Positions 1 through 64,000 of a DNA stretch of 64,000 bases are shown in pieces (position 1 is the first letter of the stretch; every line of letters starts with the position of its first letter). The notes below the pieces were generated by a model. It did no database searches, had not been told where the DNA came from, and saw only the letters and a program-made list of their open reading frames with translations. The position numbers and the translations under genes are program-made. Source of the DNA: Leifsonia sp. TF02-11. GTDB lineage: Bacteria; Actinomycetota; Actinomycetes; Actinomycetales; Microbacteriaceae. The stretch lies in contig NZ_JAGEKP010000010.1 in NCBI RefSeq assembly GCF_017565305.1, positions 124,001 to 188,000 on the forward strand, written 5' to 3'.

Positions 1-13
1 AGGAGGTAAGTAG

Positions 14-682
14 ATGCCGACGACCCGCCCGGGCCGCGTCTGGAAAGAGCTGCTGGCCGGCAACGAACGCTTCGTGTCCGGCACGCCGCAGCACCCGCGG
101 CAAGACGTGGAGCGCAGGGAGACGTTGGCCCAGGGGCAGAACCCGGTCGCCGCCATCTTCGGCTGCGCCGACTCGCGCCTCGCGGCCGAGATCATCTTCG
201 ACCTCGGGCTCGGCGACGCCTTCGTGGTGCGCAACGCCGGCCAGGTGGCCTCGGACTCGGCGATCGCCTCGCTCGAATACGCCGTCGCCGTGCTGAACGT
301 CCCGCTCATCCTGGTGCTCGGCCACGACGCGTGCGGGGCGGTCGCATCCGCCATCGCGTCCCAGGCCGCCGACGCCGATCCGCTGCCCCCGCACATCGCG
401 CAGCTCATCGCGCCGATCCTGCCCGCGGTGCACCGCGTCGCCGGAACGCCGGCCGACCAGCCCGTCGTCCCGTCCGACGTCGACGCGTCCGAGGTCGGCA
501 AGGAACACCTGCGCGACACCGTGGGCGAGCTGCTGGCGCGCTCGGAGATCCTCAGCGACGCCGTCGCCGCGAACCTCCTCGCCATCGTCGGGGCGAACTA
601 CCGTCTCCAAGAAGGTCGGGTCGTTCCCGACGCCGTCGTCGGTATGGCCGAACCGGTCGCCGACTCATCGCACGGGCGCTGA
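14..682 (+). CDS. beta-class carbonic anhydrase
   Basis: Beta carbonic anhydrase, 222 aa, interconverting CO2 and bicarbonate in the cytoplasm. The zinc-site residues are visible: Cys51 and the Asp53/Arg55 dyad in CADSR, and His104 and Cys107 in GHDACGA. The length fits the family. A perfect Shine-Dalgarno AGGAGG at 1-6 lies 7 nt before the ATG and fixes the start. fumC follows 31 nt downstream on the same strand, so the two are probably co-transcribed, which could tie bicarbonate supply to the TCA/anaplerotic branch (inference). No signal peptide. Confidence 0.95.
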
Positions 683-713
683 CGCGCCCGAGCCCAGAAA
701 GGACAAACACACC

Positions 714-2120
714 GTGGTGGACACCCAGGCGGGTACCGATTACCGCATCGAGCACGACACGATGGGCGAGGTGCGGGTTCCCGCAGCCGCACTCTACGGC
801 GCGCAGACGCAGCGCGCGGTCGAGAACTTCCCGATCTCGGGTTCGGTGCTCGAGCCGGCTCAGATCGCTGCGCTCGCCCGCATCAAGAAGTCGGCCGCGC
901 TCGCCAACGCGCGCCTCGGCGTCCTCGACGCCGATGTCGCAGAGGCCATCGCCGCCGCCGCGGACGAAGTCGTCAGCGGCGCGCACAACGGGGACTTCCC
1001 GATCGACGTGTACCAGACCGGTTCCGGCACGTCGTCGAACATGAACATGAACGAGGTGCTGGCGACGCTGGCCACCCGCCGGCTGGGCCGTCCGGTGCAC
1101 CCGAACGATCAGGTCAACGCGTCGCAGTCGTCGAACGACGTCTTCCCGACCTCCGTGCACATCGCCGTCACGGGTGCGCTGATCGACGACCTCATCCCCG
1201 CGCTCGACCACCTCGCGGTTGCGCTCGAGGAGAAGGCGGAGCTGTGGGCCACCGCTGTCAAGTCGGGCCGCACCCACCTGATGGACGCCACCCCGGTCAC
1301 GCTCGGCCAGGAGTTCGGCGGCTACGCCGCGCAGATCCGTTACGGCATCGAGCGCGTGCAGGCGGCGCTGACGCGCGTCGCCGAGGTCCCGCTCGGCGGA
1401 ACGGCCGTCGGAACCGGCATCAACACCCCGCTCGGCTTCCCGCAGCTCGTGATCGAGCTGCTGACCGCCGAGACCGAGCTGCCGATCACCGAGGCCCGCA
1501 ACCACTTCGAGGCGCAGGCCAACCGCGACGCCCTGGTGGAGGCCTCCGGCGCCCTGCGCACGATCGCCGTCAGTCTGACCAAGATCTGCAACGACCTCCG
1601 CTGGATGGGCTCCGGCCCCAACACGGGCCTCGGCGAGCTGCACATCCCCGACCTGCAGCCGGGATCGTCGATCATGCCGGGCAAGGTCAACCCCGTCATC
1701 CCGGAGGCCGTGCTGATGGTCGCCGCCCGTGTCGTCGGCAACGACGCCACCATCGCCTGGAGCGGTGCCTCCGGCCTCTTCGAGCTCAACGTGGCGATCC
1801 CGGTCATGGGAACCGCCCTGCTGGAGTCGATCCGCCTGCTGACGCAGGCCAGCCGGGTGCTCGCCGACAAGACGATCACCGGCCTCGAGGCCAACCTCGA
1901 CCGCGCCCGCGCGTTCGCCGAGTCGAGCCCGTCGATCGTGACGCCGCTCAACCGGGTCATCGGCTACGAGGCCGCGGCCAAGGTCGCCAAGCACGCTGTG
2001 GCGCAGGGAATGACCGTGCGGGAGGCCGTGATCGACCTCGGCTTCGTCGACCGCGGAGAGGTCACCGAGGAGCAGCTCGACTCGGCACTCGACGTGCTGA
2101 GCATGACCCACCCGGGCTGA
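714..2120 (+). CDS. fumC: class II fumarate hydratase
   Basis: Fumarase C, 468 aa, iron-independent hydration of fumarate to L-malate in the TCA cycle. The superfamily signature [11 protein letters not shown] lies near residue 317 and the [13 protein letters not shown] substrate loop near residue 103. Length is normal for the tetrameric class II enzyme. The start is GTG followed by a second GTG, with AGAAAGGA about 12 nt upstream. The gene corresponds in position to M. tuberculosis Rv1098c. A strong hairpin closes the transcription unit 45 nt after the stop. Confidence 0.97.
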
Positions 2121-2164
2121 CCCCTGGCCGGTGGCGCTCACAGCGCCGCCCACGGACCGTCCTA

Positions 2165-2203
2165 ACGAGGCGCCCCTCCCCTTCTGCGGGAGGGGCGCCT
2201 CGT
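2165..2203. terminator. bidirectional hairpin between fumC and the prepilin peptidase gene
   Basis: Perfect 16-nt arms (2165-2180 and 2188-2203, ACGAGGCGCCCCTCCC) around a 7-nt loop, midway between two convergent genes. There is no T tract, as is common for actinobacterial terminators. Confidence 0.8.
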
Positions 2204-2209
2204 CGCACG

Positions 2210-2821
2210 TCACCAGCCGAGCGCAACGGCCCAGAACACCGCGAGCAACACCGGCCCGAACGGCAGGTCGTCCGCGAGCCCCGCACCCACCGTCCTCTCC
2301 GCCCTCGCCGCACCCGTTCCTGCTCCCCGGCTTCGCACCACGATCCCCGCGGCGAGCGCCCCGAGGACGAGCGACCCGACGACCAGCGCGCCCACGGCGC
2401 CCACGACGGCGGCCGCAGGCTCCCTCTCCGGAGGCGCCCGTTCGGCCACCAGCGCGGCCAGAGCCGCCGCGAGCACGGCGGCCAGCTTGACATCGCCCAT
2501 CCCGAGCCCGCCGCCGGACGCGAGCACCAGGAACGCGCCAAGCACGGCGAGCCCGCTCAGCGCGGCAGCCGCGATGACGGTGAGGCCGCCGCCACCGCTC
2601 GACGAGCTCCACGCCGCCCCCACGCCGGCGAAGGCGAAGCCCGGCAGCACCAGCGCATCCGGCAGCCGGCGCTCCCGCAGGTCGTACTGCACCAGGGCGG
2701 CCGTCACCGCGGCGATGTAGAGCGTGCCCACCGCGGCCGGCCCGGCGTCGCGTGCCCCCAGCAGTGCGACGCCCAGACCGGCCGCGAGAGCGATCCGGAT
2801 CGGTGTTTCCCCCATGACCAC
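2210..2821 (-). CDS. A24-family prepilin peptidase-like protein (peptidase domain only)
   Basis: Integral membrane aspartic peptidase of the type IV prepilin peptidase/TadV family, about 200 aa with several hydrophobic segments. The two catalytic aspartates are visible: Asp47 in YDLRERRLP and Asp110 in the GMGDVKL motif. The N-terminal methyltransferase domain of full-length PilD is missing, as in stand-alone archaeal and Tad-type enzymes. No pilin or secretion genes are nearby, so the substrate is unknown. The start is GTG at 2821 or ATG at 2815, with no clear ribosome binding site. Regularly spaced Ala/Leu-rich helices fit a six-helix fold. Confidence 0.85.
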   Translation of the reverse strand: MVMGETPIRIALAAGLGVALLGARDAGPAAVGTLYIAAVTAALVQYDLRERRLPDALVLPGFAFAGVGAAWSSSSGGGGLTVIAAAALSGLAVLGAFLVLASGGGLGMGDVKLAAVLAAALAALVAERAPPEREPAAAVVGAVGALVVGSLVLGALAAGIVVRSRGAGTGAARAERTVGAGLADDLPFGPVLLAVFWAVALGW

Positions 2822-2909
2822 ACGCTAGGCGTGGGTCTCTGGCGGGATCACAATTCCACAGGGAATTCCTGAATCTCAGGATTCCCCACAACGAGGCGGG
2901 TTCTTTCAC

Positions 2910-2931
2910 CCGAGCCTTCATCAAGGCTCGG
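2910..2931 (-). terminator. hairpin downstream of phoH2
   Basis: Perfect 9-nt arms CCGAGCCTT and AAGGCTCGG around a CATC loop, 10 nt after the phoH2 stop. A second, weaker hairpin lies at about 2861-2884, upstream of the next minus-strand gene. Confidence 0.7.
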
Positions 2932-2941
2932 TGGACACCGC

Positions 2942-4297
2942 TCAGGCGAGCTCGTTCCCCTCCAGCATCTCCGTCACGAGCGCGGCGATCGCGGAGCGCT
3001 CCGAGCGGGTCAAGGTGATGTGCGCGAACAGCGGGTGGCCCTTGAGCGTCTCGATCACCGAGGCGACGCCGTCGTGCCGGCCGACCCGCAGGTTGTCCCG
3101 CTGAGCGACGTCGTGCGTCAGGACGACACGCGAGTTCTGGCCGACCCGGCTCAACACGGTAAGCAGGACGTTCCGCTCCAGCGACTGCGCCTCGTCGACG
3201 ATCACGAACGCGTCGTGCAGCGAGCGGCCGCGGATGTGCGTCAGCGGCAGCACCTCCAGGATGCCGCGGTCCTGCACCTCGTCCAGCACGTTCTGCGAGA
3301 CCAGCGCGCCGAGGGTGTCGAACACGGCCTGGCCCCAGGGGTTCATCTTCTCGCCCTGGTCGCCGGGCAGGTAGCCGAGTTCCTGGCCGCCCACCGCGTA
3401 GAGCGGGCGGAAGACCATGATCTTCTTGTGCTGCTGGCGCTCCAGCACGGCCTCCAGCCCGGCGCACAGCGCCAGCGCCGACTTGCCCGTGCCGGCGCGA
3501 CCGCCGAGCGACAGGATCCCTACCTCGGGGTCGAGCAGGAGGTCGATGGCCAACCGCTGCTCCGCGCTGCGGCCGTGCAGTCCGAACACGTCGCGGTCGC
3601 CGCGGACGAGCTTGACCTCGCCGTCGGCGACCACACGACCGAGGGCCGACCCACGGTCGGAGTGCACGATAAGACCGGTGTTCACCGGGAGGCCGTCGAC
3701 GAGCGGGGTGCGCATCCACTCCTCCTCGTAGAGGTCGCTCATCTGGTCGCTGCCGAGCGAGATCTCCGCAAGCCCCGTCCAGCCGCTGTCGACGACCTGC
3801 TCGTGCCGGTACTCCTCGGCCGCCAATCCGATCGACGACGCCTTCACGCGCATCGGGAGGTCCTTGGAGACGACCGTGACGGCCAGCCCGTCGTTCGCGA
3901 GGTTCATCGCGACCGCGAGGATGCGGGAGTCGTTGTCGCCGAGCTGCATCCCGCTGGGGAGCACCGACATGTTCGAGTGGTTGAGCTCCACGCGTAGCGA
4001 CCCGCCGTCACCGACCGGGATCGGGAAGTCGAGCCGCTCGTGTTGGACGCGCAGGTCGTCCAGGTTGCGCAGCGCCTGCCGCGCGAAGTACCCGATCTCC
4101 GGATCGTTCCGCTTGCCCTCCAGCTCGCTCACGACGACGACAGGGATGACGACAGCGTGCTCGGCGAACCGGAAGATCGCCTTGGGGTCGGACAGCAGCA
4201 CCGACGTGTCGAGCACATACGTGCGCTCGCTCTGCCGGATGTCGCTCGATGCCGACTCGAACTGTCGGGTTCCTGATTCAGCCACGACCACTCCCAC
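2942..4297 (-). CDS. phoH2: PhoH2-type PIN-domain/PhoH ATPase
   Basis: 451-aa fusion of an N-terminal PIN RNase domain and a C-terminal PhoH ATPase. The PIN part (about residues 26-160) keeps Asp30 and Glu58 of the acidic site. The PhoH part has Walker [10 protein letters not shown] near residue 265 and Walker B VIVDEAQS near 370. Mycobacterial PhoH2 (Rv1095) has the same architecture and acts as an RNA helicase-ribonuclease coupled to a small antitoxin-like ORF. I see no such ORF immediately upstream. The gene stands alone, with 205 nt before it and a hairpin after it. Confidence 0.92.
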
Positions 4298-4502
4298 CCC
4301 GCCGCTCCGCTTCCGCAGGAGCCGGCGGATACTTTGGCGAGCCGGCCAGTGGGTTCCGAAACGAACTTGTGTGGCCGTCTCGATCGGGCGCCGTGCCCGA
4401 TGAGTCGAACGTACGCCGCACCGCCGACACGAGGAGTCCCGACGACCGCGTGTCGTGTTTCGGCCAGGTGAACATTCGCCCCCAGTTGTGGGAGGCGCGG
4501 GA

Positions 4503-5621
4503 TCAGGTGGCGGAGGCGTAGGAGGTCAGCGCCGCACGCAGCATGTCGAGCGTCTCCTCCGTCGTCCCCGCGTGCACGCTGATCCGAGCACTGGTCGCGC
4601 GGATCTTGGCCGTCACGCCGTGGTTGAACAGCGAGGCTGTGAGCACCGTGAGCTGCTCCGGCAGCGGCTCCAGCACGACGATCCCCGCACGCTCGGCGGC
4701 ATTGCGCGACGACGCGACGGGCACGGCGAACTCGTCGGCCAGGTCGATCACCTGCTCGGCGAGGTCGGAGATCGCCGCGGAGATCGCCGCGACGCCGACG
4801 GCCGCGGTCTCCTCCAGCGCGGCGGCGAAGCGTGCTTCCGCCACCGGGTCGGCGTTCGAGACGGTGAACGCCGACGCGTCCCGAGCCGGGTCGACGACCT
4901 CGTCCCAGAGCTCTCCTGCGCCGGTGCCGACCCAACCACTGAAGACCGGGGTCAGGTGCTCGATCGCCCGCTCGCTGAGCGCGAGGAAGCCGGTGCCCCA
5001 GCCCGCGCGCGTCCACTTCTGGCCGCCGGAGACGACGACGTCGGCCACCTCGTACGGTGCATCCACCACGCCGAACCCCTGGATGGCGTCGACGATGAGG
5101 AGGCGATCGCCGATCACCTGCCGGATCCCGTCGATGTCGGCGAGATAGCCGGTGCGCGAGTCGACGAGACTCACCATCACAGCGCTGGTGGTGTCGGTGA
5201 TCTGCTCTTTGAGCTGCGCCGGCGTGACCCGGCCGTGGTCGGTCTCGAGCCAGACCGGGGTGACGACGCGCATCGCCTGGGCGGCACGGACGGCGGCGTA
5301 CGTCACGCTCGGGAACTCGCCGGCGGACAGCAGCACCTCGCCTCCGGTCAGCCCGAAGGCGGCGTGCATAAGCCCGGTGGAGGCGTTGGGCTGGAACGCG
5401 ATCTGGCCTGCGGGGAAGCCGGTGAGCGCGGAGACCGCCTCCCGCACCCGCTCGTTCTCGGCGTGCATCCGCTCGATGGTGCCGAACCGTGCCTTCGCGA
5501 GCACCTCGTACTGCCCGAGCAGCTCGGCGCGCACCGCTGCCGACAGCGGCCCGACGCGCCCGTAGTCCAGGTAGCCGGGCTCCTCGCCGAATCCGGCGGC
5601 GAACTCCTCGATCGTCGTCAT
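4503..5621 (-). CDS. class V (NifS-like fold) PLP aminotransferase, substrate unknown
   Basis: Fold-type I PLP enzyme, 372 aa. The Schiff-base lysine is Lys202 in [11 protein letters not shown], and the ring-binding Asp lies in the LIVDAIQG segment about 20 residues earlier. It resembles kynureninase/isopenicillin-N-epimerase-like members more than cysteine desulfurases, since no catalytic cysteine loop is seen. The start is the ATG at 5621 because GGAGG lies 6 nt upstream on the minus strand; a longer frame to 5684 lacks such a signal. Single gene; no pathway partner adjacent. Confidence 0.85.
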
Positions 5622-5729
5622 CCTGACCTCCGGGACCATCCTGCCTGGTGCGCGGCGGTCGCGACGAATCGGAAGCCGGCGCAACCGCTGTTCACGCCCA
5701 GGATCACCCGTGACGGGTCGACAGCGGGC

Positions 5730-6524
5730 TCAGGAGCCGTAGCGCCGCTGGCGCCGCGAGTAGTCGCGCATCGCGCGCAGGAAGTCGACCTGCCGCAGGT
5801 CGGGCCCGAGCGCCTCGACGAAATAGAACTCGCTGTGTGCGCTCTGCCACAGCATGAAATCGCTCAGCCGCTGCTCGCCGGAGGTGCGGATGACGAGATC
5901 CGGGTCGGGCTGGCCTCCGGTGTAGAGGTGGGCGCCGATGAGATCGGGGGTGAGAAGGTCGGCCAGCGTCTCCAGGCTGCCGCCCTCGGCGTGATGGGCC
6001 GCGACGATGCTGCGCATGGCGTCGGTGATCTCTTTGCGGCCGCCGTAGCCGACCGCCAGGTTGACATGCATCCCGGTGCGTCCCGCCGTGCGCTTCTCGG
6101 CGTCGGCGAGCGCCTGCACCAGCCGCTCGGGGAGGCCCGCCGTCGAACCCACGTGCTTGATGCGCCAGTCGCGGTAGCGCGAGAGATCGTCCGCCAGCTG
6201 GGCGATGATCTCGATCAGGTCGGTGAGCTCCGAGCTGTCGCGGTTGGTCAGGTTGTCCGACGAGAGCAGGTAGAGGGTCACCACTTCGATGCCGAGGTCG
6301 TCGCACCACTCCAGGAACTCGCGCATCTTGGCGGCGCCCGCGCGGTGGCCGTGCGCCGGCGTCGTCAGCCCGGCCTGACGCGCCCACCGCCGGTTGCCGT
6401 CGATGATCATCGCAACGTGCCGCGGCAGCGACTCCGGGCCGAGCCCGGCGAGATAGCGTCGCAGCCGTTTCTGGTACAGCCCGTAGAGCAGCCCGTTGGC
6501 CGTCTCGGAACTCCGTCTGCTCAC
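5730..6524 (-). CDS. cis-prenyltransferase (short-chain Z-isoprenyl diphosphate synthase type)
   Basis: UppS-family cis-prenyltransferase, 264 aa, condensing isopentenyl diphosphate onto an allylic primer. The first conserved region MIIDGNRRWAR carries the catalytic Asp42, and the C-terminal region has the RTSGEQRLSDF motif. Actinobacteria usually have two paralogs: a decaprenyl-diphosphate synthase and a Z-farnesyl synthase (Rv1086). The neighbouring hemolysin III gene, as at Rv1085c-Rv1086, argues for the short-chain paralog. This is context-based inference. Confidence 0.9.
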   Translation of the reverse strand: MSRRSSETANGLLYGLYQKRLRRYLAGLGPESLPRHVAMIIDGNRRWARQAGLTTPAHGHRAGAAKMREFLEWCDDLGIEVVTLYLLSSDNLTNRDSSELTDLIEIIAQLADDLSRYRDWRIKHVGSTAGLPERLVQALADAEKRTAGRTGMHVNLAVGYGGRKEITDAMRSIVAAHHAEGGSLETLADLLTPDLIGAHLYTGGQPDPDLVIRTSGEQRLSDFMLWQSAHSEFYFVEALGPDLRQVDFLRAMRDYSRRQRRYGS

Positions 6525-6596
6525 GGAGCTACGTTAGCGCGACGCGCGAGGCACGTCTCCCAGCATCCGACCACCCGACTCCCCTACTCTTGCTCC

Positions 6597-7400
6597 ATGA
6601 CGCCGCGAAACGCCCCCGAGCCCGAGGATGTCGCCGAGCTGCTCGCCGAGCCGGCCGCCGACCTCCAGCCCGCCGACGCCGCCGTCAAGGAAGACGATTC
6701 GCGCGGCCCGGTACTACCGAACATCCCGCTGCTCGACGCCTCCCCCGCGAACCCCGCCGAGATCAAGCCGACCTGGCGCGGCTGGATCCACGCGGGCACG
6801 TTCCCGGTCGCCGTCGCGGCGGGCATCGTGCTCATCTGCCTGGCGCAGGGCGCTCCGGCCAAGTGGGCGTCGGCGGTCTTCATGCTGACGTCGATGCTGC
6901 TGTTCGGCAATTCGGCCCTCTACCACCGCTTCAACTGGAGGCCGCGCACGAAGGTCGTGCTCAAGCGCATCGACCACGCCAACATCTTCCTGCTGATCGC
7001 GGGCACCTACACGCCGCTCGCCGTGCTGGCCCTCCCACCGCAGAAGGGGATCCTGCTGCTCAGCATCGTCTGGGGAGGCGCCCTCCTCGGCATCGGCTTC
7101 CGCGTTTTCTGGATCACCGCGCCACGGTGGCTGTACGTGCCGATCTACCTGCTGCTCGGGTGGGCGGCGATGATGTACATCGTCGACCTGGTGAACGCCA
7201 ACGTCGCGATGATGGTTCTGGTGTGCATCGGCGGCGTCCTCTACACGATCGGCGCCGTGATCTACGGCATCAAGCGCCCAAACCCCATACCAGGGGTCTT
7301 CGGCTTCCACGAGATCTTCCACACGCTGACGGTGCTGGCGTTCCTCTGCCACTGGACGGCCACGCTACTGATCGCGCTGCATCCCGCCTACAACGGCTGA
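6597..7400 (+). CDS. hemolysin III / PAQR-family membrane protein
   Basis: 267-aa protein with a roughly 65-residue acidic cytoplasmic N-terminus and seven hydrophobic helices. It keeps the HlyIII/PAQR metal-site motifs: SALYHR near residue 105, DHAN shortly after, and HEIFH in the last helix pair. The family is thought to be zinc-dependent; hemolytic activity is a historical label. The ATG at 6597 is the first start in frame after the divergent prenyl synthase gene. It corresponds to Rv1085c by position. Confidence 0.9.
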   Translation: MTPRNAPEPEDVAELLAEPAADLQPADAAVKEDDSRGPVLPNIPLLDASPANPAEIKPTWRGWIHAGTFPVAVAAGIVLICLAQGAPAKWASAVFMLTSMLLFGNSALYHRFNWRPRTKVVLKRIDHANIFLLIAGTYTPLAVLALPPQKGILLLSIVWGGALLGIGFRVFWITAPRWLYVPIYLLLGWAAMMYIVDLVNANVAMMVLVCIGGVLYTIGAVIYGIKRPNPIPGVFGFHEIFHTLTVLAFLCHWTATLLIALHPAYNG

Positions 7401-7424
7401 GGCGACCGCAGAGGGAGCGGATCG

Positions 7425-7691
7425 TCAGGACGACGCGGACGGCCCCTGCTCGTCGTCGGGCCGGGAGCTCTGCTCCGCGTCCAACTTCTCTGCGATCTCG
7501 GCCCGGTACCGCACGCGGCGGATGCGCCGCGTCATGTCGATCACGAGCAGCACGGCGGCCACGGCGATCAGGAAGGTGACGGTGAAGCCCACGACGCCCG
7601 GCGTCACCTGGTCTTCGTTCGGGCCGGACGTCGGCGTCGGGGTCGGCGTCGCGGCCAGCCAGATGCCGGCCTTGAGCAGCAGCTCAGGCAT
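7425..7691 (-). CDS. small single-pass membrane protein (Rv1083-like)
   Basis: 88 aa: a short Thr/Pro-rich outer segment with a (TP)n run, one hydrophobic helix at about residues 32-50, then a basic RRIRRVRYR stretch and an acidic, Ser-rich tail. Size, layout and position between hlyIII and the Rv1081c-like gene fit Rv1083 of M. tuberculosis. Rv1083 normally adjoins mca (mycothiol S-conjugate amidase), which is missing here. Function unknown. Confidence 0.75.
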   Translation of the reverse strand: MPELLLKAGIWLAATPTPTPTSGPNEDQVTPGVVGFTVTFLIAVAAVLLVIDMTRRIRRVRYRAEIAEKLDAEQSSRPDDEQGPSASS

Positions 7692-7826
7692 GGGAAGGTT
7701 CGCTTTCGGTCGGGAGACGAGCAGGGTGCGAAGCGCGATTCACAGCTTCGTCTCCTAGTCTTGTCTCAGCCTACCGTCGCCCGGACGGCGGGCCTGAACA
7801 CCCACCGAGAGGCGGACCGCGAAGCG

Positions 7827-8303
7827 ATGGCACGCGAGACCCACAAGCCATCGGCGCAGCAGCCATCGGCGCAGCAGCCATCGGCACCGCAGCCCTCGGT
7901 CGCGCCCGAGTCGCCCACCCTCCAGTCCCGCTATGGCCGCACCCCCGGCCGGCGCCGCCGCGACCGCTGGCTGCTCATCGGCGGGGCACTCGGCGTCGTC
8001 GCCGTCGTGACCGCCTGGGTGTTCTGGGCCGGCTGGGACAACAACCAGGCCGATCTGGAGGCGACGGACACCGCGTACACCATCCCCGATGCGCACCACG
8101 TCGAGATCACGTTCACGATCAACACGCAGCCGGGAACACCGGTCACCTGCGCCATCCAGGCGCTCAACGACGACTACGCGATCGTGGGCTGGCGCATCGT
8201 GAGCTATCCCGCCGCCGACGCGCGTGTGACGACGCACACGGAGACGATCCGTACCATCGCGCAGAGCAACACGGGTTTGATTAACACCTGCTGGCTGACC
8301 TAA
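7827..8303 (+). CDS. DUF4307-type membrane-anchored protein (Rv1081c-like)
   Basis: 158 aa: an N-terminal region with tandem PSAQQ/PSAPQ repeats (near-identical 15-bp DNA repeats at about 7850-7900), a basic GRRRRDR stop, one transmembrane helix near residues 50-70, and an extracytoplasmic beta-rich domain ending in CWLT. Such proteins precede greA in many actinobacteria. The ATG at 7827 is preferred over an in-frame TTG at 7761, which would add an unconserved-looking leader. A hairpin follows at 8316. Function unknown. Confidence 0.75.
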   Translation: MARETHKPSAQQPSAQQPSAPQPSVAPESPTLQSRYGRTPGRRRRDRWLLIGGALGVVAVVTAWVFWAGWDNNQADLEATDTAYTIPDAHHVEITFTINTQPGTPVTCAIQALNDDYAIVGWRIVSYPAADARVTTHTETIRTIAQSNTGLINTCWLT

Positions 8304-8315
8304 CATTCTCTGGAT

Positions 8316-8339
8316 ACGCCCCGGCCGAGGCCGGGGCGT
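8316..8339 (+). terminator. hairpin terminator after the DUF4307 gene
   Basis: 11-nt arms ACGCCCCGGCC and GGCCGGGGCGT form a tight hairpin, followed by a pyrimidine-rich CTACTTTACC stretch, 12 nt after the stop codon. Confidence 0.8.
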
Positions 8340-8427
8340 CTACTTTACCCACCGGAAGGTTCTACACACCGGCTCCGGCCGGCCATCAGCCGAAGCGGTT
8401 CACACCGCAGGCGCGAAGGAGTTCATC

Positions 8428-8919
8428 ATGTCCCAGGAGTCTCAGGTCACCTTTCTGACCCAGGACGCGTACGACCGTCTCTCGGCCGAACTCGAGGAGC
8501 TCAGCGTCAACGGCCGTAACGAGATCGCGAAGCGCATCGAGGCGGCCCGCGAGGAGGGCGACCTCAAGGAGAACGGCGGCTACCACGCCGCCAAGGACGA
8601 GCAGGGCAAGATCGAGGCCCGCATCGTGCAGCTGACGAACCTGCTGCGCAGCGCGACCGTCGGCGAGGCGCCGGAGAGCCACGGCGTCGTGGAGCCCGGG
8701 ACCGTCATCACCGCGACCATCGCCGGCGACGAGAGCGTCTTCCTGATCGGCAACCGCGAGATCGCGGCAGGCACCGACCTGCCCGTCTACAGCGAGCAGA
8801 GCCCGCTCGGCTCCGCCATCCTCGGCCTCAAGGTCGGCGACAAGACCGAGTACACCGCGCCCAACGGCCGTCAGATCGCCGTCGAGATCGCCAAGGTCGA
8901 CACCTACGCCGGCCAGTAG
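8428..8919 (+). CDS. greA: transcription elongation factor GreA
   Basis: 163 aa. An N-terminal coiled coil (about residues 8-75) carries the tip signature around Glu43-Asp45 (AREEGDLKENGGY), which stimulates RNA cleavage by backtracked RNA polymerase. A C-terminal FKBP-like domain follows. AAGGAG about 6 nt upstream supports the ATG. The gene is monocistronic, bounded by hairpins at 8316 and 8963. Confidence 0.97.
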   Translation: MSQESQVTFLTQDAYDRLSAELEELSVNGRNEIAKRIEAAREEGDLKENGGYHAAKDEQGKIEARIVQLTNLLRSATVGEAPESHGVVEPGTVITATIAGDESVFLIGNREIAAGTDLPVYSEQSPLGSAILGLKVGDKTEYTAPNGRQIAVEIAKVDTYAGQ

Positions 8920-8962
8920 CCGGCGAGACGGCGCCCAGCGAGTACGGCCGAATTCAGCAGAG

Positions 8963-9001
8963 AACCGCCGAGTACGCAGATGATCTGCGGACTCGGCGGT
9001 T
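8963..9001. terminator. intrinsic terminator between greA and ilvA
   Basis: Outer arms AACCGCCGAGT and ACTCGGCGGTT with an inner CGCAGA/TCTGCG extension and a TGA loop, followed by TTTTT on the + strand. Convergent genes on both sides make it likely bidirectional. Confidence 0.92.
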
Positions 9002-9007
9002 TTTGCG

Positions 9008-10279
9008 TCAGTCCTCCTTGAGGACGGGGTCGTAGCCGGCCTGGCGGAGCGCGTGGATGACCTGCTCGCGGTGCTCGGTGCCGCGCGTCTCGACCGAGAG
9101 GTCGAGCTCGACCTGGCTGAGCTGCAGGCCGTTCCCGTGCCGGGTGTGCAGCACCTCCACGACGTTGGCGTTGACGCCGGCGAGGATCTCGGCGATCCTG
9201 GCGAGCTGGCCCGGGCGGTCGGGCAGCATGATCGTCAGGCGCAGGTAGCGGTCGGCGGCTGCGAGACCGTGCGCGATCACCCGCTGCATCAGCAACGGGT
9301 CGATGTTGCCTCCCGAGAGGATCGCGACGACCGAGCCGTCCGCGTCGGCCGGGACGAGTCCAGCGAGGATCGCCGCGACACCGGCCGCGCCGGCCGGCTC
9401 CACGACGAGCTTGGCCCGCTCCAGCAGCACCAGCAGCGCCCGCGCGATGTCGTCTTCGGTGACGGTGACGACCGCGTCGACGGCATCGCGCACGATCGCG
9501 AAGTTGAGGATTCCCGGCTTGCTCACGGCGATGCCGTCGGCGATGGTGGCGACGAGGCCGATCTCGGTCGGCTCCCCGGCCTCCAACGACGCGGGATAGG
9601 CGGCAGCGTTGGCCGCCTGCACGCCGATCACGCGGATGGTCCGGCCCTCGAGCGCGGCGCGCTGCTTGACGGCGCTCGCCACTCCGGAGATGAGCCCGCC
9701 TCCGCCGATCGGCACGACGATGGTCGACACGTCGGGCACCTCGTCGAGGATCTCGAGCCCGAGCGTGCCCTGCCCCGCGATCACGTCCGGGTGGTCGAAC
9801 GGCGGGATGAAGACGGCACCGGTCTCCGCCGCGAAGTCGGCGGCGGCGCGCAGCGTCTCGTCGACGATGCTGCCGCTGAGGACCACGTCGGCGCCGTATG
9901 CCCGGGTGGCCTGGAACTTGGGGATCGCGACGCCGACCGGCATGAAGATGGTGGCGTGGATGCCCAGCTCGCGCGCGGCGAAGGCGACGCCCTGCGCGTG
10001 GTTGCCGGCCGAGGCGGCGACGACGCCGCGCTCCCGCTCCTCCGCCGTCAGCTTCGAGAGCCGGTGGTACGCGCCGCGGATCTTGTACGAGCCCGTGCGC
10101 TGCAGGTTCTCGCACTTGAGGATGACCGGCGAGCCGATCACGTCGGTGAGGTACCGGGAGGTCTCGATCGGCGTCGGCTGCGCGACCAGGCCGACGATCG
10201 CGCGCGCTGCTTCGATCTCGTCGAGGCTGGGGCCGGCGAACGGAGTGCGCGTCGATTCGGTCGCGGTGTCCACCTGCAC
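9008..10279 (-). CDS. ilvA: threonine ammonia-lyase with ACT domain
   Basis: PLP-dependent threonine/serine deaminase, 423 aa, converting L-threonine to 2-oxobutanoate for isoleucine synthesis. The PLP lysine is Lys66 in GSYKIRGA, and the phosphate-binding glycine loop is VPIGGGGLISG. A single C-terminal ACT domain (about 345-423) suggests amino-acid feedback control; the double ACT-like regulatory domain of E. coli IlvA is absent. Start is GTG at 10279, with another GTG 6 nt downstream. It could be biosynthetic or catabolic; the ACT domain favours biosynthetic. Confidence 0.92.
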   Translation of the reverse strand: MQVDTATESTRTPFAGPSLDEIEAARAIVGLVAQPTPIETSRYLTDVIGSPVILKCENLQRTGSYKIRGAYHRLSKLTAEERERGVVAASAGNHAQGVAFAARELGIHATIFMPVGVAIPKFQATRAYGADVVLSGSIVDETLRAAADFAAETGAVFIPPFDHPDVIAGQGTLGLEILDEVPDVSTIVVPIGGGGLISGVASAVKQRAALEGRTIRVIGVQAANAAAYPASLEAGEPTEIGLVATIADGIAVSKPGILNFAIVRDAVDAVVTVTEDDIARALLVLLERAKLVVEPAGAAGVAAILAGLVPADADGSVVAILSGGNIDPLLMQRVIAHGLAAADRYLRLTIMLPDRPGQLARIAEILAGVNANVVEVLHTRHGNGLQLSQVELDLSVETRGTEHREQVIHALRQAGYDPVLKED

Positions 10280-10288
10280 AGCCTACTC

Positions 10289-10303
10289 GCGGTCATATAC
10301 CGC
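10289..10303. promoter_or_regulatory. short inverted repeat upstream of ilvA
   Basis: GCGGT-CATAT-ACCGC dyad 10 nt before the ilvA start, in an AT-richer patch. It could be an operator or part of the promoter; the regulator is unknown. Confidence 0.35.
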
Positions 10304-10329
10304 CGGATGTATGCGAATGGCAGGGGTGC

Positions 10330-11550
10330 CTAGGGCCGGCGGAGCGGCCTCGGCACGGTCTCCCAGATCGCTCCGGGCGGTGCCCCTACCGGCACGGGAG
10401 GCGTGTCCCTCCATGCGCCGGAAGACACGTAGTGCACCATCACGTTGAGCACCGCGACGAACGGCACGGCGAACAGGGCGCCGGGGATGCCGGCGAGCAG
10501 CGAGCCGGCCGCGACCGCGAGGACGACCGCGAGCGGGTGCACCTTGACGGCGGTGCCCATGATGAGCGGCTGGAGGACATGACCCTCGATCTGCTGCACC
10601 AGCAGCACGACCCCGAGCATGATCAGCGCGAAGACCCAGCCTTTGAAGACGAGGGCGATGAAGACCGCGAGCGCGCCGGTGATCACGGCGCCGACGATCG
10701 GGATGAACGACCCGAGGAAGACCAGGACCGCGATCGGGATCACCAGCGGGAGGCCGAGGAAGAACGCTCCGAGCCCGATGCCGAGGGCGTCGATGGAGGC
10801 GACGAGCACCTGCACCTTGGCGAAGTTGCGGAGCGTCGTCCAGCCGGCCCGGCCTGCACCGTCGACCGCGCTCCGTGCGGACTTCGGGAAGACCCGCACG
10901 ACCCAGCCCCAGATGCTGCGCCCGTCGATGAGGATGAACAGCACGCTGAACAGGGTCAGCAGTGCGCCGGTGGCCACGTGGCCCAGCGTGGAGCCGATCG
11001 AGAGGGCGCCGGAGATGAAGACCTGGCTGTCCTGCTGGAGCGACGTCCAGATGGACTGGAACGTGCTGTCGATCTGGTCGGCGGTGAGGCCGAGCGGACC
11101 GGTGGTGAGCCACGCGCGGAACTGGTCGAACGCGGCGACCGACTGGGTCTGCAGCTCGTGGCTCTGCCGGGTGACCTGCCAGATCGCGAGGTAGAAGAGA
11201 CCGCCGACCACGACGATGAGCGTGACGAGGGTGGTGACGATGGCCAGCCAGGCGGGCCAGCGGTGGCGGATCAGGAAGTCCTTGAACGGCACGAGCAGCG
11301 CCGCGAGCAGGACCGCGATGAGCACGGGGATGACGATGAGCCGCAACTGCACGATCAGGAAGATCGCGACGGCGATCACCGCTCCGATGACGAGGAGGCG
11401 CCAGGACCAGGCGCCCGCGAGCCGCACCCCGCGCGGCAGTGACTCGTCGACCGTCTCGGCGGGTGCCGCAAGGTCGCGTCGCCGTCTCAGGAAGCGCGCC
11501 CTGACCGACGAGCTGGGGTCCTGCGGTGCCGGGGCGTCGCTTTCTGCCAT
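10330..11550 (-). CDS. AI-2E family (UPF0118) transporter
   Basis: 406-aa polytopic membrane protein. Two helices near residues 50-90 and one near 100-125 are followed by a soluble amphipathic segment (about 130-200), then the conserved C-terminal helix cluster including FLGSFIPIVGA and QQIEGHVLQPLIMG, hallmarks of this family. Members export or import diverse small molecules (AI-2, indole-3-acetate, Na+/H+), so the substrate cannot be named. The basic/acidic N-terminal 45 residues are cytoplasmic. It is followed by ilvA 50 nt downstream on the same strand. Confidence 0.9.
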   Translation of the reverse strand: MAESDAPAPQDPSSSVRARFLRRRRDLAAPAETVDESLPRGVRLAGAWSWRLLVIGAVIAVAIFLIVQLRLIVIPVLIAVLLAALLVPFKDFLIRHRWPAWLAIVTTLVTLIVVVGGLFYLAIWQVTRQSHELQTQSVAAFDQFRAWLTTGPLGLTADQIDSTFQSIWTSLQQDSQVFISGALSIGSTLGHVATGALLTLFSVLFILIDGRSIWGWVVRVFPKSARSAVDGAGRAGWTTLRNFAKVQVLVASIDALGIGLGAFFLGLPLVIPIAVLVFLGSFIPIVGAVITGALAVFIALVFKGWVFALIMLGVVLLVQQIEGHVLQPLIMGTAVKVHPLAVVLAVAAGSLLAGIPGALFAVPFVAVLNVMVHYVSSGAWRDTPPVPVGAPPGAIWETVPRPLRRP

Positions 11551-11595
11551 GCCCGCCAGTCTAGGGGCGCTGCCGCGTGAATCCTGTGGACCCGC

Positions 11596-12183
11596 TCAGG
11601 GTTCGAAGACGAGCGGCGGATGCTCGATCCAGGTGTTGAACCATGACCACGACGGGCCGGGCGACGTCTGCTGGATCGAGGCGTAGGTCTGCTGCCCCGG
11701 CGGGACGTTCTGCAGGCCGACCACGACCGACACGTTGCCGTTCACGGTCGTGACGCCGGCTCCGGTGACGCTGCCGGATCCCGCGTAGCCGCCGACCGTG
11801 AGCGAGACCGGTCCGCTCGTCGAGACGAGGAAGGAGACGACGTAGTCCGCCGTCGCCGTCGCGCCGTAGGCGGCCGGGTCGAAGTGCACGGAGACTCCGG
11901 GACCTCCGGAGGGCACCGGGCGGAAAGTGAACGACGCGTACGGCGTTCCCGACGTGTCGGTCTGCATGATGTCGGACGCGATGAGCGTCAGGTTCGTTCG
12001 GCCTTCGCCCACGGTGTGGGTCGGGCTGATGATGTCGATGGGGAAGAAGAAGGGCGGCCAGTGCAGGATGCCGCCCGGACGGATCCGAGTGGCCACGTCA
12101 CTCGGCGAGAGGGTCTTCACGAAGGATGAGGGGTCGATGGCGGCCGAGACTTCGGCGTCCGTCCCCGGGACGATGCCAGACAT
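11596..12183 (-). CDS. conserved-looking hypothetical protein, beta-rich
   Basis: 195 aa, not recognised. It has no signal peptide or membrane helix. The sequence is rich in Gly/Ser/Thr/Val with alternating hydrophobic residues, suggesting beta sheets, and it ends in an aromatic WSWFNTWIEHPP segment. A middle part (about 100-170) looks like an Ig/CBM-type sandwich, by composition only. The ATG at 12183 is the first sensible start; no ribosome site is evident. It stands alone between the AI-2E transporter and an ABC operon. Confidence 0.6.
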   Translation of the reverse strand: MSGIVPGTDAEVSAAIDPSSFVKTLSPSDVATRIRPGGILHWPPFFFPIDIISPTHTVGEGRTNLTLIASDIMQTDTSGTPYASFTFRPVPSGGPGVSVHFDPAAYGATATADYVVSFLVSTSGPVSLTVGGYAGSGSVTGAGVTTVNGNVSVVVGLQNVPPGQQTYASIQQTSPGPSWSWFNTWIEHPPLVFEP

Positions 12184-12237
12184 GAGGATAACTCTACAAG
12201 CGGGTCTCCGCGGGCGCGACCGTGCCTCCACGGATAT

Positions 12238-12295
12238 CGAGGGGCACGCAGACGCCCCTGGCAGCGAGCGTTTCCGGGCGTGGGCGTGCCCCTCG
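12238..12295. repeat. inverted repeat after the ABC ATPase gene
   Basis: Perfect 12-nt arms CGAGGGGCACGC and GCGTGCCCCTCG separated by 34 nt, just beyond the ATPase stop. The CGAGGGGCACG arm also occurs in the hairpin at 63433. Probably a terminator for the minus-strand ABC operon. Confidence 0.6.
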
Positions 12296-12299
12296 GCCC

Positions 12300-13364
12300 C
12301 TATGCCGCGGGGGCTGTGGTGACGGGCGTGCCCGAGAACGCGAGGTGCACGCGCGAGCCGGGCGTCGGCACGTCGCGCGCGCCGTGCTGCACGGCCAGCT
12401 CCGAGCCGTCGGCCAGCCGCACCCGGGTGCGGCGCAGCGCGCCGAGGAAGCTGGTGGTGAGCACCTCGGCCGGCAGGCCCTCCGAAGCGAGCAGCACGTC
12501 CTCCGGGCGCACGTAGGCCGTCACCGGGCCGTCCGCGACGGTCGCGGCCAGCGGCACGACCTGGCCGAACACGGTCAGGACACCGGCCGAGACGGTGCCG
12601 GGCAGCCGGTTCGTGAGGCCGACGAACTCGGCGACGAACGCCGTCGCTGGCCGGTGGTACAGCTCCTCCGGGGTGCCGATCTGCTCGATCGCGCCGGCCC
12701 GCATGACGGCGACGCGGTCGGCGACCGCGAGCGCCTCCTCCTGGTCGTGCGTGACGAAGAACGTCGTGATGCCGAGCTCGGTCTGGATGCGGCGGATCTC
12801 CTCCCGCAGCTGCACGCGGACCTTCGCGTCGAGCGCCGAGAGCGGCTCGTCGAGGAGCAGCACGCGCGGCTCCGTCACCAGGGCGCGCGCCAGCGCGACG
12901 CGCTGCTGCTGGCCGCCGGACAGCTGGTGGGCGTACCGGTCGGCGTGATGGTCGAGCCCGACGAGCTCGAGGGCCTCCACCGCCCGGCGACGGCGTTCGC
13001 CGGCCGCCACCTTGCGCATCCGCAGCCCGAACTCCACGTTCTGGCCCGACGTCAGGTGCGGGAAGAGCGAGTACGACTGGAACACCATCCCGAGGTCGCG
13101 CCGGTTGGTCGGCTCGTCGGTGACGTCGCGGTCGTCGATCAGGATGCGGCCGGCGTCGACGCGCTCCAGCCCGGCGAGCGAGCGCAACGCGGTCGTCTTG
13201 CCGCACCCGGACGGGCCGAGGAGCGCGATGAACTCCCCCGGCGCCGCCCGCAGCGAGAACCCGGCGAGCCCGGCGCCCCCTCCGAAGTCGCGCACCACCC
13301 CGTCGAGCTCGACGGTGGAGCCGACGCGGGCGGCGACGGCGGGGGAATCGGCGAGAACGGTCAT
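12300..13364 (-). CDS. ABC importer ATPase (spermidine/putrescine- or Fe3+-type)
   Basis: 354-aa importer ATPase: Walker A GPSGCGKTT, signature LSGGQQQR, Walker B LLLDEP, H-loop THDQEEA, and a C-terminal TOBE-like regulatory domain (about 240-354). PotA, FbpC and thiamine/phosphonate systems share this architecture. Its ATG overlaps the stop of the upstream permease by 4 nt, so it is the last gene of a four-gene operon. The substrate is not determined by this subunit. Confidence 0.92.
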   Translation of the reverse strand: MTVLADSPAVAARVGSTVELDGVVRDFGGGAGLAGFSLRAAPGEFIALLGPSGCGKTTALRSLAGLERVDAGRILIDDRDVTDEPTNRRDLGMVFQSYSLFPHLTSGQNVEFGLRMRKVAAGERRRRAVEALELVGLDHHADRYAHQLSGGQQQRVALARALVTEPRVLLLDEPLSALDAKVRVQLREEIRRIQTELGITTFFVTHDQEEALAVADRVAVMRAGAIEQIGTPEELYHRPATAFVAEFVGLTNRLPGTVSAGVLTVFGQVVPLAATVADGPVTAYVRPEDVLLASEGLPAEVLTTSFLGALRRTRVRLADGSELAVQHGARDVPTPGSRVHLAFSGTPVTTAPAA

Positions 13365-14206
13365 GAGGAGCCCTTCAGGAGGCGACGGTCCGGCGGAACG
13401 CGGCGCGTGCGTCGGCGGGCGCTGACGACGCGGTCCACGACCACGAGGAGGACGAAGGCGAACACCAGCGCCAGCAGGGCGAAGATGACCGCGACGAACG
13501 GATCGGACTGCGAGACCAACAGCAGGGAGGTCTGCAGGTTCACCCGGCTGAGCAGCGAGGCGATCGTGAACTCGCCGAGCACCACGGCGATCGACAGAGC
13601 GGAGGCGGCGAGGATGCCGCGCCGCAGGTTCGGCACGAGCACCCGCCAGAAGGCGGTCCCCCAGCCGGCGCCGAGCGAGCGAGCCGCTTCGCTCAGCGTC
13701 ACCATGTCGATGGCCGTGACGTTGCTCTGGATGGCCCGGTAGGCGTACGGCAGCACGGTGATGCCGTAGGCGAAGGCGAGCGTCCAGGCGCCGGACCCGA
13801 AGATCTGCGTGACCACGGCGTAGGTCGGAGCGAGCCCGACGACCATGACGATGGCCGGGATCATGATCGGCAGCAGGCACACGGCCTCCAGCAGCCGGCG
13901 CAGCTTGGCGAAGCGCAGCTCGACGAGCACGATCGTCGGCAGCAGCACCAGCAGCACGATCGCGACGGTGACGACCGCCAGCACGAGCGAGTTGCCGAGT
14001 CCCTGGTAGACGCGGTCGTAGCGCGTCGTGCCACCGCCGAACACGGCGATCCAGCGGTCGAAGCTGTACACGCCCGGCTTGGCCGTGCGGAGGGTGAACT
14101 CGAGCATCGAGAACAACGGGATCAGGAAGAACGCGCCGAGCACCACCCAGATCACCGTGCGGACGACGGGCCCGGGGCCGAGGCGCAGAGGGGTCGCCCG
14201 GCTCAC
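13361..14206 (-). CDS. ABC importer permease 2
   Basis: 281-aa inner-membrane permease with six predicted helices and the EAA-loop sequence EAARSLGAGWGTAFWRVLVP that contacts the ATPase. The GTG start at 14206 overlaps the preceding permease stop as GTGA; the longer upstream frame is the shadow of that gene. It is of the PotC/CysW type. It pairs with the permease encoded just upstream. Confidence 0.9.
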   Translation of the reverse strand: MSRATPLRLGPGPVVRTVIWVVLGAFFLIPLFSMLEFTLRTAKPGVYSFDRWIAVFGGGTTRYDRVYQGLGNSLVLAVVTVAIVLLVLLPTIVLVELRFAKLRRLLEAVCLLPIMIPAIVMVVGLAPTYAVVTQIFGSGAWTLAFAYGITVLPYAYRAIQSNVTAIDMVTLSEAARSLGAGWGTAFWRVLVPNLRRGILAASALSIAVVLGEFTIASLLSRVNLQTSLLLVSQSDPFVAVIFALLALVFAFVLLVVVDRVVSARRRTRRVPPDRRLLKGSS

Positions 14207-15162
14207 CGCTGCCACCTCGCGGTGCGGCGGACGAGAGCGGAGTAGGCCAGCATCACCACGACCATCACGACGAGCATCCCGAGTGCCATCGCGCCGGCCA
14301 GGTTCGCTCGGCCCAGGACGGTCTCCGAGATCAGCGCCTGGCGGATCTGCAGCGACACGATGTTGTTCGCCTGGCCGACGAGCGCTGCCGCCGTCGCGTA
14401 CGACGAGAACGCATTGGCGAACAGCAGCAGGAGGCTGCCGAGGAAAGACGGCAGCAGGATCGGGCCGCCGACGCGCGTCCAGTAGGTCCAGCGCGTGCCG
14501 CCCAGAGTCGCCGTCGCCTCCAGCCACTGCGGGCGCAGGCCCTCCAGCGCGGGCAGGAAGGTGATGACCATGAGCGGGATCTGGAAGTAGAGGTACGGCA
14601 GGATCAGGCCGGGGACCGTGTAGAGCCAGACGCCGTTGGCGTAGATGTTGATGTGGAAGGTGTTGCGCAGCAGCACCGTCACCAGACCCTGCGCGCCGAT
14701 CGTCGCGATGAACGCGAAGGCCAGCATGACGCCGCCGAACTGCGCGAGCACGCTGCTGGCCGAGTCGACGAGCGAGCGGGTCGTCCCGCCGGGGCGCGAG
14801 TGCAGCATGGCGAAGCAGAGCGCGGCTCCCGCCACGGCACCGACGATGGCGGTGACGGCGGAGAGCCAGAACGCACCGAAGAACGATCCGGCGATGGCGG
14901 GCTCCGCGAGCCCGGAGAGATTGGACCACGTGAACCGGCCCTCGCCGTCGACGAAACCGCTGCCGACCGCCACGAGGGTGGGCACGGCGAGGAAGACGAC
15001 GACGTAGAAGGCGAACGGGGTGAGGCCGAGCACGGCGGCGACGCCACCGCGGCGCCGGCGCTTCGACCGGGAGGTGCCCGCCGACGACGGCTGCCGCCGG
15101 GAGTCACGCGAGGTGACCCCGGCGGCAGCGTCGGCCGCGGGTGCGGCGATGGTCTCGGTCAT
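14203..15162 (-). CDS. ABC importer permease 1
   Basis: 319 aa: a basic, low-complexity N-terminus (about 40 aa), then six membrane helices. The coupling loop EATATLGGTRWTYWTRVGGP lies near residue 215. PotB/ThiP-like. The ATG overlaps the binding-protein stop by one base (TGATG), which indicates translational coupling. An unusually Ala/Arg-rich cytoplasmic extension precedes the first helix. Confidence 0.9.
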   Translation of the reverse strand: MTETIAAPAADAAAGVTSRDSRRQPSSAGTSRSKRRRRGGVAAVLGLTPFAFYVVVFLAVPTLVAVGSGFVDGEGRFTWSNLSGLAEPAIAGSFFGAFWLSAVTAIVGAVAGAALCFAMLHSRPGGTTRSLVDSASSVLAQFGGVMLAFAFIATIGAQGLVTVLLRNTFHINIYANGVWLYTVPGLILPYLYFQIPLMVITFLPALEGLRPQWLEATATLGGTRWTYWTRVGGPILLPSFLGSLLLLFANAFSSYATAAALVGQANNIVSLQIRQALISETVLGRANLAGAMALGMLVVMVVVMLAYSALVRRTARWQR

Positions 15163-16301
15163 CAGCCGACTGCGTTGGCCCACTTGGCGTTCAGGAGCGT
15201 TCCCGCGTCGGTGGCCTGCTTGTCCGTCATGACGGCCACCTTGTCGAGCTTGCCGGGGAAGTCCTTGGTGTCGAGGGTGCCGGCCTTCTCCATGGCGTCG
15301 ACGCGGGCCGGGTAGGCGCCGCCCTTCAGCCAGGCGTTCTGAGCGGCGTCGCTGTAGAGGTACTCCTCCCACAGGCGAGCGGCCGCCGGGTGCGGGGCGT
15401 CCTTGTTGATGGCCTGGTTGTAGTAGCCGACGTACGCGGTGCCGGGCAGGACGACGTACTTCCAGTCGATGCCGCCGGACTTGATGGTGTCGGAGGTCGC
15501 GTAGCCCTTCTGGTTGAACGACCAGTCGAGCAGCACGGGGGTCTCACCCGAGGCGATGGTGTTCGGCTTGCCGTCGGCGGCGTTCCAGTTGCCCGCTGCC
15601 TTGAGCTTGGTGAACCAGTCGATGCCCGGGGTCAGGTCGTCGAGCGTCCCGCCGTTCTGCAGGTCGGCGTACGCCACGGCACCGGCGGCGGCAGCGGCCT
15701 GGGTCGGGTTGCCGTTGAGCGCGACGGCGCCCTTGAACTCCGGCTTCAGCAGGTCGGAGAACGACTTCGGCGGGGTCTTGATCTTGTTCGCGTCGTAGCC
15801 GACCGACATGACGCCGTAGTAGCCGACCTTCCAGAGGCCGTCCTTCTCCTTCTGGGCGTCGGGGATGTCGGCGAAGCCGGTGGGCTTGTACGGCGCGAAG
15901 TACTGGGTGTTCGCGAGCGCGACCGACGAGCCGATGTCGAAGGTGTCGGGGGCGGTGTCCTGGCCCTTGAGCTTCTTCGCGGCGTCGATCTCCTCCTGGC
16001 TGGAGGCCGAGTCCTGGCTCGGGTTGATGGTGATGCCGTACTTCTTGGTGAAGCCGTCGAAGATCTCCTGGTAGTTGGCCCAGTCGCCGGGAGTGGCGAT
16101 GATGTTGAGGCTGCCCTCCTTCTTGGCGGCGGCGACCAGGGCGTCCATCCCGCCGGCCGACGCGACGTCGGTGGCAGTGGCGACCTTGCTGGCGTCTGCT
16201 GTGCTGCTCGCGCCGGCGCCGCTCGAGCAGGCGGCCAACGAGAGGGCGACGACGGTCGCTGCGGCGGCGAGGCCGGCGACGCGAGCGCGCTTGTTGATCA
16301 C
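15162..16301 (-). CDS. ABC importer substrate-binding lipoprotein
   Basis: 379-aa extracellular lipoprotein: positively charged start, hydrophobic segment and lipobox LAAC, followed by a Ser/Gly/Ala linker and a two-lobe binding fold of the PotD/AfuA class (segments such as GYYGVMSVGYDANKIK and WLKGGAYPAR). GTG start at 16301, with GGAGG 8 nt upstream on the minus strand. First gene of the operon binding protein-permease-permease-ATPase. Candidates are polyamines, phosphonates, thiamine or ferric iron; the sequence does not decide. Confidence 0.88.
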   Translation of the reverse strand: MINKRARVAGLAAAATVVALSLAACSSGAGASSTADASKVATATDVASAGGMDALVAAAKKEGSLNIIATPGDWANYQEIFDGFTKKYGITINPSQDSASSQEEIDAAKKLKGQDTAPDTFDIGSSVALANTQYFAPYKPTGFADIPDAQKEKDGLWKVGYYGVMSVGYDANKIKTPPKSFSDLLKPEFKGAVALNGNPTQAAAAAGAVAYADLQNGGTLDDLTPGIDWFTKLKAAGNWNAADGKPNTIASGETPVLLDWSFNQKGYATSDTIKSGGIDWKYVVLPGTAYVGYYNQAINKDAPHPAAARLWEEYLYSDAAQNAWLKGGAYPARVDAMEKAGTLDTKDFPGKLDKVAVMTDKQATDAGTLLNAKWANAVG

Positions 16302-16445
16302 GGAATATCCTCCAGTGCACGGGTTGGTGGCCGGGCGTTCGACCCGGCTCGACGCCACGCTAGGGAGGCCGGGGTACGCGTGGGCCAGCGGCAGGTAACG
16401 CGTCGGTGAACGATCGATGTCGGACCTTGCCGATAGGGTCGACCC

Positions 16446-17654
16446 GTGGTCGAACAGCTCTCCCCCGCCCTCGCGCGACGCATGGCGCTCTCCGCCCAGG
16501 GCTTCGGGAGGCCGCGCCCGGCGGTCGTGGGCACGCGTCAGCTCAACGCTCTGATCGACCGGCTCAACCTGTTGCAGATCGATTCGGTGAACGTGTTCGA
16601 GCGCAGCCACTACCTCCCGGCGTTCGCGCGCCTCGGCGCCTACGACCGCGCCCTGCTCGACCGGTTGACGTTCGACGCCCGTGGGCCGCACACCGAGTAC
16701 TGGGCGCACGAGGCCGCGTTCATGCGCAAAGACGACTGGCCGCTGTTCCGGTGGCGCATGCGCGCCTACCGCGAGCGCTACGGCACCGGCAATGCCTGGT
16801 TCGCAGCCAATGAGAGCACGCTGCAGTGGCTGCGCGCCGAGCTCGCCGACAAGGGGCCGCTGGCGGCGAGCGAGATCGAGCACGACGCCAACCGGCGCTC
16901 CGGGCCGTGGTGGGGCTGGTCGGAGGTCAAGCGTGCGCTCGAGCGGATGTTCCTGTTCGGCGAGGTCGCGATCGCCGGCCGCACGCGCTTTCAGCGCCGG
17001 TACGGTCTGGTCGACGACGTTCTGCCCGCGAGTATCCTCGACCGCACCGTCTCCGATGGCGACGCCATCCGCGAGCTGCTGCGCCGTTCTGCTGTCGCGC
17101 ACGGCATCGGCACGGCGCGCGACCTGGCCGACTACTACCGGCTGAAGGGTCCGGCGGTGCAGGTCGCCCTCCAGCAGCTCGAAGACGCGGGCGAGCTGAT
17201 CCCGGTGCAGGTGCGCGGCTGGGAGGGTCCCGGCGGGCGCCCGCTGAAGGTGTGGATGCATCGCGACGCGCGCAAGCCGCGCTCGATCGAAGCGACAGCA
17301 CTGCTGTCGCCGTTCGACCCGGTCGTCTGGTTCCGCGACCGTGCGCTGCGCATGTTCGGCTTCCACTACCGCATCGAGATCTACACGCCCGCGCCGCAGC
17401 GGGTGTACGGCTACTACTCGCTCCCGATCCTGCTCGACGACGAGCTCGTCGGCCGCATCGACCTGAAGAGCGACCGCCAGGCCGGCGTGCTGCGGGTGCA
17501 GTCGGCGTGGACCGAGTCGGGGCACTCCGGCCCGATCGCCGAACGTCTTGCCCCGCTGCTGGCGCAGACCGCGGCGTGGCAGGGTCTCGGCGAGGTGCGC
17601 GTCGCGGACGGTGCGCGCGGCGACCTCGCGCCGGTGCTCGCCGCGGAGCTCTGA
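16446..17654 (+). CDS. YcaQ/AlkX-like winged-helix DNA glycosylase (HTH_42)
   Basis: 402 aa with tandem winged-helix folds of the HTH_42 family. E. coli YcaQ (AlkX) of this family unhooks interstrand crosslinks using a Gln-x-Asp motif. The equivalent here is Gln44-Ile-Asp46 in LLQIDSVNVFERSHY. Other family blocks are present (WAHEAAFM, SPFDPVVWFRDR, RVYGYYSLPIL). GTG start. Probably a DNA-repair enzyme for bulky or crosslinking lesions. Divergent from the ABC importer and followed 66 nt later by an unknown gene. Confidence 0.85.
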   Translation: MVEQLSPALARRMALSAQGFGRPRPAVVGTRQLNALIDRLNLLQIDSVNVFERSHYLPAFARLGAYDRALLDRLTFDARGPHTEYWAHEAAFMRKDDWPLFRWRMRAYRERYGTGNAWFAANESTLQWLRAELADKGPLAASEIEHDANRRSGPWWGWSEVKRALERMFLFGEVAIAGRTRFQRRYGLVDDVLPASILDRTVSDGDAIRELLRRSAVAHGIGTARDLADYYRLKGPAVQVALQQLEDAGELIPVQVRGWEGPGGRPLKVWMHRDARKPRSIEATALLSPFDPVVWFRDRALRMFGFHYRIEIYTPAPQRVYGYYSLPILLDDELVGRIDLKSDRQAGVLRVQSAWTESGHSGPIAERLAPLLAQTAAWQGLGEVRVADGARGDLAPVLAAEL

Positions 17655-17720
17655 GCCGTCGGAGGCGCACGGGCGACGCCGCTCTCGCGGAGTCGCGGCA
17701 CGCGGGGGTAAGGTGCGGGC

Positions 17721-18149
17721 ATGAGTTCACCGCTGGAGTATCTGAACGCCGACGGGGCCGATGAGGCCGACTTCGAACAGCCCATGCGCGAGCTCTTCGC
17801 CTACCGCGACGGCGACCATTGGCGCGACGGCATCGTCACCGGCGTCAAACGCGGAACCGACGGCCGCGCGCACGTGCAGTTCGACGGCCGCATGTGGGTG
17901 ACGACCGACGACGTCCGCGAGTCGACGCACTACATCGCCGTCCTGCTGAACCCCGACTCCACGGTCTACGCCGAGGTCATCACCGGCTACCGCGACGGCG
18001 CCCCCGCCGACCTCATCCGCGACATCGACGTGGTCGACGGTTCCACCAACGCGGGCACCGAGTGGCGCCCCCTCGACGAGCAGGCCGTGGGAACGCGCGT
18101 CCGCTACCGCTACACCGGCACCGCCGAGCTGGAGGCCGCCGAGGCGTAG
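17721..18149 (+). CDS. hypothetical protein
   Basis: 142 aa, acidic, soluble, with no recognised domain. A central beta-rich part (about 30-110) resembles small SH3-like/Tudor folds only in its pattern of short strands (for example HWRDGIVTGVK and HVQFDGRMWV). ATG at 17721, with GGGGTAAGG about 12 nt upstream as a weak ribosome site. It is the last gene before the palindrome array, and its stop is 3 nt before the first copy of the GC-rich satellite repeat. Confidence 0.6.
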   Translation: MSSPLEYLNADGADEADFEQPMRELFAYRDGDHWRDGIVTGVKRGTDGRAHVQFDGRMWVTTDDVRESTHYIAVLLNPDSTVYAEVITGYRDGAPADLIRDIDVVDGSTNAGTEWRPLDEQAVGTRVRYRYTGTAELEAAEA

Positions 18150-18205
18150 CCGCGGCGCGCTCACGCGCCTCCCGCCGCGCACCTCCCGCCGCGCCAGCCC
18201 CGCAC

Positions 18206-18258
18206 ATTCGTCACGAATCCCAACATTCGTGCCACGAATCACGACATTCGTCACGAAT
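18206..18258. repeat. palindrome triplet 1
   Basis: Elements at 18206-18218 (CACG form), 18225-18239 (GCC centre) and 18246-18258 (CACG form); spacers CCCAAC and CACGAC minus edge bases. Confidence 0.95.
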
Positions 18259-18311
18259 GTCGGGGCGCTGAGGCGCCGCCGCTGCGGCGCGCTCACGCGC
18301 CAGGGGCGGAC

Positions 18312-18364
18312 ATTCGTCACGAATCCCGACATTCGTGGCACGAATCCCGACATTCGTCACGAAT
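18312..18364. repeat. palindrome triplet 2
   Basis: Elements at 18312-18324, 18331-18345 (GGC centre) and 18352-18364; both spacers read CCCGAC. Preceded 12 nt upstream by the GC motif ending at 18300. Confidence 0.95.
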
Positions 18365-18421
18365 CTCCCACTCCCCGTCGCCGCTGTCGCGGCGAGGCCA
18401 CGCCCCTTCCCGCCCCCACAG

Positions 18422-18474
18422 ATTCGTCACGAATCACGACATTCGTGCCACGAATCACGAGATTCGTGACGAAT
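18422..18474. repeat. palindrome triplet 3
   Basis: Elements at 18422-18434, 18441-18455 (GCC centre) and 18462-18474 (GACG form). The segment before it (18365-18421) is a diverged form of the inter-triplet GC hairpin. Confidence 0.95.
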
Positions 18475-18529
18475 ATCGGGAGGCTGAGGCGGCAACGGCT
18501 GCGGCGCGCTCACGCGCGAGGGCGCGGAC

Positions 18530-18582
18530 ATTCGTCACGAATCTCGACATTCGTGGCACGAATCGCGAGATTCGTGACGAAT
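18530..18582. repeat. palindrome triplet 4
   Basis: Elements at 18530-18542, 18549-18563 (GGC centre) and 18570-18582 (GACG form). It ends 42 nt from the htpX stop. Confidence 0.95.
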
Positions 18583-18624
18583 GTCGCGTTGCGGCGGCGC
18601 CGCGGCGGCGCCGGGGCGCGAGCG

Positions 18625-19515
18625 TCAGAAGGTGGAGCCCATTTTCTCGAGGCGGTCGACGCGCTCGGGGATGGGCGGGTGGGTCGAGAAGAGGCGGCTC
18701 ATGAGGCTGGGCTTGAGCGGCTCGGCGATCCAGAGGTGCGCCATGCTGCTGTTCTGGCGGCGCATGGGCTGCGCGTAGTCCTGCAGCTTGAGGAGGGCGC
18801 TCGCCAGAGCGTCGGGATGACGCGTGGTCATCGCTCCCGTTGCGTCGGCGAGATACTCGCGCTGGCGGGAGACGGCGAGCTGCACGAGTGTCGCGACCAG
18901 CGGGGCGATGATCGCTGCGATGAGGCCCGCGATCAGAACGATCGGGTTGCCGCCGCCGCCGTTGTTGTTGTTGCGGTTGTTGCCGCCGAAGAACGCCATG
19001 CGCAGGAAGATGTCGGCGATCAGCCCGATCGCGACCGTGAGGCCGAAGACGATCATCGAGAGCCGGATGTCGTAGTTGCGCACGTGACCGAGCTCGTGCG
19101 CCATCACTCCCTCGAGCTCGGCGTCGTTCATGATGTCGAGGAGACCCGTCGTCGCGGCGACGGACGCGTGCTGCGGGTCACGTCCGGTCGCGAACGCGTT
19201 GGGGGCGGGGTCGTTGATGATGTAGACCGCCGGCATCGGCGTTCCGGTCGTGATCGAGAGGTTCTCGACGACGTTCCAGAGTCGCGGGTTGTCGGCCTTG
19301 GTGATCTGCACGGCGCCGGACATGCTGAGCGCCTGGCTGGAGGCCATGAAGTACTGGAACACGGCGTACACGATCGCGCCGATCCCGACCCAGGCCAGGA
19401 TCGCCCAGCTGTGGTAGATGACCGAGAACAGCCAGCCGAGCGCACCGATGAGAACCAGGAACAGCAGGATGATGAAGACGGTGTTGCGCTTGTTCCTGGC
19501 GATAGCCCTGTACAT
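18625..19515 (-). CDS. htpX: M48B (HtpX-type) membrane zinc metalloprotease
   Basis: 296-aa membrane protease for quality control of membrane proteins. Two N-terminal helices (about 13-30 and 38-56) precede the zinc motif HELGH at 140-144, with the third ligand Glu220 in REYLAD. Two further helices flank an Asn/Gly-rich loop (179-190). Length is typical of HtpX. lemA lies 7 nt upstream on the same strand, a common lemA-htpX pairing. The gene ends toward the palindrome array. Confidence 0.95.
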   Translation of the reverse strand: MYRAIARNKRNTVFIILLFLVLIGALGWLFSVIYHSWAILAWVGIGAIVYAVFQYFMASSQALSMSGAVQITKADNPRLWNVVENLSITTGTPMPAVYIINDPAPNAFATGRDPQHASVAATTGLLDIMNDAELEGVMAHELGHVRNYDIRLSMIVFGLTVAIGLIADIFLRMAFFGGNNRNNNNGGGGNPIVLIAGLIAAIIAPLVATLVQLAVSRQREYLADATGAMTTRHPDALASALLKLQDYAQPMRRQNSSMAHLWIAEPLKPSLMSRLFSTHPPIPERVDRLEKMGSTF

Positions 19516-19522
19516 CGACGAC

Positions 19523-20089
19523 CTAGAACTGCACGCGCGGCGGCTCTGCGATCGCCGCCAGGTTGTCGACCTCGAAGAACTCGCGCTCGCTGAAGCCCAG
19601 TCGGCGGGCGAACAGGTTGTTCGGGAAGACCTTGATCTTGGTGTTGAACTCGCGCACGCCGCCGTTGTAGAACCGGCGGGAGGCCTGGATCTTGTCTTCC
19701 GTGTCGACCAGGTCGGCCTGCAGCCGCAGGAAGTTCTGGCTCGCCTGCAGCTGCGGGTACGCCTCGGCCACGGCGAAGATGCTCTTCAGGGCCGTCTGCA
19801 TGTGCCCTTCGGCCACGGACGCCTCACCCGGCGTCTGCGCCGTCAGCGTCTCGGCGCGTGCCTTGGTCACGGACTCGAAGACCCCGCGCTCGTGCGCGGC
19901 GTAGCCCTTGACCGTCTCGATCAGGTTGGGGATGAGGTCGGCACGGCGCTTGAGCTGCACCGTGATGTCGCTCCACGCCTCGTCGACCCGGACCTTCAGG
20001 GTGACCAGCGAGTTGTATGTGGCCCAGAAGTAGATTCCGATGATCGCGACGAGCACGACGACGATGATGACCGGAATGAGCCATTCCAT
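19523..20089 (-). CDS. lemA: LemA family protein
   Basis: 188 aa. One N-terminal membrane helix (about 4-24) is followed by a helical-bundle domain with the family segments WATYNSLVTLKVRVDEAWSDI and RFYNGGVREFNTKIKVFPNN. Function is not well defined; it is often linked to M48 proteases, as here. ATG at 20089 has AGGAG 9 nt upstream on the minus strand. It starts the lemA-htpX operon. Confidence 0.93.
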   Translation of the reverse strand: MEWLIPVIIVVVLVAIIGIYFWATYNSLVTLKVRVDEAWSDITVQLKRRADLIPNLIETVKGYAAHERGVFESVTKARAETLTAQTPGEASVAEGHMQTALKSIFAVAEAYPQLQASQNFLRLQADLVDTEDKIQASRRFYNGGVREFNTKIKVFPNNLFARRLGFSEREFFEVDNLAAIAEPPRVQF

Positions 20090-20240
20090 TGCGGGAACTC
20101 CTAAGCCTCTGGGCGCTGATCGACGGCGCTGACAGCATCCTAACGGGCGCGGATGCGCCTCCCACTGCCTTCCCACCACTCTCGAAGCAAGCGCAATGCG
20201 GATGGACAGCGCACGGGTGCCCGGGTGCACAATTGCTGAC

Positions 20241-20876
20241 GTGAGCGAGACCGTCGAACGCCGCAGACGCGGACGCCCGCGCAAGGAGCGCGGGGCGGCC
20301 TCCACGCGTTCGGCCATCGTCCGGGCCGCCGCCGACGAGTTCACCGAGCGCGGCTACGAGGCCGCGTCGCTGCGCGCCGTCGCCCGTCGCGCCGGTGTCG
20401 ACTCCGCGCTCGTCCACCACTACTTCGACGACAAGGCAGACCTCTTCGCTGCGACCCTCGAAGCTCCGCTGCGTCCGGATCGTGTGCTGGACATCGTGCT
20501 CGGCGCCCCGCGGGAGGCTGTGGGCGAGACCCTCGTGCGCTACCTGCTCACCCAGTTGGAGGACGAACGCGCCGCCGGGCGCATGGTGCTCATCCTGCGC
20601 ACTGCGCTCGGGAGCGGAGCGGGAACCCGGATGCTGCGCGAGTTCCTCACCAGGGAGGTGTTCACGCGCCTGGCCGCGCTCGCCCACACCGACGATGCCG
20701 ACCTGCGCGCCGACCTGGCCGCATCCCAGGTCGCCGGGCTGCTGATGACGCGGTACGCCCTGAAGCTCCAGCCGATCGCGACCGCTACTCCCGACGAGCT
20801 CGCGCGCCGGGTGGGTCCGGTGATCCAGTGGCATCTCTTCGGCGATCTTGACGGAGGGGCCGGACCGGGCGAATAA
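20241..20876 (+). CDS. TetR-family regulator of the adjacent ABC exporter
   Basis: About 211 aa. A basic tail (RRRRGRPRKERG) precedes a TetR helix-turn-helix (about residues 20-66: LRAVARRAGVDSALVHHYFDDKADLF), followed by a ligand-binding helical domain. The start is GTG at 20241, or ATG at 20196 if a 15-residue extension is real. It lies 8 nt upstream of the ABC ATPase and co-directional, so self-limiting control of the exporter is likely (inference). Confidence 0.88.
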   Translation: MSETVERRRRGRPRKERGAASTRSAIVRAAADEFTERGYEAASLRAVARRAGVDSALVHHYFDDKADLFAATLEAPLRPDRVLDIVLGAPREAVGETLVRYLLTQLEDERAAGRMVLILRTALGSGAGTRMLREFLTREVFTRLAALAHTDDADLRADLAASQVAGLLMTRYALKLQPIATATPDELARRVGPVIQWHLFGDLDGGAGPGE

Positions 20877-20894
20877 TTCATCACATGATGAATT
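20875..20894. promoter_or_regulatory. inverted repeat over the tetR stop and ABC start codons
   Basis: AATTCATCACATGATGAATT: 9-nt arms with a 2-nt centre. It covers the TetR stop and both candidate ATGs (20885, 20888) of the ATPase gene, replacing a normal ribosome site. It could be a TetR operator or a start-masking RNA hairpin. Confidence 0.55.
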
Positions 20895-21724
20895 CGGGCG
20901 ATGCCGCCGTCGTGATCGAGCGCCTGCGGGTGCGCCGCGGGCGCACGACGGTGCTCGACGGCCTCGACCTGAGCATCCCGCGCGGGCAGGTCGTCGGCCT
21001 CCTCGGGCCGAGCGGCTGCGGCAAGACGACGCTGATGCGGTCGATCGTCGGCGTGCAGCGGGTGGCGGGAGGCCGGGTGGAGGTGCTCGGCCAGCCGGCG
21101 GGATCCGCCACGCTGCGCCACCGGGTCGGCTACGTGACCCAGGCCGCGAGCGTGTACGAAGATCTGACCGTCCGGCAGAACCTCGCCTACTTCCGCCGCG
21201 TGCTCGGCGCGGGCAGAGACGACGTCGAGCGGGCGATCGACGCGACCGACCTGGGAGCGAACGCCGGCCAACTGGTCTCCACGCTCTCCGGCGGACAGCG
21301 GAGCCGCGTCTCGCTGGCCGCCGCCCTGCTGGGCTCCCCCGACCTCCTGGTGCTCGACGAGCCGACGGTCGGGCTCGACCCGCTGCTGCGCGTCGAGCTG
21401 TGGTCGCTGTTCCACCGGCTCGCCGACGGCGGCACCAGCCTCCTGATCTCGAGCCATGTGATGGACGAGGCGACGCGCTGCGACCGGCTGCTGTTGATGC
21501 GCGAGGGCGCGATCCTCGCCGACACCACGCCGGACGAGCTGTTGGCCGAGACCGGCGCCGCCGATGCGGAGGGCGCGTTCCTCACGCTGCTGCGCCGGCA
21601 CCATCCGCGCCACGCCCTGGATGGGGCAGCTACCGACAAGCCAGCACCCGACGAGCCGGCACCCGAGGACCCCGCACCCCGCGAGCCGAAACCGGGCGCG
21701 AGCGACGAGGAGGCCGCCCGATGA
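20885..21724 (+). CDS. ABC-2 exporter ATPase (DrrA/CcmA type)
   Basis: 279-aa cytoplasmic ATPase: Walker A GPSGCGKTT near residue 40, signature LSGGQRSR, Walker B LLVLDEPTVGLDP, and H-loop ISSHVMDEA. The C-terminus is a Pro/Glu-rich tail with DEPAPEDPAP-like repeats. ATG at 20885 or 20888. Its stop overlaps the permease start (ATGA). The pair resembles antibiotic or multidrug ABC-2 exporters; no substrate gene is nearby. Confidence 0.92.
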   Translation: MMNSGDAAVVIERLRVRRGRTTVLDGLDLSIPRGQVVGLLGPSGCGKTTLMRSIVGVQRVAGGRVEVLGQPAGSATLRHRVGYVTQAASVYEDLTVRQNLAYFRRVLGAGRDDVERAIDATDLGANAGQLVSTLSGGQRSRVSLAAALLGSPDLLVLDEPTVGLDPLLRVELWSLFHRLADGGTSLLISSHVMDEATRCDRLLLMREGAILADTTPDELLAETGAADAEGAFLTLLRRHHPRHALDGAATDKPAPDEPAPEDPAPREPKPGASDEEAAR

Positions 21725-22455
21725 ACGCCGCCCGCACCCTCGCCACGACCGCGCGCGTCCTCACGCAGATCCGGCACGACCCGCGCACGATCGGCCTGTT
21801 GGTGGTCGTCCCGAGCCTCCTGATCGGACTGGTCGCCTGGATCTTCACGGACACCGACGTCTTCGCCACGATCGGCCCGGCGATGCTGGCACTCTTCCCG
21901 TTCGTCGTCATGTTCCTGGTGACGAGCATCACCACACTCCGCGAACGGCGCACCGGCACCTTGGAGCGCCTGCTGTCGATGCCGCTCGGCAAAGGCGACT
22001 TCATCCTCGGCTACACGCTGGCGTTCGGGCTGCTCGCCGTGATCCAGTCGCTGGTCGCCTCGGGCTACGCGATCTGGGTGTGCGGGCTGACGATCAAGGG
22101 CGACGCGTGGCTTCTGGTCGCTGTGGCCGTGACCGACGCCGTGCTCGGCAGCACGCTGGGGCTGTTCGCGAGCGCCTTCGCGCGCACCGAGTTCCAGGTG
22201 GTGCAGTTCATGCCGGCGATCGTGTTCCCGCAGATCCTGCTCGGCGGCATCTTCCTCCCCCGCGACCAGCTCCCCGCCGGGCTCAAGGAGATCAGCGACT
22301 GGCTGCCGCTGTCGCACGCGGTCGACGCCCTCAACGCCGTCGCGACGAATTCGCACGACGCCGCCTACGTGGGAGGCCAGCTCCTGATCATCGGCGCGTT
22401 CGCCGTGGGTGCCGTCGTCGTCGGTGCCCTCACCCTCCAGCGCCGCACCTCTTAG
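21721..22455 (+). CDS. ABC-2 type exporter permease
   Basis: 244 aa with six hydrophobic helices and the ABC-2 membrane signature region (EFQVVQFMPAIVFPQILLGG then PLSHAVDALNAV). It dimerises with the ATPase encoded by the overlapping upstream gene. It is the last gene of the tetR-ATPase-permease unit and is followed by a long inverted repeat. Confidence 0.92.
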   Translation: MNAARTLATTARVLTQIRHDPRTIGLLVVVPSLLIGLVAWIFTDTDVFATIGPAMLALFPFVVMFLVTSITTLRERRTGTLERLLSMPLGKGDFILGYTLAFGLLAVIQSLVASGYAIWVCGLTIKGDAWLLVAVAVTDAVLGSTLGLFASAFARTEFQVVQFMPAIVFPQILLGGIFLPRDQLPAGLKEISDWLPLSHAVDALNAVATNSHDAAYVGGQLLIIGAFAVGAVVVGALTLQRRTS

Positions 22456-22458
22456 CAG

Positions 22459-22532
22459 CCAGCCATCGGTTCCTCACTTCCTCCCCCTCCAGACCGGTGT
22501 GTCGCGGGAGGAAGTGAGGAATCGATGGCTGG
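22459..22532. repeat. 27-bp-arm inverted repeat at a convergent junction
   Basis: Arms at 22459-22485 and 22506-22532 differ at a single position and enclose a 20-nt loop. They lie between the ABC-2 permease and the FAD oxidase, which converge. There is no T tract. Likely a bidirectional terminator, though longer than usual. Confidence 0.85.
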
Positions 22533-22546
22533 GCGACGGGAGGGCG

Positions 22547-23875
22547 TCAGGGGCCGAGGACGCGGCGGAGGTACGCGTTCTCGAAGCGGCGGTCGGGATC
22601 GAGGCGGTCGCGGACGGCGAGGAAGTCGTCGAAGCGCGGGTACGTCTCGCGCAGCGACTCCGCGTCGCGGTAGTGCATCTTGCCCCAGTGCGGCCGGCCG
22701 TCGTGGGCCGCCATGATCTCCTCCACCGCGGTGAAGTACTCGGTCGGGTCCTCCCGGTAGTACCTGTGCACCGCGATGTACCCGGTCTCGCGCCCGTACG
22801 CCGTCGACAGCCAGTTGTCGTCGGCCGCCGCCGATCGCACCTCGATGGGGAACGAGATGCGCCAGCCGCGGCGCTCGATGAGCGCCTTCACCTCGGCGAG
22901 CGCCTCGGGCACCGCCTCCCGAGGGATCGCGTACTCCATCTCCCGGAAGCGCACCGTCCGGTTCGTCACGAACACGCGCGGCGAGTGGTCGGTGAAATCG
23001 CGGTTCCCGGTGAGGCGTTGCGCGAGACGGCTGAAGGGCGGGATGATCGCCGGCGTCAGCGTGCCCACGGCGCACACGCCCCGGTACACGCCGTTGGCGA
23101 GAAGCTCGTCGTCGACCCAACGGCCGGCGGCCGACAGCGGAGCACGCTGTTCGGTGAGCGGCAGCCGGGTGTTCGTCTTGGTGAGCCCGGTCTCGGTGTG
23201 CGGGAACCAGTAGAACTCGAAGTGATCCTCCGCCGCCGAGCGTTCCAGGTAGCTGTCGAGCACCTGCCGCAGCGGCTCCGGTCGCTCGACCGCCTTCAGC
23301 AGGTAGCCGGGAACGCACTGCAGCGTGATGTCCACGAGCACGCCGAGCGCACCGAGGCCGAGGCGCACGGCGGGCAGCAGCTCGGGGTTCTCGTCCTCGC
23401 TGACCGTCAGCAGCTCTCCGGAGCCGGTCACGAGCGTCACTGCGACGATCTGCGTGGCGAGCCCGCCGAACGCGCCCCCGGTGCCGTGCGTGCCCGTGGA
23501 GGTCGCACCCGCGATGGTCTGCCGGTCGATGTCTCCCATGTTCTGCAGTGCCAGGCCGTACGGGCGCAGCAGCCGCGGCAGCTGATGGAGGTGCGTGCCC
23601 GCTGCGAGGCGCACCCGGCTGCGCTCGAGGTCCACGTCGAGGACGCCGCTGACGTCGGCGAGGTCGAGCAGCACTCCCGGGGCCACCGCGATGCCGGTGA
23701 AGCTGTGGCCGGCACCGACCGCCTTGACCCGCATCCCCTGCTTCGCCGCTGCGGCGACCGCGCGCTGCACGGCCTCGGCGTCGCGCGGGCGTTCGACGCG
23801 CTGCGGCCGGACGGACTCGCTCCGGCCCCAGTTGTGCCAGACGCCGTTGCGCCAGACCGCGCCGGTCGCCGTCAC
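22547..23875 (-). CDS. FAD-linked aldonolactone/alditol oxidase family
   Basis: 442 aa: an N-terminal VAO-type FAD domain with the His expected to carry FAD covalently in VGAGHSFTGIA (about residue 57), and a C-terminal ALO domain with HWGKMHY near 385. The family includes gulonolactone, arabinonolactone and alditol oxidases, producing H2O2 or feeding a carrier. GTG start overlaps the upstream gene by 4 nt (GTGA). Last gene of a tetR-MFS-aldolase-oxidase operon; exact substrate unknown. Confidence 0.88.
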   Translation of the reverse strand: MTATGAVWRNGVWHNWGRSESVRPQRVERPRDAEAVQRAVAAAAKQGMRVKAVGAGHSFTGIAVAPGVLLDLADVSGVLDVDLERSRVRLAAGTHLHQLPRLLRPYGLALQNMGDIDRQTIAGATSTGTHGTGGAFGGLATQIVAVTLVTGSGELLTVSEDENPELLPAVRLGLGALGVLVDITLQCVPGYLLKAVERPEPLRQVLDSYLERSAAEDHFEFYWFPHTETGLTKTNTRLPLTEQRAPLSAAGRWVDDELLANGVYRGVCAVGTLTPAIIPPFSRLAQRLTGNRDFTDHSPRVFVTNRTVRFREMEYAIPREAVPEALAEVKALIERRGWRISFPIEVRSAAADDNWLSTAYGRETGYIAVHRYYREDPTEYFTAVEEIMAAHDGRPHWGKMHYRDAESLRETYPRFDDFLAVRDRLDPDRRFENAYLRRVLGP

Positions 23876-25227
23876 AGGAAGACCTTCCCTTCGCCGCGGT
23901 AGCTCGGCACGGTGCCGACGACAGCGGCCCGGCCGTCGACGACGTCGACGAGGTGGAAGTCGTTCACGTGTTCGCTCAGCTCGCCGGACTTCGTGTGCCG
24001 CAGCCAGACCCGGTCCCCGACGCGCAGGATCCCTGCGGTGGCCCCCGTCACCGGGGTCTGCACCTCGCCGGCCATCTCGCGGTCGACCATCGACAGGCCG
24101 GTCGGCCACTCGATCTTCGGGAGGCGGTCGGGTCCGGGCGGCCCGGACGCGATCCAGCCACCACCGAGCAGGGTTGCCGTGCGCTCGTCTGGACGGCGCA
24201 CCACCGAGAGGGCGAACGACGCGGCCGGCGCCGGCCGGAACCCGCGGTAGGTGTCGAACAGGTGGCCGCCCAACAGCCCGCTGCCCGCCGCGATCTCGGT
24301 GACGGACGGGTCGGAGGCGGTGAACTCCAGCGAGCCCGTGCCTCCGCCGTTCACGAACTCCAGATCGGCGAGGGCGCGTACCGCGGCGACCGCTTCCCCG
24401 CGGCGTGCGAGCAGCTCCTCCTGCGAGTTCTTCTGCATCCAGCGCAGGGTCGCACCCCAGGCCGGCCGCCCTGGCGGGTTGTCGCCCTGACCGGCGATCT
24501 GCGCCTCGTAACCCATCATGCCGACCAGCGCGAAGCCCGGCCGGCGCACGATCGCCTCGGCGACCTCCCGGACAGCCTGGGCGCTGTGCAGCGGCGAGCG
24601 GTAGACGCCGATGTGCCCGAGCACGGGAGCGTCCCAGGACGAGTCCAGCTCGAGGCAGAGCCGGATGGTCGCGCGCTCCGCGGGCGGGACGACGGCGTCG
24701 ATCAGGTCGAGGTGGGCGACCGAGTCGACCATCAGGGTCACGCGCGCGGCGAGTTCTGGAGAGGCGGCGAGCCGTGCGATCGCGCCGCGGTCGGCCGTCG
24801 GGTAGCCGACGACGACGTCCTCGATCGGCGCGTGCCCGGCGTCGCCCTCGGCCAGCCACAGAGCTTCGGGGAGGGTGTATGCCAGCACGCCGGCGTACCC
24901 GGGCAGTGCGAGCACCGCATCCAGAACGGAGCGCACGCGCACCGACTTGGAGGCGACGCGGATGGGCTTGCCGCCTGCGCGGCGCAGCATGTCGTGGGTG
25001 TTGTGGCGGAGGGCCGGGAGGTGCAGCACGCCGTAGGCCGGGTCGAGGCGCGCCGTCGCGACGGTGAGCGCCGGCCAGAAGACGTCGGGCGTGGTCCAGG
25101 TGCGCTCGGGCGGCGCCGGCTTGGTGGACAGGTCGATCGGGTTCACGGGGTCCTTCTGTCGGGTCTGGCTCGTGGCTGCCTTCGTCGGAGCGGGCGCCTT
25201 CGGCGAAGCGGGCGTCGCGCGCGGCAT
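23872..25227 (-). CDS. fold-type III PLP enzyme, amino-acid deaminase/aldolase-like
   Basis: 451 aa of the alanine-racemase-like D-threonine aldolase/D-serine dehydratase superfamily. An N-terminal barrel has the PLP lysine in IRVASKSVRV (near residue 94); a C-terminal domain carries YRGEGKVF-type elements and an HVNDFHLV metal-site-like motif. The first 30 residues are low-complexity. The ATG overlaps the MFS stop as TGATG. Pairing with a lactone/alditol oxidase and an MFS suggests catabolism of a hydroxy-amino acid or its product (inference). Confidence 0.82.
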   Translation of the reverse strand: MPRATPASPKAPAPTKAATSQTRQKDPVNPIDLSTKPAPPERTWTTPDVFWPALTVATARLDPAYGVLHLPALRHNTHDMLRRAGGKPIRVASKSVRVRSVLDAVLALPGYAGVLAYTLPEALWLAEGDAGHAPIEDVVVGYPTADRGAIARLAASPELAARVTLMVDSVAHLDLIDAVVPPAERATIRLCLELDSSWDAPVLGHIGVYRSPLHSAQAVREVAEAIVRRPGFALVGMMGYEAQIAGQGDNPPGRPAWGATLRWMQKNSQEELLARRGEAVAAVRALADLEFVNGGGTGSLEFTASDPSVTEIAAGSGLLGGHLFDTYRGFRPAPAASFALSVVRRPDERTATLLGGGWIASGPPGPDRLPKIEWPTGLSMVDREMAGEVQTPVTGATAGILRVGDRVWLRHTKSGELSEHVNDFHLVDVVDGRAAVVGTVPSYRGEGKVFL

Positions 25228-26483
25228 CAGCGCACCGCCTTCACGCGCGAGACGGCGATGGCCCCTGCGAAGGCGAACACGCCGGAGAGCACGAACAGGC
25301 CGACGAATCCGCCGAGTGCGGCCACGATCGCGGCGCCGAACAGCGGGGCCATCGCCTGCGGCACGGCCGTGGCGATGTTCATGATGCCGAGGTCCTTGCC
25401 GCGGTTCTCCGGGTCGGGCAGCACCTGCGTCGCGAGCGCCTGGTCGACGGAGAGGAAGCAGCCGTAGCCGAGACCGAGCAGGCCGGCGGCGACCATCGCC
25501 ACCGTCAGCTCCGGCACGAAGGCCAGCAGCAGGGCAGCGACGCCCTGCAGCGCCGAGGAGATGAAGACGAAGGCTTTGCGCCTCCCGAGCCGGTCGGACA
25601 GGCGCCCGAGAGCGAGGGAGGCGATGATCACGAACACCATGTAGATGAGGATCAGCACCAGCAGGTCGTCGTCGGCGTGTTTGTCGTGGAGGCCGAACTC
25701 CAGGAAGTAGAGCAGCAGCGAGGTCCCGAAGGCGTTGCCGAAGTTCACCAGCACCCGGCTGAGCAGCGTCCAGCCGAAGTCGGGATGCTCGCGCGGGCTG
25801 ATCCACAGTCCCTCGATGATGCCGCGGAACGTCATCCTCTCGCGCAGGTGCGCGGGGAGCACCGCGTCGGGCAGGAACAGGAACGGCACGACGAGCACGA
25901 TCAGCAGCACGGCCATGGCGGTGTAGCCGAGCAGCGCCCCGACGAACACGTAAGTCACCAGCGAGACGCCCAGGATGATCCCGATCGCCTGCGGAGCGCT
26001 GATCCACCCGGAGACGAAGCCGCGCTGATCCACCGGCACCTGGTCGGAGATCGTCGCGGTGAGCGCGGCGGTGAGCACGCAGAAGCCGGTGAGCGCCAGA
26101 GACCAGAACACGCCGATCCCCACCATCGTCGTCTGCAGGCCGAGCAGCACGAGCGAGACCGCGAACAGCAGCGCGCCGCCGGCGATCCACGGGCGACGGC
26201 GGCCGAAGCGGCTGGTCGTGCGGTCGGACAGCGCACCCGTGAGCGGGTACGCGACGATGGCGCACACCCCCGAGATGCCGGAGATGATCCCGAAAGCGAT
26301 GACGTTGTCGACCCAGTAGTCCGTGTGCAGCTGGGCCTGCACCTGGTCGGGCAGGAGCTTCTGGATGGGCGCGAGCTGCGCCATCCAGACGCCGAGCCAG
26401 GCGATGGCGAAGGCGGCGATCCAGCGGCCGGGGATGCGCCGAGTGGGTTCGGCGAAGACCGCCGGCGTCGAGGTGTTGGTCAT
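25227..26483 (-). CDS. MFS transporter (SLC45/GPH-like)
   Basis: 418-aa permease with twelve predicted helices. The conserved loops DRTTSRFGRRRPWI (between helices 2 and 3) and GRLSDRLGRRKA (8-9) resemble sugar-type SLC45/GPH transporters. The ATG overlaps the TetR stop by 4 nt (ATGA). As the second gene of the operon it probably carries the substrate or product of the two enzymes that follow. Confidence 0.88.
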   Translation of the reverse strand: MTNTSTPAVFAEPTRRIPGRWIAAFAIAWLGVWMAQLAPIQKLLPDQVQAQLHTDYWVDNVIAFGIISGISGVCAIVAYPLTGALSDRTTSRFGRRRPWIAGGALLFAVSLVLLGLQTTMVGIGVFWSLALTGFCVLTAALTATISDQVPVDQRGFVSGWISAPQAIGIILGVSLVTYVFVGALLGYTAMAVLLIVLVVPFLFLPDAVLPAHLRERMTFRGIIEGLWISPREHPDFGWTLLSRVLVNFGNAFGTSLLLYFLEFGLHDKHADDDLLVLILIYMVFVIIASLALGRLSDRLGRRKAFVFISSALQGVAALLLAFVPELTVAMVAAGLLGLGYGCFLSVDQALATQVLPDPENRGKDLGIMNIATAVPQAMAPLFGAAIVAALGGFVGLFVLSGVFAFAGAIAVSRVKAVR

Positions 26484-27244
26484 CGTGCACCTGCGTTCGG
26501 GTTGGGGAGGAGGGAGCCGGCGGCATCGTCGCCGTCGGTGAGGTCTGCGGTTGCCGGGTCTGCGGTCGCCGGGTCTGCGAGCGCCGGGTCTGCGAGCGCC
26601 GGGTCTGCGGTCGCCGGGTCTGCGAGCGCCGGGTCTGCGGTTACCGGGTCTGCGAGGGCGGCGAGCGCGTCCGCCGCGAAGTCGAGCGCGCGCTCGGCCG
26701 CAGCGTCGTCGCGGGTGACGAGCCAGGCGATCGTGACGCCGTCGGTGAGGGTCACCAGGAGGCGCGCGATCTCGGTGACCGGGCGGTTCCAGACGCTGCC
26801 GGTGAGCTCTGCGGCGTCGCGCGCCGCCCGCGCGGCCAGCTCGTAGTAGCGGTCGTACTGCCGCTGCGCCAGCGGTGCGAACCCGGGCTCCCGCAACGCC
26901 CATTGGGTCAGCTCGAACATGGCCTTCTCGCGATCGGGGGCAGCGCGGACCCCGTCGAAGTAGTGCTGGAGACCGGAGCGGATCGCGGCGCGGAGACCGA
27001 TGGGCGCACGGGCGGCGTCGAGCGCCGGCTCGAGGTCGGACTGCTCGCTGGAGACGACGACGTTGACCAGTTCGGCCATGAGCTCGTCGCGCGACGCGAA
27101 GACGTAGTGGAAGCTGGCGAGCGACATCCCGGCCTCGCCCACGATCCTGCGGGTCGTGGCGGCGGCCACGCCGTCGCGTGCGATCACCCGGAGAGCCGCC
27201 TGCACGAGTGCCGCACGGCGGTCCGCTGGGGGGATGCGCGTCAT
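26480..27244 (-). CDS. TetR-family regulator with pentapeptide-repeat tail
   Basis: 254 aa. The helix-turn-helix (about residues 12-57, with TTRRIVGEAGMSLASFHYVFASRDEL) begins almost at the start; the ligand-binding domain runs to about 190. The C-terminal 45 residues are a tandem ADPALADPAT-type tail encoded by a 15-bp minisatellite, which may vary in length between strains. It is the first gene of the minus-strand operon. An inverted repeat 40 nt upstream (27284) is its likely operator. Confidence 0.88.
   Translation of the reverse strand: MTRIPPADRRAALVQAALRVIARDGVAAATTRRIVGEAGMSLASFHYVFASRDELMAELVNVVVSSEQSDLEPALDAARAPIGLRAAIRSGLQHYFDGVRAAPDREKAMFELTQWALREPGFAPLAQRQYDRYYELAARAARDAAELTGSVWNRPVTEIARLLVTLTDGVTIAWLVTRDDAAAERALDFAADALAALADPVTADPALADPATADPALADPALADPATADPATADLTDGDDAAGSLLPNPNAGAR
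26542..26661. repeat. 15-bp tandem repeat, eight units, inside tetR
   Basis: Eight in-frame copies of GGTCTGCGGTCGCCG with variation at two to four positions per unit, encoding ADPxx pentapeptides on the minus strand. Confidence 0.92.
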
Positions 27245-27283
27245 CGGAGCTCCTCGCGGTGCCGGTTCGCGCGTCGTCGCGCG

Positions 27284-27305
27284 AAGTGGGACAGTTGACC
27301 CACTT
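27284..27305. promoter_or_regulatory. candidate TetR operator
   Basis: AAGTGGG (27284-27290), 8-nt spacer, CCCACTT (27299-27305), between the tetR start and the divergent gene. Two TTGAC hexamers overlap it, so binding could block a promoter. Confidence 0.6.
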
Positions 27306-27372
27306 GACAGTATGCCGCAAATCCGGCTCGGTGGTTTGACATGCGCGTGTCGGCCCCCTGGAATGGGGTGGA

Positions 27373-29535
27373 ATGCGGGTATTTACGTCTGACGTGTCTC
27401 CACCAGTCCGGCCGCGGGGGTCGACCGGACGGCTCGTCGCTGCCCTGATCAGCCTGCTGCTGGCGGTCGCGGCGACCGCAGCGACCGCAGCCCCCGCTTC
27501 TGCCGCCTCCACGGAAGCGACCACGCGCACCGCCCGCACCGACACCGCACCTCCGAAGTCTCCCAGCCTGGCCCCCGGCGACGCGTCCTCCGGCACGCCG
27601 ACGCCCACCCCGACCCCGGGGCCGCCGCAGCTCGACCCGCTCCCCAGCCGCCTCATCACCAGCCTGCCGCTGAGGGTCTCCGGCACCGCCGACCCGGGCG
27701 AGGTCATCGACATCTCCGGCGGATCCTCCACCAACGCCGACTCGAACTGCACGGCCACCGCCGGCGACGACGGCCGATTCCGATGTGCAATCCAGCGCCT
27801 CCCCGACGGCCCCGGAGTGCCGGTGCGTGCGCAGTCGCGCAGCACGGGCCTCACCGACAGCGGACGGGTGGACGTCCTCTCGCCGCCCGTGATCACCTCG
27901 GCCGACGGCGGCACCACCGGCGGCGGGATCCGCGGAACGGCCTACCCGGGCGCGACCGTCACGGTCACCGCCGACACCGGAGACTCCTGCTCCTTCCCCG
28001 CGGACAGCTCCGGCAGCTGGGGCTGCGTCATCGCCGGGCTCCGCGACGGCTCGCACACGGTCAGCGCGACGCAGGTGGCACCGTTCTCGTCCACCCGCTC
28101 CGCGGCGAGCCGGACGATCACGGTGGTCGTCGACACCGTTGCGCCCGCCGCGCCGACGTTGACCTCTCCCGCACCGGGCACCTCGGCGGCGGCCGGGCAG
28201 CCGATCGCGTTCGGCGGCGCGGGCGAGGCCGGCGCCACCGTGACCGTCTACGCGAACACGTCGCGCGGAACCACCGTGGCCTGCACGGCGACCGTCAGTG
28301 GCACCGCGTGGTCGTGCGGCGCCGCGCTGCAACCCGGCGACTATCTCGCGTCCGCGCTGCAGCGCGACGCGGCGGGCAACGTGAGCGCGGGCAGCAACGC
28401 GGTCGCGATCTCGGTGGAGGCAGCGGCCGTCGCGCCGCCGGCCACCCGCAAGCCCTCCCCCTCCGCGACGCCGGCGCCCGCCCAGCCGGCACCGCCAGCA
28501 GCAACACCGCCGTCGCCCTCGGCGCCGGGACACGCGCAGACCAGGGGCTGGACCGACACCCCGTTCAGCACGGCCTCGGCTCCCGTCGTCAGCGCTGCCG
28601 CCATGCCCGGCTGGCTGCGTTCCGTGGGCCTCGCGGTCGCCGCGCTCCTGTTGCTCGTACTGCCGGCGCGACTGCTGGTCGCCGCCCTCTCCCGCCCGCG
28701 CGAGCCACGGGGCAGCCGTGCGTCGATCTTCGGCCGGAACCGGGCTCGGTCGGAGCTCGGCGAGGCCGACGCCCTGCTCGGCGGCGCGCACACCGCCTCC
28801 ACGCCCGGATCGCAGCCGGTCTGGATGGCGCCGCTGGTCGGCGTCACCGCGGCCGCCCTCGTCACCCTCTCGACCTCGGTCCAGGACGCCTCGGCCTACC
28901 TGAGACTGCTCGCGGCCGTCGCGCTCGCTGTCGTCGGCGTCAATGCGATCTGGCTGCTCGCAGCGCGCGGGATGACGCGGCAGCTCGGCCTGTCGCCGGC
29001 GCAGCCCATCCTGCGTCCGTGGCTCCTGGTCGTCGTCGCCGCGACCGCACTCGGCTCCCGGTTCATCGGACTCGAGCCGGCGCTGCTGTTCGGCCTCGTG
29101 GTGGGGGCGGCGCTCCCGGAGGCCGCCGGCCGGATCGCGCGGGGCCGCACGGCCGCGGTGCAGCTGTCCGCCGTCGCCGCCTTCGGCGTCCTGGCCTGGC
29201 TGGTGGTCGGCGTGCTGCCCTCGCCGTCCGGCGACATCTCCGCGTTCGTGCGAGAGCTCGCCAACTCGATCGCCCTCATCGCGATCGGGTCGACGGCGAT
29301 CGCACTCCTGCCGTTCGGCGGGCTCGCCGGTCGGGCCGTCCTGCGCTGGTCGCGACCGCTCTGGCTGGGGATGGCCCTAGTGGTGTATACGGTGCTCTTC
29401 GCGCTACTGCTGCCCGTCGCCTCCCTGGTGCAGGCCGGAAGCGGGATGGTCGCCGTGGTCGTGGCCGCGCTGGTCTTCGCGGTGCTGAGCGTGTCGGTGT
29501 GGCTGTGGGAGCGGTACGTCGAACCGGCGCGCTGA
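27373..29535 (+). CDS. large exported protein: Ig-like repeats plus C-terminal membrane domain
   Basis: 720 aa, not assigned to a known protein. A Sec-type signal (about residues 20-45, ending APASAAS) is followed by a Thr/Pro linker, three bacterial Ig-like repeats (about 85-355; units contain GTADPGEVI, GTAYPGATVTV and GAGEAGATVTV), then a second Pro-rich linker. After one helix (about 415-440) and a basic cytoplasmic loop come roughly eight to ten more helices up to residue 710. Each Ig unit has paired cysteines. It might be an anchored adhesin or surface sensor (inference). Confidence 0.72.
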   Translation: MRVFTSDVSPPVRPRGSTGRLVAALISLLLAVAATAATAAPASAASTEATTRTARTDTAPPKSPSLAPGDASSGTPTPTPTPGPPQLDPLPSRLITSLPLRVSGTADPGEVIDISGGSSTNADSNCTATAGDDGRFRCAIQRLPDGPGVPVRAQSRSTGLTDSGRVDVLSPPVITSADGGTTGGGIRGTAYPGATVTVTADTGDSCSFPADSSGSWGCVIAGLRDGSHTVSATQVAPFSSTRSAASRTITVVVDTVAPAAPTLTSPAPGTSAAAGQPIAFGGAGEAGATVTVYANTSRGTTVACTATVSGTAWSCGAALQPGDYLASALQRDAAGNVSAGSNAVAISVEAAAVAPPATRKPSPSATPAPAQPAPPAATPPSPSAPGHAQTRGWTDTPFSTASAPVVSAAAMPGWLRSVGLAVAALLLLVLPARLLVAALSRPREPRGSRASIFGRNRARSELGEADALLGGAHTASTPGSQPVWMAPLVGVTAAALVTLSTSVQDASAYLRLLAAVALAVVGVNAIWLLAARGMTRQLGLSPAQPILRPWLLVVVAATALGSRFIGLEPALLFGLVVGAALPEAAGRIARGRTAAVQLSAVAAFGVLAWLVVGVLPSPSGDISAFVRELANSIALIAIGSTAIALLPFGGLAGRAVLRWSRPLWLGMALVVYTVLFALLLPVASLVQAGSGMVAVVVAALVFAVLSVSVWLWERYVEPAR

Positions 29536-29572
29536 CGCCGCTGCCCTCAGCGACGCCGATGCCGATGCCGAC

Positions 29573-29935
29573 TCAGAGGGCGGCCACGTAGAACCAGTCG
29601 CGGCCCTCCTTGACGAAGCGGGAAGTCTCCGTGAGCGCGCCCCGCTCTGCGCCCTTGTAGTGGGCGGTGAACGCGACGACGCCGTCGCGGTCGAACGGAC
29701 CGCCCCGCTGGGTCGCATCGATGTCGAGCCGATACCAGCGCAGCCCGTCGTCCAGGTCGAGCGTCGCCGGCCGCGTGGACCGATGCCAGCTGCGCAGCAG
29801 GTAGTCGACGTCACCGAGCGCGAAAGCACTGAACCGCGATCGCATCAACCGCTCGGCCGTCGGCGCGGGAGCACCGCCATGGAGCGGGCCGCAGCAGTTC
29901 GCGTAGGTCTCGCCGCTTCCGCAGGGGCATCGCAT
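29573..29935 (-). CDS. YchJ/SEC-C domain protein
   Basis: 120 aa. The N-terminus MRCPCGSGETYANCC is a SEC-C zinc knuckle (Cys residues 3, 5, 14, 15 with the following His). It is followed by a YchJ-like NTF2-fold domain with LMRSRFSAFALGD and GRDWFY. Function unknown; SEC-C proteins often bind ribosome or Sec components. ATG at 29935, with GGGGGA 9 nt upstream; an in-frame GTG at 29944 is possible. Confidence 0.85.
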   Translation of the reverse strand: MRCPCGSGETYANCCGPLHGGAPAPTAERLMRSRFSAFALGDVDYLLRSWHRSTRPATLDLDDGLRWYRLDIDATQRGGPFDRDGVVAFTAHYKGAERGALTETSRFVKEGRDWFYVAAL

Positions 29936-29974
29936 GTCGGTCACTCCCCCGAGCCTAACGGCGCAGGCATAAGG

Positions 29975-30024
29975 CGACCCGGCCGGAGCCTTACGTCGGG
30001 GGATCTCGGGCTCCAGCCGGGTCG
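29975..30024. terminator. hairpin between the VOC and YchJ-like genes
   Basis: CGACCCGGC...AGCC pairs with GGCT...GCCGGGTCG, with a 3-nt internal loop. It lies in a 160-bp gap downstream of the minus-strand VOC gene. Confidence 0.5.
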
Positions 30025-30107
30025 GAGGACACCTCACCAGAAAGGGTGTCTGAACCCAGTGTGCACGACCAGGGTGGGTGAGGCCTTTGGAGGGTCTGAA
30101 CGTCCTC

Positions 30108-30506
30108 TCAGTGCGCGGCGGCGTCGCCGGCGGCCGACTCTCCCGCCGCCACGACGCAGAACCGGTTGCCGTCGGGATCGGCGAGCACGAGATAGTCGGC
30201 GCTCTCCTCGTACTCCCACTCGACGTCGGACGCACCCAGCCCCCGAAGTCGGTCGGCCTCCGCACCCTGATCGTCGGCGTAGAGGTCGAGGTGGTGCCGC
30301 GGCGACGGGTTCGCCTCGGTGCCGACCAGCTTGAGCGCGAGCCGCGGGCCGGTGCCGGTCCCGGTCCCGGTCCCGGTCGTCGGCGCGAGGAGCGCCCAAT
30401 CGACGTCCGGCTCGTACAGCGGCCCGTAGCCGAGCGCCGCCGACCAGAACTCCACAGCCCTCGGGATGTCGCGAACTCCCCACACGATGGAACCGATCCG
30501 GATCAT
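30108..30506 (-). CDS. VOC/glyoxalase-fold protein
   Basis: 132 aa with the two beta-alpha-beta-beta-beta modules of the vicinal oxygen chelate superfamily (IGSIVWGVRDIPRAVEFW at the start, YLVLADPDGNRFCVV near the end). Potential metal ligands are not complete enough to assign chemistry; many such proteins are bleomycin-resistance-like binders. A GT dipeptide run (TGTGTGTGTG, residues 44-53) comes from a hexanucleotide repeat. Single gene. Confidence 0.85.
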   Translation of the reverse strand: MIRIGSIVWGVRDIPRAVEFWSAALGYGPLYEPDVDWALLAPTTGTGTGTGTGPRLALKLVGTEANPSPRHHLDLYADDQGAEADRLRGLGASDVEWEYEESADYLVLADPDGNRFCVVAAGESAAGDAAAH

Positions 30507-30578
30507 GACCCCACCCTCCGCCGATGGGCACGCGACGGCAAGGGGCGCGTGGCCGCCGCACCGTATATGGTTGGAACC

Positions 30579-30686
30579 ATGGAAGGCGTGCTGATCGGAT
30601 TCATCTGGACTGTCGTCATCGTCGGCGGTGCGCTCGCGCTCGCCGCCGTGGTGCAGATGGCGAAGGCACCCTACAAGAACCGCTGA
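30579..30686 (+). CDS. 35-aa single-helix membrane peptide
   Basis: A short reading frame starting ATG at 30579 (or in-frame ATG at 30567). Nearly all of it is one membrane helix (LIGFIWTVVIVGGALALAAV), followed by a basic QMAKAPYKNR tail. Conventional tail-anchor-like composition, third-position GC of real genes, and position upstream of a tRNA gene support it. No ribosome site is obvious, and function is unknown. Confidence 0.5.
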   Translation: MEGVLIGFIWTVVIVGGALALAAVVQMAKAPYKNR

Positions 30687-30733
30687 TCCGCGCGGGCGGT
30701 CCCGCCCCTCCGATCGGTACTCCGAGCCGCTCG

Positions 30734-30807
30734 GCCCCCATAGCCCAATTGGCAGAGGCAGGCGACTTAAAATCGCCCGAGTGTGGGTTCGAGTCCCACT
30801 GGGGGCA
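30734..30807 (+). tRNA. tRNA-Leu (anticodon UAA) with short variable loop
   Basis: Acceptor GCCCCCA pairs with TGGGGGC. The anticodon stem GGCGA/TCGCC holds the loop CTTAAAA with anticodon TAA (30768-30770). The T arm GTGGG-TTCGAGT-CCCAC is complete. Discriminator base A at 30807. The variable loop is only 5 nt (30778-30782), so this is class I-shaped although UAA is a leucine anticodon. CCA is not encoded. Confidence 0.93.
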
Positions 30808-30922
30808 CTTTCCATCCGGTCGAGGGTCGCACCTCGCTGAGCTCCGTCGGCGGATCGACGAGCTTACCGAGAAACTGGCCGCGCCCTCAGGCGTACGCAT
30901 CCCGCCCGCGCAGTGCGGCCCG

Positions 30923-31099
30923 CTACTCGCGGATCTGCGAAGGAGTCGAGCCGTTCGTCTCCGCGTGGTGTTTCCGCAACGCGGACAGAACCGCGCTGCG
31001 GATGACCGCCCACGTGATCAGCAGGCTCACCGCCGCGACAATCAGCCCGATGAGGAGGGAGTAGATGAACCCCAACGCCGCGATGCCGGAAGAAGTCAT
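30923..31099 (-). CDS. small single-pass membrane protein
   Basis: 58 aa with one long hydrophobic helix (about residues 8-33) and a polar tail with KHHAETN. It starts at ATG 31099. There is no recognisable ribosome site or domain. It sits 57 nt downstream of another small membrane-protein gene on the same strand. Function unknown. Confidence 0.5.
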   Translation of the reverse strand: MTSSGIAALGFIYSLLIGLIVAAVSLLITWAVIRSAVLSALRKHHAETNGSTPSQIRE

Positions 31100-31155
31100 T
31101 ACGGCAGCGTACTGGCTCCGGTCGACCGAGCAGAAGCACGCGGACGGGGGGTGGC

Positions 31156-31389
31156 TTACTCCCCGACGTGCACCTTCGCCGCACTGGCACGGTGGAGTAC
31201 GAACGTCGTCAGCGCCAGGGCGATGCCGACGAGCGCCATGACTCCGCTGGCCGTGGCCCACGCGGAACTCGAATTGACGACTTCGATGCCGCCTGACAGG
31301 GTCGTCGTGGTCGACGCCATGGAGTAGATGGCCCAGAGCCCTCCGCCGATCAACGCGAGAACGCCGCCGAGGAAGTAGCCGAGTTTCAC
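31156..31389 (-). CDS. small two-helix membrane protein
   Basis: 77 aa, two hydrophobic helices (about 4-22 and 43-65) separated by a Ser/Thr-rich loop. The start is GTG at 31389 because GGAGG lies 5 nt upstream; longer frames exist but lack such a signal. Not recognised; it may form a unit with the next small membrane gene. Confidence 0.5.
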   Translation of the reverse strand: MKLGYFLGGVLALIGGGLWAIYSMASTTTTLSGGIEVVNSSSAWATASGVMALVGIALALTTFVLHRASAAKVHVGE

Positions 31390-31473
31390 CAGTCCTCCGT
31401 CGACCTCGCGCCTCGCGCCGTCCCTGTCCGTCACAGCATCGAGCCTACCGGCGCCGGGCACGCAGGCAACCCC

Positions 31474-32037
31474 TCACCGCACCACGTCGTACACCAGCTT
31501 CTGCACACCGTTCCCGTACACGTCGTGCTCGACCACGTCGAGCTTCACGGTCGCGTGCGCGGAGTCGCTGAAGAGTCGTGCGCCCTCGCCCAGCAGCAGC
31601 GGGAAGACCAGGAGGTGGTAGCGGTCGACCAGGTCGGCGTCCGCCAGAGCGCGGGCCAGTTCGAGGCTGCCGTGGACGATGATCGGGCCGCCGTCGCCGT
31701 TCTTGAGCTCGGCGACCTCGTCGAGCGAGTGGAGGATCGTGGCCGGCCAGCGCTCGTCGTCGTGGTCGAGCGTCGTCGAGACGACGTAGCGGGGCATCGC
31801 GTTGTAGCCGGCGAACTCCTTCATCGACGGCCAGACCGGGGCGAACAGCTCGTAGCTGGTGCGACCGAGCAGAACAGCCGTCGACTCCTCCTGCTCGCGG
31901 CCCTTGAGCTCGTAGGCGGCCGGGTCGAACTCGACGCCGCTGAATGTCCAGCCGGCATTGCGGTACGCGGCGTCGTCGCCGGGCGCCTGGGCGACGCCAT
32001 CTGCCGAGACGAAGGCGGAGACGATGAGGGTGCGCAT
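31474..32037 (-). CDS. dihydrofolate reductase-family (RibD C-terminal-like) protein
   Basis: 187 aa of the DHFR/RibD-C superfamily: opening MRTLIVSAFVSADGVAQAP, NADPH-site segments LLGRTSYELFAPVWP and IIVHGSLELARAL. These proteins are common in actinobacteria and rarely true DHFRs. AAAGGA 6 nt before the ATG. An inverted repeat at 32090, matching one in front of arsR (32989), links this gene to the arsR-AHSA1 pair. Confidence 0.85.
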   Translation of the reverse strand: MRTLIVSAFVSADGVAQAPGDDAAYRNAGWTFSGVEFDPAAYELKGREQEESTAVLLGRTSYELFAPVWPSMKEFAGYNAMPRYVVSTTLDHDDERWPATILHSLDEVAELKNGDGGPIIVHGSLELARALADADLVDRYHLLVFPLLLGEGARLFSDSAHATVKLDVVEHDVYGNGVQKLVYDVVR

Positions 32038-32089
32038 GATGAGTCCTTTCGTGATATCGACGGCCGATCCGTCGTGTATACAACCTACA

Positions 32090-32115
32090 GGTTCTGAACC
32101 AATTAGTTCAATACG
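32090..32115. promoter_or_regulatory. ArsR-family operator candidate (dihydrofolate reductase-like gene)
   Basis: GGTTCTGAAC-CAATTA-GTTCAATACG, 53 nt upstream of the start. It shares the TGAAC...GTTC core and flanks with the site at 32989. Confidence 0.65.
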
Positions 32116-32151
32116 CTGGACGCAGAGTAGAACCCTGCTCCGCGGCCCCGG

Positions 32152-32598
32152 TCAGCCCTCCGCGATCTCCGCCAGCACGTCGAGGAAGGTCTGCCAGCCG
32201 GCGATGGTGCCGCGGCGCTGCTCGTCGGTGAAGCCCGGCGTCTGCTGCGTCATCCGCAGGCGTGTGCCCGTGGGCGTCGGCGTGAGCTCCACTGTGAGCA
32301 CCGCCCGCTCGCCCGCAGAGGGACGGTCGGTGAGCGTCATCACCAAGCGGGAGGGCGGATCGACCTCCACGAACTCGCCGGCCCAGTCGATCGTGTTCCC
32401 GTCGGGGAGCACCATCATCGCCGACCACGCCCGTCCGGGTTCCGCGCGGTAGTCGAGGCCGTCGAGCGGCATCTGGACCTCCCGTCCGCCGAACCACCGG
32501 GCGAACGACTCCGGTGTGGTCCACGCCGCGAAGACCGCGGCGGGCGGCGCAGCGAACTCGCGTTCGATCTCGATGCCGTCCTCGGTGATGCCGGTCAT
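32152..32598 (-). CDS. SRPBCC/AHSA1 domain protein
   Basis: 148-aa START-like ligand-binding fold of the AHSA1 (CalC) type: EIEREFAAPPAAVFAAWTTPE at the start and QQTPGFTDEQRRGTIAGW near the end. Its ATG overlaps the arsR stop by 4 nt, with AGGA 6-7 nt upstream. ArsR-SRPBCC pairs are frequent in actinobacteria; the ligand is unknown. Confidence 0.88.
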   Translation of the reverse strand: MTGITEDGIEIEREFAAPPAAVFAAWTTPESFARWFGGREVQMPLDGLDYRAEPGRAWSAMMVLPDGNTIDWAGEFVEVDPPSRLVMTLTDRPSAGERAVLTVELTPTPTGTRLRMTQQTPGFTDEQRRGTIAGWQTFLDVLAEIAEG

Positions 32599-32960
32599 TC
32601 CGCGTCCTTGTCGTCCGACTCCTGGTCACGGGCGATCGAGGCGGCGAGGAAGTCATCGAGAGCGTCGAAGCTGTCGCCCCAGAACACCCGGTAGTCGTCG
32701 ATCCAAGCGGACGCGGCAGCAAGGGGTCGCGCATCGAGCATCGCCGGACGATACTGCGCATCCCTGCCACGCGACACCAGACCGGCGCCCTCGAGCACGC
32801 GCAAGTGCTTGGAGACCGCGGTGAAACTCATGTCGAACGGGGCGGCGAGATCACCGACGTTCGCCGAGCCGCGGGTCAACCGCGCCAGGATGGCACGCCG
32901 CGTCGGGTCCGCCAGCGCCGCGAACGTGCGACTCAGCGGGTCCTCCACCGTCTTCGTCAT
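32595..32960 (-). CDS. ArsR-family regulator
   Basis: 121 aa, winged helix with the recognition segment SFTAVSKHLRVLEGAGLV. No metal-binding cysteines, so it probably senses a small molecule or partner protein. ATG at 32960 with GGAGG 4 nt upstream; a frame extension to 32987 is unlikely. Autoregulation is suggested by the operator-like dyad at 32989-33014. Confidence 0.9.
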   Translation of the reverse strand: MTKTVEDPLSRTFAALADPTRRAILARLTRGSANVGDLAAPFDMSFTAVSKHLRVLEGAGLVSRGRDAQYRPAMLDARPLAAASAWIDDYRVFWGDSFDALDDFLAASIARDQESDDKDAE

Positions 32961-32988
32961 GAGCCCTCCGGTCCTCCGGCCCAGCACG

Positions 32989-33014
32989 GGTACTGAACCG
33001 ATGAGTTCGATACC
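32989..33014. promoter_or_regulatory. ArsR-family operator candidate (autoregulation)
   Basis: GGTACTGAAC-CGATGA-GTTCGATACC, arms matching at 8 of 10 positions, 29 nt before the arsR start. Confidence 0.65.
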
Positions 33015-33017
33015 AGG

Positions 33018-34434
33018 CTAGCAGCGGGGAGCGCCGGTGTCTGCGAGCTCCTCCTCCAGCGCGCGGACGACCTCGCGCGTGCGCCGGTGCGACGCGCGCA
33101 GCCGGGCGTGGATCGCGGGATCGGCGGACGCGGACACCGGCTCGCCGAGCCGGGTCATCGCGGCGACCGCCTCATCCCACCCGGGGTGGAGGCCGGCGCC
33201 GACCGCCGCGCAGATCGCTGCGCCGACTCCGGCGGCGTCGTCCACGGTCGCACGCCGCACCGGCAGCCGAAGCGCGTCGGCCAGCGAGGAGGCGAGAACG
33301 TTCGATGATGATCAGTTCCGCGAACGACCGGCCGAGTCCGGCGGCCATCGCATCGATGTTGTCGGCCATCTCGAACGCGATGCCCTCCAGGATGGCGCGG
33401 TACAGGTGCGCGCGACCGTTCGCGCCCGAGAATCCGAGCAGCGCCCCGCGCCGTGAGGGCGCGTCATCGGGGGCGAGCCAGTCGAGCACGGCACGCACAC
33501 CGTCGCTGCCGGGAGGCAGCAGTGCCGCCTCCGTGTCGAGCCGCGCCTCCAGGTCGTACATGGCGTCGTCTCCGGAGGCCTCGCCTGCGCGGTCCCCCTC
33601 CAGCAGTGAGCGCAGCCAGCTCACGGTCCACATCCCGCGTCGGATCCCGGCGCTCTCGGCGAGGTACTGGCCCGGCCGCGAACCGAAATTCGTCCAGAAC
33701 CCCGCGCCGGCTGCCCTGCCCTCGCCGACGGTCATCGACGAGATGTAGGTGCCCAGCGACAAGAGAACCTGATCGGGAGACGCCAGGCCGGCGCCGAGCG
33801 CCTCCACCGCTTTGTCGTTGCCCGTCGCGAACACGGGCACACCCTCGGGCAGCCCGGTCGACGCGGCCGCCTCCGCCGTCACCGTACCGAGGAGGTCGCC
33901 CGGATCCACCAGCTCGACGAGGAGGTCGCGCGACATCCCCGTGCGCTCCCGCTCCGCCGGGTCGTCCGACCAGCGCCAGGTGGCCTGGTCGATCGGCCAC
34001 ACGCCCTGGTAGTTCGACGCGGTATCGCGGAAGCGTCCCGTGAGCCGATGGGTCACGTAGCCGGACGAGGTGGTCACCCGCGCGACACCCTGGCGTGCGA
34101 TGTAGGGCCGGCCGACGCTCGCGTCCATCCAGCTCGACATCGGCTCGACGAGCGTCCCGTCTGCGGCCAGAAGCGCGCGGCAGAAACGGATGGTGCACAA
34201 CCCCACCCCGACGATCCGGCCGCGGTCGCCCGTGAAACGGTCGAGGGCGACCCGGCAGGCCTCGGCGATCGAGGTCCACACGTCGTCGTCCGGATGCACG
34301 ACCCGACCGGGCGCCGGGTGCGCGTACGGTCGCAGGGCCACGCGCGCCGAGGCGTGGATCGCGCCGTGCTCGTCCACGACGAGCACCTTCGTGCTCTGCG
34401 AGCCGTTGTCGATGGCGACGACGAACGAGGTCAC
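33018..34434 (-). pseudogene. FGGY-family carbohydrate kinase, frameshifted near the ATP-site glycine motif
   Basis: GTG start at 34434. The first about 377 residues are a good FGGY sugar/polyol kinase: DNGSQSTKV phosphate loop and GNDKAVEALGAG with the likely catalytic Asp. At about 33297-33304 the frame changes: ELIII is followed by ERSRLL instead of the glycine-rich GGG motif. The true C-terminal continuation (LADALRLPVRRATVDDAAG... to stop at 33018) is in another frame. The expected GGG-containing stretch is short by about 8 or 11 nt. The protein is therefore probably inactive, though a sequencing error cannot be excluded. Confidence 0.85.
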
Positions 34435-34438
34435 CTGT

Positions 34439-35902
34439 TCACGGCTCCAGAGGGAAGATGGTGCCCGGATTCATGATGCCGTTCGGATCGAGCGCTGCCT
34501 TGAGCCGCAGCAGCAGCTCGTACGAGGAACCGTGCTCCTCGGCCGTCCAGTCGGTGCGGTACTTGCCGATGCCGTGGTGGTGGACCATCGAGCCGCCCAG
34601 CCGGAGCGCCTCCTCGACGATGATCGCGTTGAGCGGCTTGTGGTAGAGCTCGATCTCGTCGCGCGGCTCGCACGTGATGTCGTAGTCGTAGACAAAGTAC
34701 AGGTTCGTCCCGGTCTGATAGCTGTGCGACGAGTGCGCGCCGAGCATGGTCAGGTCGGCGGCTCTCGGGAACTCCTGGCGCACCCGGTCCATGACGGCAC
34801 GATACAGCGCGTCCACGTTCGACCAGTCGACGGAGACCTCCGTCGTGTAGCCGAGGTGGTTGGTCTCCAGCATCGTGCGCTTCTCGTCGTCGATCTTGTC
34901 CTGACCCCAGTTGAGGTGGTCGAACCACGATCGGATGCGCTCCTCGGGCACCGCGGTGAAGTCCCCGCCGGAGAACTGCGAGCGGATCGCCTCCGCCGTG
35001 GCGTCGGCGATCGGCACCGGCCCCTCGGCCACCAGCACGACGACGCTCTTGCCGTCGAAGAAGTCGGCGAAGTGCTGGCGTGCGTCCTCCGGCGAGTAGA
35101 GCCGTGCAACGGACGGGCGGTACCCGGAGGTGACCAGCTCGCGCAGTCCCTCGACACCGGCGGTGAAGTCGTCGGTGAGGAACCCGAAGAAGCGGTAGCT
35201 CTCCGGCTGGAACCGGAAGACCTTGACGGTGACCTCTGTGATGAAGAAGAGGGCTCCCTCGTTGCCGACGACGAGGTGACGGAGATCCGGCCCCGCCGCC
35301 CGTCGGGGGACGTTCTTGATCCGGGTGACGGTCCCGTCGGGCAGGACGGCCTCCAGCCCGACCACCATGTCCTCGATGCCGCCGTACAGCGTCGAGAACT
35401 GGCCGATCGACCGGGTGGCGGTCAGGCCGCCGTACTGGGCGAGCGGCTTGGACTGGGGCGAGTGGCCCGTCGTCAGCCCCTGAGCTCGCAGGGTGTCCTC
35501 CAGCCGCTGCAGGGGGACGCCGCACTGGACGGTCACCATCATGTCGACGGGATCGACTTCGAGCACGGCGTCCATCCGCGAGCCGTCGAGCACGATCGAG
35601 TCGGCGACCACGGTTTCCAGGCCGCCCTCGGTGGCGGTGCGGCCGGTGCGCGGCACGACGGCGACGAGGTTCTCGTCGGCGAAGCGCAGCACGGCTGCGA
35701 CCTCGTCGGTCGAGCGCGGGAAGGCGATCGCCGAGGGGAAGGGTCCGTCGAAGATCCCGTGCACGGCGGTGTACTTCTTGAAGCGGTCGACGCTCGCCTC
35801 GCGCAGCGCGGTCTCGTCGGTGGAGACCTGCTCTGCGCCGAGCAGGGAGGTCAGGCCCTCGACGATCTGATCGCGGGTGAGCGGGGAACGGGATGCGGCC
35901 AT
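34439..35902 (-). CDS. FAD-binding oxidase, alkyl-DHAP-synthase/D-lactate-dehydrogenase-like
   Basis: 487 aa: VAO/PCMH FAD domain (about residues 50-230, with VVPRTGRTATEGG and CGVPLQRLEDTLRAQGL) and a C-terminal domain with the His-rich GSMVHHHGIGKYR motif, as in AGPS-like flavoproteins. It oxidises a hydroxy-acid or similar substrate; the exact one is unknown. AGGAG 9 nt upstream of the ATG. Fifth gene of the fae operon, 4 nt before the kinase. Confidence 0.87.
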   Translation of the reverse strand: MAASRSPLTRDQIVEGLTSLLGAEQVSTDETALREASVDRFKKYTAVHGIFDGPFPSAIAFPRSTDEVAAVLRFADENLVAVVPRTGRTATEGGLETVVADSIVLDGSRMDAVLEVDPVDMMVTVQCGVPLQRLEDTLRAQGLTTGHSPQSKPLAQYGGLTATRSIGQFSTLYGGIEDMVVGLEAVLPDGTVTRIKNVPRRAAGPDLRHLVVGNEGALFFITEVTVKVFRFQPESYRFFGFLTDDFTAGVEGLRELVTSGYRPSVARLYSPEDARQHFADFFDGKSVVVLVAEGPVPIADATAEAIRSQFSGGDFTAVPEERIRSWFDHLNWGQDKIDDEKRTMLETNHLGYTTEVSVDWSNVDALYRAVMDRVRQEFPRAADLTMLGAHSSHSYQTGTNLYFVYDYDITCEPRDEIELYHKPLNAIIVEEALRLGGSMVHHHGIGKYRTDWTAEEHGSSYELLLRLKAALDPNGIMNPGTIFPLEP

Positions 35903-35946
35903 GGTCGTATCTCCTGGGGTGTGTTGTGCGGTCAGGTCTGGATGGG

Positions 35947-36723
35947 TCAACGGACGAGGTAGCCGCCGTCGACGACGAGGGTGTGCCCGGTGACATAGTC
36001 GGCGGCGGAACTGGACAGGAAGACGAGAGCGCCCATCAGGTCGGCGGGGTCTCCCCAGCGACCGGCCGGAACATGGTCGACGATGCGCGCGTTCGCCGCA
36101 GCGTCGGAGCGGGTCTTCGCGGTGAGCGCGGTCGAGAAGTACCCGGGCGCGATGGCGTTGACCTGGATGCCGTGCTCGCCGAGCTCGTCGGCGTAGGCCT
36201 TCGTGAAGCCGACGATCCCGGCCTTCGTGGCGGCGTACGCCGGTGAGCCCTTGCCGCCGAGGAACGAGAACAACGACGCGATGTTCACGATCTTCCCCGA
36301 GCCCTGCGGGATCATCTGCCGGGCTGCGGCGTGGGCGAATTCGAAGGCCGCCGTGAGGTTCACCGCGACCATCGGATCCCATTTGTCCCGGCCGAACCCC
36401 TCGACGTCGTCGAGCAGGTTGATGCCGGCGGAGTTGACCAGGATGTCGAGGCCGCCGAGGTGCGCGACGCACTCGTCGACCATCCGTTGCGGCACACCGG
36501 CCCCAGTGATGTCGGCCTGCGCGAAGGCGTACCGACCGCCGCGCTCCTCGACCAGGCGGGCGGTCGTGCCGTCGTCGTCGGCCAGGCCCGGGGCGAAGAC
36601 GTCGGCCCCCGCCGCGGCCAACGCGACGGAGAACGCACGGCCGAGGCCGCCGTTGCCGCCGGTGACGAGCGCACGCTTGCCCTCCAGCGAGAACAGACCG
36701 GAGGTGAAGTCGGTGATGTCCAT
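35947..36723 (-). CDS. short-chain dehydrogenase/reductase (KduD-like)
   Basis: 258 aa classical SDR: nucleotide motif TGGNGGLG near residue 21, active-site Ser in IASLFSF and the YAATK catalytic Tyr/Lys, plus NAG at SAGIN. NAD-preferring in appearance (Ala/Gly at beta-2 end). KduD/gluconate-dehydrogenase-like. Starts 3 nt after the aldehyde dehydrogenase stop. Likely an oxidation step on a sugar acid or polyol in the operon. Confidence 0.9.
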   Translation of the reverse strand: MDITDFTSGLFSLEGKRALVTGGNGGLGRAFSVALAAAGADVFAPGLADDDGTTARLVEERGGRYAFAQADITGAGVPQRMVDECVAHLGGLDILVNSAGINLLDDVEGFGRDKWDPMVAVNLTAAFEFAHAAARQMIPQGSGKIVNIASLFSFLGGKGSPAYAATKAGIVGFTKAYADELGEHGIQVNAIAPGYFSTALTAKTRSDAAANARIVDHVPAGRWGDPADLMGALVFLSSSAADYVTGHTLVVDGGYLVR

Positions 36724-36726
36724 CGG

Positions 36727-38211
36727 TCAGCTCCTGTTCGCCGCGAACGGGTCGGCGATGCCGACGTAGGTGGCCTCGAGAAACTCCTCGATGCCTTCGA
36801 AGCCGCCCTCCCGGCCGAGGCCGGACTGCTTGACGCCGCCGAACGGCGCCGCCGGGTTCGAGACGACACCGGCGTTGATGCCGAGCATGCCCGTCTCCAA
36901 CTCCTCAGCCAAACGCAGGGCGCGGTTGAGGTCCTGCGTGTAAGCGAAGGCGACGAGCCCGAACGGGGTGGCGTTCGCCCGCCGAATCGCCTCCTCCTCT
37001 GTCGCGAAGGTGGTGATCGGCGCGACAGGGCCGAAGATCTCCTCGTCGAGGATGCGGGCGTCGTGGGGAACCCCGGTCAGCACGGTCGGCGGGTAGAAGT
37101 AGCCGGGGCCGTCCGGCCGCACGCCGCCGAGCGCCACCGCGGCGCCGCCCTCGACCGCGCCGGCGACGAGGGACTCGATCTTGTCGCACGTCGCGGCGTC
37201 GACCATCGGGCCGATCGTCGAGTCCGGCTCCGTTCCGCGTGCGGGCGTGAACGACCGCATCCGCTCGGTGAACCGCTCGGTGAACTCGTCGACGACCTCC
37301 GTGTGCACGAGGAACCGGTTGGCGGCGACGCACGCCTCTCCCCCGTTGCGCATCTTGGCGAGCACCGCGCCGTCGACGGCGGCATCGAGGTCGGCGTCCT
37401 CGAACACGATGAACGGGGCGTTGCCGCCGAGTTCCATCGAAACGCGCAGCACCTGGTCCGCGGAGTCCGCGATCAAGCGACGGCCGACCTCCGTGGAGCC
37501 CGTGAACGACAGTTTCCGCAGCCGGGAGTCCTTGATCAGGGGGCCGGTCACGGCGCCCGCACGCGTTGTCGGGATGACGTTGAGCACGCCGCGCGGCAGG
37601 CCCGCGTCCTCCAGAACGCTCGTCAGCAGGAGCGCGGTGAGCGGGGTGAGCGCCGCAGGCTTCAAGACCATCGTGCAGCCCGCAGCGATCGCGGGGGCGA
37701 TCTTGCGGGTGGCCATCGCGAGCGGGAAGTTCCATGGCGTGATGAAGAGGCTGGGCCCGACCGGACGCCGGACGACCATCAGGCGGTTCGCGCCGTCCGG
37801 TGCGGTGGCGAAACGGCCGGAGATCCGGGAGGCCTCCTCCGAGAACCAGCGCAGGAACTCGGCGCCGTACGCGACCTCGCCGCGTGCCTCCGCCAGGGGC
37901 TTGCCCATCTCGAGGGTCATGGCCAGCGCGAAGTCGTCCACCCGCTCGGTCACCGACTCGAACGCCCGGCGCAGGATCTCCGCCCGTGCCCGGGGCGCGG
38001 TGCGCGCCCAGTCGCGCTGCGCGGCGTGCGCGGCGGCGAGGGCCGCCTCGCCGTCAGCGGGCGACGCGTCGGCGACGCGGGCGAGCACGCGCTCGGTCGC
38101 GGGGTCGATCACGTCGAACTCCGCGCCGGTCGACGCGGGGCGCCAGGCGCCGTCGATGTAGAGCCCGGTCGGGATGCTCGCGAGGAGCTCGTTCTCGCGG
38201 TCCGCGGTCAT
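36727..38211 (-). CDS. NAD(P)-dependent aldehyde dehydrogenase, succinate-semialdehyde-type
   Basis: 494 aa aldehyde dehydrogenase: catalytic Glu in VSMELGGNAP and Cys in NGGEACVAANRF, with GabD-like ends (SGLGREGGFEGIEEFLE). Acts on a small semialdehyde. ATG overlaps the upstream dehydrogenase stop (ATGA). Third gene of the operon. Note that Cys in EACVAA replaces the more common GQxC context. Confidence 0.9.
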   Translation of the reverse strand: MTADRENELLASIPTGLYIDGAWRPASTGAEFDVIDPATERVLARVADASPADGEAALAAAHAAQRDWARTAPRARAEILRRAFESVTERVDDFALAMTLEMGKPLAEARGEVAYGAEFLRWFSEEASRISGRFATAPDGANRLMVVRRPVGPSLFITPWNFPLAMATRKIAPAIAAGCTMVLKPAALTPLTALLLTSVLEDAGLPRGVLNVIPTTRAGAVTGPLIKDSRLRKLSFTGSTEVGRRLIADSADQVLRVSMELGGNAPFIVFEDADLDAAVDGAVLAKMRNGGEACVAANRFLVHTEVVDEFTERFTERMRSFTPARGTEPDSTIGPMVDAATCDKIESLVAGAVEGGAAVALGGVRPDGPGYFYPPTVLTGVPHDARILDEEIFGPVAPITTFATEEEAIRRANATPFGLVAFAYTQDLNRALRLAEELETGMLGINAGVVSNPAAPFGGVKQSGLGREGGFEGIEEFLEATYVGIADPFAANRS

Positions 38212-39140
38212 CGGGTCACCTCCTCGGAGACGGTGCGCAGGGGCGCGCCGATCAGGTCTTCGTACAATCTGACGGGCGCCATCTCGCCCGCGCGGTCGCC
38301 GTACGCCGCCTTGGCGCGGCGGAACACCTGCTCCACCAGGCCGGACAGCTCGACCGAGACGCCGACCGAGCGCGCCAGGTCGACAGAGAGACCGAGGTCT
38401 TTGCAGGCGAGGGCGAGGGCGAAGCCCTCGTCGTAGTCGCCGTGCTCGAGGATCGAACGCACGTCGTGCTCGACGAAGTTGCTGTTGGCAGGACTGGCCA
38501 CGAGTGCGCTGCGGAGCACCTCGAGGTTCACTCCGGCGCGCACCCCGACCGACAGCACTTCGGCCGTCGCCACCAGGTGCGAGAACCACAGCTGGTTGAT
38601 CATCAGCTTGACGGCGTACCCGGCGCCGTGCCCCCCGACGTGCAGGATCCGCTCCGGATCGCCCATCGCCTCGAATACCGGGCGCAGCCGGGCGACGTCG
38701 TCCGCGTCGCCTCCGATGAAGATCTGCAGCATCCCGCGCGACGCGCCTGCCGACATCCCGCTCACCGGGGCGTCGAGGATGCGCAGCCCGCGGGAGGAGG
38801 TGGCGGCGCGGACGCCGTCGGCCACCTCGGGCACCGAGGTCGACATGTCGATCCAGGTGCCGCCGTCGCGGATGCCCGCGAGAACGCCGTCGGCGCCCGT
38901 GACCGCGTCCGAGACGTGACGCGGTGTGGGAAGCATGGTGATCACGACGTCGCTGGCTGCGGCGACCTCGGCGGCGGACGACGCCCAGGTCGCCCCGTTC
39001 GCGACGAGCTCGTCTGCCGCCTCACGGCGAAGGTCGGTCACGACCAGCGGGAAGCCGGCTTTCTGGAGGTTGCGGGTCATGCCGCTGCCCATGCTGCCGA
39101 GGCCGATGAAGCCGATCGTGGGAGGTGGTGTGCCTGTCAT
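38208..39140 (-). CDS. 3-hydroxyisobutyrate/tartronate-semialdehyde reductase-like enzyme
   Basis: 310 aa beta-hydroxyacid dehydrogenase: NAD motif GFIGLGSMGSGM at the start, the substrate motif DAPVSGMSAGA, and the catalytic lysine in GYAVKLMIN. It oxidises or reduces a 3-hydroxyacid/semialdehyde. ATG 34 nt after the Fae homolog, with AAGGAAAC upstream. The chemistry complements the following aldehyde dehydrogenase. Confidence 0.9.
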   Translation of the reverse strand: MTGTPPPTIGFIGLGSMGSGMTRNLQKAGFPLVVTDLRREAADELVANGATWASSAAEVAAASDVVITMLPTPRHVSDAVTGADGVLAGIRDGGTWIDMSTSVPEVADGVRAATSSRGLRILDAPVSGMSAGASRGMLQIFIGGDADDVARLRPVFEAMGDPERILHVGGHGAGYAVKLMINQLWFSHLVATAEVLSVGVRAGVNLEVLRSALVASPANSNFVEHDVRSILEHGDYDEGFALALACKDLGLSVDLARSVGVSVELSGLVEQVFRRAKAAYGDRAGEMAPVRLYEDLIGAPLRTVSEEVTR

Positions 39141-39174
39141 TGTTTCCTTGTCCGGGGTGTCGGAGGGCGCGAGG

Positions 39175-39675
39175 TCAGGACGCGGGCGCCGTGTAGAACG
39201 GATTGGCCGGCCGGTCGCGTGCAGCGAGCACATCCGCCACGGCCGGCAGACCTGCGGCGCCGTTGCGGAGGGCGGTCGCCGTGGCCTCCCTGTTGTTGCG
39301 GTAAACGGCGTCGGCGTCGTCGGCCCCGGGGTTGACCCAGACGGCCGCGATGACGACCTGCTCGTCAACGGCGTCGGCCGCGATGGTTCCGTCGGCGACG
39401 GCGTCGGCGACTCCGGCCGCGACGCCGGCCTGAGCCGGACCCCAGATGAGCGTGCCGTGCGCGTCGCTCGCCGGCGCGGCCTTTGTCACGAAGAGCGTCA
39501 TCGGCTTGACCGGCACGGACGGCGCCAGGACGGCGACGAACGGGACGTGTCCCGCGCTCGGCGAGGCGAGCGCCGTCGCCCAGGCCGCTCCGGCGGGGCC
39601 GGACCGCGCCCCGTTGACCGTGTTGATGTGCGCGGCGTTGACGCCGTCTCCGACGAAGCTCTCGCCGATCTGCAT
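39175..39675 (-). CDS. formaldehyde-activating enzyme (Fae) homolog
   Basis: 166 aa, strongly Fae-like from end to end: QIGESFVGDGVNAAHINTV at the start, with His16 in place of catalytic His17 of the Methylobacterium enzyme; GPAGAAWATALASPSAGH; GPAQAGVAAGVADAVADG. Fae condenses formaldehyde with tetrahydromethanopterin in methylotrophs. No H4MPT genes are nearby, and actinobacteria normally lack that cofactor, so this copy may bind another aldehyde or cofactor. First gene of the minus-strand operon; promoter region shared with divergent iclR. Confidence 0.88.
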   Translation of the reverse strand: MQIGESFVGDGVNAAHINTVNGARSGPAGAAWATALASPSAGHVPFVAVLAPSVPVKPMTLFVTKAAPASDAHGTLIWGPAQAGVAAGVADAVADGTIAADAVDEQVVIAAVWVNPGADDADAVYRNNREATATALRNGAAGLPAVADVLAARDRPANPFYTAPAS

Positions 39676-39737
39676 GCGGGGTCCTCTCTGCGTCGAGGTG
39701 GGAGGGAGTACCTCACGCTAGAGCGCATCGATGCCAT

Positions 39738-39750
39738 CTGGCCATTCCAG
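39738..39750. promoter_or_regulatory. candidate IclR operator between fae and iclR
   Basis: CTGG-CCATT-CCAG dyad inside a 34-bp window bounded by TGCCAT/ATGGCA (39732-39765). Located in the 110-bp divergent promoter. Confidence 0.45.
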
Positions 39751-39785
39751 GTTGTGTTTATGGCAACGCCTGCTAGTGTCGCGGC

Positions 39786-40628
39786 ATGACGACGGCCACG
39801 GCACCACGACGCAATTCGTCCGGACTCGCGCGCGACATCGAGCTGCTCGAACTCCTCTCGAGCACAGAGGCGGTGGAGGCCGGAGGTCTCGGCGTGATGC
39901 GCGTCGCCCAGCTGACCGGCCGCGACAAGGCGATCATCTCCCGGACACTGGCCACACTCGCCGACGCCGGGCTCCTCGATCGCGACGAGGGGACGCTGAA
40001 CTACCGCCTCGGCTCCCGCCTCTACGCGATCGCCGGGCGCACGGCCGAGACCCGGATGGTGCGCGAGGCCCGGCCGGCGCTCCGGCGGATCGCGCAGATG
40101 ACCAGGGAGACCACGCACCTCTGCGTTCTGCGCGGCGGCAACGTGCTCACGTTGCTCAGCGAGCTGAGCCCGCACGAGTTCCGCACCACCGGCTGGGAGG
40201 GCGTCACGACCGCGGCCTGGCGGACCCCGTCCGGCCGCGTGCTGCTGTCCGACTGGGACTCGGCATCGCTCGCCGAGTGGTACCGCGAGCACGGGCACGA
40301 CACCGCGATCGTCGGGCCGGTCCCGCCGAACGCAGCCGGCTTCGCCGTGCTCACCGCCCCGCCGGAGTCCAAGGCCGTCGTCACCGACCTCCCGTCGCTC
40401 CAGGAGGAGCTCGCGCGCATCCGGTCGAACGGCTACGCCCTGCTCGACGAGGAGCTCGAACTCGGCGTCGTCGGCGCCTCCGCGCCGGTGCGGGACTTCT
40501 CCGGCCGGATCGTCGCCGCGCTCAACGTGAGCGCGCCGAAGGTGCGGATCGGAGACCGGCTCACAAGCCTCGGCCGCTACGTTGCGGCGGGGGCACGGGA
40601 GCTGTCCCGTTCCCTCGGCGCGGATTGA
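39786..40628 (+). CDS. IclR-family transcriptional regulator
   Basis: 280 aa: N-terminal winged helix (about residues 15-75, with QLTGRDKAIISRTLATLADAGLL) and a C-terminal effector-binding GAF-like domain (VREARPALRRI... NVSAP). It is divergent from fae and upstream of the MFS gene, so it likely controls both. Which catabolite it senses is unknown; a sugar acid would fit the operon content. Confidence 0.9.
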   Translation: MTTATAPRRNSSGLARDIELLELLSSTEAVEAGGLGVMRVAQLTGRDKAIISRTLATLADAGLLDRDEGTLNYRLGSRLYAIAGRTAETRMVREARPALRRIAQMTRETTHLCVLRGGNVLTLLSELSPHEFRTTGWEGVTTAAWRTPSGRVLLSDWDSASLAEWYREHGHDTAIVGPVPPNAAGFAVLTAPPESKAVVTDLPSLQEELARIRSNGYALLDEELELGVVGASAPVRDFSGRIVAALNVSAPKVRIGDRLTSLGRYVAAGARELSRSLGAD

Positions 40629-40650
40629 CCAGTATTTGCCATATTTGCAA

Positions 40651-40665
40651 CCAGATTTGTTCTGG
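40651..40665. promoter_or_regulatory. inverted repeat in the MFS promoter
   Basis: CCAGA-TTTGT-TCTGG in an unusually AT-rich stretch (two TATTTGC repeats at 40633-40650). The core differs from the fae-side dyad, so shared control is uncertain. Confidence 0.4.
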
Positions 40666-40739
40666 TGGCGACCATCAGTACTCTCGTGCCTACCGAAACG
40701 GGGCCAACGATCCTCGACGACGAGATTGGTATCACGAGA

Positions 40740-42113
40740 ATGTCCTCCCAGACCCCCACAGGCTTCATCGACGCCCGCCGGCAGACCGATGAGAGCATGA
40801 ACCCACAAGCCAGACGCTTCCTCACCCGCCTCACGGCGGTCACCGCCGGCGGGATGTTCATCGACGGCTACGTCTTCGCCGTGATCGGCGTGACTCTCGC
40901 TCTGCAGACCTTCCGCGACGAGCTCGGAGTCGACGCGTTCTGGCAGGGGATGATCTCCTCCTCGACGCTGATCGGCATCTTCGTCGGCGCCTTCGTCTTC
41001 GGCTGGCTCACCGACCGCTACGGACGCCGGCCGCTCTTCGTCGCCGACCTGGTGCTGTTCGCCGGCGCCGCCATCCTGCTGTTCTTCGTGCAGGAGCCGT
41101 GGCAGGTGTTCGCGCTCGGCCTCGCGCTCGGCCTCGCCGTGGGCGCGGACTACGCGATCGGCACGCCGTTGCTCTCCGAGTTCTCACCGCGCAGCGCCCG
41201 CGGACGTCTCGGCTCCACCCTGCAGATCGCGTGGAACGTCGGGTACGTCGTCGCCTTCCTCATCGGCTACCTCGTCACGGTCTCCCATCCGGAGGCCTGG
41301 CGGTGGGTGCTGCTGTCTGCCGCCGTCCCCGCCATCGTCTGCCTGATCGCCCGGCACGGTCTGCCGGAGTCGCCGCGCTGGCTGATGAGCAAGGGCCGCG
41401 TCGACGAGGCGCGCGAGGTGCTGGCACGTCTCGGTTGGACGCTCGAGTCGGGCGATTTCCAGGCCGAGACCGGCACCAAGGCCCGAGTCCGCGACTTGTT
41501 CGCGCGCGGCCAGCTCGGCCGCACCGTGTTCGTGTGCGTGTTCTGGATCTGCCTGGTGCTCCCCTACTTCGCGATCATCTTCTTCCAGTCCGCGGTGTAC
41601 GAGACGCTGGGGCTGCAGGACCCGATCCTCACCGCCCTGCTCGGCACCATCGTCGTGGTGTTCGGCGCGATCCTCGGCACCTTCCTGGTCGACCGGGTGG
41701 GCCGCCGCAGGCTGCTCATCGTCCCGTTCTGGATCACCGCGGCCGCGCTCCTGGTCGTCACCTTCGAGGCGTTCCTGCCCGCGCCGGTCATCGTGATCTG
41801 CTTCTTCGCTTACCTGTTCTCGTACGGCGTCGCCTCCGTGCTGTGCGGCGTCTACCCGATGGAGCTGTTCCCCACGGCGATCCGGACGACGGGCGTCGGC
41901 TTCGCGAGCTCCATCAGCCGGATCGGCGCCGCCTTCGGCACGTTCATGTTCCCCCTGGTGCTGGCCTGGAACGTGCAGTTCGCGATGGCGGCCATGGCCG
42001 CGGTGTGCGTGATCGGCGCAGTGGTCTCGCAGTTCTTCGCCCCCGAGACGCGGGGCCGCTCGCTGACCGACGTCGCGTCCTCCGACCTGCGGGCGGCTAC
42101 CGTGAAGGTGTGA
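40740..42113 (+). CDS. MFS transporter, sugar-porter type
   Basis: 457 aa, twelve helices. It has the sugar-porter signatures: DRYGRRP after helix 2, PESPRWLMSKGR at the central loop start, DRVGRRRL after helix 8, and PETRG near the end. ATG at 40740; a possible longer start at 40665 falls inside the promoter dyad and is disfavoured. Probably imports the substrate of the fae operon. Confidence 0.9.
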   Translation: MSSQTPTGFIDARRQTDESMNPQARRFLTRLTAVTAGGMFIDGYVFAVIGVTLALQTFRDELGVDAFWQGMISSSTLIGIFVGAFVFGWLTDRYGRRPLFVADLVLFAGAAILLFFVQEPWQVFALGLALGLAVGADYAIGTPLLSEFSPRSARGRLGSTLQIAWNVGYVVAFLIGYLVTVSHPEAWRWVLLSAAVPAIVCLIARHGLPESPRWLMSKGRVDEAREVLARLGWTLESGDFQAETGTKARVRDLFARGQLGRTVFVCVFWICLVLPYFAIIFFQSAVYETLGLQDPILTALLGTIVVVFGAILGTFLVDRVGRRRLLIVPFWITAAALLVVTFEAFLPAPVIVICFFAYLFSYGVASVLCGVYPMELFPTAIRTTGVGFASSISRIGAAFGTFMFPLVLAWNVQFAMAAMAAVCVIGAVVSQFFAPETRGRSLTDVASSDLRAATVKV

Positions 42114-42700
42114 GCCGCACCCTCGCCTTCCCCGTGAACTCCGAGCTCGAGATCCGCCGCAGCCGGTTCCTCGGGAGCGCCCTCCCCGTCGCCGACCGGG
42201 AGGGCGCTCTCGTCGAGGTCGCACGGCTGCGGGCGGAGCACCCGGGCGCGGCGCACGTCTGCTGGGCGCTGCTGGCGGGCGGCCAGTCCGGGATGTCGGA
42301 CGACGGCGAGCCGTCGGGCACCGCGGGTCGGCCCATCCTCGAAGTGCTCCGCCACCACGAGCTGGAGGGCGTGCTCGGCGTAGTAGTCCGCTACTTCGGC
42401 GGCGTCAAGCTCGGCGCCGGCGGGCTGGTGCGCGCCTACACCGACGCGATCGCGACGGCGCTCGCCGACGCGGAGACGGTCGAACGCGTGCAGGAGACGG
42501 TTCTGGAGCTGCGCGCGGACTACGGGGATGCCGAGCGGCTGCGCCGGTGGGCGAACGCCGCAGGCTACCCGGAGCCCGAGGTCGAGTACGGCGCGGACGT
42601 CCGCCTCCTGCTGCGCCTGCCGGAGACCGAGCTCGCCGCGGCACGCGAGGCGATCGCCGACCTCGGGCAGGGGCGCGTACGGGTCGACAGCCCGCACTGA
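42110..42700 (+). CDS. YigZ/IMPACT family protein
   Basis: 196 aa, with an N-terminal IMPACT domain (HVCWALLAGGQSGMSDDGEPSGTAGRP motif, then VVVRYFGGVKLGAGGLVRAY) and a C-terminal DUF1949-like domain. YigZ relatives bind nucleic acid or ribosomes. GTG start overlaps the MFS stop (GTGA), but the pairing is not functional in an obvious way. A long hairpin follows at 42704. Confidence 0.9.
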   Translation: MSRTLAFPVNSELEIRRSRFLGSALPVADREGALVEVARLRAEHPGAAHVCWALLAGGQSGMSDDGEPSGTAGRPILEVLRHHELEGVLGVVVRYFGGVKLGAGGLVRAYTDAIATALADAETVERVQETVLELRADYGDAERLRRWANAAGYPEPEVEYGADVRLLLRLPETELAAAREAIADLGQGRVRVDSPH

Positions 42701-42703
42701 GCA

Positions 42704-42755
42704 GACGACGAAGGCCCGGTCCCTCCACAGGTGAGGGGACCGGGCCTTCGTCGTC
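42704..42755. terminator. 20-bp-arm hairpin at a convergent junction
   Basis: Perfect arms (42704-42723 and 42736-42755; GACGACGAAGGCCCGGTCCC) around a 12-nt loop, between yigZ and the NDH-2 gene. Confidence 0.85.
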
Positions 42756-42766
42756 AGCGGTGCAGC

Positions 42767-44164
42767 CTACTTGGCAGCGACCTCCGCCGGCTCCTTCTTC
42801 GGAGCGGCCTTCTTGGGGGCCTCCGCCGGCGCGGCCTCGACGGCCGGCTTCGGCCGGGCGGCAAACTCCTCGAAGGCGGCGCGCGGCTGCTGCACGGCCG
42901 TCAGCGAGACGACGTCGCGGCCGAGCCAGAAGTTGTTCCACCAGCCCCAGAGCACGCGCCACTTGCGCTCCCAGCTCGGCATCGCGAGGCCGTGGTAGCC
43001 ACGGTGCGCGAACCAGCCCAGGACGCCCTTGACGGCGAGCTTGCCGGACTGCAGCACACCGATGCCGAGGCCGAGGCCCGCGACCGCGCCGAGGCTCTTG
43101 TGGTAGTACTGGCGCGGCAGCTCGCCGCGCAGATCGGCGATGAGGTTCTTCGCGAGCAGCTTGCCCTGGCGCACAGCGTGCTGCGCGTTCGGGACGCAGT
43201 AGCCGCCGACGCCCGCACCGGTCAGGTCGGGGACGGCCGAGACGTCGCCGGCACCCCAGGCGCCCTCGACGATCTCCTCGTCGGTGCCCACGCGCAGGTC
43301 GGCGCGCACACGTAGCCGGCCGCGCTCCTCGATCGGGAGGTCGGTGTGGCGAACCACGGTCGGGTTGGCCATGACACCGGCCGTCCAGACGATCAGGTCG
43401 GTGTCGAAGCTCTCGCCGGTGGACAGCTCGATGTGGCCGTCGACCGCGCTGGTGAGCTGCGTCTCGAGGTGGATCTGCGCGCCGCGCTCCGCGAGGTTCT
43501 TGATGACCCAGTGGCTGGTCGGCAGCGACACCTCCGGCATGATCCGGCCCATGGCCTCGATCAGGTGGAAGTGCGTGTCGTCGAACGACAGCTCCGGGTA
43601 CTTCTTGAGCAGGGCGCTGGCGAACGAGCGCAGCTCGGCGAAGATCTCGATGCCGGCGAAGCCGCCGCCGACGACGACGACGGTCAGGAGGCGGTCGCGC
43701 TCCGGGCCCGGGGGCAGAGCCGCCGCCTTGTCGAAGTTCGTCAGCAGGCGGTCGCGGATGAACACGGCCTCCTCGATCGTCTTCAGGCCCACCGCGTTGT
43801 CGGCGATGCCCGGGATCGGGAAGGTGCGCGACACGGCTCCGGCCGTGACCACGACGATGTCGTATTCGAACTCGTACGGCTCACCGGCCGCCGGCTCGAT
43901 GGTCGCGGTCTTCTTCGCGTGGTCGACGTAGCTGACCTTGCCGCTGATGATGTTCGTGCTCTTCAGGTGGCGACGGTGGGCGACCACCGCGTGGCGCGGC
44001 TCGATGGAGCCTGCGGCCACCTCGGGGAGGAACGGCTGGTACGTCATGTACGGCAGCGGGTCGACCATGGTGACCTCGGCCTCGCCCTTGCGGAGCTGCT
44101 TCTCGAGCTTCCACGCGGTATAGAAACCGGCGTAGCCACCGCCGACGATCAGGATTTTGGGCAC
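42767..44164 (-). CDS. ndh: type II NADH dehydrogenase (NDH-2)
   Basis: 465 aa FAD enzyme passing electrons from NADH to menaquinone without proton pumping. FAD motif IVGGGYAGFYTAW at the start and NADH motif VVVVGGGFAGIE near residue 165; VTAGAVS and the WGAGDVSAV FAD contact follow. A short membrane-associated C-terminal helix region ends in a Lys/Ala/Pro-rich tail (about 435-465). GTG at 44164 chosen because AGGAG lies about 11 nt upstream, within a longer frame to 44185. Confidence 0.92.
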   Translation of the reverse strand: MPKILIVGGGYAGFYTAWKLEKQLRKGEAEVTMVDPLPYMTYQPFLPEVAAGSIEPRHAVVAHRRHLKSTNIISGKVSYVDHAKKTATIEPAAGEPYEFEYDIVVVTAGAVSRTFPIPGIADNAVGLKTIEEAVFIRDRLLTNFDKAAALPPGPERDRLLTVVVVGGGFAGIEIFAELRSFASALLKKYPELSFDDTHFHLIEAMGRIMPEVSLPTSHWVIKNLAERGAQIHLETQLTSAVDGHIELSTGESFDTDLIVWTAGVMANPTVVRHTDLPIEERGRLRVRADLRVGTDEEIVEGAWGAGDVSAVPDLTGAGVGGYCVPNAQHAVRQGKLLAKNLIADLRGELPRQYYHKSLGAVAGLGLGIGVLQSGKLAVKGVLGWFAHRGYHGLAMPSWERKWRVLWGWWNNFWLGRDVVSLTAVQQPRAAFEEFAARPKPAVEAAPAEAPKKAAPKKEPAEVAAK

Positions 44165-44202
44165 AGTAATGCGTCTCCTCAACACGAAAGTATGCGGTTA
44201 AT

Positions 44203-45528
44203 CTACCCCCTCCGCACCGCTCGCCTGAAATGCAGCCACGCCCCGACCGCGCCGAGGGCGAGAAGGGCCACGAATCCCGAGATCAGACTGAACGGGAGCC
44301 AGAGGGTGGTGAGGACGCTCCATTGCGGCCAGAAGAACGCCCGCCAGGTCACAGGCCGCTCCGGAGCCAAGGCTTTCGGCGCGGGAGCGGCCTCCGCATC
44401 GCCGGCGCCCGGCACCGCCGTCGCGGGCGCGTCGGCCCTGCGGTGGATGTGGATCCACTGGGTCAGGTCGCCCATCGGGTTGGCGTTCACGTGCGGCACG
44501 GTCGCGGTGACCGCCGCGGCGGCGTCCAGCAGTCCGTAGCCGTACACCGGGCTCGGCACGGCGCCGCCGGCGGGTCGCGCCGTCTTGATGATCCGGTTGA
44601 TGACGTCCGGCGCCTTCAGGTCGGGATGCGCGGCCCGCACGAGCGCCACCGCGGCGGAGACCAGCGGAGCCGCACCGCTGGTGCCCGCCCACTGCACGTA
44701 GCCTCCGCCCGGGTTCGCACCGACCAGCTGCTCGCTCGGTGCGGACACTCCGATCGTGATGCCCTGCGAGGACGCGTCGAACGAGGCCTGGCCCGCGCGG
44801 TCCACCCCGGCGACGGTGAGCACGCCCGGGATCGTCGCCGGCGCTCCGACCTCCGTGGTGCCGCTCCCCCGGTTGCCGGCCGCGGCCACCACGACCACGT
44901 CGTGCGAGAACGCGTACTGGAACGCGTCGTCCCAGCTGGTCGGCCAGTCGAGGGTGTTGCGGGTGAGCGACATGTTGATGACGGAGGCGCCGTTGTCCAC
45001 GGCCCAGCGGACGGCCTCCGCGACCTGGTCGTCGCTGCTCACGGCCCCGATGGCGGTGCCGAGCGCGACCGAGGCGGTGAGGATGCTCGCCTGTGGCGCC
45101 GCGCCGAGCACGCCGGAGTCGGGGCCGGTGCCGCGCCCGGCGAGCAGGGAGGCCACCCACGTGCCGTGATCCGCCGCCTCCCCCGCGCCGAGCGGCTTCT
45201 GCCCGTTGGGCCTGCCGACGCCGGAGACGTCGGCGCCTCCGACGACGGCGCCCGCGAGGTCGGGAACAGACCCGTCGACGCCGGTGTCGATGACCGCGAC
45301 CTTCACGCCGGCGCCCCTGGTCGTCTGCCAGGCCTTGGTGAAGCCGTAGTCGTTCAGCCAGTACTCCATGTCGCGCACCTGGTCGGCGTGCGCGACGGTC
45401 GCCGGCGCCAGCCCGACGGCGAACGCCGTCGCGAGCGCGGCCATGACGAAGGCGACGGTGCGACGTGCCCGGCCGAACCGCGAACCCGGCCGGGAGGTCG
45501 CCGGCTTCAGCCGACCTGGATGCGGCAC
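44203..45528 (-). CDS. mycosin-like S8 serine protease, membrane anchored
   Basis: 441 aa subtilase: signal/anchor (about 22-48, ending VAHA), catalytic triad Asp81 (VIDTGVDG), His121 (DHGTWV) and Ser284 (GTSGAAP), oxyanion Asn219 (AAAGN). A Pro/Ala linker leads to a C-terminal helix (about 410-430), the MycP layout. No ESX/T7SS genes are adjacent, unlike mycosins. GTG at 45528, 7 nt after GGAGG; the start overlaps the DUF501 gene by 22 nt. Confidence 0.88.
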   Translation of the reverse strand: MPHPGRLKPATSRPGSRFGRARRTVAFVMAALATAFAVGLAPATVAHADQVRDMEYWLNDYGFTKAWQTTRGAGVKVAVIDTGVDGSVPDLAGAVVGGADVSGVGRPNGQKPLGAGEAADHGTWVASLLAGRGTGPDSGVLGAAPQASILTASVALGTAIGAVSSDDQVAEAVRWAVDNGASVINMSLTRNTLDWPTSWDDAFQYAFSHDVVVVAAAGNRGSGTTEVGAPATIPGVLTVAGVDRAGQASFDASSQGITIGVSAPSEQLVGANPGGGYVQWAGTSGAAPLVSAAVALVRAAHPDLKAPDVINRIIKTARPAGGAVPSPVYGYGLLDAAAAVTATVPHVNANPMGDLTQWIHIHRRADAPATAVPGAGDAEAAPAPKALAPERPVTWRAFFWPQWSVLTTLWLPFSLISGFVALLALGAVGAWLHFRRAVRRG

Positions 45529-46019
45529 TCGCACACCTCCGGCGACCACCCGCCACGGGCGAGGGCCAGGTCGCCGATCGGGTTGACGCCGGGACCGGCG
45601 GCGAGCGCGTGCGCCGCGAGCGCGTGCAGGCACTTGACCCGGGTGGGCATGCCGCCCGCCGAGACGCCCGCGAGCTCCTCCACGACGCCGATCGACTCGC
45701 GGTCGGCGAGGTACTGCTCGTGCGCCGCCCGGTACTGCTCGCGCAGCTGTTCGTCCTCGGCCAGGAGGTCGTTGTACTCGTTCATCACCTGTGTGGCCTC
45801 CAACTGCGACATGGCGGCCGTGGCGGCGGGGTGGCTCAGGTAGTAGAACGTCGGGAACGGCGTGCCGTCGTCGAGGCGCGGCGCGGTCGAGACGACGGTG
45901 GGGCGCCCGCAGACGCAGCGGGCGGCGATCCCGACGACGTTGCGCGCCGGCCGGCCGAGCTGCTCGCTCACGGCCGCGATGTCGGCGTCGGTCACGGGGT
46001 CGAACGGGGGTCTGGTCAT
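45507..46019 (-). CDS. DUF501 protein (Rv1025-like)
   Basis: 170 aa: an N-terminal Cys/His-rich part (IAARCVCGRPTVVST) and a helical middle with LEATQVMNEYNDLLAEDEQL. DUF501 proteins follow eno-divIC in actinobacteria, usually before ppx, as at Rv1025. Here ppx is replaced by the S8 protease and NDH-2. ATG overlaps the divIC stop (TGATG). Function unknown. Confidence 0.85.
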   Translation of the reverse strand: MTRPPFDPVTDADIAAVSEQLGRPARNVVGIAARCVCGRPTVVSTAPRLDDGTPFPTFYYLSHPAATAAMSQLEATQVMNEYNDLLAEDEQLREQYRAAHEQYLADRESIGVVEELAGVSAGGMPTRVKCLHALAAHALAAGPGVNPIGDLALARGGWSPEVCECRIQVG

Positions 46020-46582
46020 CACTTGCCGCCTGTGGTGCTGGGAGTGGGGGTGGGAGTCGGGGCCGGCGTGGAGCCGAGCTGTGCGGGCGTCGCGTCGGTG
46101 AGACCGGCGCCCATGAACGAACCGAAGAGGGAGCCGACCCAGTCGGTGTGCGTCTTCTGCAGTTTGGAGCTCACCGGGGTCGGGTCCTTCGTCGCCGCGG
46201 GCGGCCGGTCGTCGATGACCAGATAGCTGACCTCCCCCGGCATGACGTAGTAGAGGCGATCGCGCGCCTGTGCCCGGATGTAGCTGGGATCGTTCCAGCG
46301 CGCGCGCTGCTCCTTGAGCGCGTCGACCCGGGCCGAGAGCTGGTCGACGGCCTTCTGCTGGTCCGCGATCTGCTGCCGTTGCGCCAGGAAGCCCTGCAGC
46401 GACGGCGCGAGGATCACGACGGCGAGCACGACGGCTCCCATCATCACCAGGGAGAATGCCGAGAAGTGCAGGCCGCGAAGCCACCGCCCGGTCTCCGACG
46501 GCTCGTCGAACGATGCGGCGACGCGTGTGGTGCGGGATGCCCGGGAGCGGGACGCCGGGGTTCGGCCGGACTGCTTCGGCAT
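46019..46582 (-). CDS. septum formation initiator (DivIC/FtsB family)
   Basis: 187 aa bitopic membrane protein: basic cytoplasmic N-terminus, one helix (about 43-63), then a coiled coil (QRQQIADQQKAVDQLSARVDALKEQ) and a short domain with PGEVSYLVID. The family recruits the divisome (Rv1024 position). Pro/Thr-rich C-terminal tail. GGGAGG 5-6 nt upstream. Promoter region shared with a minus-strand small membrane gene's downstream gap. Confidence 0.9.
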   Translation of the reverse strand: MPKQSGRTPASRSRASRTTRVAASFDEPSETGRWLRGLHFSAFSLVMMGAVVLAVVILAPSLQGFLAQRQQIADQQKAVDQLSARVDALKEQRARWNDPSYIRAQARDRLYYVMPGEVSYLVIDDRPPAATKDPTPVSSKLQKTHTDWVGSLFGSFMGAGLTDATPAQLGSTPAPTPTPTPSTTGGK

Positions 46583-46691
46583 GGCCCCTCCCGGGTGGTC
46601 TCGACGGACGTGGAGGACCGGAAGGCCCCGTGCACAATCGTAGGCGATGCCCGCCAGGAGGCGGCCGTGAGCGCGGGGTGTCGCCGGGCGT

Positions 46692-46949
46692 TCAGCCAGC
46701 TGCCAGCGTGAACACCAGCCGCACGGCGCCGACCGCCAGCAACCCGACGCCGCCGATCGTGAAGACCAGACCGATCGCGCGCGCATCCTTCGCCCGAAAG
46801 GCGTGCCGAGCCTCCCGATCGGCGAACAGCGCGGCCGCCCGCTCCGGGCGCCGCAGCAGGTAGGCGCCGAAGACCGCGAACAGCGCGGCGAGCAGCAGGA
46901 ACAGGGCGAGCGCGAGAATCTCGGCCGGGTGTCCCGCTGCGATGCGCAT
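46692..46949 (-). CDS. small two-helix membrane protein
   Basis: 85 aa, two hydrophobic helices (about 11-32 and 58-80) with a basic/acidic loop between them. Start ATG at 46949; an in-frame ATG at 46979 is possible. Between divIC and eno on the same strand. Not recognised. Confidence 0.6.
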   Translation of the reverse strand: MRIAAGHPAEILALALFLLLAALFAVFGAYLLRRPERAAALFADREARHAFRAKDARAIGLVFTIGGVGLLAVGAVRLVFTLAAG

Positions 46950-46988
46950 GGGGTGATTCTCGCAGAGGCCGGCGCCCATGAAGCCACG

Positions 46989-47042
46989 AAGGGTGAGTAG
47001 TCGCGGGAAACCCGAACCGGATTTCCGCGGCTACTCACCCTT
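46989..47042 (-). terminator. long imperfect hairpin after eno
   Basis: About 21-nt arms (46989-47010 and 47022-47042) with one mismatch and one bulge, directly downstream of the eno stop at 47053. It also contains the start region of the small gene's upstream frame. Confidence 0.75.
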
Positions 47043-47052
47043 GGGCGAGCGG

Positions 47053-48372
<1,320 letters not shown>

Positions 48373-48456
48373 CTAGTGACGTCGGGTTAACGGCCAGAAC
48401 GGCATGGCGGGATGCTTGCGACAAATGGCGCGCGAGTCGTGGGCGTCGACCGGCGC

Positions 48457-48480
48457 GCGGCGCTCACGTGAGCACGCCGC
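48457..48480 (-). terminator. palindromic hairpin just after hisS
   Basis: GCGGCG-CTCACGTGAG-CACGCCGC, near-perfect dyad 3 nt after the hisS stop, in the 149-bp gap before eno. Confidence 0.5.
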
Positions 48481-48482
48481 GT

Positions 48483-49775
48483 TCAGGCCAGCGGCTTGAT
48501 CTCGAGGGCGGACGCGTCCGCCGTGCCGGCTCCGACGAACGCGAACGACCGGTACCCGGCCGCAGCCGCCCGGTCGAGGACCGCCTTGAGGTTCTTCGCC
48601 CTGCGGTCGAGCCGCACGCGCCGCCCGGCGGCGACGAGCTCCGACTTGATCGCCATCAGCCGGTCGAGGGGCACGTCGGCGTCGTGGACGAGGACGAGGG
48701 AGTCGACGCCGGAGTCGTCGGGGACGTCGATCAGGTCGACGACCCGCTCGAACCCGATCGAGAAGCCGGCCGCGGGCACGTCGGTGCCGAGGAAGCGCCC
48801 GATCATGCCGTCGTAGCGTCCGCCGCCGCCCACCGAGCTGCCCGAGCCCGGGTGCGCGATCTCGAAGATCGTGCCGGTGTAGTAGCCCATGCCGCGCACC
48901 AGGGTGGGGTCGAAGCGCAGGGCGACGCCCTCCGGGAGGGTGTCGAGCGCGTGGGCCAGCGCCTCCAGCTCGGCGATGGCGTCCGAGTCCATCCCCGCGG
49001 GGAGGATGCCCGAGATCGCCTCGACGGTCAGCTCCACTCCCCCGTCGGCGAGGTGCGGCTCGAGCGCGGCGAGGATGCCACCCAGCACGGCGGCGGAGTC
49101 GGCTCCGCCCTCGCTGAGCTCGGCGACGACGCCCTCCGCGCCGATCTTGTCGAGCTTGTCGATCGAGATGAGCACCTGCGGCCAGCGCGACTCGGCGAAG
49201 CCGCAGTACTCGAGGAGGCCGTTCAGGATGCGGCGGTCGTTGATGCGGATGGTGCAGCCCGTCAGCCCGAGCGCCTCCAACGCGGCGGCTGTCGCGGTGA
49301 TCAACTCGACCTCTGCCAGCTGGGAGCCCTCGCCGATGATGTCGATGTCGCACTGCACGAACTGGCGGTAGCGGCCCTTCTGCGGGCGCTCGGCCCGCCA
49401 CACCGGCGCGATCTGGATGCTGCGGAAGACGGGCGGCAGTTCGGCGCGGTGGCTGGCGTAGAAGCGGGCCAGCGGGACGGTCAGGTCGAAGCGGAGGCCG
49501 AGGTCGCAGAGCGCGAGGGTGTCGCCCGACTCGATCGCCGCGCGCAGGTCGTCGCCGCCGAGTCCCCGCTTGAGCACGCTGAAGGCGAGCTTCTCGTTGT
49601 CGCCGCCGAGCCCGGAGTGCAGGCGGGCGACGTCCTCCACGACGGGCGTCTCGATCTCGTCGAAGCCGTGCGCGGCGAAGCTCCGACGGATCACGCCGAG
49701 GGCGTGCTCACGCCGGGCCTTCTCGGCGGGGAGGAAGTCGCGCATGCCGCGGGGCGGTGTGATCGGGGAAGCCAT
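48483..49775 (-). CDS. hisS: histidyl-tRNA synthetase
   Basis: 430 aa class II synthetase: histidine-site motif RGMGYYTGTIFE and the GGGRYDGMIG loop, with a C-terminal anticodon-binding domain (LDRRAKNLKAVLDRA). ATG at 49775, supported by domain alignment; longer frames add a non-conserved leader. Placed between the siderophore ABC genes and eno, away from its M. tuberculosis position. Confidence 0.93.
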   Translation of the reverse strand: MASPITPPRGMRDFLPAEKARREHALGVIRRSFAAHGFDEIETPVVEDVARLHSGLGGDNEKLAFSVLKRGLGGDDLRAAIESGDTLALCDLGLRFDLTVPLARFYASHRAELPPVFRSIQIAPVWRAERPQKGRYRQFVQCDIDIIGEGSQLAEVELITATAAALEALGLTGCTIRINDRRILNGLLEYCGFAESRWPQVLISIDKLDKIGAEGVVAELSEGGADSAAVLGGILAALEPHLADGGVELTVEAISGILPAGMDSDAIAELEALAHALDTLPEGVALRFDPTLVRGMGYYTGTIFEIAHPGSGSSVGGGGRYDGMIGRFLGTDVPAAGFSIGFERVVDLIDVPDDSGVDSLVLVHDADVPLDRLMAIKSELVAAGRRVRLDRRAKNLKAVLDRAAAAGYRSFAFVGAGTADASALEIKPLA

Positions 49776-50100
49776 GCGTCGATTCTTCCAGATGGGCACG
49801 CACCCCGCCCTCACGGGCCGATCGCGGCACCCGGGGGTATCGCGGTGGAGCCGGGCGCGGTCGTACACTGCTTCTGTTGCCACCCTGAAGTCGTGCCGAC
49901 CCGCGCGATAGGGCGGTGTCCCAGCGAGGACCTGGCATGAGCCGCGACCGTTCGATCACCTCGGCCGCGTTGCCAGACACACGACAACGCGCCCGCCGTG
50001 GCCGGAAGAATGCGCCGTCGCGAGGCAGCGGTCTCATCCGAGCGGCGATCCTGACCACCGGCGGACGCGCTGCCGGCCGGCATGCTGCCGGCGGGCTGCG
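49776..50100. other. 325-bp intergenic region with a possible structured transcript
   Basis: No convincing gene. On the + strand a TACACT -10-like box at 49864 precedes a segment (about 49877-49938) with pairings TGCCA/TGGCA, CCG.CCC/GGGCGG and GTCC/GGAC. A frame starting ATG at 49937 would run antisense into the downstream ABC gene and looks spurious. Confidence 0.35.
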
Positions 50101-50901
50101 CTACAGCGTGTGGTGCCGCCCCAGCGGAACCACCAGCGGCGTTCCGCTCACGGGGTCGGGCGCGATGACCGACTCGACGCCGAAGACGTCGCGGACCAGG
50201 TCGGAGGTGACGACCTCGGCCGGGTCGCCGGAGGCCACGATCGAGCCGGCGCGCATCGCGATCAGGTGGTCGGCGTAGCGGGCGGCCAGGTTGAGGTCGT
50301 GCAGCACCATCACGATGGTGCTCCCCCGGGCAGCGTTGAGGTCGAGCAGCAGGTCCAGCACGTCGAGCTGGTGGCTGATGTCGAGGAACGTCGTCGGCTC
50401 GTCGAGCAGGAGGATTCCGGTCTGCTGGGCGAGAGCCATCGCGATCCAGACGCGCTGGCGCTGGCCCCCGGAGAGCTCGTCGATCGCGCGGTAGGCGAGG
50501 TCGGCGACACCGGTCGCCGTCATCGCCTCCTGCACCGCGGCGTCGTCGTCGGCCGTCCAGCGGCGGAACCAGCCCTGGTGCGGGTAGCGGCCGCGCGACA
50601 CCAGGTCGGCGACCGTGATGCCGTCGGGCGCGGTGGGTGTCTGCGGCAGCAGTCCGAGCCGGGTGGCGACCTCTTTGGTCGGCAGGGTCCGGATGTCGGC
50701 GCCGTCGAGCAGCACGCGTCCGGAGGCCGGGGCGAGCAGTCGCGAAAGGGCGCGCAGCAGCGTGGACTTGCCGCACGCGTTCGGACCGACGATGGCCGTG
50801 ACCCGCCCGGGCGGGATGTCGAGGTCGAGGCCGTCGACGACCACCCGACCCTCGTAGGCGAGGGTCAGGTCGCGCGCTGCGAGAGTGATCTGCGTTGTCA
50901 T
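50101..50901 (-). CDS. siderophore ABC importer ATPase (FepC-like)
   Basis: 266 aa: Walker [10 protein letters not shown], signature LSGGQRQR, Walker [10 protein letters not shown]-loop LHDLN. FepC/FhuC family. ATG at 50901, 1 nt after the permease stop. Last gene of the binding protein-permease-permease-ATPase iron operon. Confidence 0.93.
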
Positions 50902-50902
50902 G

Positions 50903-51967
50903 TCAGCCTCCTCGGCCGATGCGGTTGGTCCTGGTCAGCTGCCAGAGCAGGTAGGGCGCCCCGACGATCCCCGTCACCACGCCGACCGGGAAGACGACAC
51001 CGGGGATCGCGAACTGCGCGACGACATCGGAGACGACGAGCACGAGCGCGCCGACGAGTGCAGCCGGAACGAGCGCGAGGGCGCCGCGACCGACCAGCCG
51101 CCTGGCCACCGGTGCGGCGAGCAGGGCGACGAAGGCGATGGGGCCGGCGACCGAGACGGCCACCGCCGCCAGCGCGACTCCGACCGCGATGCTCAGGACG
51201 CGCGTGCGCTCGGGCCGCACGCCGAGCCCTGCCGCGACGTCGTCGCCGAGCCCGAGGGCGCCGAGCGGCCGACCCACCAGCAGTGCTGCGGGCACGAGCA
51301 CCACGACGCTGACGGCGAGCACGGTCAGCGAGACGGAGTCGATGCTGTTCAGGCTGCCGGTGATCCAGACCAGCGCCTGCTGCACGTCGCGCAGCTCGGC
51401 GCGGGTCAGCACGTACGACACGAGCCCGGCGCAGATCGCTGCGAAGCCGATCCCGACCAGCACGAAGCGGTATCCGCTGACCCCGTTGCGCCACGCCAGC
51501 AGGTAGATCAGCACGGCGGCGACCAGTGTGCCGGCGAGCACGACTCCTGTGAGCGCGAGACCGGTGACGCCGAACCAGACCAGCGCGACGGCGCCGGTCG
51601 CGCTGGCGGCTGTTGTGATGCCGATGATGTCCGGGCTCGCGAGCGGGTTGCGCGCGACCGACTGGAAGAGGCCCCCCGAGATCCCGAGGGACGCCCCGAC
51701 CAGCACGGCCGCGAGCAGGCGCGGGAGACGCAGGTCGAGGATGACGAACGACGTGAGCCGGTCGGCCCGGCCCACGAGCGCGGCGAGCACGTCGGCGGGG
51801 GCGACCCCCGCCGCACCGAATGTGAGCGAGACCGCCGACACCACGACGACGAGCACGGCGAGCACGAGGGAGACGCGTGCCGCCCGACCCCGCCGTCTGC
51901 GACGGTCGGTCGCGACGGCGGAGGCCGCTCCTGCGGCGACCCGGGAGGTCGCGGCCGGGGCGCTCAC
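50903..51967 (-). CDS. iron-siderophore permease (FecCD family)
   Basis: 354 aa with about ten helices, typical FecCD segments ([31 protein letters not shown]-like [12 protein letters not shown], and [17 protein letters not shown]). GTG start overlaps the preceding permease stop (GTGA). Forms the pore together with the partner permease. Confidence 0.92.
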
Positions 51968-53025
51968 AGTCCCACCAGTTTGCGCCGGCGCACGAGCGCG
52001 ATGAAGAGCGGCGCCCCGACGAACGCCATCACGATGCCGACCTGCAGCTCACCCGGGGGCGCGACGACGCGGCCGATGACGTCGCAGGCGATCAGAAGGG
52101 CAGGCGCGATCACCGCCGAGTAGGCGAGGATGCGGCGGTAGTCGGCGCCGACGACCCAGCGCGCGACGTGGGGAACGACGAGACCGACGAACGCGATCGG
52201 GCCGACGGCCGCGGTCGCCGAGCCGCACAGCAGCACGATGGCCACGGCGGACAGGACGCGGGCCAATCCGACTCGTTGGCCGAGGCCGCGGGCGACGTCG
52301 TCACCGAGGGCCAGGCCGTTGAGCAGCCTCCCGAGGGTCAGTGCCAGGATCGCCCCGACGACGAGCGTCGGCAGCACCTGCCACAGCACGCCGAAGCCGC
52401 GCCCGGCGAGCGAGCCGACCTGCCAGAAGCGCATCTGGTCGAGCGAGACCCGGCTGGTCAGCATGACGGCGGTGATGAGCGAGCCGAGGGCGGCAGAGAC
52501 CGCCGCCCCGGCCAGCGCGAGCTTGACCGGGGTCGCGCCTTCGCGGCCGACCGCCGAGACGGCGTAGACGAGTCCGGCGGCGAGCGCCGCGCCGGCGAAC
52601 GCGAACCACACATACCCGGAGACCGCGGTCACACCGAAGAACGCGATCGCGACGACCACGGCGAGGGAGGCGCCGAAGTTGACGCCGAGGATGCCGGGAT
52701 CCGCCAGCGGGTTGCGCGACAGGCCCTGCATCACCGTGCCCGCGAGCCCGAGCGCCAGACCGGCCGCGAGACCGAGCAGGGTGCGCGGGAGCCGGCTTCC
52801 GACGACGACAAGGGAGTCGTCGTCGGTCGGCGAGTAGTGCGTCAGCGCGTGGAGGACGTCGGCGGGAGCGATGGTGCGCGCACCGACCATCAGGCTCAGC
52901 ACGCACACCACCAGCAGGGCGACGACGGCGGCCGCGAAGCCGACGAGCGCACGCCGGCGGCGCCGGACGGCGACGCGGGCCTCCCCGGTCCGTCCGGCGC
53001 CGGCGGTGGCGACACCGGTAGGCAT
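51964..53025 (-). CDS. iron-siderophore permease (FecCD family), partner
   Basis: 353 aa, ten helices, with GTVMQGLSRNPLADPGILGVN, ALGDDVARGLGQRVG and GPIAFVGLVVPHVAR. Basic N-terminus of about 25 residues. Starts ATG 8 nt after the binding-protein gene. Heterodimer partner of the following permease. Confidence 0.92.
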   Translation of the reverse strand: MPTGVATAGAGRTGEARVAVRRRRRALVGFAAAVVALLVVCVLSLMVGARTIAPADVLHALTHYSPTDDDSLVVVGSRLPRTLLGLAAGLALGLAGTVMQGLSRNPLADPGILGVNFGASLAVVVAIAFFGVTAVSGYVWFAFAGAALAAGLVYAVSAVGREGATPVKLALAGAAVSAALGSLITAVMLTSRVSLDQMRFWQVGSLAGRGFGVLWQVLPTLVVGAILALTLGRLLNGLALGDDVARGLGQRVGLARVLSAVAIVLLCGSATAAVGPIAFVGLVVPHVARWVVGADYRRILAYSAVIAPALLIACDVIGRVVAPPGELQVGIVMAFVGAPLFIALVRRRKLVGL

Positions 53026-53032
53026 CGCGCGG

Positions 53033-54088
53033 TTACTTGACCTTCTCGGCCGCCGCGGCCAGCTGCGGCACGTAGCGGTCGAGCATCCACGGGATGCTGA
53101 GCACGCTCGGCGCGCTCGTCGCGGCCACGAACGACTCGCCGACGATCGGGGCGAAACGGCCTTCCTTGATCGTCGGCATCGCAGCGACCAGCGGGTCGGC
53201 GGTGAAGGCGTCCACCGAGGACTGCTTGTCGAAGTACATCACCAGCAGGTCGGTGTCGATCTTCGAGAGGTTCTCGTAGCTGAGCTGGTAGAAGAAGCTG
53301 CCGTCGCCCTTCGACGAGTCGAGCGCCGCGATGCTCGCCGAGTTCTTCATCCCGAGGTCGTTCAGCAGCTGCACGCGCGGGTCCTCCGCGCGGTAGACGT
53401 TGAGCACTCCCGGCTGGTTGGCTGCGGCGTAGAAGAAGGTCTTGTCCTTGATCACCGGGTACTTGTCGGCCAGCGCGGAGACCGAGTCCTCGGTCTTCTT
53501 CACGAGGTCGGCGGCCTCCGACGAGCGGCCCAGCGCCTTGCCGACGATGGCGGTCTGGTCGCGCCAGCTGGTCGCCCACGGCTTCTCCGGGTAGGCGACG
53601 ACGGGGGCGATCTTGCTGAGGGTGTCGAACTCGGTCTTCGTGAGGCCGGAGTACGGGGCGAGGATGACGTCGGGCTTCGCCTTGACGAACTGCTCGAACG
53701 GCACCTCGCCGGAGTCGGCATCGAGAAGCTCGGGCGTCGTGCCCTTCAGGGCCGTGATCTTCTCGGCGTCCCAGGGCAGCACGCCCTTCGCGTCGCCGCC
53801 GTAGCTGAACTTCGGCATCGCGACGGGCACGATCCCCAGAGCGAGGACGATGTCCTGTGCGCCCCAGCCCCAGGTGGCGACGCGCTTCGGTGCCGCGTCG
53901 ATCGTGGTCTTGCCGAGCGCACTGTCGATCGTCACGGGGAAGCTCCCGGCGGAGCCCGAGGACGGGGTCTCAGCACCGGAACCGCCCGCCGAACACCCGG
54001 TGAGGGCGAGGGCGGCCGCCGAGACGACGGCGGCGAGCGACAGGACGAGACGCGACCGGCGGTGGCCGGAGCGTGCGGTTTCAGGCAT
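53033..54088 (-). CDS. iron-siderophore binding lipoprotein
   Basis: 351 aa: basic start, hydrophobic signal and lipobox LTGC, a Ser/Gly linker, then a FepB/FecB-type fold (VATWGWGAQDIVLALGIVP, PDVILAPYSGL, DTDLLVMYFDK). ATG at 54088 with AGGAG 5 nt upstream; longer frame not used. An iron box lies 55 nt upstream, so expression should rise in low iron. Confidence 0.93.
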   Translation of the reverse strand: MPETARSGHRRSRLVLSLAAVVSAAALALTGCSAGGSGAETPSSGSAGSFPVTIDSALGKTTIDAAPKRVATWGWGAQDIVLALGIVPVAMPKFSYGGDAKGVLPWDAEKITALKGTTPELLDADSGEVPFEQFVKAKPDVILAPYSGLTKTEFDTLSKIAPVVAYPEKPWATSWRDQTAIVGKALGRSSEAADLVKKTEDSVSALADKYPVIKDKTFFYAAANQPGVLNVYRAEDPRVQLLNDLGMKNSASIAALDSSKGDGSFFYQLSYENLSKIDTDLLVMYFDKQSSVDAFTADPLVAAMPTIKEGRFAPIVGESFVAATSAPSVLSIPWMLDRYVPQLAAAAEKVK

Positions 54089-54143
54089 GACTCTCCTCAC
54101 GAGGGTGCCGTGGCACGGATGGGAAGCGTGCCGACGTGGCACA

Positions 54144-54162
54144 TTAGGTAAGCCTAACCTAA
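54144..54162. promoter_or_regulatory. DtxR/IdeR iron box
   Basis: TTAGGTAAGCCTAACCTAA matches the DtxR/IdeR consensus TTAGGTTAGGCTAACCTAA at 17 of 19 positions. It overlaps the last bases of mazG. Confidence 0.88.
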
Positions 54163-54818
54163 ACCGATGCTTCCTGCTCGCGGATCTCGTCCTGCAGCTC
54201 CCGCAAGGTCGACCGGAGAGCGCGCTCGGCGTCCAGCCCCTGCGCCTTCGCCGACGCGACGATCGCCAGCAGGAGCGGCCCCAGCTCGTCCTCGCCCGAC
54301 ACCTGCACGCCGCCCGCCTCGCTCAGATCGAGGAGGCCGACCTTCTCGGCCCTGCCGAGCAGCTTGTCCGCCAGGGCGAGCGACGGCATCGCCTGCGGGA
54401 TGCCGTCCAGCACGCTCGTACGGCCCGGCTTCTCCGCCTTCTTGAGCTCGTCCCAGAATCCCACGACGTCGTCCGCCGTCTCCGCCGTGCGATCGCCGCC
54501 GAAGACGTGCGGGTGCCGGCCGACCATCTTGCGGGTCATCTGCTCGGCGACATCCTGGATGTCGAAGTCCTCCCCCGGGGTGTGCGCGGCGATGTCCGCG
54601 TGGAACAGCACCTGGTAGAGCACATCGCCGAGCTCCTCGAGCATCGCGTCCCGGTCGCCGGTCTCGATCGCCTCGATGAGCTCGTAGCACTCCTCGATCA
54701 GGTATTGCACGAGCGACTCGTGCGTCTGGTCGGCGTCCCACGGGCAGCCTCCCGGTGCGCGCAAACGCGCCATCACGGCGACGAGTTCGTCGAGTCTGGT
54801 GGGCGCGACGTCGGTCAT
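54159..54818 (-). CDS. mazG: MazG nucleotide pyrophosphohydrolase
   Basis: 219 aa NTP pyrophosphohydrolase. The MazG segment LRAPGGCPWDADQTHESL and metal-binding EECYELIEAI and ELGDVLYQVLFH motifs are visible; the C-terminal half is reduced compared with the E. coli two-domain form. GGAGGAG upstream fixes ATG 54818. Matches Rv1021 in the mfd-mazG-eno order. The gene's end overlaps the iron box. Confidence 0.93.
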   Translation of the reverse strand: MTDVAPTRLDELVAVMARLRAPGGCPWDADQTHESLVQYLIEECYELIEAIETGDRDAMLEELGDVLYQVLFHADIAAHTPGEDFDIQDVAEQMTRKMVGRHPHVFGGDRTAETADDVVGFWDELKKAEKPGRTSVLDGIPQAMPSLALADKLLGRAEKVGLLDLSEAGGVQVSGEDELGPLLLAIVASAKAQGLDAERALRSTLRELQDEIREQEASV

Positions 54819-54884
54819 GGGATGCTCCTCCCGTCGGGATACCTTCATCCTCTCACCGCGATCGCCCGCTACACTGAACGACTG

Positions 54885-54930
54885 GTGTGCCGGGAAGTCT
54901 GGTCGGCGAATGTCGTACCCGACCGCGCAC
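54885..54930 (+). ncRNA. structured leader of nhaA, candidate riboswitch
   Basis: Between a TACACT -10 box (54870) and the nhaA ATG: P1 GTGTGC (54885-54890) pairs with GCGCAC (54925-54930); P2 GGTCGG (54901-54906) pairs with CCGACC (54919-54924), loop CGAATGTCGTAC; a 10-nt bulge CGGGAAGTCT lies on the 5' side. P1 ends next to the ribosome site GAGAGG (54931-54936). This fits a compact sensor of Na+ or pH; family not confirmed. Confidence 0.55.
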
Positions 54931-54943
54931 GAGAGGCCTTCCG

Positions 54944-56161
<1,218 letters not shown>

Positions 56162-57241
56162 CGACGGCGATCGCGATGCCTCCGGGGTGGCCGAGGTTGA
56201 GCGTCAGACCTGCTCCGAACCGCTTCGGGACGAACAGCGCGGGATCGCCGGCGTTGACATAGATCAGGCCGCCCTTCCAGTGCCGATCGTCGTCGCGCGG
56301 GTCTACGGTGTCGCGCGCCGCACCGGCGGCACCTCCCGGTACTTCGGCGCCCGCGCGGATCGCACGGGTGCCGCTCACCAGGCGGGCGGCGTACGCGGCG
56401 ATCACGACGAAGATCACGATGAGCAGGCACACCGTCACGACGGCGATGCCGGCGCTCTGCGCGCTCGACTCCGCACGCCACCAGCCGAGCACCGAGAGCG
56501 AGGAGATCGCGGCGGCCACGATGAACGCGATCCAGCCGAGCAGCGACTGCGTCAGGTGCGCCTGCAGCGCGCCGATCCGCTCGGCGACCTCCGGGCGGTC
56601 CCCGGCCCCGCGCCGCCACGGAACCCGCTGGACGACGAACGCGATGCCGACGATCAGGGCGAGCACTCCGGTGCCGATCAGGAGCGGCGCGAACACCGAC
56701 CAGAACGACTTCTCGGCGAACCGGTCTGCCTGTCCACTCGCGTTCCAGTGCACCGCGATGGTCTCGGGGAGACTGTCGTACAGCGCGACGCCGACGGCTG
56801 CGGCCGCCGCCAGAACGACGAACGCCGCGGCGAACCAGCCGTACGCGGGGCGCGGACGGGCGGCGCTGTCCGGGGTGAGACTGCCGGAGATGCGCACGGG
56901 GACGTCGTCGAGCCAGCCGCCCGCACTCTTCGCGGCCTGGATGCTCCTGCGGCAGAACAGGTAGCCGGCGACCGACCCGACGAGCAGCACGAACGTGGCG
57001 GCCAGCGGCGGGGCCGCAGGGCCGAGCGGTGCGACGAGGGCCGCGACGGCGAGCGCGACGACGTAGGCCACGACCACGACGATGCGGAACCGCCGCACGG
57101 CCGTCACCACGACGGGATCGGCCGCGCGGCTGCGCGGCACCAGGACGCCCAGCGGGAGGGTGGTGCGGCTCATCGCCGGCAGCATCAGGAGGATCGCAGC
57201 GATCAGCGTCGCGACGGCGAGGGTGCTCACCAGTACGGCGG

Positions 57242-57682
57242 TCATGGGGTGTGTCCTTTCCGATCCCGCGGCGGGTTGTCCGCGCGGGCCTCCGCGAATG
57301 CGGTCGTGATGCGTGCGGCGCGGGCTTCGAGCTCTGCCTGTGGCACGCCGTGGGCGACGCCCTCGGCGATCACGGCCGAGAGTCGCTCGTGCCAGGCCGC
57401 GAGGAACTGCTCGTCGGCGGGCCCGCTTTCGGCGTCGCGCGCGATGACGGAGCCGGAGCGCCTGCTCGTGCGGACGATCCCCTCCTGCCGCAGGGCGTCG
57501 TACGCCTTGACGACCGTCGCGACGTTGATCCCGAACCGCACGGCCACCTGGCGCACCGAGAGGAGGGCGTCGCCTTCGCGCAGCTCGCCGCGCGCGATCG
57601 CGTCGATGACGCGGTCGTGGAGCTGCTGGTAGAGCGGCGTCTCCGCCGTCGGATCGATCTCGATGCGCACGACCCCTCCCAT
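57242..57682 (-). CDS. GntR-family (YtrA-type) regulator
   Basis: 146 aa: winged helix with LYQQLHDRVIDAIARGELREGD and SVRQVAVRFGINVATVVKAYDAL; a short helical C-terminus as in YtrA. It probably represses the pair through the dyad at 57685. Either ATG 57682 (nearly leaderless) or GTG 57670 (after GGGAGGGG) is the start. Confidence 0.9.
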   Translation of the reverse strand: MGGVVRIEIDPTAETPLYQQLHDRVIDAIARGELREGDALLSVRQVAVRFGINVATVVKAYDALRQEGIVRTSRRSGSVIARDAESGPADEQFLAAWHERLSAVIAEGVAHGVPQAELEARAARITTAFAEARADNPPRDRKGHTP

Positions 57683-57684
57683 CT

Positions 57685-57712
57685 GTATCGGTACTTATAG
57701 TACAGTCGATAC
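57685..57712. promoter_or_regulatory. GntR/YtrA operator
   Basis: TGTATCG-GTACT-TAT-AGTAC...CGATACA: nested inverted repeats overlapping the likely -10 (TACTAT on the minus strand), 2 nt upstream of the gntR start. Confidence 0.7.
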
Positions 57713-57760
57713 AGTTGCGCGGCTACCGCAACTCCGGAGATCGCGCGCGGCGCAGACGGA

Positions 57761-60700
57761 TCAGGCAGCCGGCTCCGAGGCGGGCTCGGGAGCGGGGAAA
57801 AGCGCGCCGAGCAGGGTCGAGACCCACTCGATCAGGTCGGCGTCGTCGGGGGCCTCGCCGTTCACGCGGGGCAGCGGGACCATCGCCACCTGGGGAGCGG
57901 CGTGGTACTTCGACCCCGGGTACATGCGTTGCAGGCGCACCTGCAGCGAGTCCGGCAGCTGCGCCGGCGCGAGACGGAGGTTCGAGCCCATCGCCACGAC
58001 CTCCCCCAGGCCCGCGCGCTGCGCCGCCCGGCGCAGCCGCGAGACCGCGATCAGGTTCACGACCGGCTCGGGAGGCTCGCCGTAGCGGTCGGTCAGCTCC
58101 TCCAGCACCAGGTCGATCTGACCGTCCTTCGCCGCCGGAGCGCTCGCCGTCGACAGCTTCTGGTAAGCCTCGAGCCGCAGCCGCTCGCTGTCGACGTACT
58201 CCTCGGGGATGTGCGCGTCGACGGGCAGCTCCAGGCGCAGCTCGGTCTGCCCTTCCGCGACCTCGCCGCGGAACGTCGACACGGCCTCCCCGATCATGCG
58301 AAGGTACAGGTCGAAGCCGACGCCGGCGATGTGACCGGACTGCTCGCCGCCGAGGAGGTTGCCCGCTCCGCGGATCTCGAGGTCTTTGAGCGCGACCTGC
58401 ATGCCGCTGCCGAGGTCGTTGTTGGCCGCGATCGTCGAGAGCCGGTCGTGGGCGGTCTCGCTGAGCGGCTTGTCCTCGTCCCACAGGAAGTACGCGTACG
58501 CCCGCTCGCGCCCACGCCCGACCCGGCCGCGGAGCTGGTGGAGCTGGCTCAGGCCGTACTTGTCGGCGCGGTCGATGATGATCGTGTTGGCGTTGGAGAT
58601 GTCGAGACCGGTCTCGATGATGGTCGTGGAGACCAGCACGTCGAACTTGCGCTCCCAGAAGTCCACGACCACCTGCTCGAGCGCGTGCTCGTTCATGCGG
58701 CCGTGGGCGACGGCGATCCGCGCCTCCGGAACCAACTCCGCCAGCTTGGCCGCGGTGGCCGAGATCGAGCCGACCCGGTTGTGCACGAAGAACACCTGGC
58801 CCTCGCGCAACAGCTCACGCCGGATGGCGGCGGCGACCTGACGCTCGGAATAGGGGCCCACGAACGTGAGGATCGGGTGCCGGTCCTCCGGCGGGGTGGC
58901 GAGGGTCGACATCTCGCGGATGCCGGTGACCGCCATCTCGAGCGTGCGCGGGATCGGCGTCGCGCTCATCGCGAGGATGTCGACGTTGGTCTTCAGCTTC
59001 TTCAGCGCGTCCTTGTGCTCGACGCCGAATCGCTGCTCCTCGTCGATGATGACCAGGCCGAGGTCTTTGAACGTCACCCCGTCGGCGAGGATGCGGTGCG
59101 TGCCGATCACGATGTCGACCGTGCCGTCGGCCATGCCGCGCAGCGTCTCGCGCGCCTCCTTGTCGCTCTGGAACCGGCTGAGCTGGCGCAGGTGGATGGG
59201 GAAGCCGGCGAAGCGTTCCAGGAAGGTCTCCGCGTGCTGCTTGACCAGCAGCGTCGTCGGGACGAGCATCGCCACCTGCTTGCCGTCCTGGATGGCCTTG
59301 AACGCCGCGCGCACGGCGATCTCGGTCTTGCCGAAGCCGACGTCGCCCGAGATGAGACGGTCCATCGGGATCGGCCGCTCCATGTCGGCCTTCACCTCGT
59401 CGATCGTCTGCAGCTGGTCGTGCGTCTCGGCGAAGGGGAAGGCCTCCTCGAGCTCGCGCTGCCACGGGGTGTCCGGCCCGAAGGCGTGCCCCTTGCTGGC
59501 CATGCGCGCCGAGTAGAGCTTGACGAGCTCGACCGCGATGTCGCGCACCGCACGGCGCGCCCGTCCCTTGGCGGCCGACCAGTCGCTGCCGCCCATCTTG
59601 GACAGCTGCGGCGCCTCGCCGCCCACGTAGCGGGTCAGCAGGTCGAGCTGGTCGGTCGGCACGTACAGCTTGTCGCCGGGGTAGCCGCGCTTGGATGGCG
59701 CGTACTCGAGCACCAGGTACTCGCGCTTCGACTTGACGGCGTTGCGGCCTCCGCTGGACACCTCGCGCTGCGTCAGCTCGATGAACTTGCCGATACCGTG
59801 GGTCTCGTGCACCACGTAGTCGCCTGGCTTCAACGCCAGAGGATCGACGACGTTCTTGCGCCGGGTCGCGAGCTTCTTGACCTGCCGCGACTCGTAGCCG
59901 ACCGAACGGCCGTAGAACTCGCTCTCGCCGATCAGAGCGAGCTTCTGCTCCGGCATCTCGAAGCCGTGCTCGACGTTCGCCCGCAGCAGGTAGGCCACGC
60001 CCGGCTCGGGGTCGGCCGGGAACGCGTCGACGGGGCGGGCGGGGAGCTCGGCGTCCGCGAGCACCTGGGCCGCACGCTCGACCAGGCCGGCGCCCTCTGC
60101 GACGATCGCGACCTGCCAGCCGTCGCGGAGCCGCTGGGCCACGTGCTCGACGGCCCCGGTGACATTGCCCTGGAAGCTGGGGACCGCGTCGGCCGCGACG
60201 CGCACCTGGAGGTACTCCTCCACCTCGCGCTCGAGCGGGGGCTCATCGCCCACACCCGCCTGGAAGCCGGAGAACGTCCACCACGGGTGGTCCGGATTCT
60301 GTTCGCCCGGCCGGCTGAACTTCACCGAGTCGCGCAGTCGCTGCAGCGTGAGGAAGTCACCGGCGGCGAGATCGATCGGGGCGGCGGCGCCGACCGTCGC
60401 GGCGCTCCAGGCGGCCGTGAGGAACTCGCGGTTGGTCTCGGCGAGGCTCACCGCGCGCGACGCCACCCGCTCGGGCGAGAGCACCGCGACCGCGGCCCCC
60501 GCGGGCAGGTAGTGGGTGAGCGGGACCAGCCGGTCGACGAGCGCGGGTGCGAGCGACTCCATACCCTCCACCGGGATGCCCTCGCCGATCTTGGCGAGCA
60601 TCGCCGACAGGCTCGGGAACTCGTGCTCCATCTCGCGGGCGCGCTGGCGCACCGGCTCGCTGAGCAGCAGCTCCCGGCTCGGCGGCAGCGACACGGCGGG

Positions 60701-61396
60701 GATCGGCTCGGGCAGCGAACGCTGGTCGGCGACCGAGAACGCCCGGATCTGCTCCACCTCGTCGCCGAAGAAGTCGACGCGGTACGGGTGCTCCGCGGTG
60801 GGCGGGAAGACGTCGAGGATGCCGCCGCGCACGGCGAACTCGCCGCGCCGGGTCACCATGTCGACGCGGGCGTACGCCAGGTCGACCAGCTGGAGGGCGA
60901 GCCCGCCGAGGTCGAAGCCCCGGCCTCCCGCCGCGAGCGAGATCGTCGCGTAATCGGTGAGGTTGTCGGCGAGCGGCTGCAGGGCGGCGCGCACGGACGC
61001 GACGAGGACGAACGGATGCGCGGCCTCCCCCGCCTCACGCTGGGCCGACCAGTCCGCGAGCCTGCGCAGGGCGGTGAGGCGCTTGCCGACGATCTCGGGG
61101 CTGGGGCTCAGCCGCTCGTGCGGCAGCGTCTCCCACGCGGGGAACTCGACGATCTCGGCGTCGGGGAGCACGCACGGCAGTGCGGCGCGCACCGACTCCG
61201 ACTCGCGGCCGGTCGCGGTGATGACGAGGACGGCTTGCGAGGCACCCGCGGCGGCGCGCTTGCCGACCAGGCCGGCGAGCAGCGGCACGCGCAGTCCGTC
61301 CGTCAGCGAGAAGTCGGCATCGCGCCCCGCATAGGCCAGTGCGTCGGAGAACGTGGAGGCGCGCTCGAGCGCCGCGATCAAGCCCTGCAGTATCAC
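57761..61396 (-). CDS. mfd: transcription-repair coupling factor Mfd
   Basis: 1211 aa translocase that removes RNA polymerase stalled at lesions and recruits UvrA. N-terminal UvrB-homology region (about 1-350), RNAP-interacting domain near 480-550 (KPGDYVVHETHGIGKF), RecG-like helicase motifs SGDVGFGKTE (Walker A) near 690 and DEEQRFG (Walker B) near 790, and the C-terminal TRCF domain with TELRLELPVDAHIPEEY. GTG start 10 nt after the phosphopantetheinyl transferase stop. Corresponds to Rv1020. Confidence 0.96.
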   Translation of the reverse strand: MILQGLIAALERASTFSDALAYAGRDADFSLTDGLRVPLLAGLVGKRAAAGASQAVLVITATGRESESVRAALPCVLPDAEIVEFPAWETLPHERLSPSPEIVGKRLTALRRLADWSAQREAGEAAHPFVLVASVRAALQPLADNLTDYATISLAAGGRGFDLGGLALQLVDLAYARVDMVTRRGEFAVRGGILDVFPPTAEHPYRVDFFGDEVEQIRAFSVADQRSLPEPIPAVSLPPSRELLLSEPVRQRAREMEHEFPSLSAMLAKIGEGIPVEGMESLAPALVDRLVPLTHYLPAGAAVAVLSPERVASRAVSLAETNREFLTAAWSAATVGAAAPIDLAAGDFLTLQRLRDSVKFSRPGEQNPDHPWWTFSGFQAGVGDEPPLEREVEEYLQVRVAADAVPSFQGNVTGAVEHVAQRLRDGWQVAIVAEGAGLVERAAQVLADAELPARPVDAFPADPEPGVAYLLRANVEHGFEMPEQKLALIGESEFYGRSVGYESRQVKKLATRRKNVVDPLALKPGDYVVHETHGIGKFIELTQREVSSGGRNAVKSKREYLVLEYAPSKRGYPGDKLYVPTDQLDLLTRYVGGEAPQLSKMGGSDWSAAKGRARRAVRDIAVELVKLYSARMASKGHAFGPDTPWQRELEEAFPFAETHDQLQTIDEVKADMERPIPMDRLISGDVGFGKTEIAVRAAFKAIQDGKQVAMLVPTTLLVKQHAETFLERFAGFPIHLRQLSRFQSDKEARETLRGMADGTVDIVIGTHRILADGVTFKDLGLVIIDEEQRFGVEHKDALKKLKTNVDILAMSATPIPRTLEMAVTGIREMSTLATPPEDRHPILTFVGPYSERQVAAAIRRELLREGQVFFVHNRVGSISATAAKLAELVPEARIAVAHGRMNEHALEQVVVDFWERKFDVLVSTTIIETGLDISNANTIIIDRADKYGLSQLHQLRGRVGRGRERAYAYFLWDEDKPLSETAHDRLSTIAANNDLGSGMQVALKDLEIRGAGNLLGGEQSGHIAGVGFDLYLRMIGEAVSTFRGEVAEGQTELRLELPVDAHIPEEYVDSERLRLEAYQKLSTASAPAAKDGQIDLVLEELTDRYGEPPEPVVNLIAVSRLRRAAQRAGLGEVVAMGSNLRLAPAQLPDSLQVRLQRMYPGSKYHAAPQVAMVPLPRVNGEAPDDADLIEWVSTLLGALFPAPEPASEPAA

Positions 61397-61406
61397 TCGG
61401 GAAAGT

Positions 61407-62105
61407 CTACGCGGGGGTACCGACGGAACGTCCGCCCACCGGGAGGGAGAGGAGGTCTCCCCGATCCCCGAGCGTGTGCCAGATCGCGGGCGCCTCGGCG
61501 GCCGCGGCGGCGGTCGCACCGCGGAACGCGCGGCTGCTCAGCAACAGGCCGCCGAAAGACGGGACCAACCGATCCGGCGCGGCGAGCACCTCGACGCGTC
61601 CGAGGCCGTCGAGGTGTGCGGCGCCCGCCTTGATGCAGGCCTCCTTCGCCGTCCACGCCAGTCGGAAGGCGCGGGCCGGGTCGGCAGCGGCCGCCAGCAG
61701 CGTACGCTCGGCCGGCGTCAGCGCGTCGAGCGGAACTCCCGCCTCTCCGACCGCGGCATCGGAGGACACTTCGACGTCCACTCCGACCGGTGCCGGCGAG
61801 GCGGCGGCCGCGACCCAGCCGCGCGAGTGCGACCAGCTCACCTGGAGCCCGGAGACCGGGAGCGGCCTGCCGTGGGCTCCCCCGCAGACGGCACAGCGCT
61901 GCTGCAGAGCGGCCGGCGCGACGTCCCCCGCCCCCGCCTCCCGGAGCGCACGGGCCGCGAGCAGGCGGGCGGCCACGAAGTCGTCACGGTCGGCTTGCGA
62001 GCGCAGCGCGCGCCGGCGGGCCTCCGCCGTCCGCCCGAGCGGGCCGCTCGGCAGCGCGGAAAGGACGTCTCGCGTCCTCGCGACGACGACGACGCTCAGA
62101 TCCAT
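61407..62105 (-). CDS. 4'-phosphopantetheinyl transferase (Sfp-type)
   Basis: 232 aa: the two metal/CoA motifs GVDVEV and FRLAWTAKEACIKA are present with the usual spacing. It activates carrier proteins of fatty-acid or secondary-metabolite synthases; no such genes in this window. Overlaps the hydrolase gene end by 10 nt, forming a unit with mfd. Confidence 0.88.
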   Translation of the reverse strand: MDLSVVVVARTRDVLSALPSGPLGRTAEARRRALRSQADRDDFVAARLLAARALREAGAGDVAPAALQQRCAVCGGAHGRPLPVSGLQVSWSHSRGWVAAAASPAPVGVDVEVSSDAAVGEAGVPLDALTPAERTLLAAAADPARAFRLAWTAKEACIKAGAAHLDGLGRVEVLAAPDRLVPSFGGLLLSSRAFRGATAAAAAEAPAIWHTLGDRGDLLSLPVGGRSVGTPA

Positions 62106-62800
62106 CCGTCCAGCGCCCGCATGAATCCGTCGTGGTCGTCGCGGTTGATCACGTGCCCGCTTCCGGCGACCACCCGGACATCGAAGCCGGTGGCGCGCAG
62201 GTGATCGGCGACGTGGGGCTTCACCAGGTAGGAGTTGTCGGCCAGCATCACCAGGGACGGGACGGCCAGGTGCTCGGGCGCCCGCATGACGCTCGGCGCG
62301 AGCACGGCCGGGATCGCGGCGCGGTGGAACGACTCGAACGTCTCGCGCTCGATCGCGACGTCGATGGGATCCCAGCGCGGGTTGCGCTTGGCGATCTTCG
62401 CGGCCGACTGCCGGGCGAGCGTGCGGAGGAAGGCGGGTGCGAGCTTCAACTGGAGCCACCCGGCCGCGGGGCAGGAGAACGCGGGGTCGACGTAGACCGC
62501 TCGCTCGGGGTGGAGACGGTCGACCGCGAGGCTCACCGTGAGACCGCCGAGCGAGTGTCCCATCACGAGCTCCGGTGCGTACGGGACGGTCTCGAGGATG
62601 TCCTCCGCCATCAGGTCGGCGGTGTACTCCGCCGCCCTCGGGCTGTGGCCGTGGCCACGGAGGTCGACGGCGACGACGTGGTAGCCGCGCTCGGCGAGCA
62701 CGGGCCCGACCCGCCGCCAGTTGCGCGAGTCGGACATGACACCGTGGACGAGGACCGCGTAGCGGTCGCCGGTGCCCCACTCGCGCGTATACAACTTCAT
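62096..62800 (-). CDS. alpha/beta hydrolase
   Basis: 234 aa: oxyanion segment HGVMSDSRNW, nucleophile Ser in GHSLGG (about residue 95), catalytic His in SGHVINRD near the end. Compact type with a helical cap. Start ATG at 62800, from the reading frame of the conserved YTREWGTGD beginning. Substrate unknown. First gene of the hydrolase-PPTase-mfd unit. Confidence 0.9.
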   Translation of the reverse strand: MKLYTREWGTGDRYAVLVHGVMSDSRNWRRVGPVLAERGYHVVAVDLRGHGHSPRAAEYTADLMAEDILETVPYAPELVMGHSLGGLTVSLAVDRLHPERAVYVDPAFSCPAAGWLQLKLAPAFLRTLARQSAAKIAKRNPRWDPIDVAIERETFESFHRAAIPAVLAPSVMRAPEHLAVPSLVMLADNSYLVKPHVADHLRATGFDVRVVAGSGHVINRDDHDGFMRALDGWI

Positions 62801-62897
62801 GGTCCGAGACGGTACCGTGTCGTCCTGAGCCGCCGCCCGACGTCGGCTACGCTCTGGCTGAGCATCCGGCGTGAAGCGCCAGTGAGGAGTCCGCACG

Positions 62898-63422
62898 ATG
62901 AGCACGTTTCCGCCGACGGGACCGGAGCCGGGCCCGGTCTTCCCCGCTCCCCAGGGAGGGGATCCGGCCCAGCAGTGGACGCCCGGCCCTGCGATGTACT
63001 CCGTCGCTCCCCCTCCGCCTTACTACTCCGCTCCGCCGGCTCCGCCGCGGCCGCGCACGCTCGGAGTGGCCTCCATGGTGATCGCCCTCTCGGTGTTCGT
63101 GCTGTCGGTCGCGGCGTCCGTCGTCGTCGGGATGAGCGCGGGTCCGCTCGCGTCCCGGACGGCGACGTCCTTCAGTTTCAACACCTCCGATCTCACCCCC
63201 GACCAGGCCGCGGCGTTCGCGCCCATCGGTCTGCTGATGGGCGCGCAGATCCTCCTCGGCACGATCTTCGGCATCACCGCGCTCGTCCTGGGGATCATCG
63301 CCGCGGCGACCAAGCGCGGACGCGCTTTCGGCATCGTCGGGATCGCCGTCGCTGCCGCGGCGCCGATCGTGTCGTTCCTGGTCTACACGGCGGCGCTGGG
63401 CCTGACCCTCCCGCCCGCCTGA
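62898..63422 (+). CDS. DUF4190-like two-helix membrane protein
   Basis: 174 aa: a Pro/Tyr-rich N-terminus (PPPPYYSAPPAPPRP) of about 50 residues, two hydrophobic helices (about 53-80 and 105-140) and a third near 150-170. DUF4190-type proteins are often in envelope or stress contexts. Monocistronic; ends in the long hairpin at 63433. Confidence 0.75.
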   Translation: MSTFPPTGPEPGPVFPAPQGGDPAQQWTPGPAMYSVAPPPPYYSAPPAPPRPRTLGVASMVIALSVFVLSVAASVVVGMSAGPLASRTATSFSFNTSDLTPDQAAAFAPIGLLMGAQILLGTIFGITALVLGIIAAATKRGRAFGIVGIAVAAAAPIVSFLVYTAALGLTLPPA

Positions 63423-63432
63423 TCGAACTGAT

Positions 63433-63489
63433 CGAGGGGCACGTCGTTGTCCCTTTCGCGCGCCGAAAGGGACAACGACGTGCCCCTCG
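63433..63489. repeat. 26-bp-arm perfect hairpin at a convergent junction
   Basis: Perfect arms 63433-63458 and 63464-63489 around a 5-nt loop, between the DUF4190 gene and pth. It shares CGAGGGGCACG with the repeat at 12238. Confidence 0.88.
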
Positions 63490-63506
63490 GCAGTTGATTG
63501 CGGGCG

Positions 63507-64000
63507 TCAGCGCTCGGTGTGGAAGCGGTTCTGGGCGGCGGTGAGACCGTCGGTCGCGATCTGCTCGACCGCGTCGGCCGCATCCGCGACCAGGATCGGC
63601 AGGGTCTTGCGCTCCGCCGAGCTGAAGCCGGCGAGGACGTGGTCGGCCGCGGCGCGTGAACCGGGAGGCCGGCCGACGCCGACGCGCACCCGCGTGAAGT
63701 CGCCGGTGCCGGTCGCGGCGATCACGTCGCGTACGCCGTTGTGCCCGCCGTGGCCTCCGCCGAACTTGAGCTTGAGGGTGTCGAACGGGATGTCCAGCTC
63801 GTCCTGCACGACGATCAGCCGCGACGGGTCGAGCGAATAGAACCGGAGCAGCTGCGACACCGGGCCGCCCGACACGTTCATATACGTGTTCGGCTTGGCC
63901 AGGACGAACCGCGGCCCGCCGGGGGCGAGACGCCCCTCGGCGACCGTGGCGTTCGTCTTATGGGTCTTGAAGGTGAGCCGGCCGCGCGAGGCGAGCTCGT
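63507..64000 (-). CDS. pth: peptidyl-tRNA hydrolase, 5' end outside the window
   Basis: Partial gene. At least 163 codons are visible; the start lies beyond the right end. Motifs LAKPNTYMNVSG, QDELDIP (with the catalytic-site Asp) and GGGHGGHNGVRDV identify Pth1, which recycles peptidyl-tRNA. In Mtb it is Rv1014c, consistent with the mfd-pth neighbourhood. Confidence 0.95.
   Translation of the reverse strand, partial: ELASRGRLTFKTHKTNATVAEGRLAPGGPRFVLAKPNTYMNVSGGPVSQLLRFYSLDPSRLIVVQDELDIPFDTLKLKFGGGHGGHNGVRDVIAATGTGDFTRVRVGVGRPPGSRAAADHVLAGFSSAERKTLPILVADAADAVEQIATDGLTAAQNRFHTER

Follow-up and report, generated by a model that had tools for sequence, protein, structure and literature searches.

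A phased array of palindromes between two convergent genes

The window, a 64,000-nucleotide stretch of the Leifsonia sp. TF02-11 genome (G000:C2:124001-188000), contains two convergent genes whose stop codons lie at 18149 and 18625. The gap between them is filled by an array of twelve palindromes (18206 to 18582), listed from the sequence as eight 13-mers and four 15-mers in four 13-15-13 triplets:

17721 to 18149, plus strand: left neighbour gene, 142 aa, without Pfam family, 3' end towards the array
18206 to 18258, no strand: triplet 1, 13-mer 18206-18218, 15-mer (GCC) 18225-18239, 13-mer 18246-18258
18259 to 18311, no strand: linker 1-2, 84% identical to linker 3-4, contains the GC motif at 18284-18300
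18312 to 18364, no strand: triplet 2, 13-mer 18312-18324, 15-mer (GGC) 18331-18345, 13-mer 18352-18364
18422 to 18474, no strand: triplet 3, 13-mer 18422-18434, 15-mer (GCC) 18441-18455, 13-mer 18462-18474
18475 to 18529, no strand: linker 3-4, duplicated copy, contains the GC motif at 18501-18517
18530 to 18582, no strand: triplet 4, 13-mer 18530-18542, 15-mer (GGC) 18549-18563, 13-mer 18570-18582
18625 to 19515, minus strand: right neighbour gene, 296 aa, Peptidase_M48 (HtpX-like), 3' end towards the array, convergent

The triplets are centred at 18212/18232/18252, 18318/18338/18358, 18428/18448/18468 and 18536/18556/18576, so that all eight inner distances equal 20 bp. The GC-rich motif GCGGCGCGCTCACGCGC occurs three times (18152, 18284 and 18501). 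An earlier note on this DNA had described these palindromes, their spacing, the repeated motif and the convergent location, and a recount reproduces each of them exactly. It had also proposed a two-triplet unit duplicated once. Triplets 1 and 3 share the GCC form of the 15-mer with starts 216 bp apart, triplets 2 and 4 the GGC form with starts 218 bp apart, and the two-triplet units are 89% identical. Since linkers 1-2 and 3-4 are 84% identical while linker 2-3 shows 46-52% identity to either, the nested duplication is real. Allowing up to two mismatches, the 13-mer has nine matches in the window, eight of them in the array, against a mean of 0.78 and a maximum of 3 in 100 shuffles. Rfam 15 gives no match at gathering score in window positions 17000-20000.

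A 53-bp element found throughout much of Leifsonia

The motif occurs throughout the genome (G000) and keeps its 20-bp phasing, and so passes the refuting test set in the earlier note: the exact 13-mer occurs 227 times and its reversed control not once. The 13-mer and the GCC 15-mer are found in phase at 73 places. In the stretches fetched to cover all of these, with neighbour pairs scored at up to two mismatches per site, every pair keeps the 20-bp distance (13 to 15, 102/102; 15 to 13, 103/103). The element letters are S-ATTCGT-S-ACGAAT-S, the 6-bp spacers are loosely SYCGRS, and from about 3 bp outwards the flanking sequence is peculiar to each locus. Core mismatches are rare: of the 102 triplets that carry no more than five mismatches and lie 40 bp or more inside their stretch, 66 are free of mismatches, 32 show one and 4 show two or more. 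Triplets within a locus recur with a linker peculiar to that locus (e.g. four linkers of 66 bp, three of 88 bp), which indicates that arrays grow by local duplication. Contigs C1, C5, C12, C24 and C27 of this genome, which is assembled in 50 contigs, start in or near such arrays; further copies may therefore be hidden by assembly breaks.

Among 84,980 species genomes the exact triplet was found in 41 stretches, a number from which the window's own records may be missing, and all 41 are labelled Leifsonia. Carriers are L. shinshuensis DP-L11, Leifsonia sp. Leaf336 and an uncultured Leifsonia MAG. Exact 13+15 pairs are confined to 4 of 28 Leifsonia genomes. A more general form, two ATTCG-N3-CGAAT sites 40 bp apart, is present in 22 of the 28, with 3 to 326 pairs per genome. 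The total is 1139 pairs at 40 bp versus 222 at the remaining 30 distances in the 25-55 bp range (132 over the 15 distances of 25-39 bp and 90 over the 15 of 41-55 bp). These off-distance pairs occur mostly in pair-rich genomes and, where compared, connect neighbouring units; nine genomes (G001, G002, G011, G013, G016, G019, G021, G023 and G024) together have 216 pairs at 40 bp and none at the 30 other distances. Across 398 genomes of the family (85 genera) the 40-bp pair was seen in Leifsonia only, in 9 of the 10 Leifsonia sampled. The richest genome, with 326 pairs, is G022 (L238, L224); the 13-mers of L238 form an unbroken 40-bp tandem of seven.

The viral contigs searched contain no element, and phages and plasmids gave one best match each, too weak to be credited (E 0.2 and 0.1). 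An intact element is missing from 6 of the 28 Leifsonia genomes (G003, G004, G005, G012, G014 and G027). One of these, G005, has no intact 40-bp pair and retains relics at L254, L258 and L263 (2, 1 and 3 mismatches; 41, 40 and 41 bp), as would fit the loss of a trans-acting partner.

The middle site and helical geometry

The 53-bp unit consists of two outer palindromes S-ATTCG-N3-CGAAT-S 40 bp apart and a middle site half-way between them. In the clade of the TF02-11 genome the middle site is the 15-mer ATTCGTGNCACGAAT; in other species it is marked mainly by A/T triplets that take up the corresponding two places. Among 60 elements compared, 55 have no 15-mer, and these 55 are GC-rich between the outer sites except at positions 20-22 and 32-34 (A/T 0.78 to 0.87), which coincide with the ATT and AAT of the 15-mer. 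Further A/T-rich spacer letters occur at positions 15 (0.85) and 39 (0.69). In the 33 elements that remain after removal of near-duplicates, the blocks 20-22 and 32-34 have A or T in 155 of their 198 cells, and the rest of the region that separates the outer sites, positions 15 and 39 included, in 110 of 693 cells; no shuffle out of 2000 gave more than 78. Of the 10 copies listed for G018, 7 carry an exact 13-mer of the same form as their middle site. The clades thus have the geometry in common and vary in the letters of the middle site.

Along the unit, A/T triplets recur about once in each turn of the helix, with six centres at 2, 12, 21, 33, 42 and 52. A distance of 20 bp falls just short of two turns; with 10.5 bp to the turn, the outer sites, 40 bp apart, are offset by about 70 degrees, which weighs against the platform explanation given below.

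Fixed core, drifting spacers

Clusters at orthologous positions were compared in 23 pairs in which both neighbours are conserved, some clusters or loci entering more than one pair. Over all pairs, 2 of 874 core positions and 57 of 276 spacer positions differ; the core figure is partly ascertained, since exact 13+15 matches served to locate the loci and the best pair of triplets was taken from each. The third 13-mer, which the search does not fix, was for this reason checked separately: beside an exact 13+15 pair it is perfect in 67 of 73 cases in the TF02-11 genome and in 46 of 57 in relatives, the remainder having one mismatch, while the spacer adjoining it deviates by 34% from its own consensus (TF02-11 genome). 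Triplet number varies freely between orthologous loci (e.g. 5 and 9, 3 and 1). That positions are old, the core fixed and the spacers drifting argues that the letters of every site are under selection. The array thus belongs to a real, selected, genus-specific phased element, and of the two causes offered in the earlier note for the identity of the copies, selection or recent amplification, both are seen, the former in core versus spacer and the latter in the local growth of arrays.

Position relative to genes

A total of 86 clusters (43 from the TF02-11 genome, 43 from three relatives) was placed relative to genes; 5 lie at contig ends. The 81 with both neighbours comprise 49 between convergent genes, 28 between tandem genes, 2 between divergent genes and 2 inside a called gene, the divergent two being one orthologous pair and the inside-gene two another (gene call unchecked). 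Array-free junctions of the same stretches number 53 convergent, 338 tandem and 93 divergent, a comparison whose slightly different junction rule gives 51 convergent junctions with arrays. Elements lie at a median of 21 bp from 3' ends (n=130) and 85 bp from 5' ends (n=32). Five genes (L086, L089, L100, L123 and L148) even stop on a TGA inside a 13-mer, which gives them a C-terminal Ser.

This placement bears on one alternative, a chromosome-organising site that ended up in intergenic gene ends. The Leifsonia 13-mers may resemble known sites of this kind (matS and Noc), and a SlmA-like site would be comparable. The many dispersed 13-bp palindromes agree with it, as does their absence from viral contigs and the want of a credible phage or plasmid match. 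However, the 3'-end bias is strong and the sites listed for G001 are spread over a 2.06-Mb contig (by eye), so that we regard this explanation as very improbable.

At the htpX junction, shown for 27 genomes, the TF02-11 genome has four triplets, G008 and G023 have one each, and G001, G006 and G007 have a related 40-bp form. The gap is at most 16 bp and element-free in G011, G015, G018, G020 and G026; the element is therefore dispensable there. By eye, the junction (L151-L177) carries inverted-repeat elements that differ by species, the number of tandem copies ranging from none to six. On the time scale of species, this junction gains and loses such elements.

Other inverted repeats share this kind of position. 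A second repeated element of convergent junctions, with CCGCCGAGTACGC arms, is found at window positions 8919-9008 and in stretches of G006, G020 and G025; it is often in three copies (by eye) and common to several Leifsonia species. Long inverted repeats (TCCTCACTTCCTCCC... and GAGGGGCACGTCGTTGTCCC...) occupy the convergent gaps at 22455-22547 and 63422-63507 of the window. Other species have inverted-repeat families of their own, ATCGAGCCCGGAGTT in G012 and GGGTCGCAACACGCCG and CTCCTGAGTTTTTCG in G010/G021 (by eye).

Protein-read DNA or RNA hairpin

Because each site is palindromic, a triplet can fold site 1 on site 3. Predicted RNA folding is correspondingly strong (mean -25 kcal/mol, z -4.8, in 36/36 non-redundant triplets and on both strands) and, taken with the placement directly behind stop codons, it is what would be expected of an RNA hairpin at mRNA 3' ends, a terminator without U-tract or a stabiliser, acting on both strands between convergent genes. 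The inverted doublet indeed folds as a hairpin, but its variable positions are not kept complementary in triplets. At the ten facing position pairs of 169 unique triplets, complementarity is below expectation in 10/10 (e.g. 19/35, 51 versus 80 expected), and the free S letters track the local GC skew (rho 0.47, n=171). Under-complementary S letters that follow the skew argue for reading as DNA over RNA pairing. Active avoidance of hairpins was considered as the cause of the low complementarity and rejected, since local GC skew explains it at least in part. Only 4 of the 102 triplets have two or more core mismatches, which leaves almost no case of compensatory exchange. The elements of other species are more equivocal: among 20 pairs tested (n=33), five (17/37, 20/34, 22/32, 25/29 and 0/54) are over-complementary at P<0.05, in favour of a hairpin, and three (7/47, 6/8 and 46/48) are complementary less often than expected.

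The combined terminator suggested in the earlier note is not established: a TTTT lies within 15 nt of just 3 of 100 triplets. With a home-made detector, T-run terminators were found at 2 of 56 convergent junctions with an element versus 8 of 87 without (p=0.32); this shows no difference, and mutual exclusivity of element and terminator was dropped. Double-stranded DNA read by a protein is therefore favoured, the RNA hairpin being an improbable but serious alternative. The scarcity of T-run terminators at the convergent junctions examined by this detector (10/143) bears on how high-GC bacteria separate convergent genes.

Partner protein, transposase and mobility

A RAYT-like transposase (Y1_Tnp, PF01797), whose presence the earlier note had proposed to check, was found in 0 of 28 Leifsonia genomes, while the control search was positive in 5 of 14 genomes. 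The flanks of the 102 triplets have no conserved GTAG/CGTC end tag and show only a weak CGAS/STCG. These results weigh on a second alternative, in which the copies are small mobile repeats of the REP/REPIN kind, mobilised by a transposase in trans and tolerated at 3' ends, where insertions are least harmful. The placement and the tandem clusters with flanking DNA recall what parts of PMC3733652 describe for REPs, and according to sections of PMC3116915 REPIN spacers are likewise less conserved than the REPs themselves. The 53-bp unit is also hairpin-capable, copy number differs between orthologous loci, and the stop codon of five genes is supplied by the element. However, besides the lack of PF01797 and of the end tag, the 23 orthologous locus pairs point to old, stable positions, and dead copies should lose core and spacer equally. 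Mobile repeats are therefore a rather unlikely explanation; if they were the right one, the element would bear on how REP-like families spread and persist without the transposase known from them.

AsnC/Lrp (PF01037) was the sole regulator family tried as a partner. It is present in all 28 genomes, with 1-9 raw matches in the six non-carriers and 7-15 in carriers. One AsnC gene (87-100% identical across the genomes compared) has 13-mers 3' of it in G000, G006, G007, G020, G022 and G023 and none in G008, G011, G012, G014 and G025. This makes 6 of 11 positive (L280, L287/L301, L297, L298, L299 and L300), a frequency biased by the lead having been picked after it was noticed. The gene also occurs in the non-carriers G012 and G014, so it is taken as a frequent host junction and was rejected as the partner. 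Autoregulation was rejected as well: triplets occur in a divergent promoter just once (G000 C6:2814, with an ortholog in G008), and the flanking genes, by eye a YCII-like/ECF-sigma pair on one side and a release-factor-like gene on the other, include no obvious regulator. Nor did a single ancestral operator emerge when the six non-carriers and G011 were searched, which gave 0-4 13-mers per non-carrier and the pair relics of G005.

A candidate boundary at gene 3' ends

The array is a 53-bp 3'-end element, specific to Leifsonia, repeated four times in tandem. Our preferred explanation, to which we give slightly less than an even chance, is that this REP-like element serves as a three-site, one-face protein platform and probable transcription boundary. 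A putative sequence-specific DNA-binding protein would contact all three sites, the two outer palindromes and the middle one, from one face of the helix and would bend or wrap about 53 bp. The resulting complex would probably act as a boundary at gene 3' ends that stops or insulates polymerases, and perhaps supercoils, arriving from either side. The units lie directly behind stop codons, mostly between convergent genes, and have multiplied locally with their locus-specific flank. We infer both the protein and its function from the pattern of conservation and placement.

The wider proposal, a genus-specific class of protein-read 3'-end boundaries of about 53 bp, with palindromes exactly 40 bp apart and a phased middle, whose putative binding protein would maintain them at scores of gene ends and block or insulate transcription from both sides, is doubtful. 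If true, it would constitute a bacterial counterpart of roadblock termination with REP-like spread in the absence of a RAYT. The exact geometry, the fixed letters and the loss in some lineages provide both a bait for the protein and a natural experiment on the role.

The interpretation given in the earlier note is thus partly supported. Phased protein binding gains indirect support from the retained phasing, though the cognate protein was not found; the REP/BIME likeness stands for position and local amplification and fails for the RAYT-like transposase and the end tag.

Comparison with known systems

No description of the element was found in openly licensed literature. Bidirectional terminators between convergent genes have the same position and two-fold symmetry as the Leifsonia element; they differ from it in that the latter lacks a T-run and has letters that are fixed rather than pairing.

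REP and BIME sequences, as presented in portions of PMC3733652 and PMC8266576, are high-copy intergenic palindromes, single or clustered and hairpin-capable, with REPs placed between convergent or tandem genes (PMC3733652). The Leifsonia element resembles them in being high-copy, intergenic, located between convergent or same-strand genes, clustered and able to form hairpins. However, it has neither the GTAG/CGTC tag nor a RAYT (28 genomes), and it consists of three palindromes in fixed 20-bp phase with a fixed core and drifting spacers. The tag and the RAYT are two defining features of REPs and both failed; the element is therefore not filed as a REP. The main text of PMC3733652 contains no words beginning with Actinobacter or Leifsonia.

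REPINs, in the parts of PMC3116915 that concern their structure, have two palindromic ends, a variable middle and a genome-wide population, and the Leifsonia element shares all three. It differs by one predominant spacing (40 bp, 22 genomes) with a phased middle site, by orthologous copies that stay in place and by the lack of a RAYT.

According to an excerpt of PMC2995911, Lrp-type proteins bind along one DNA face at sites separated by two or three helical turns, and wrap the DNA. The aligned palindromic sites of the Leifsonia element, with two-turn spacing on one face (20 bp in the 102 and 103 neighbour pairs given above), are similar to Lrp/AsnC operators. Unlike these, the element is present in scores of copies at gene 3' ends, and no Lrp protein is tied to the site. 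In position and copy number the element thus comes closest to REP/BIME/REPIN, and in geometry to Lrp-type operators.
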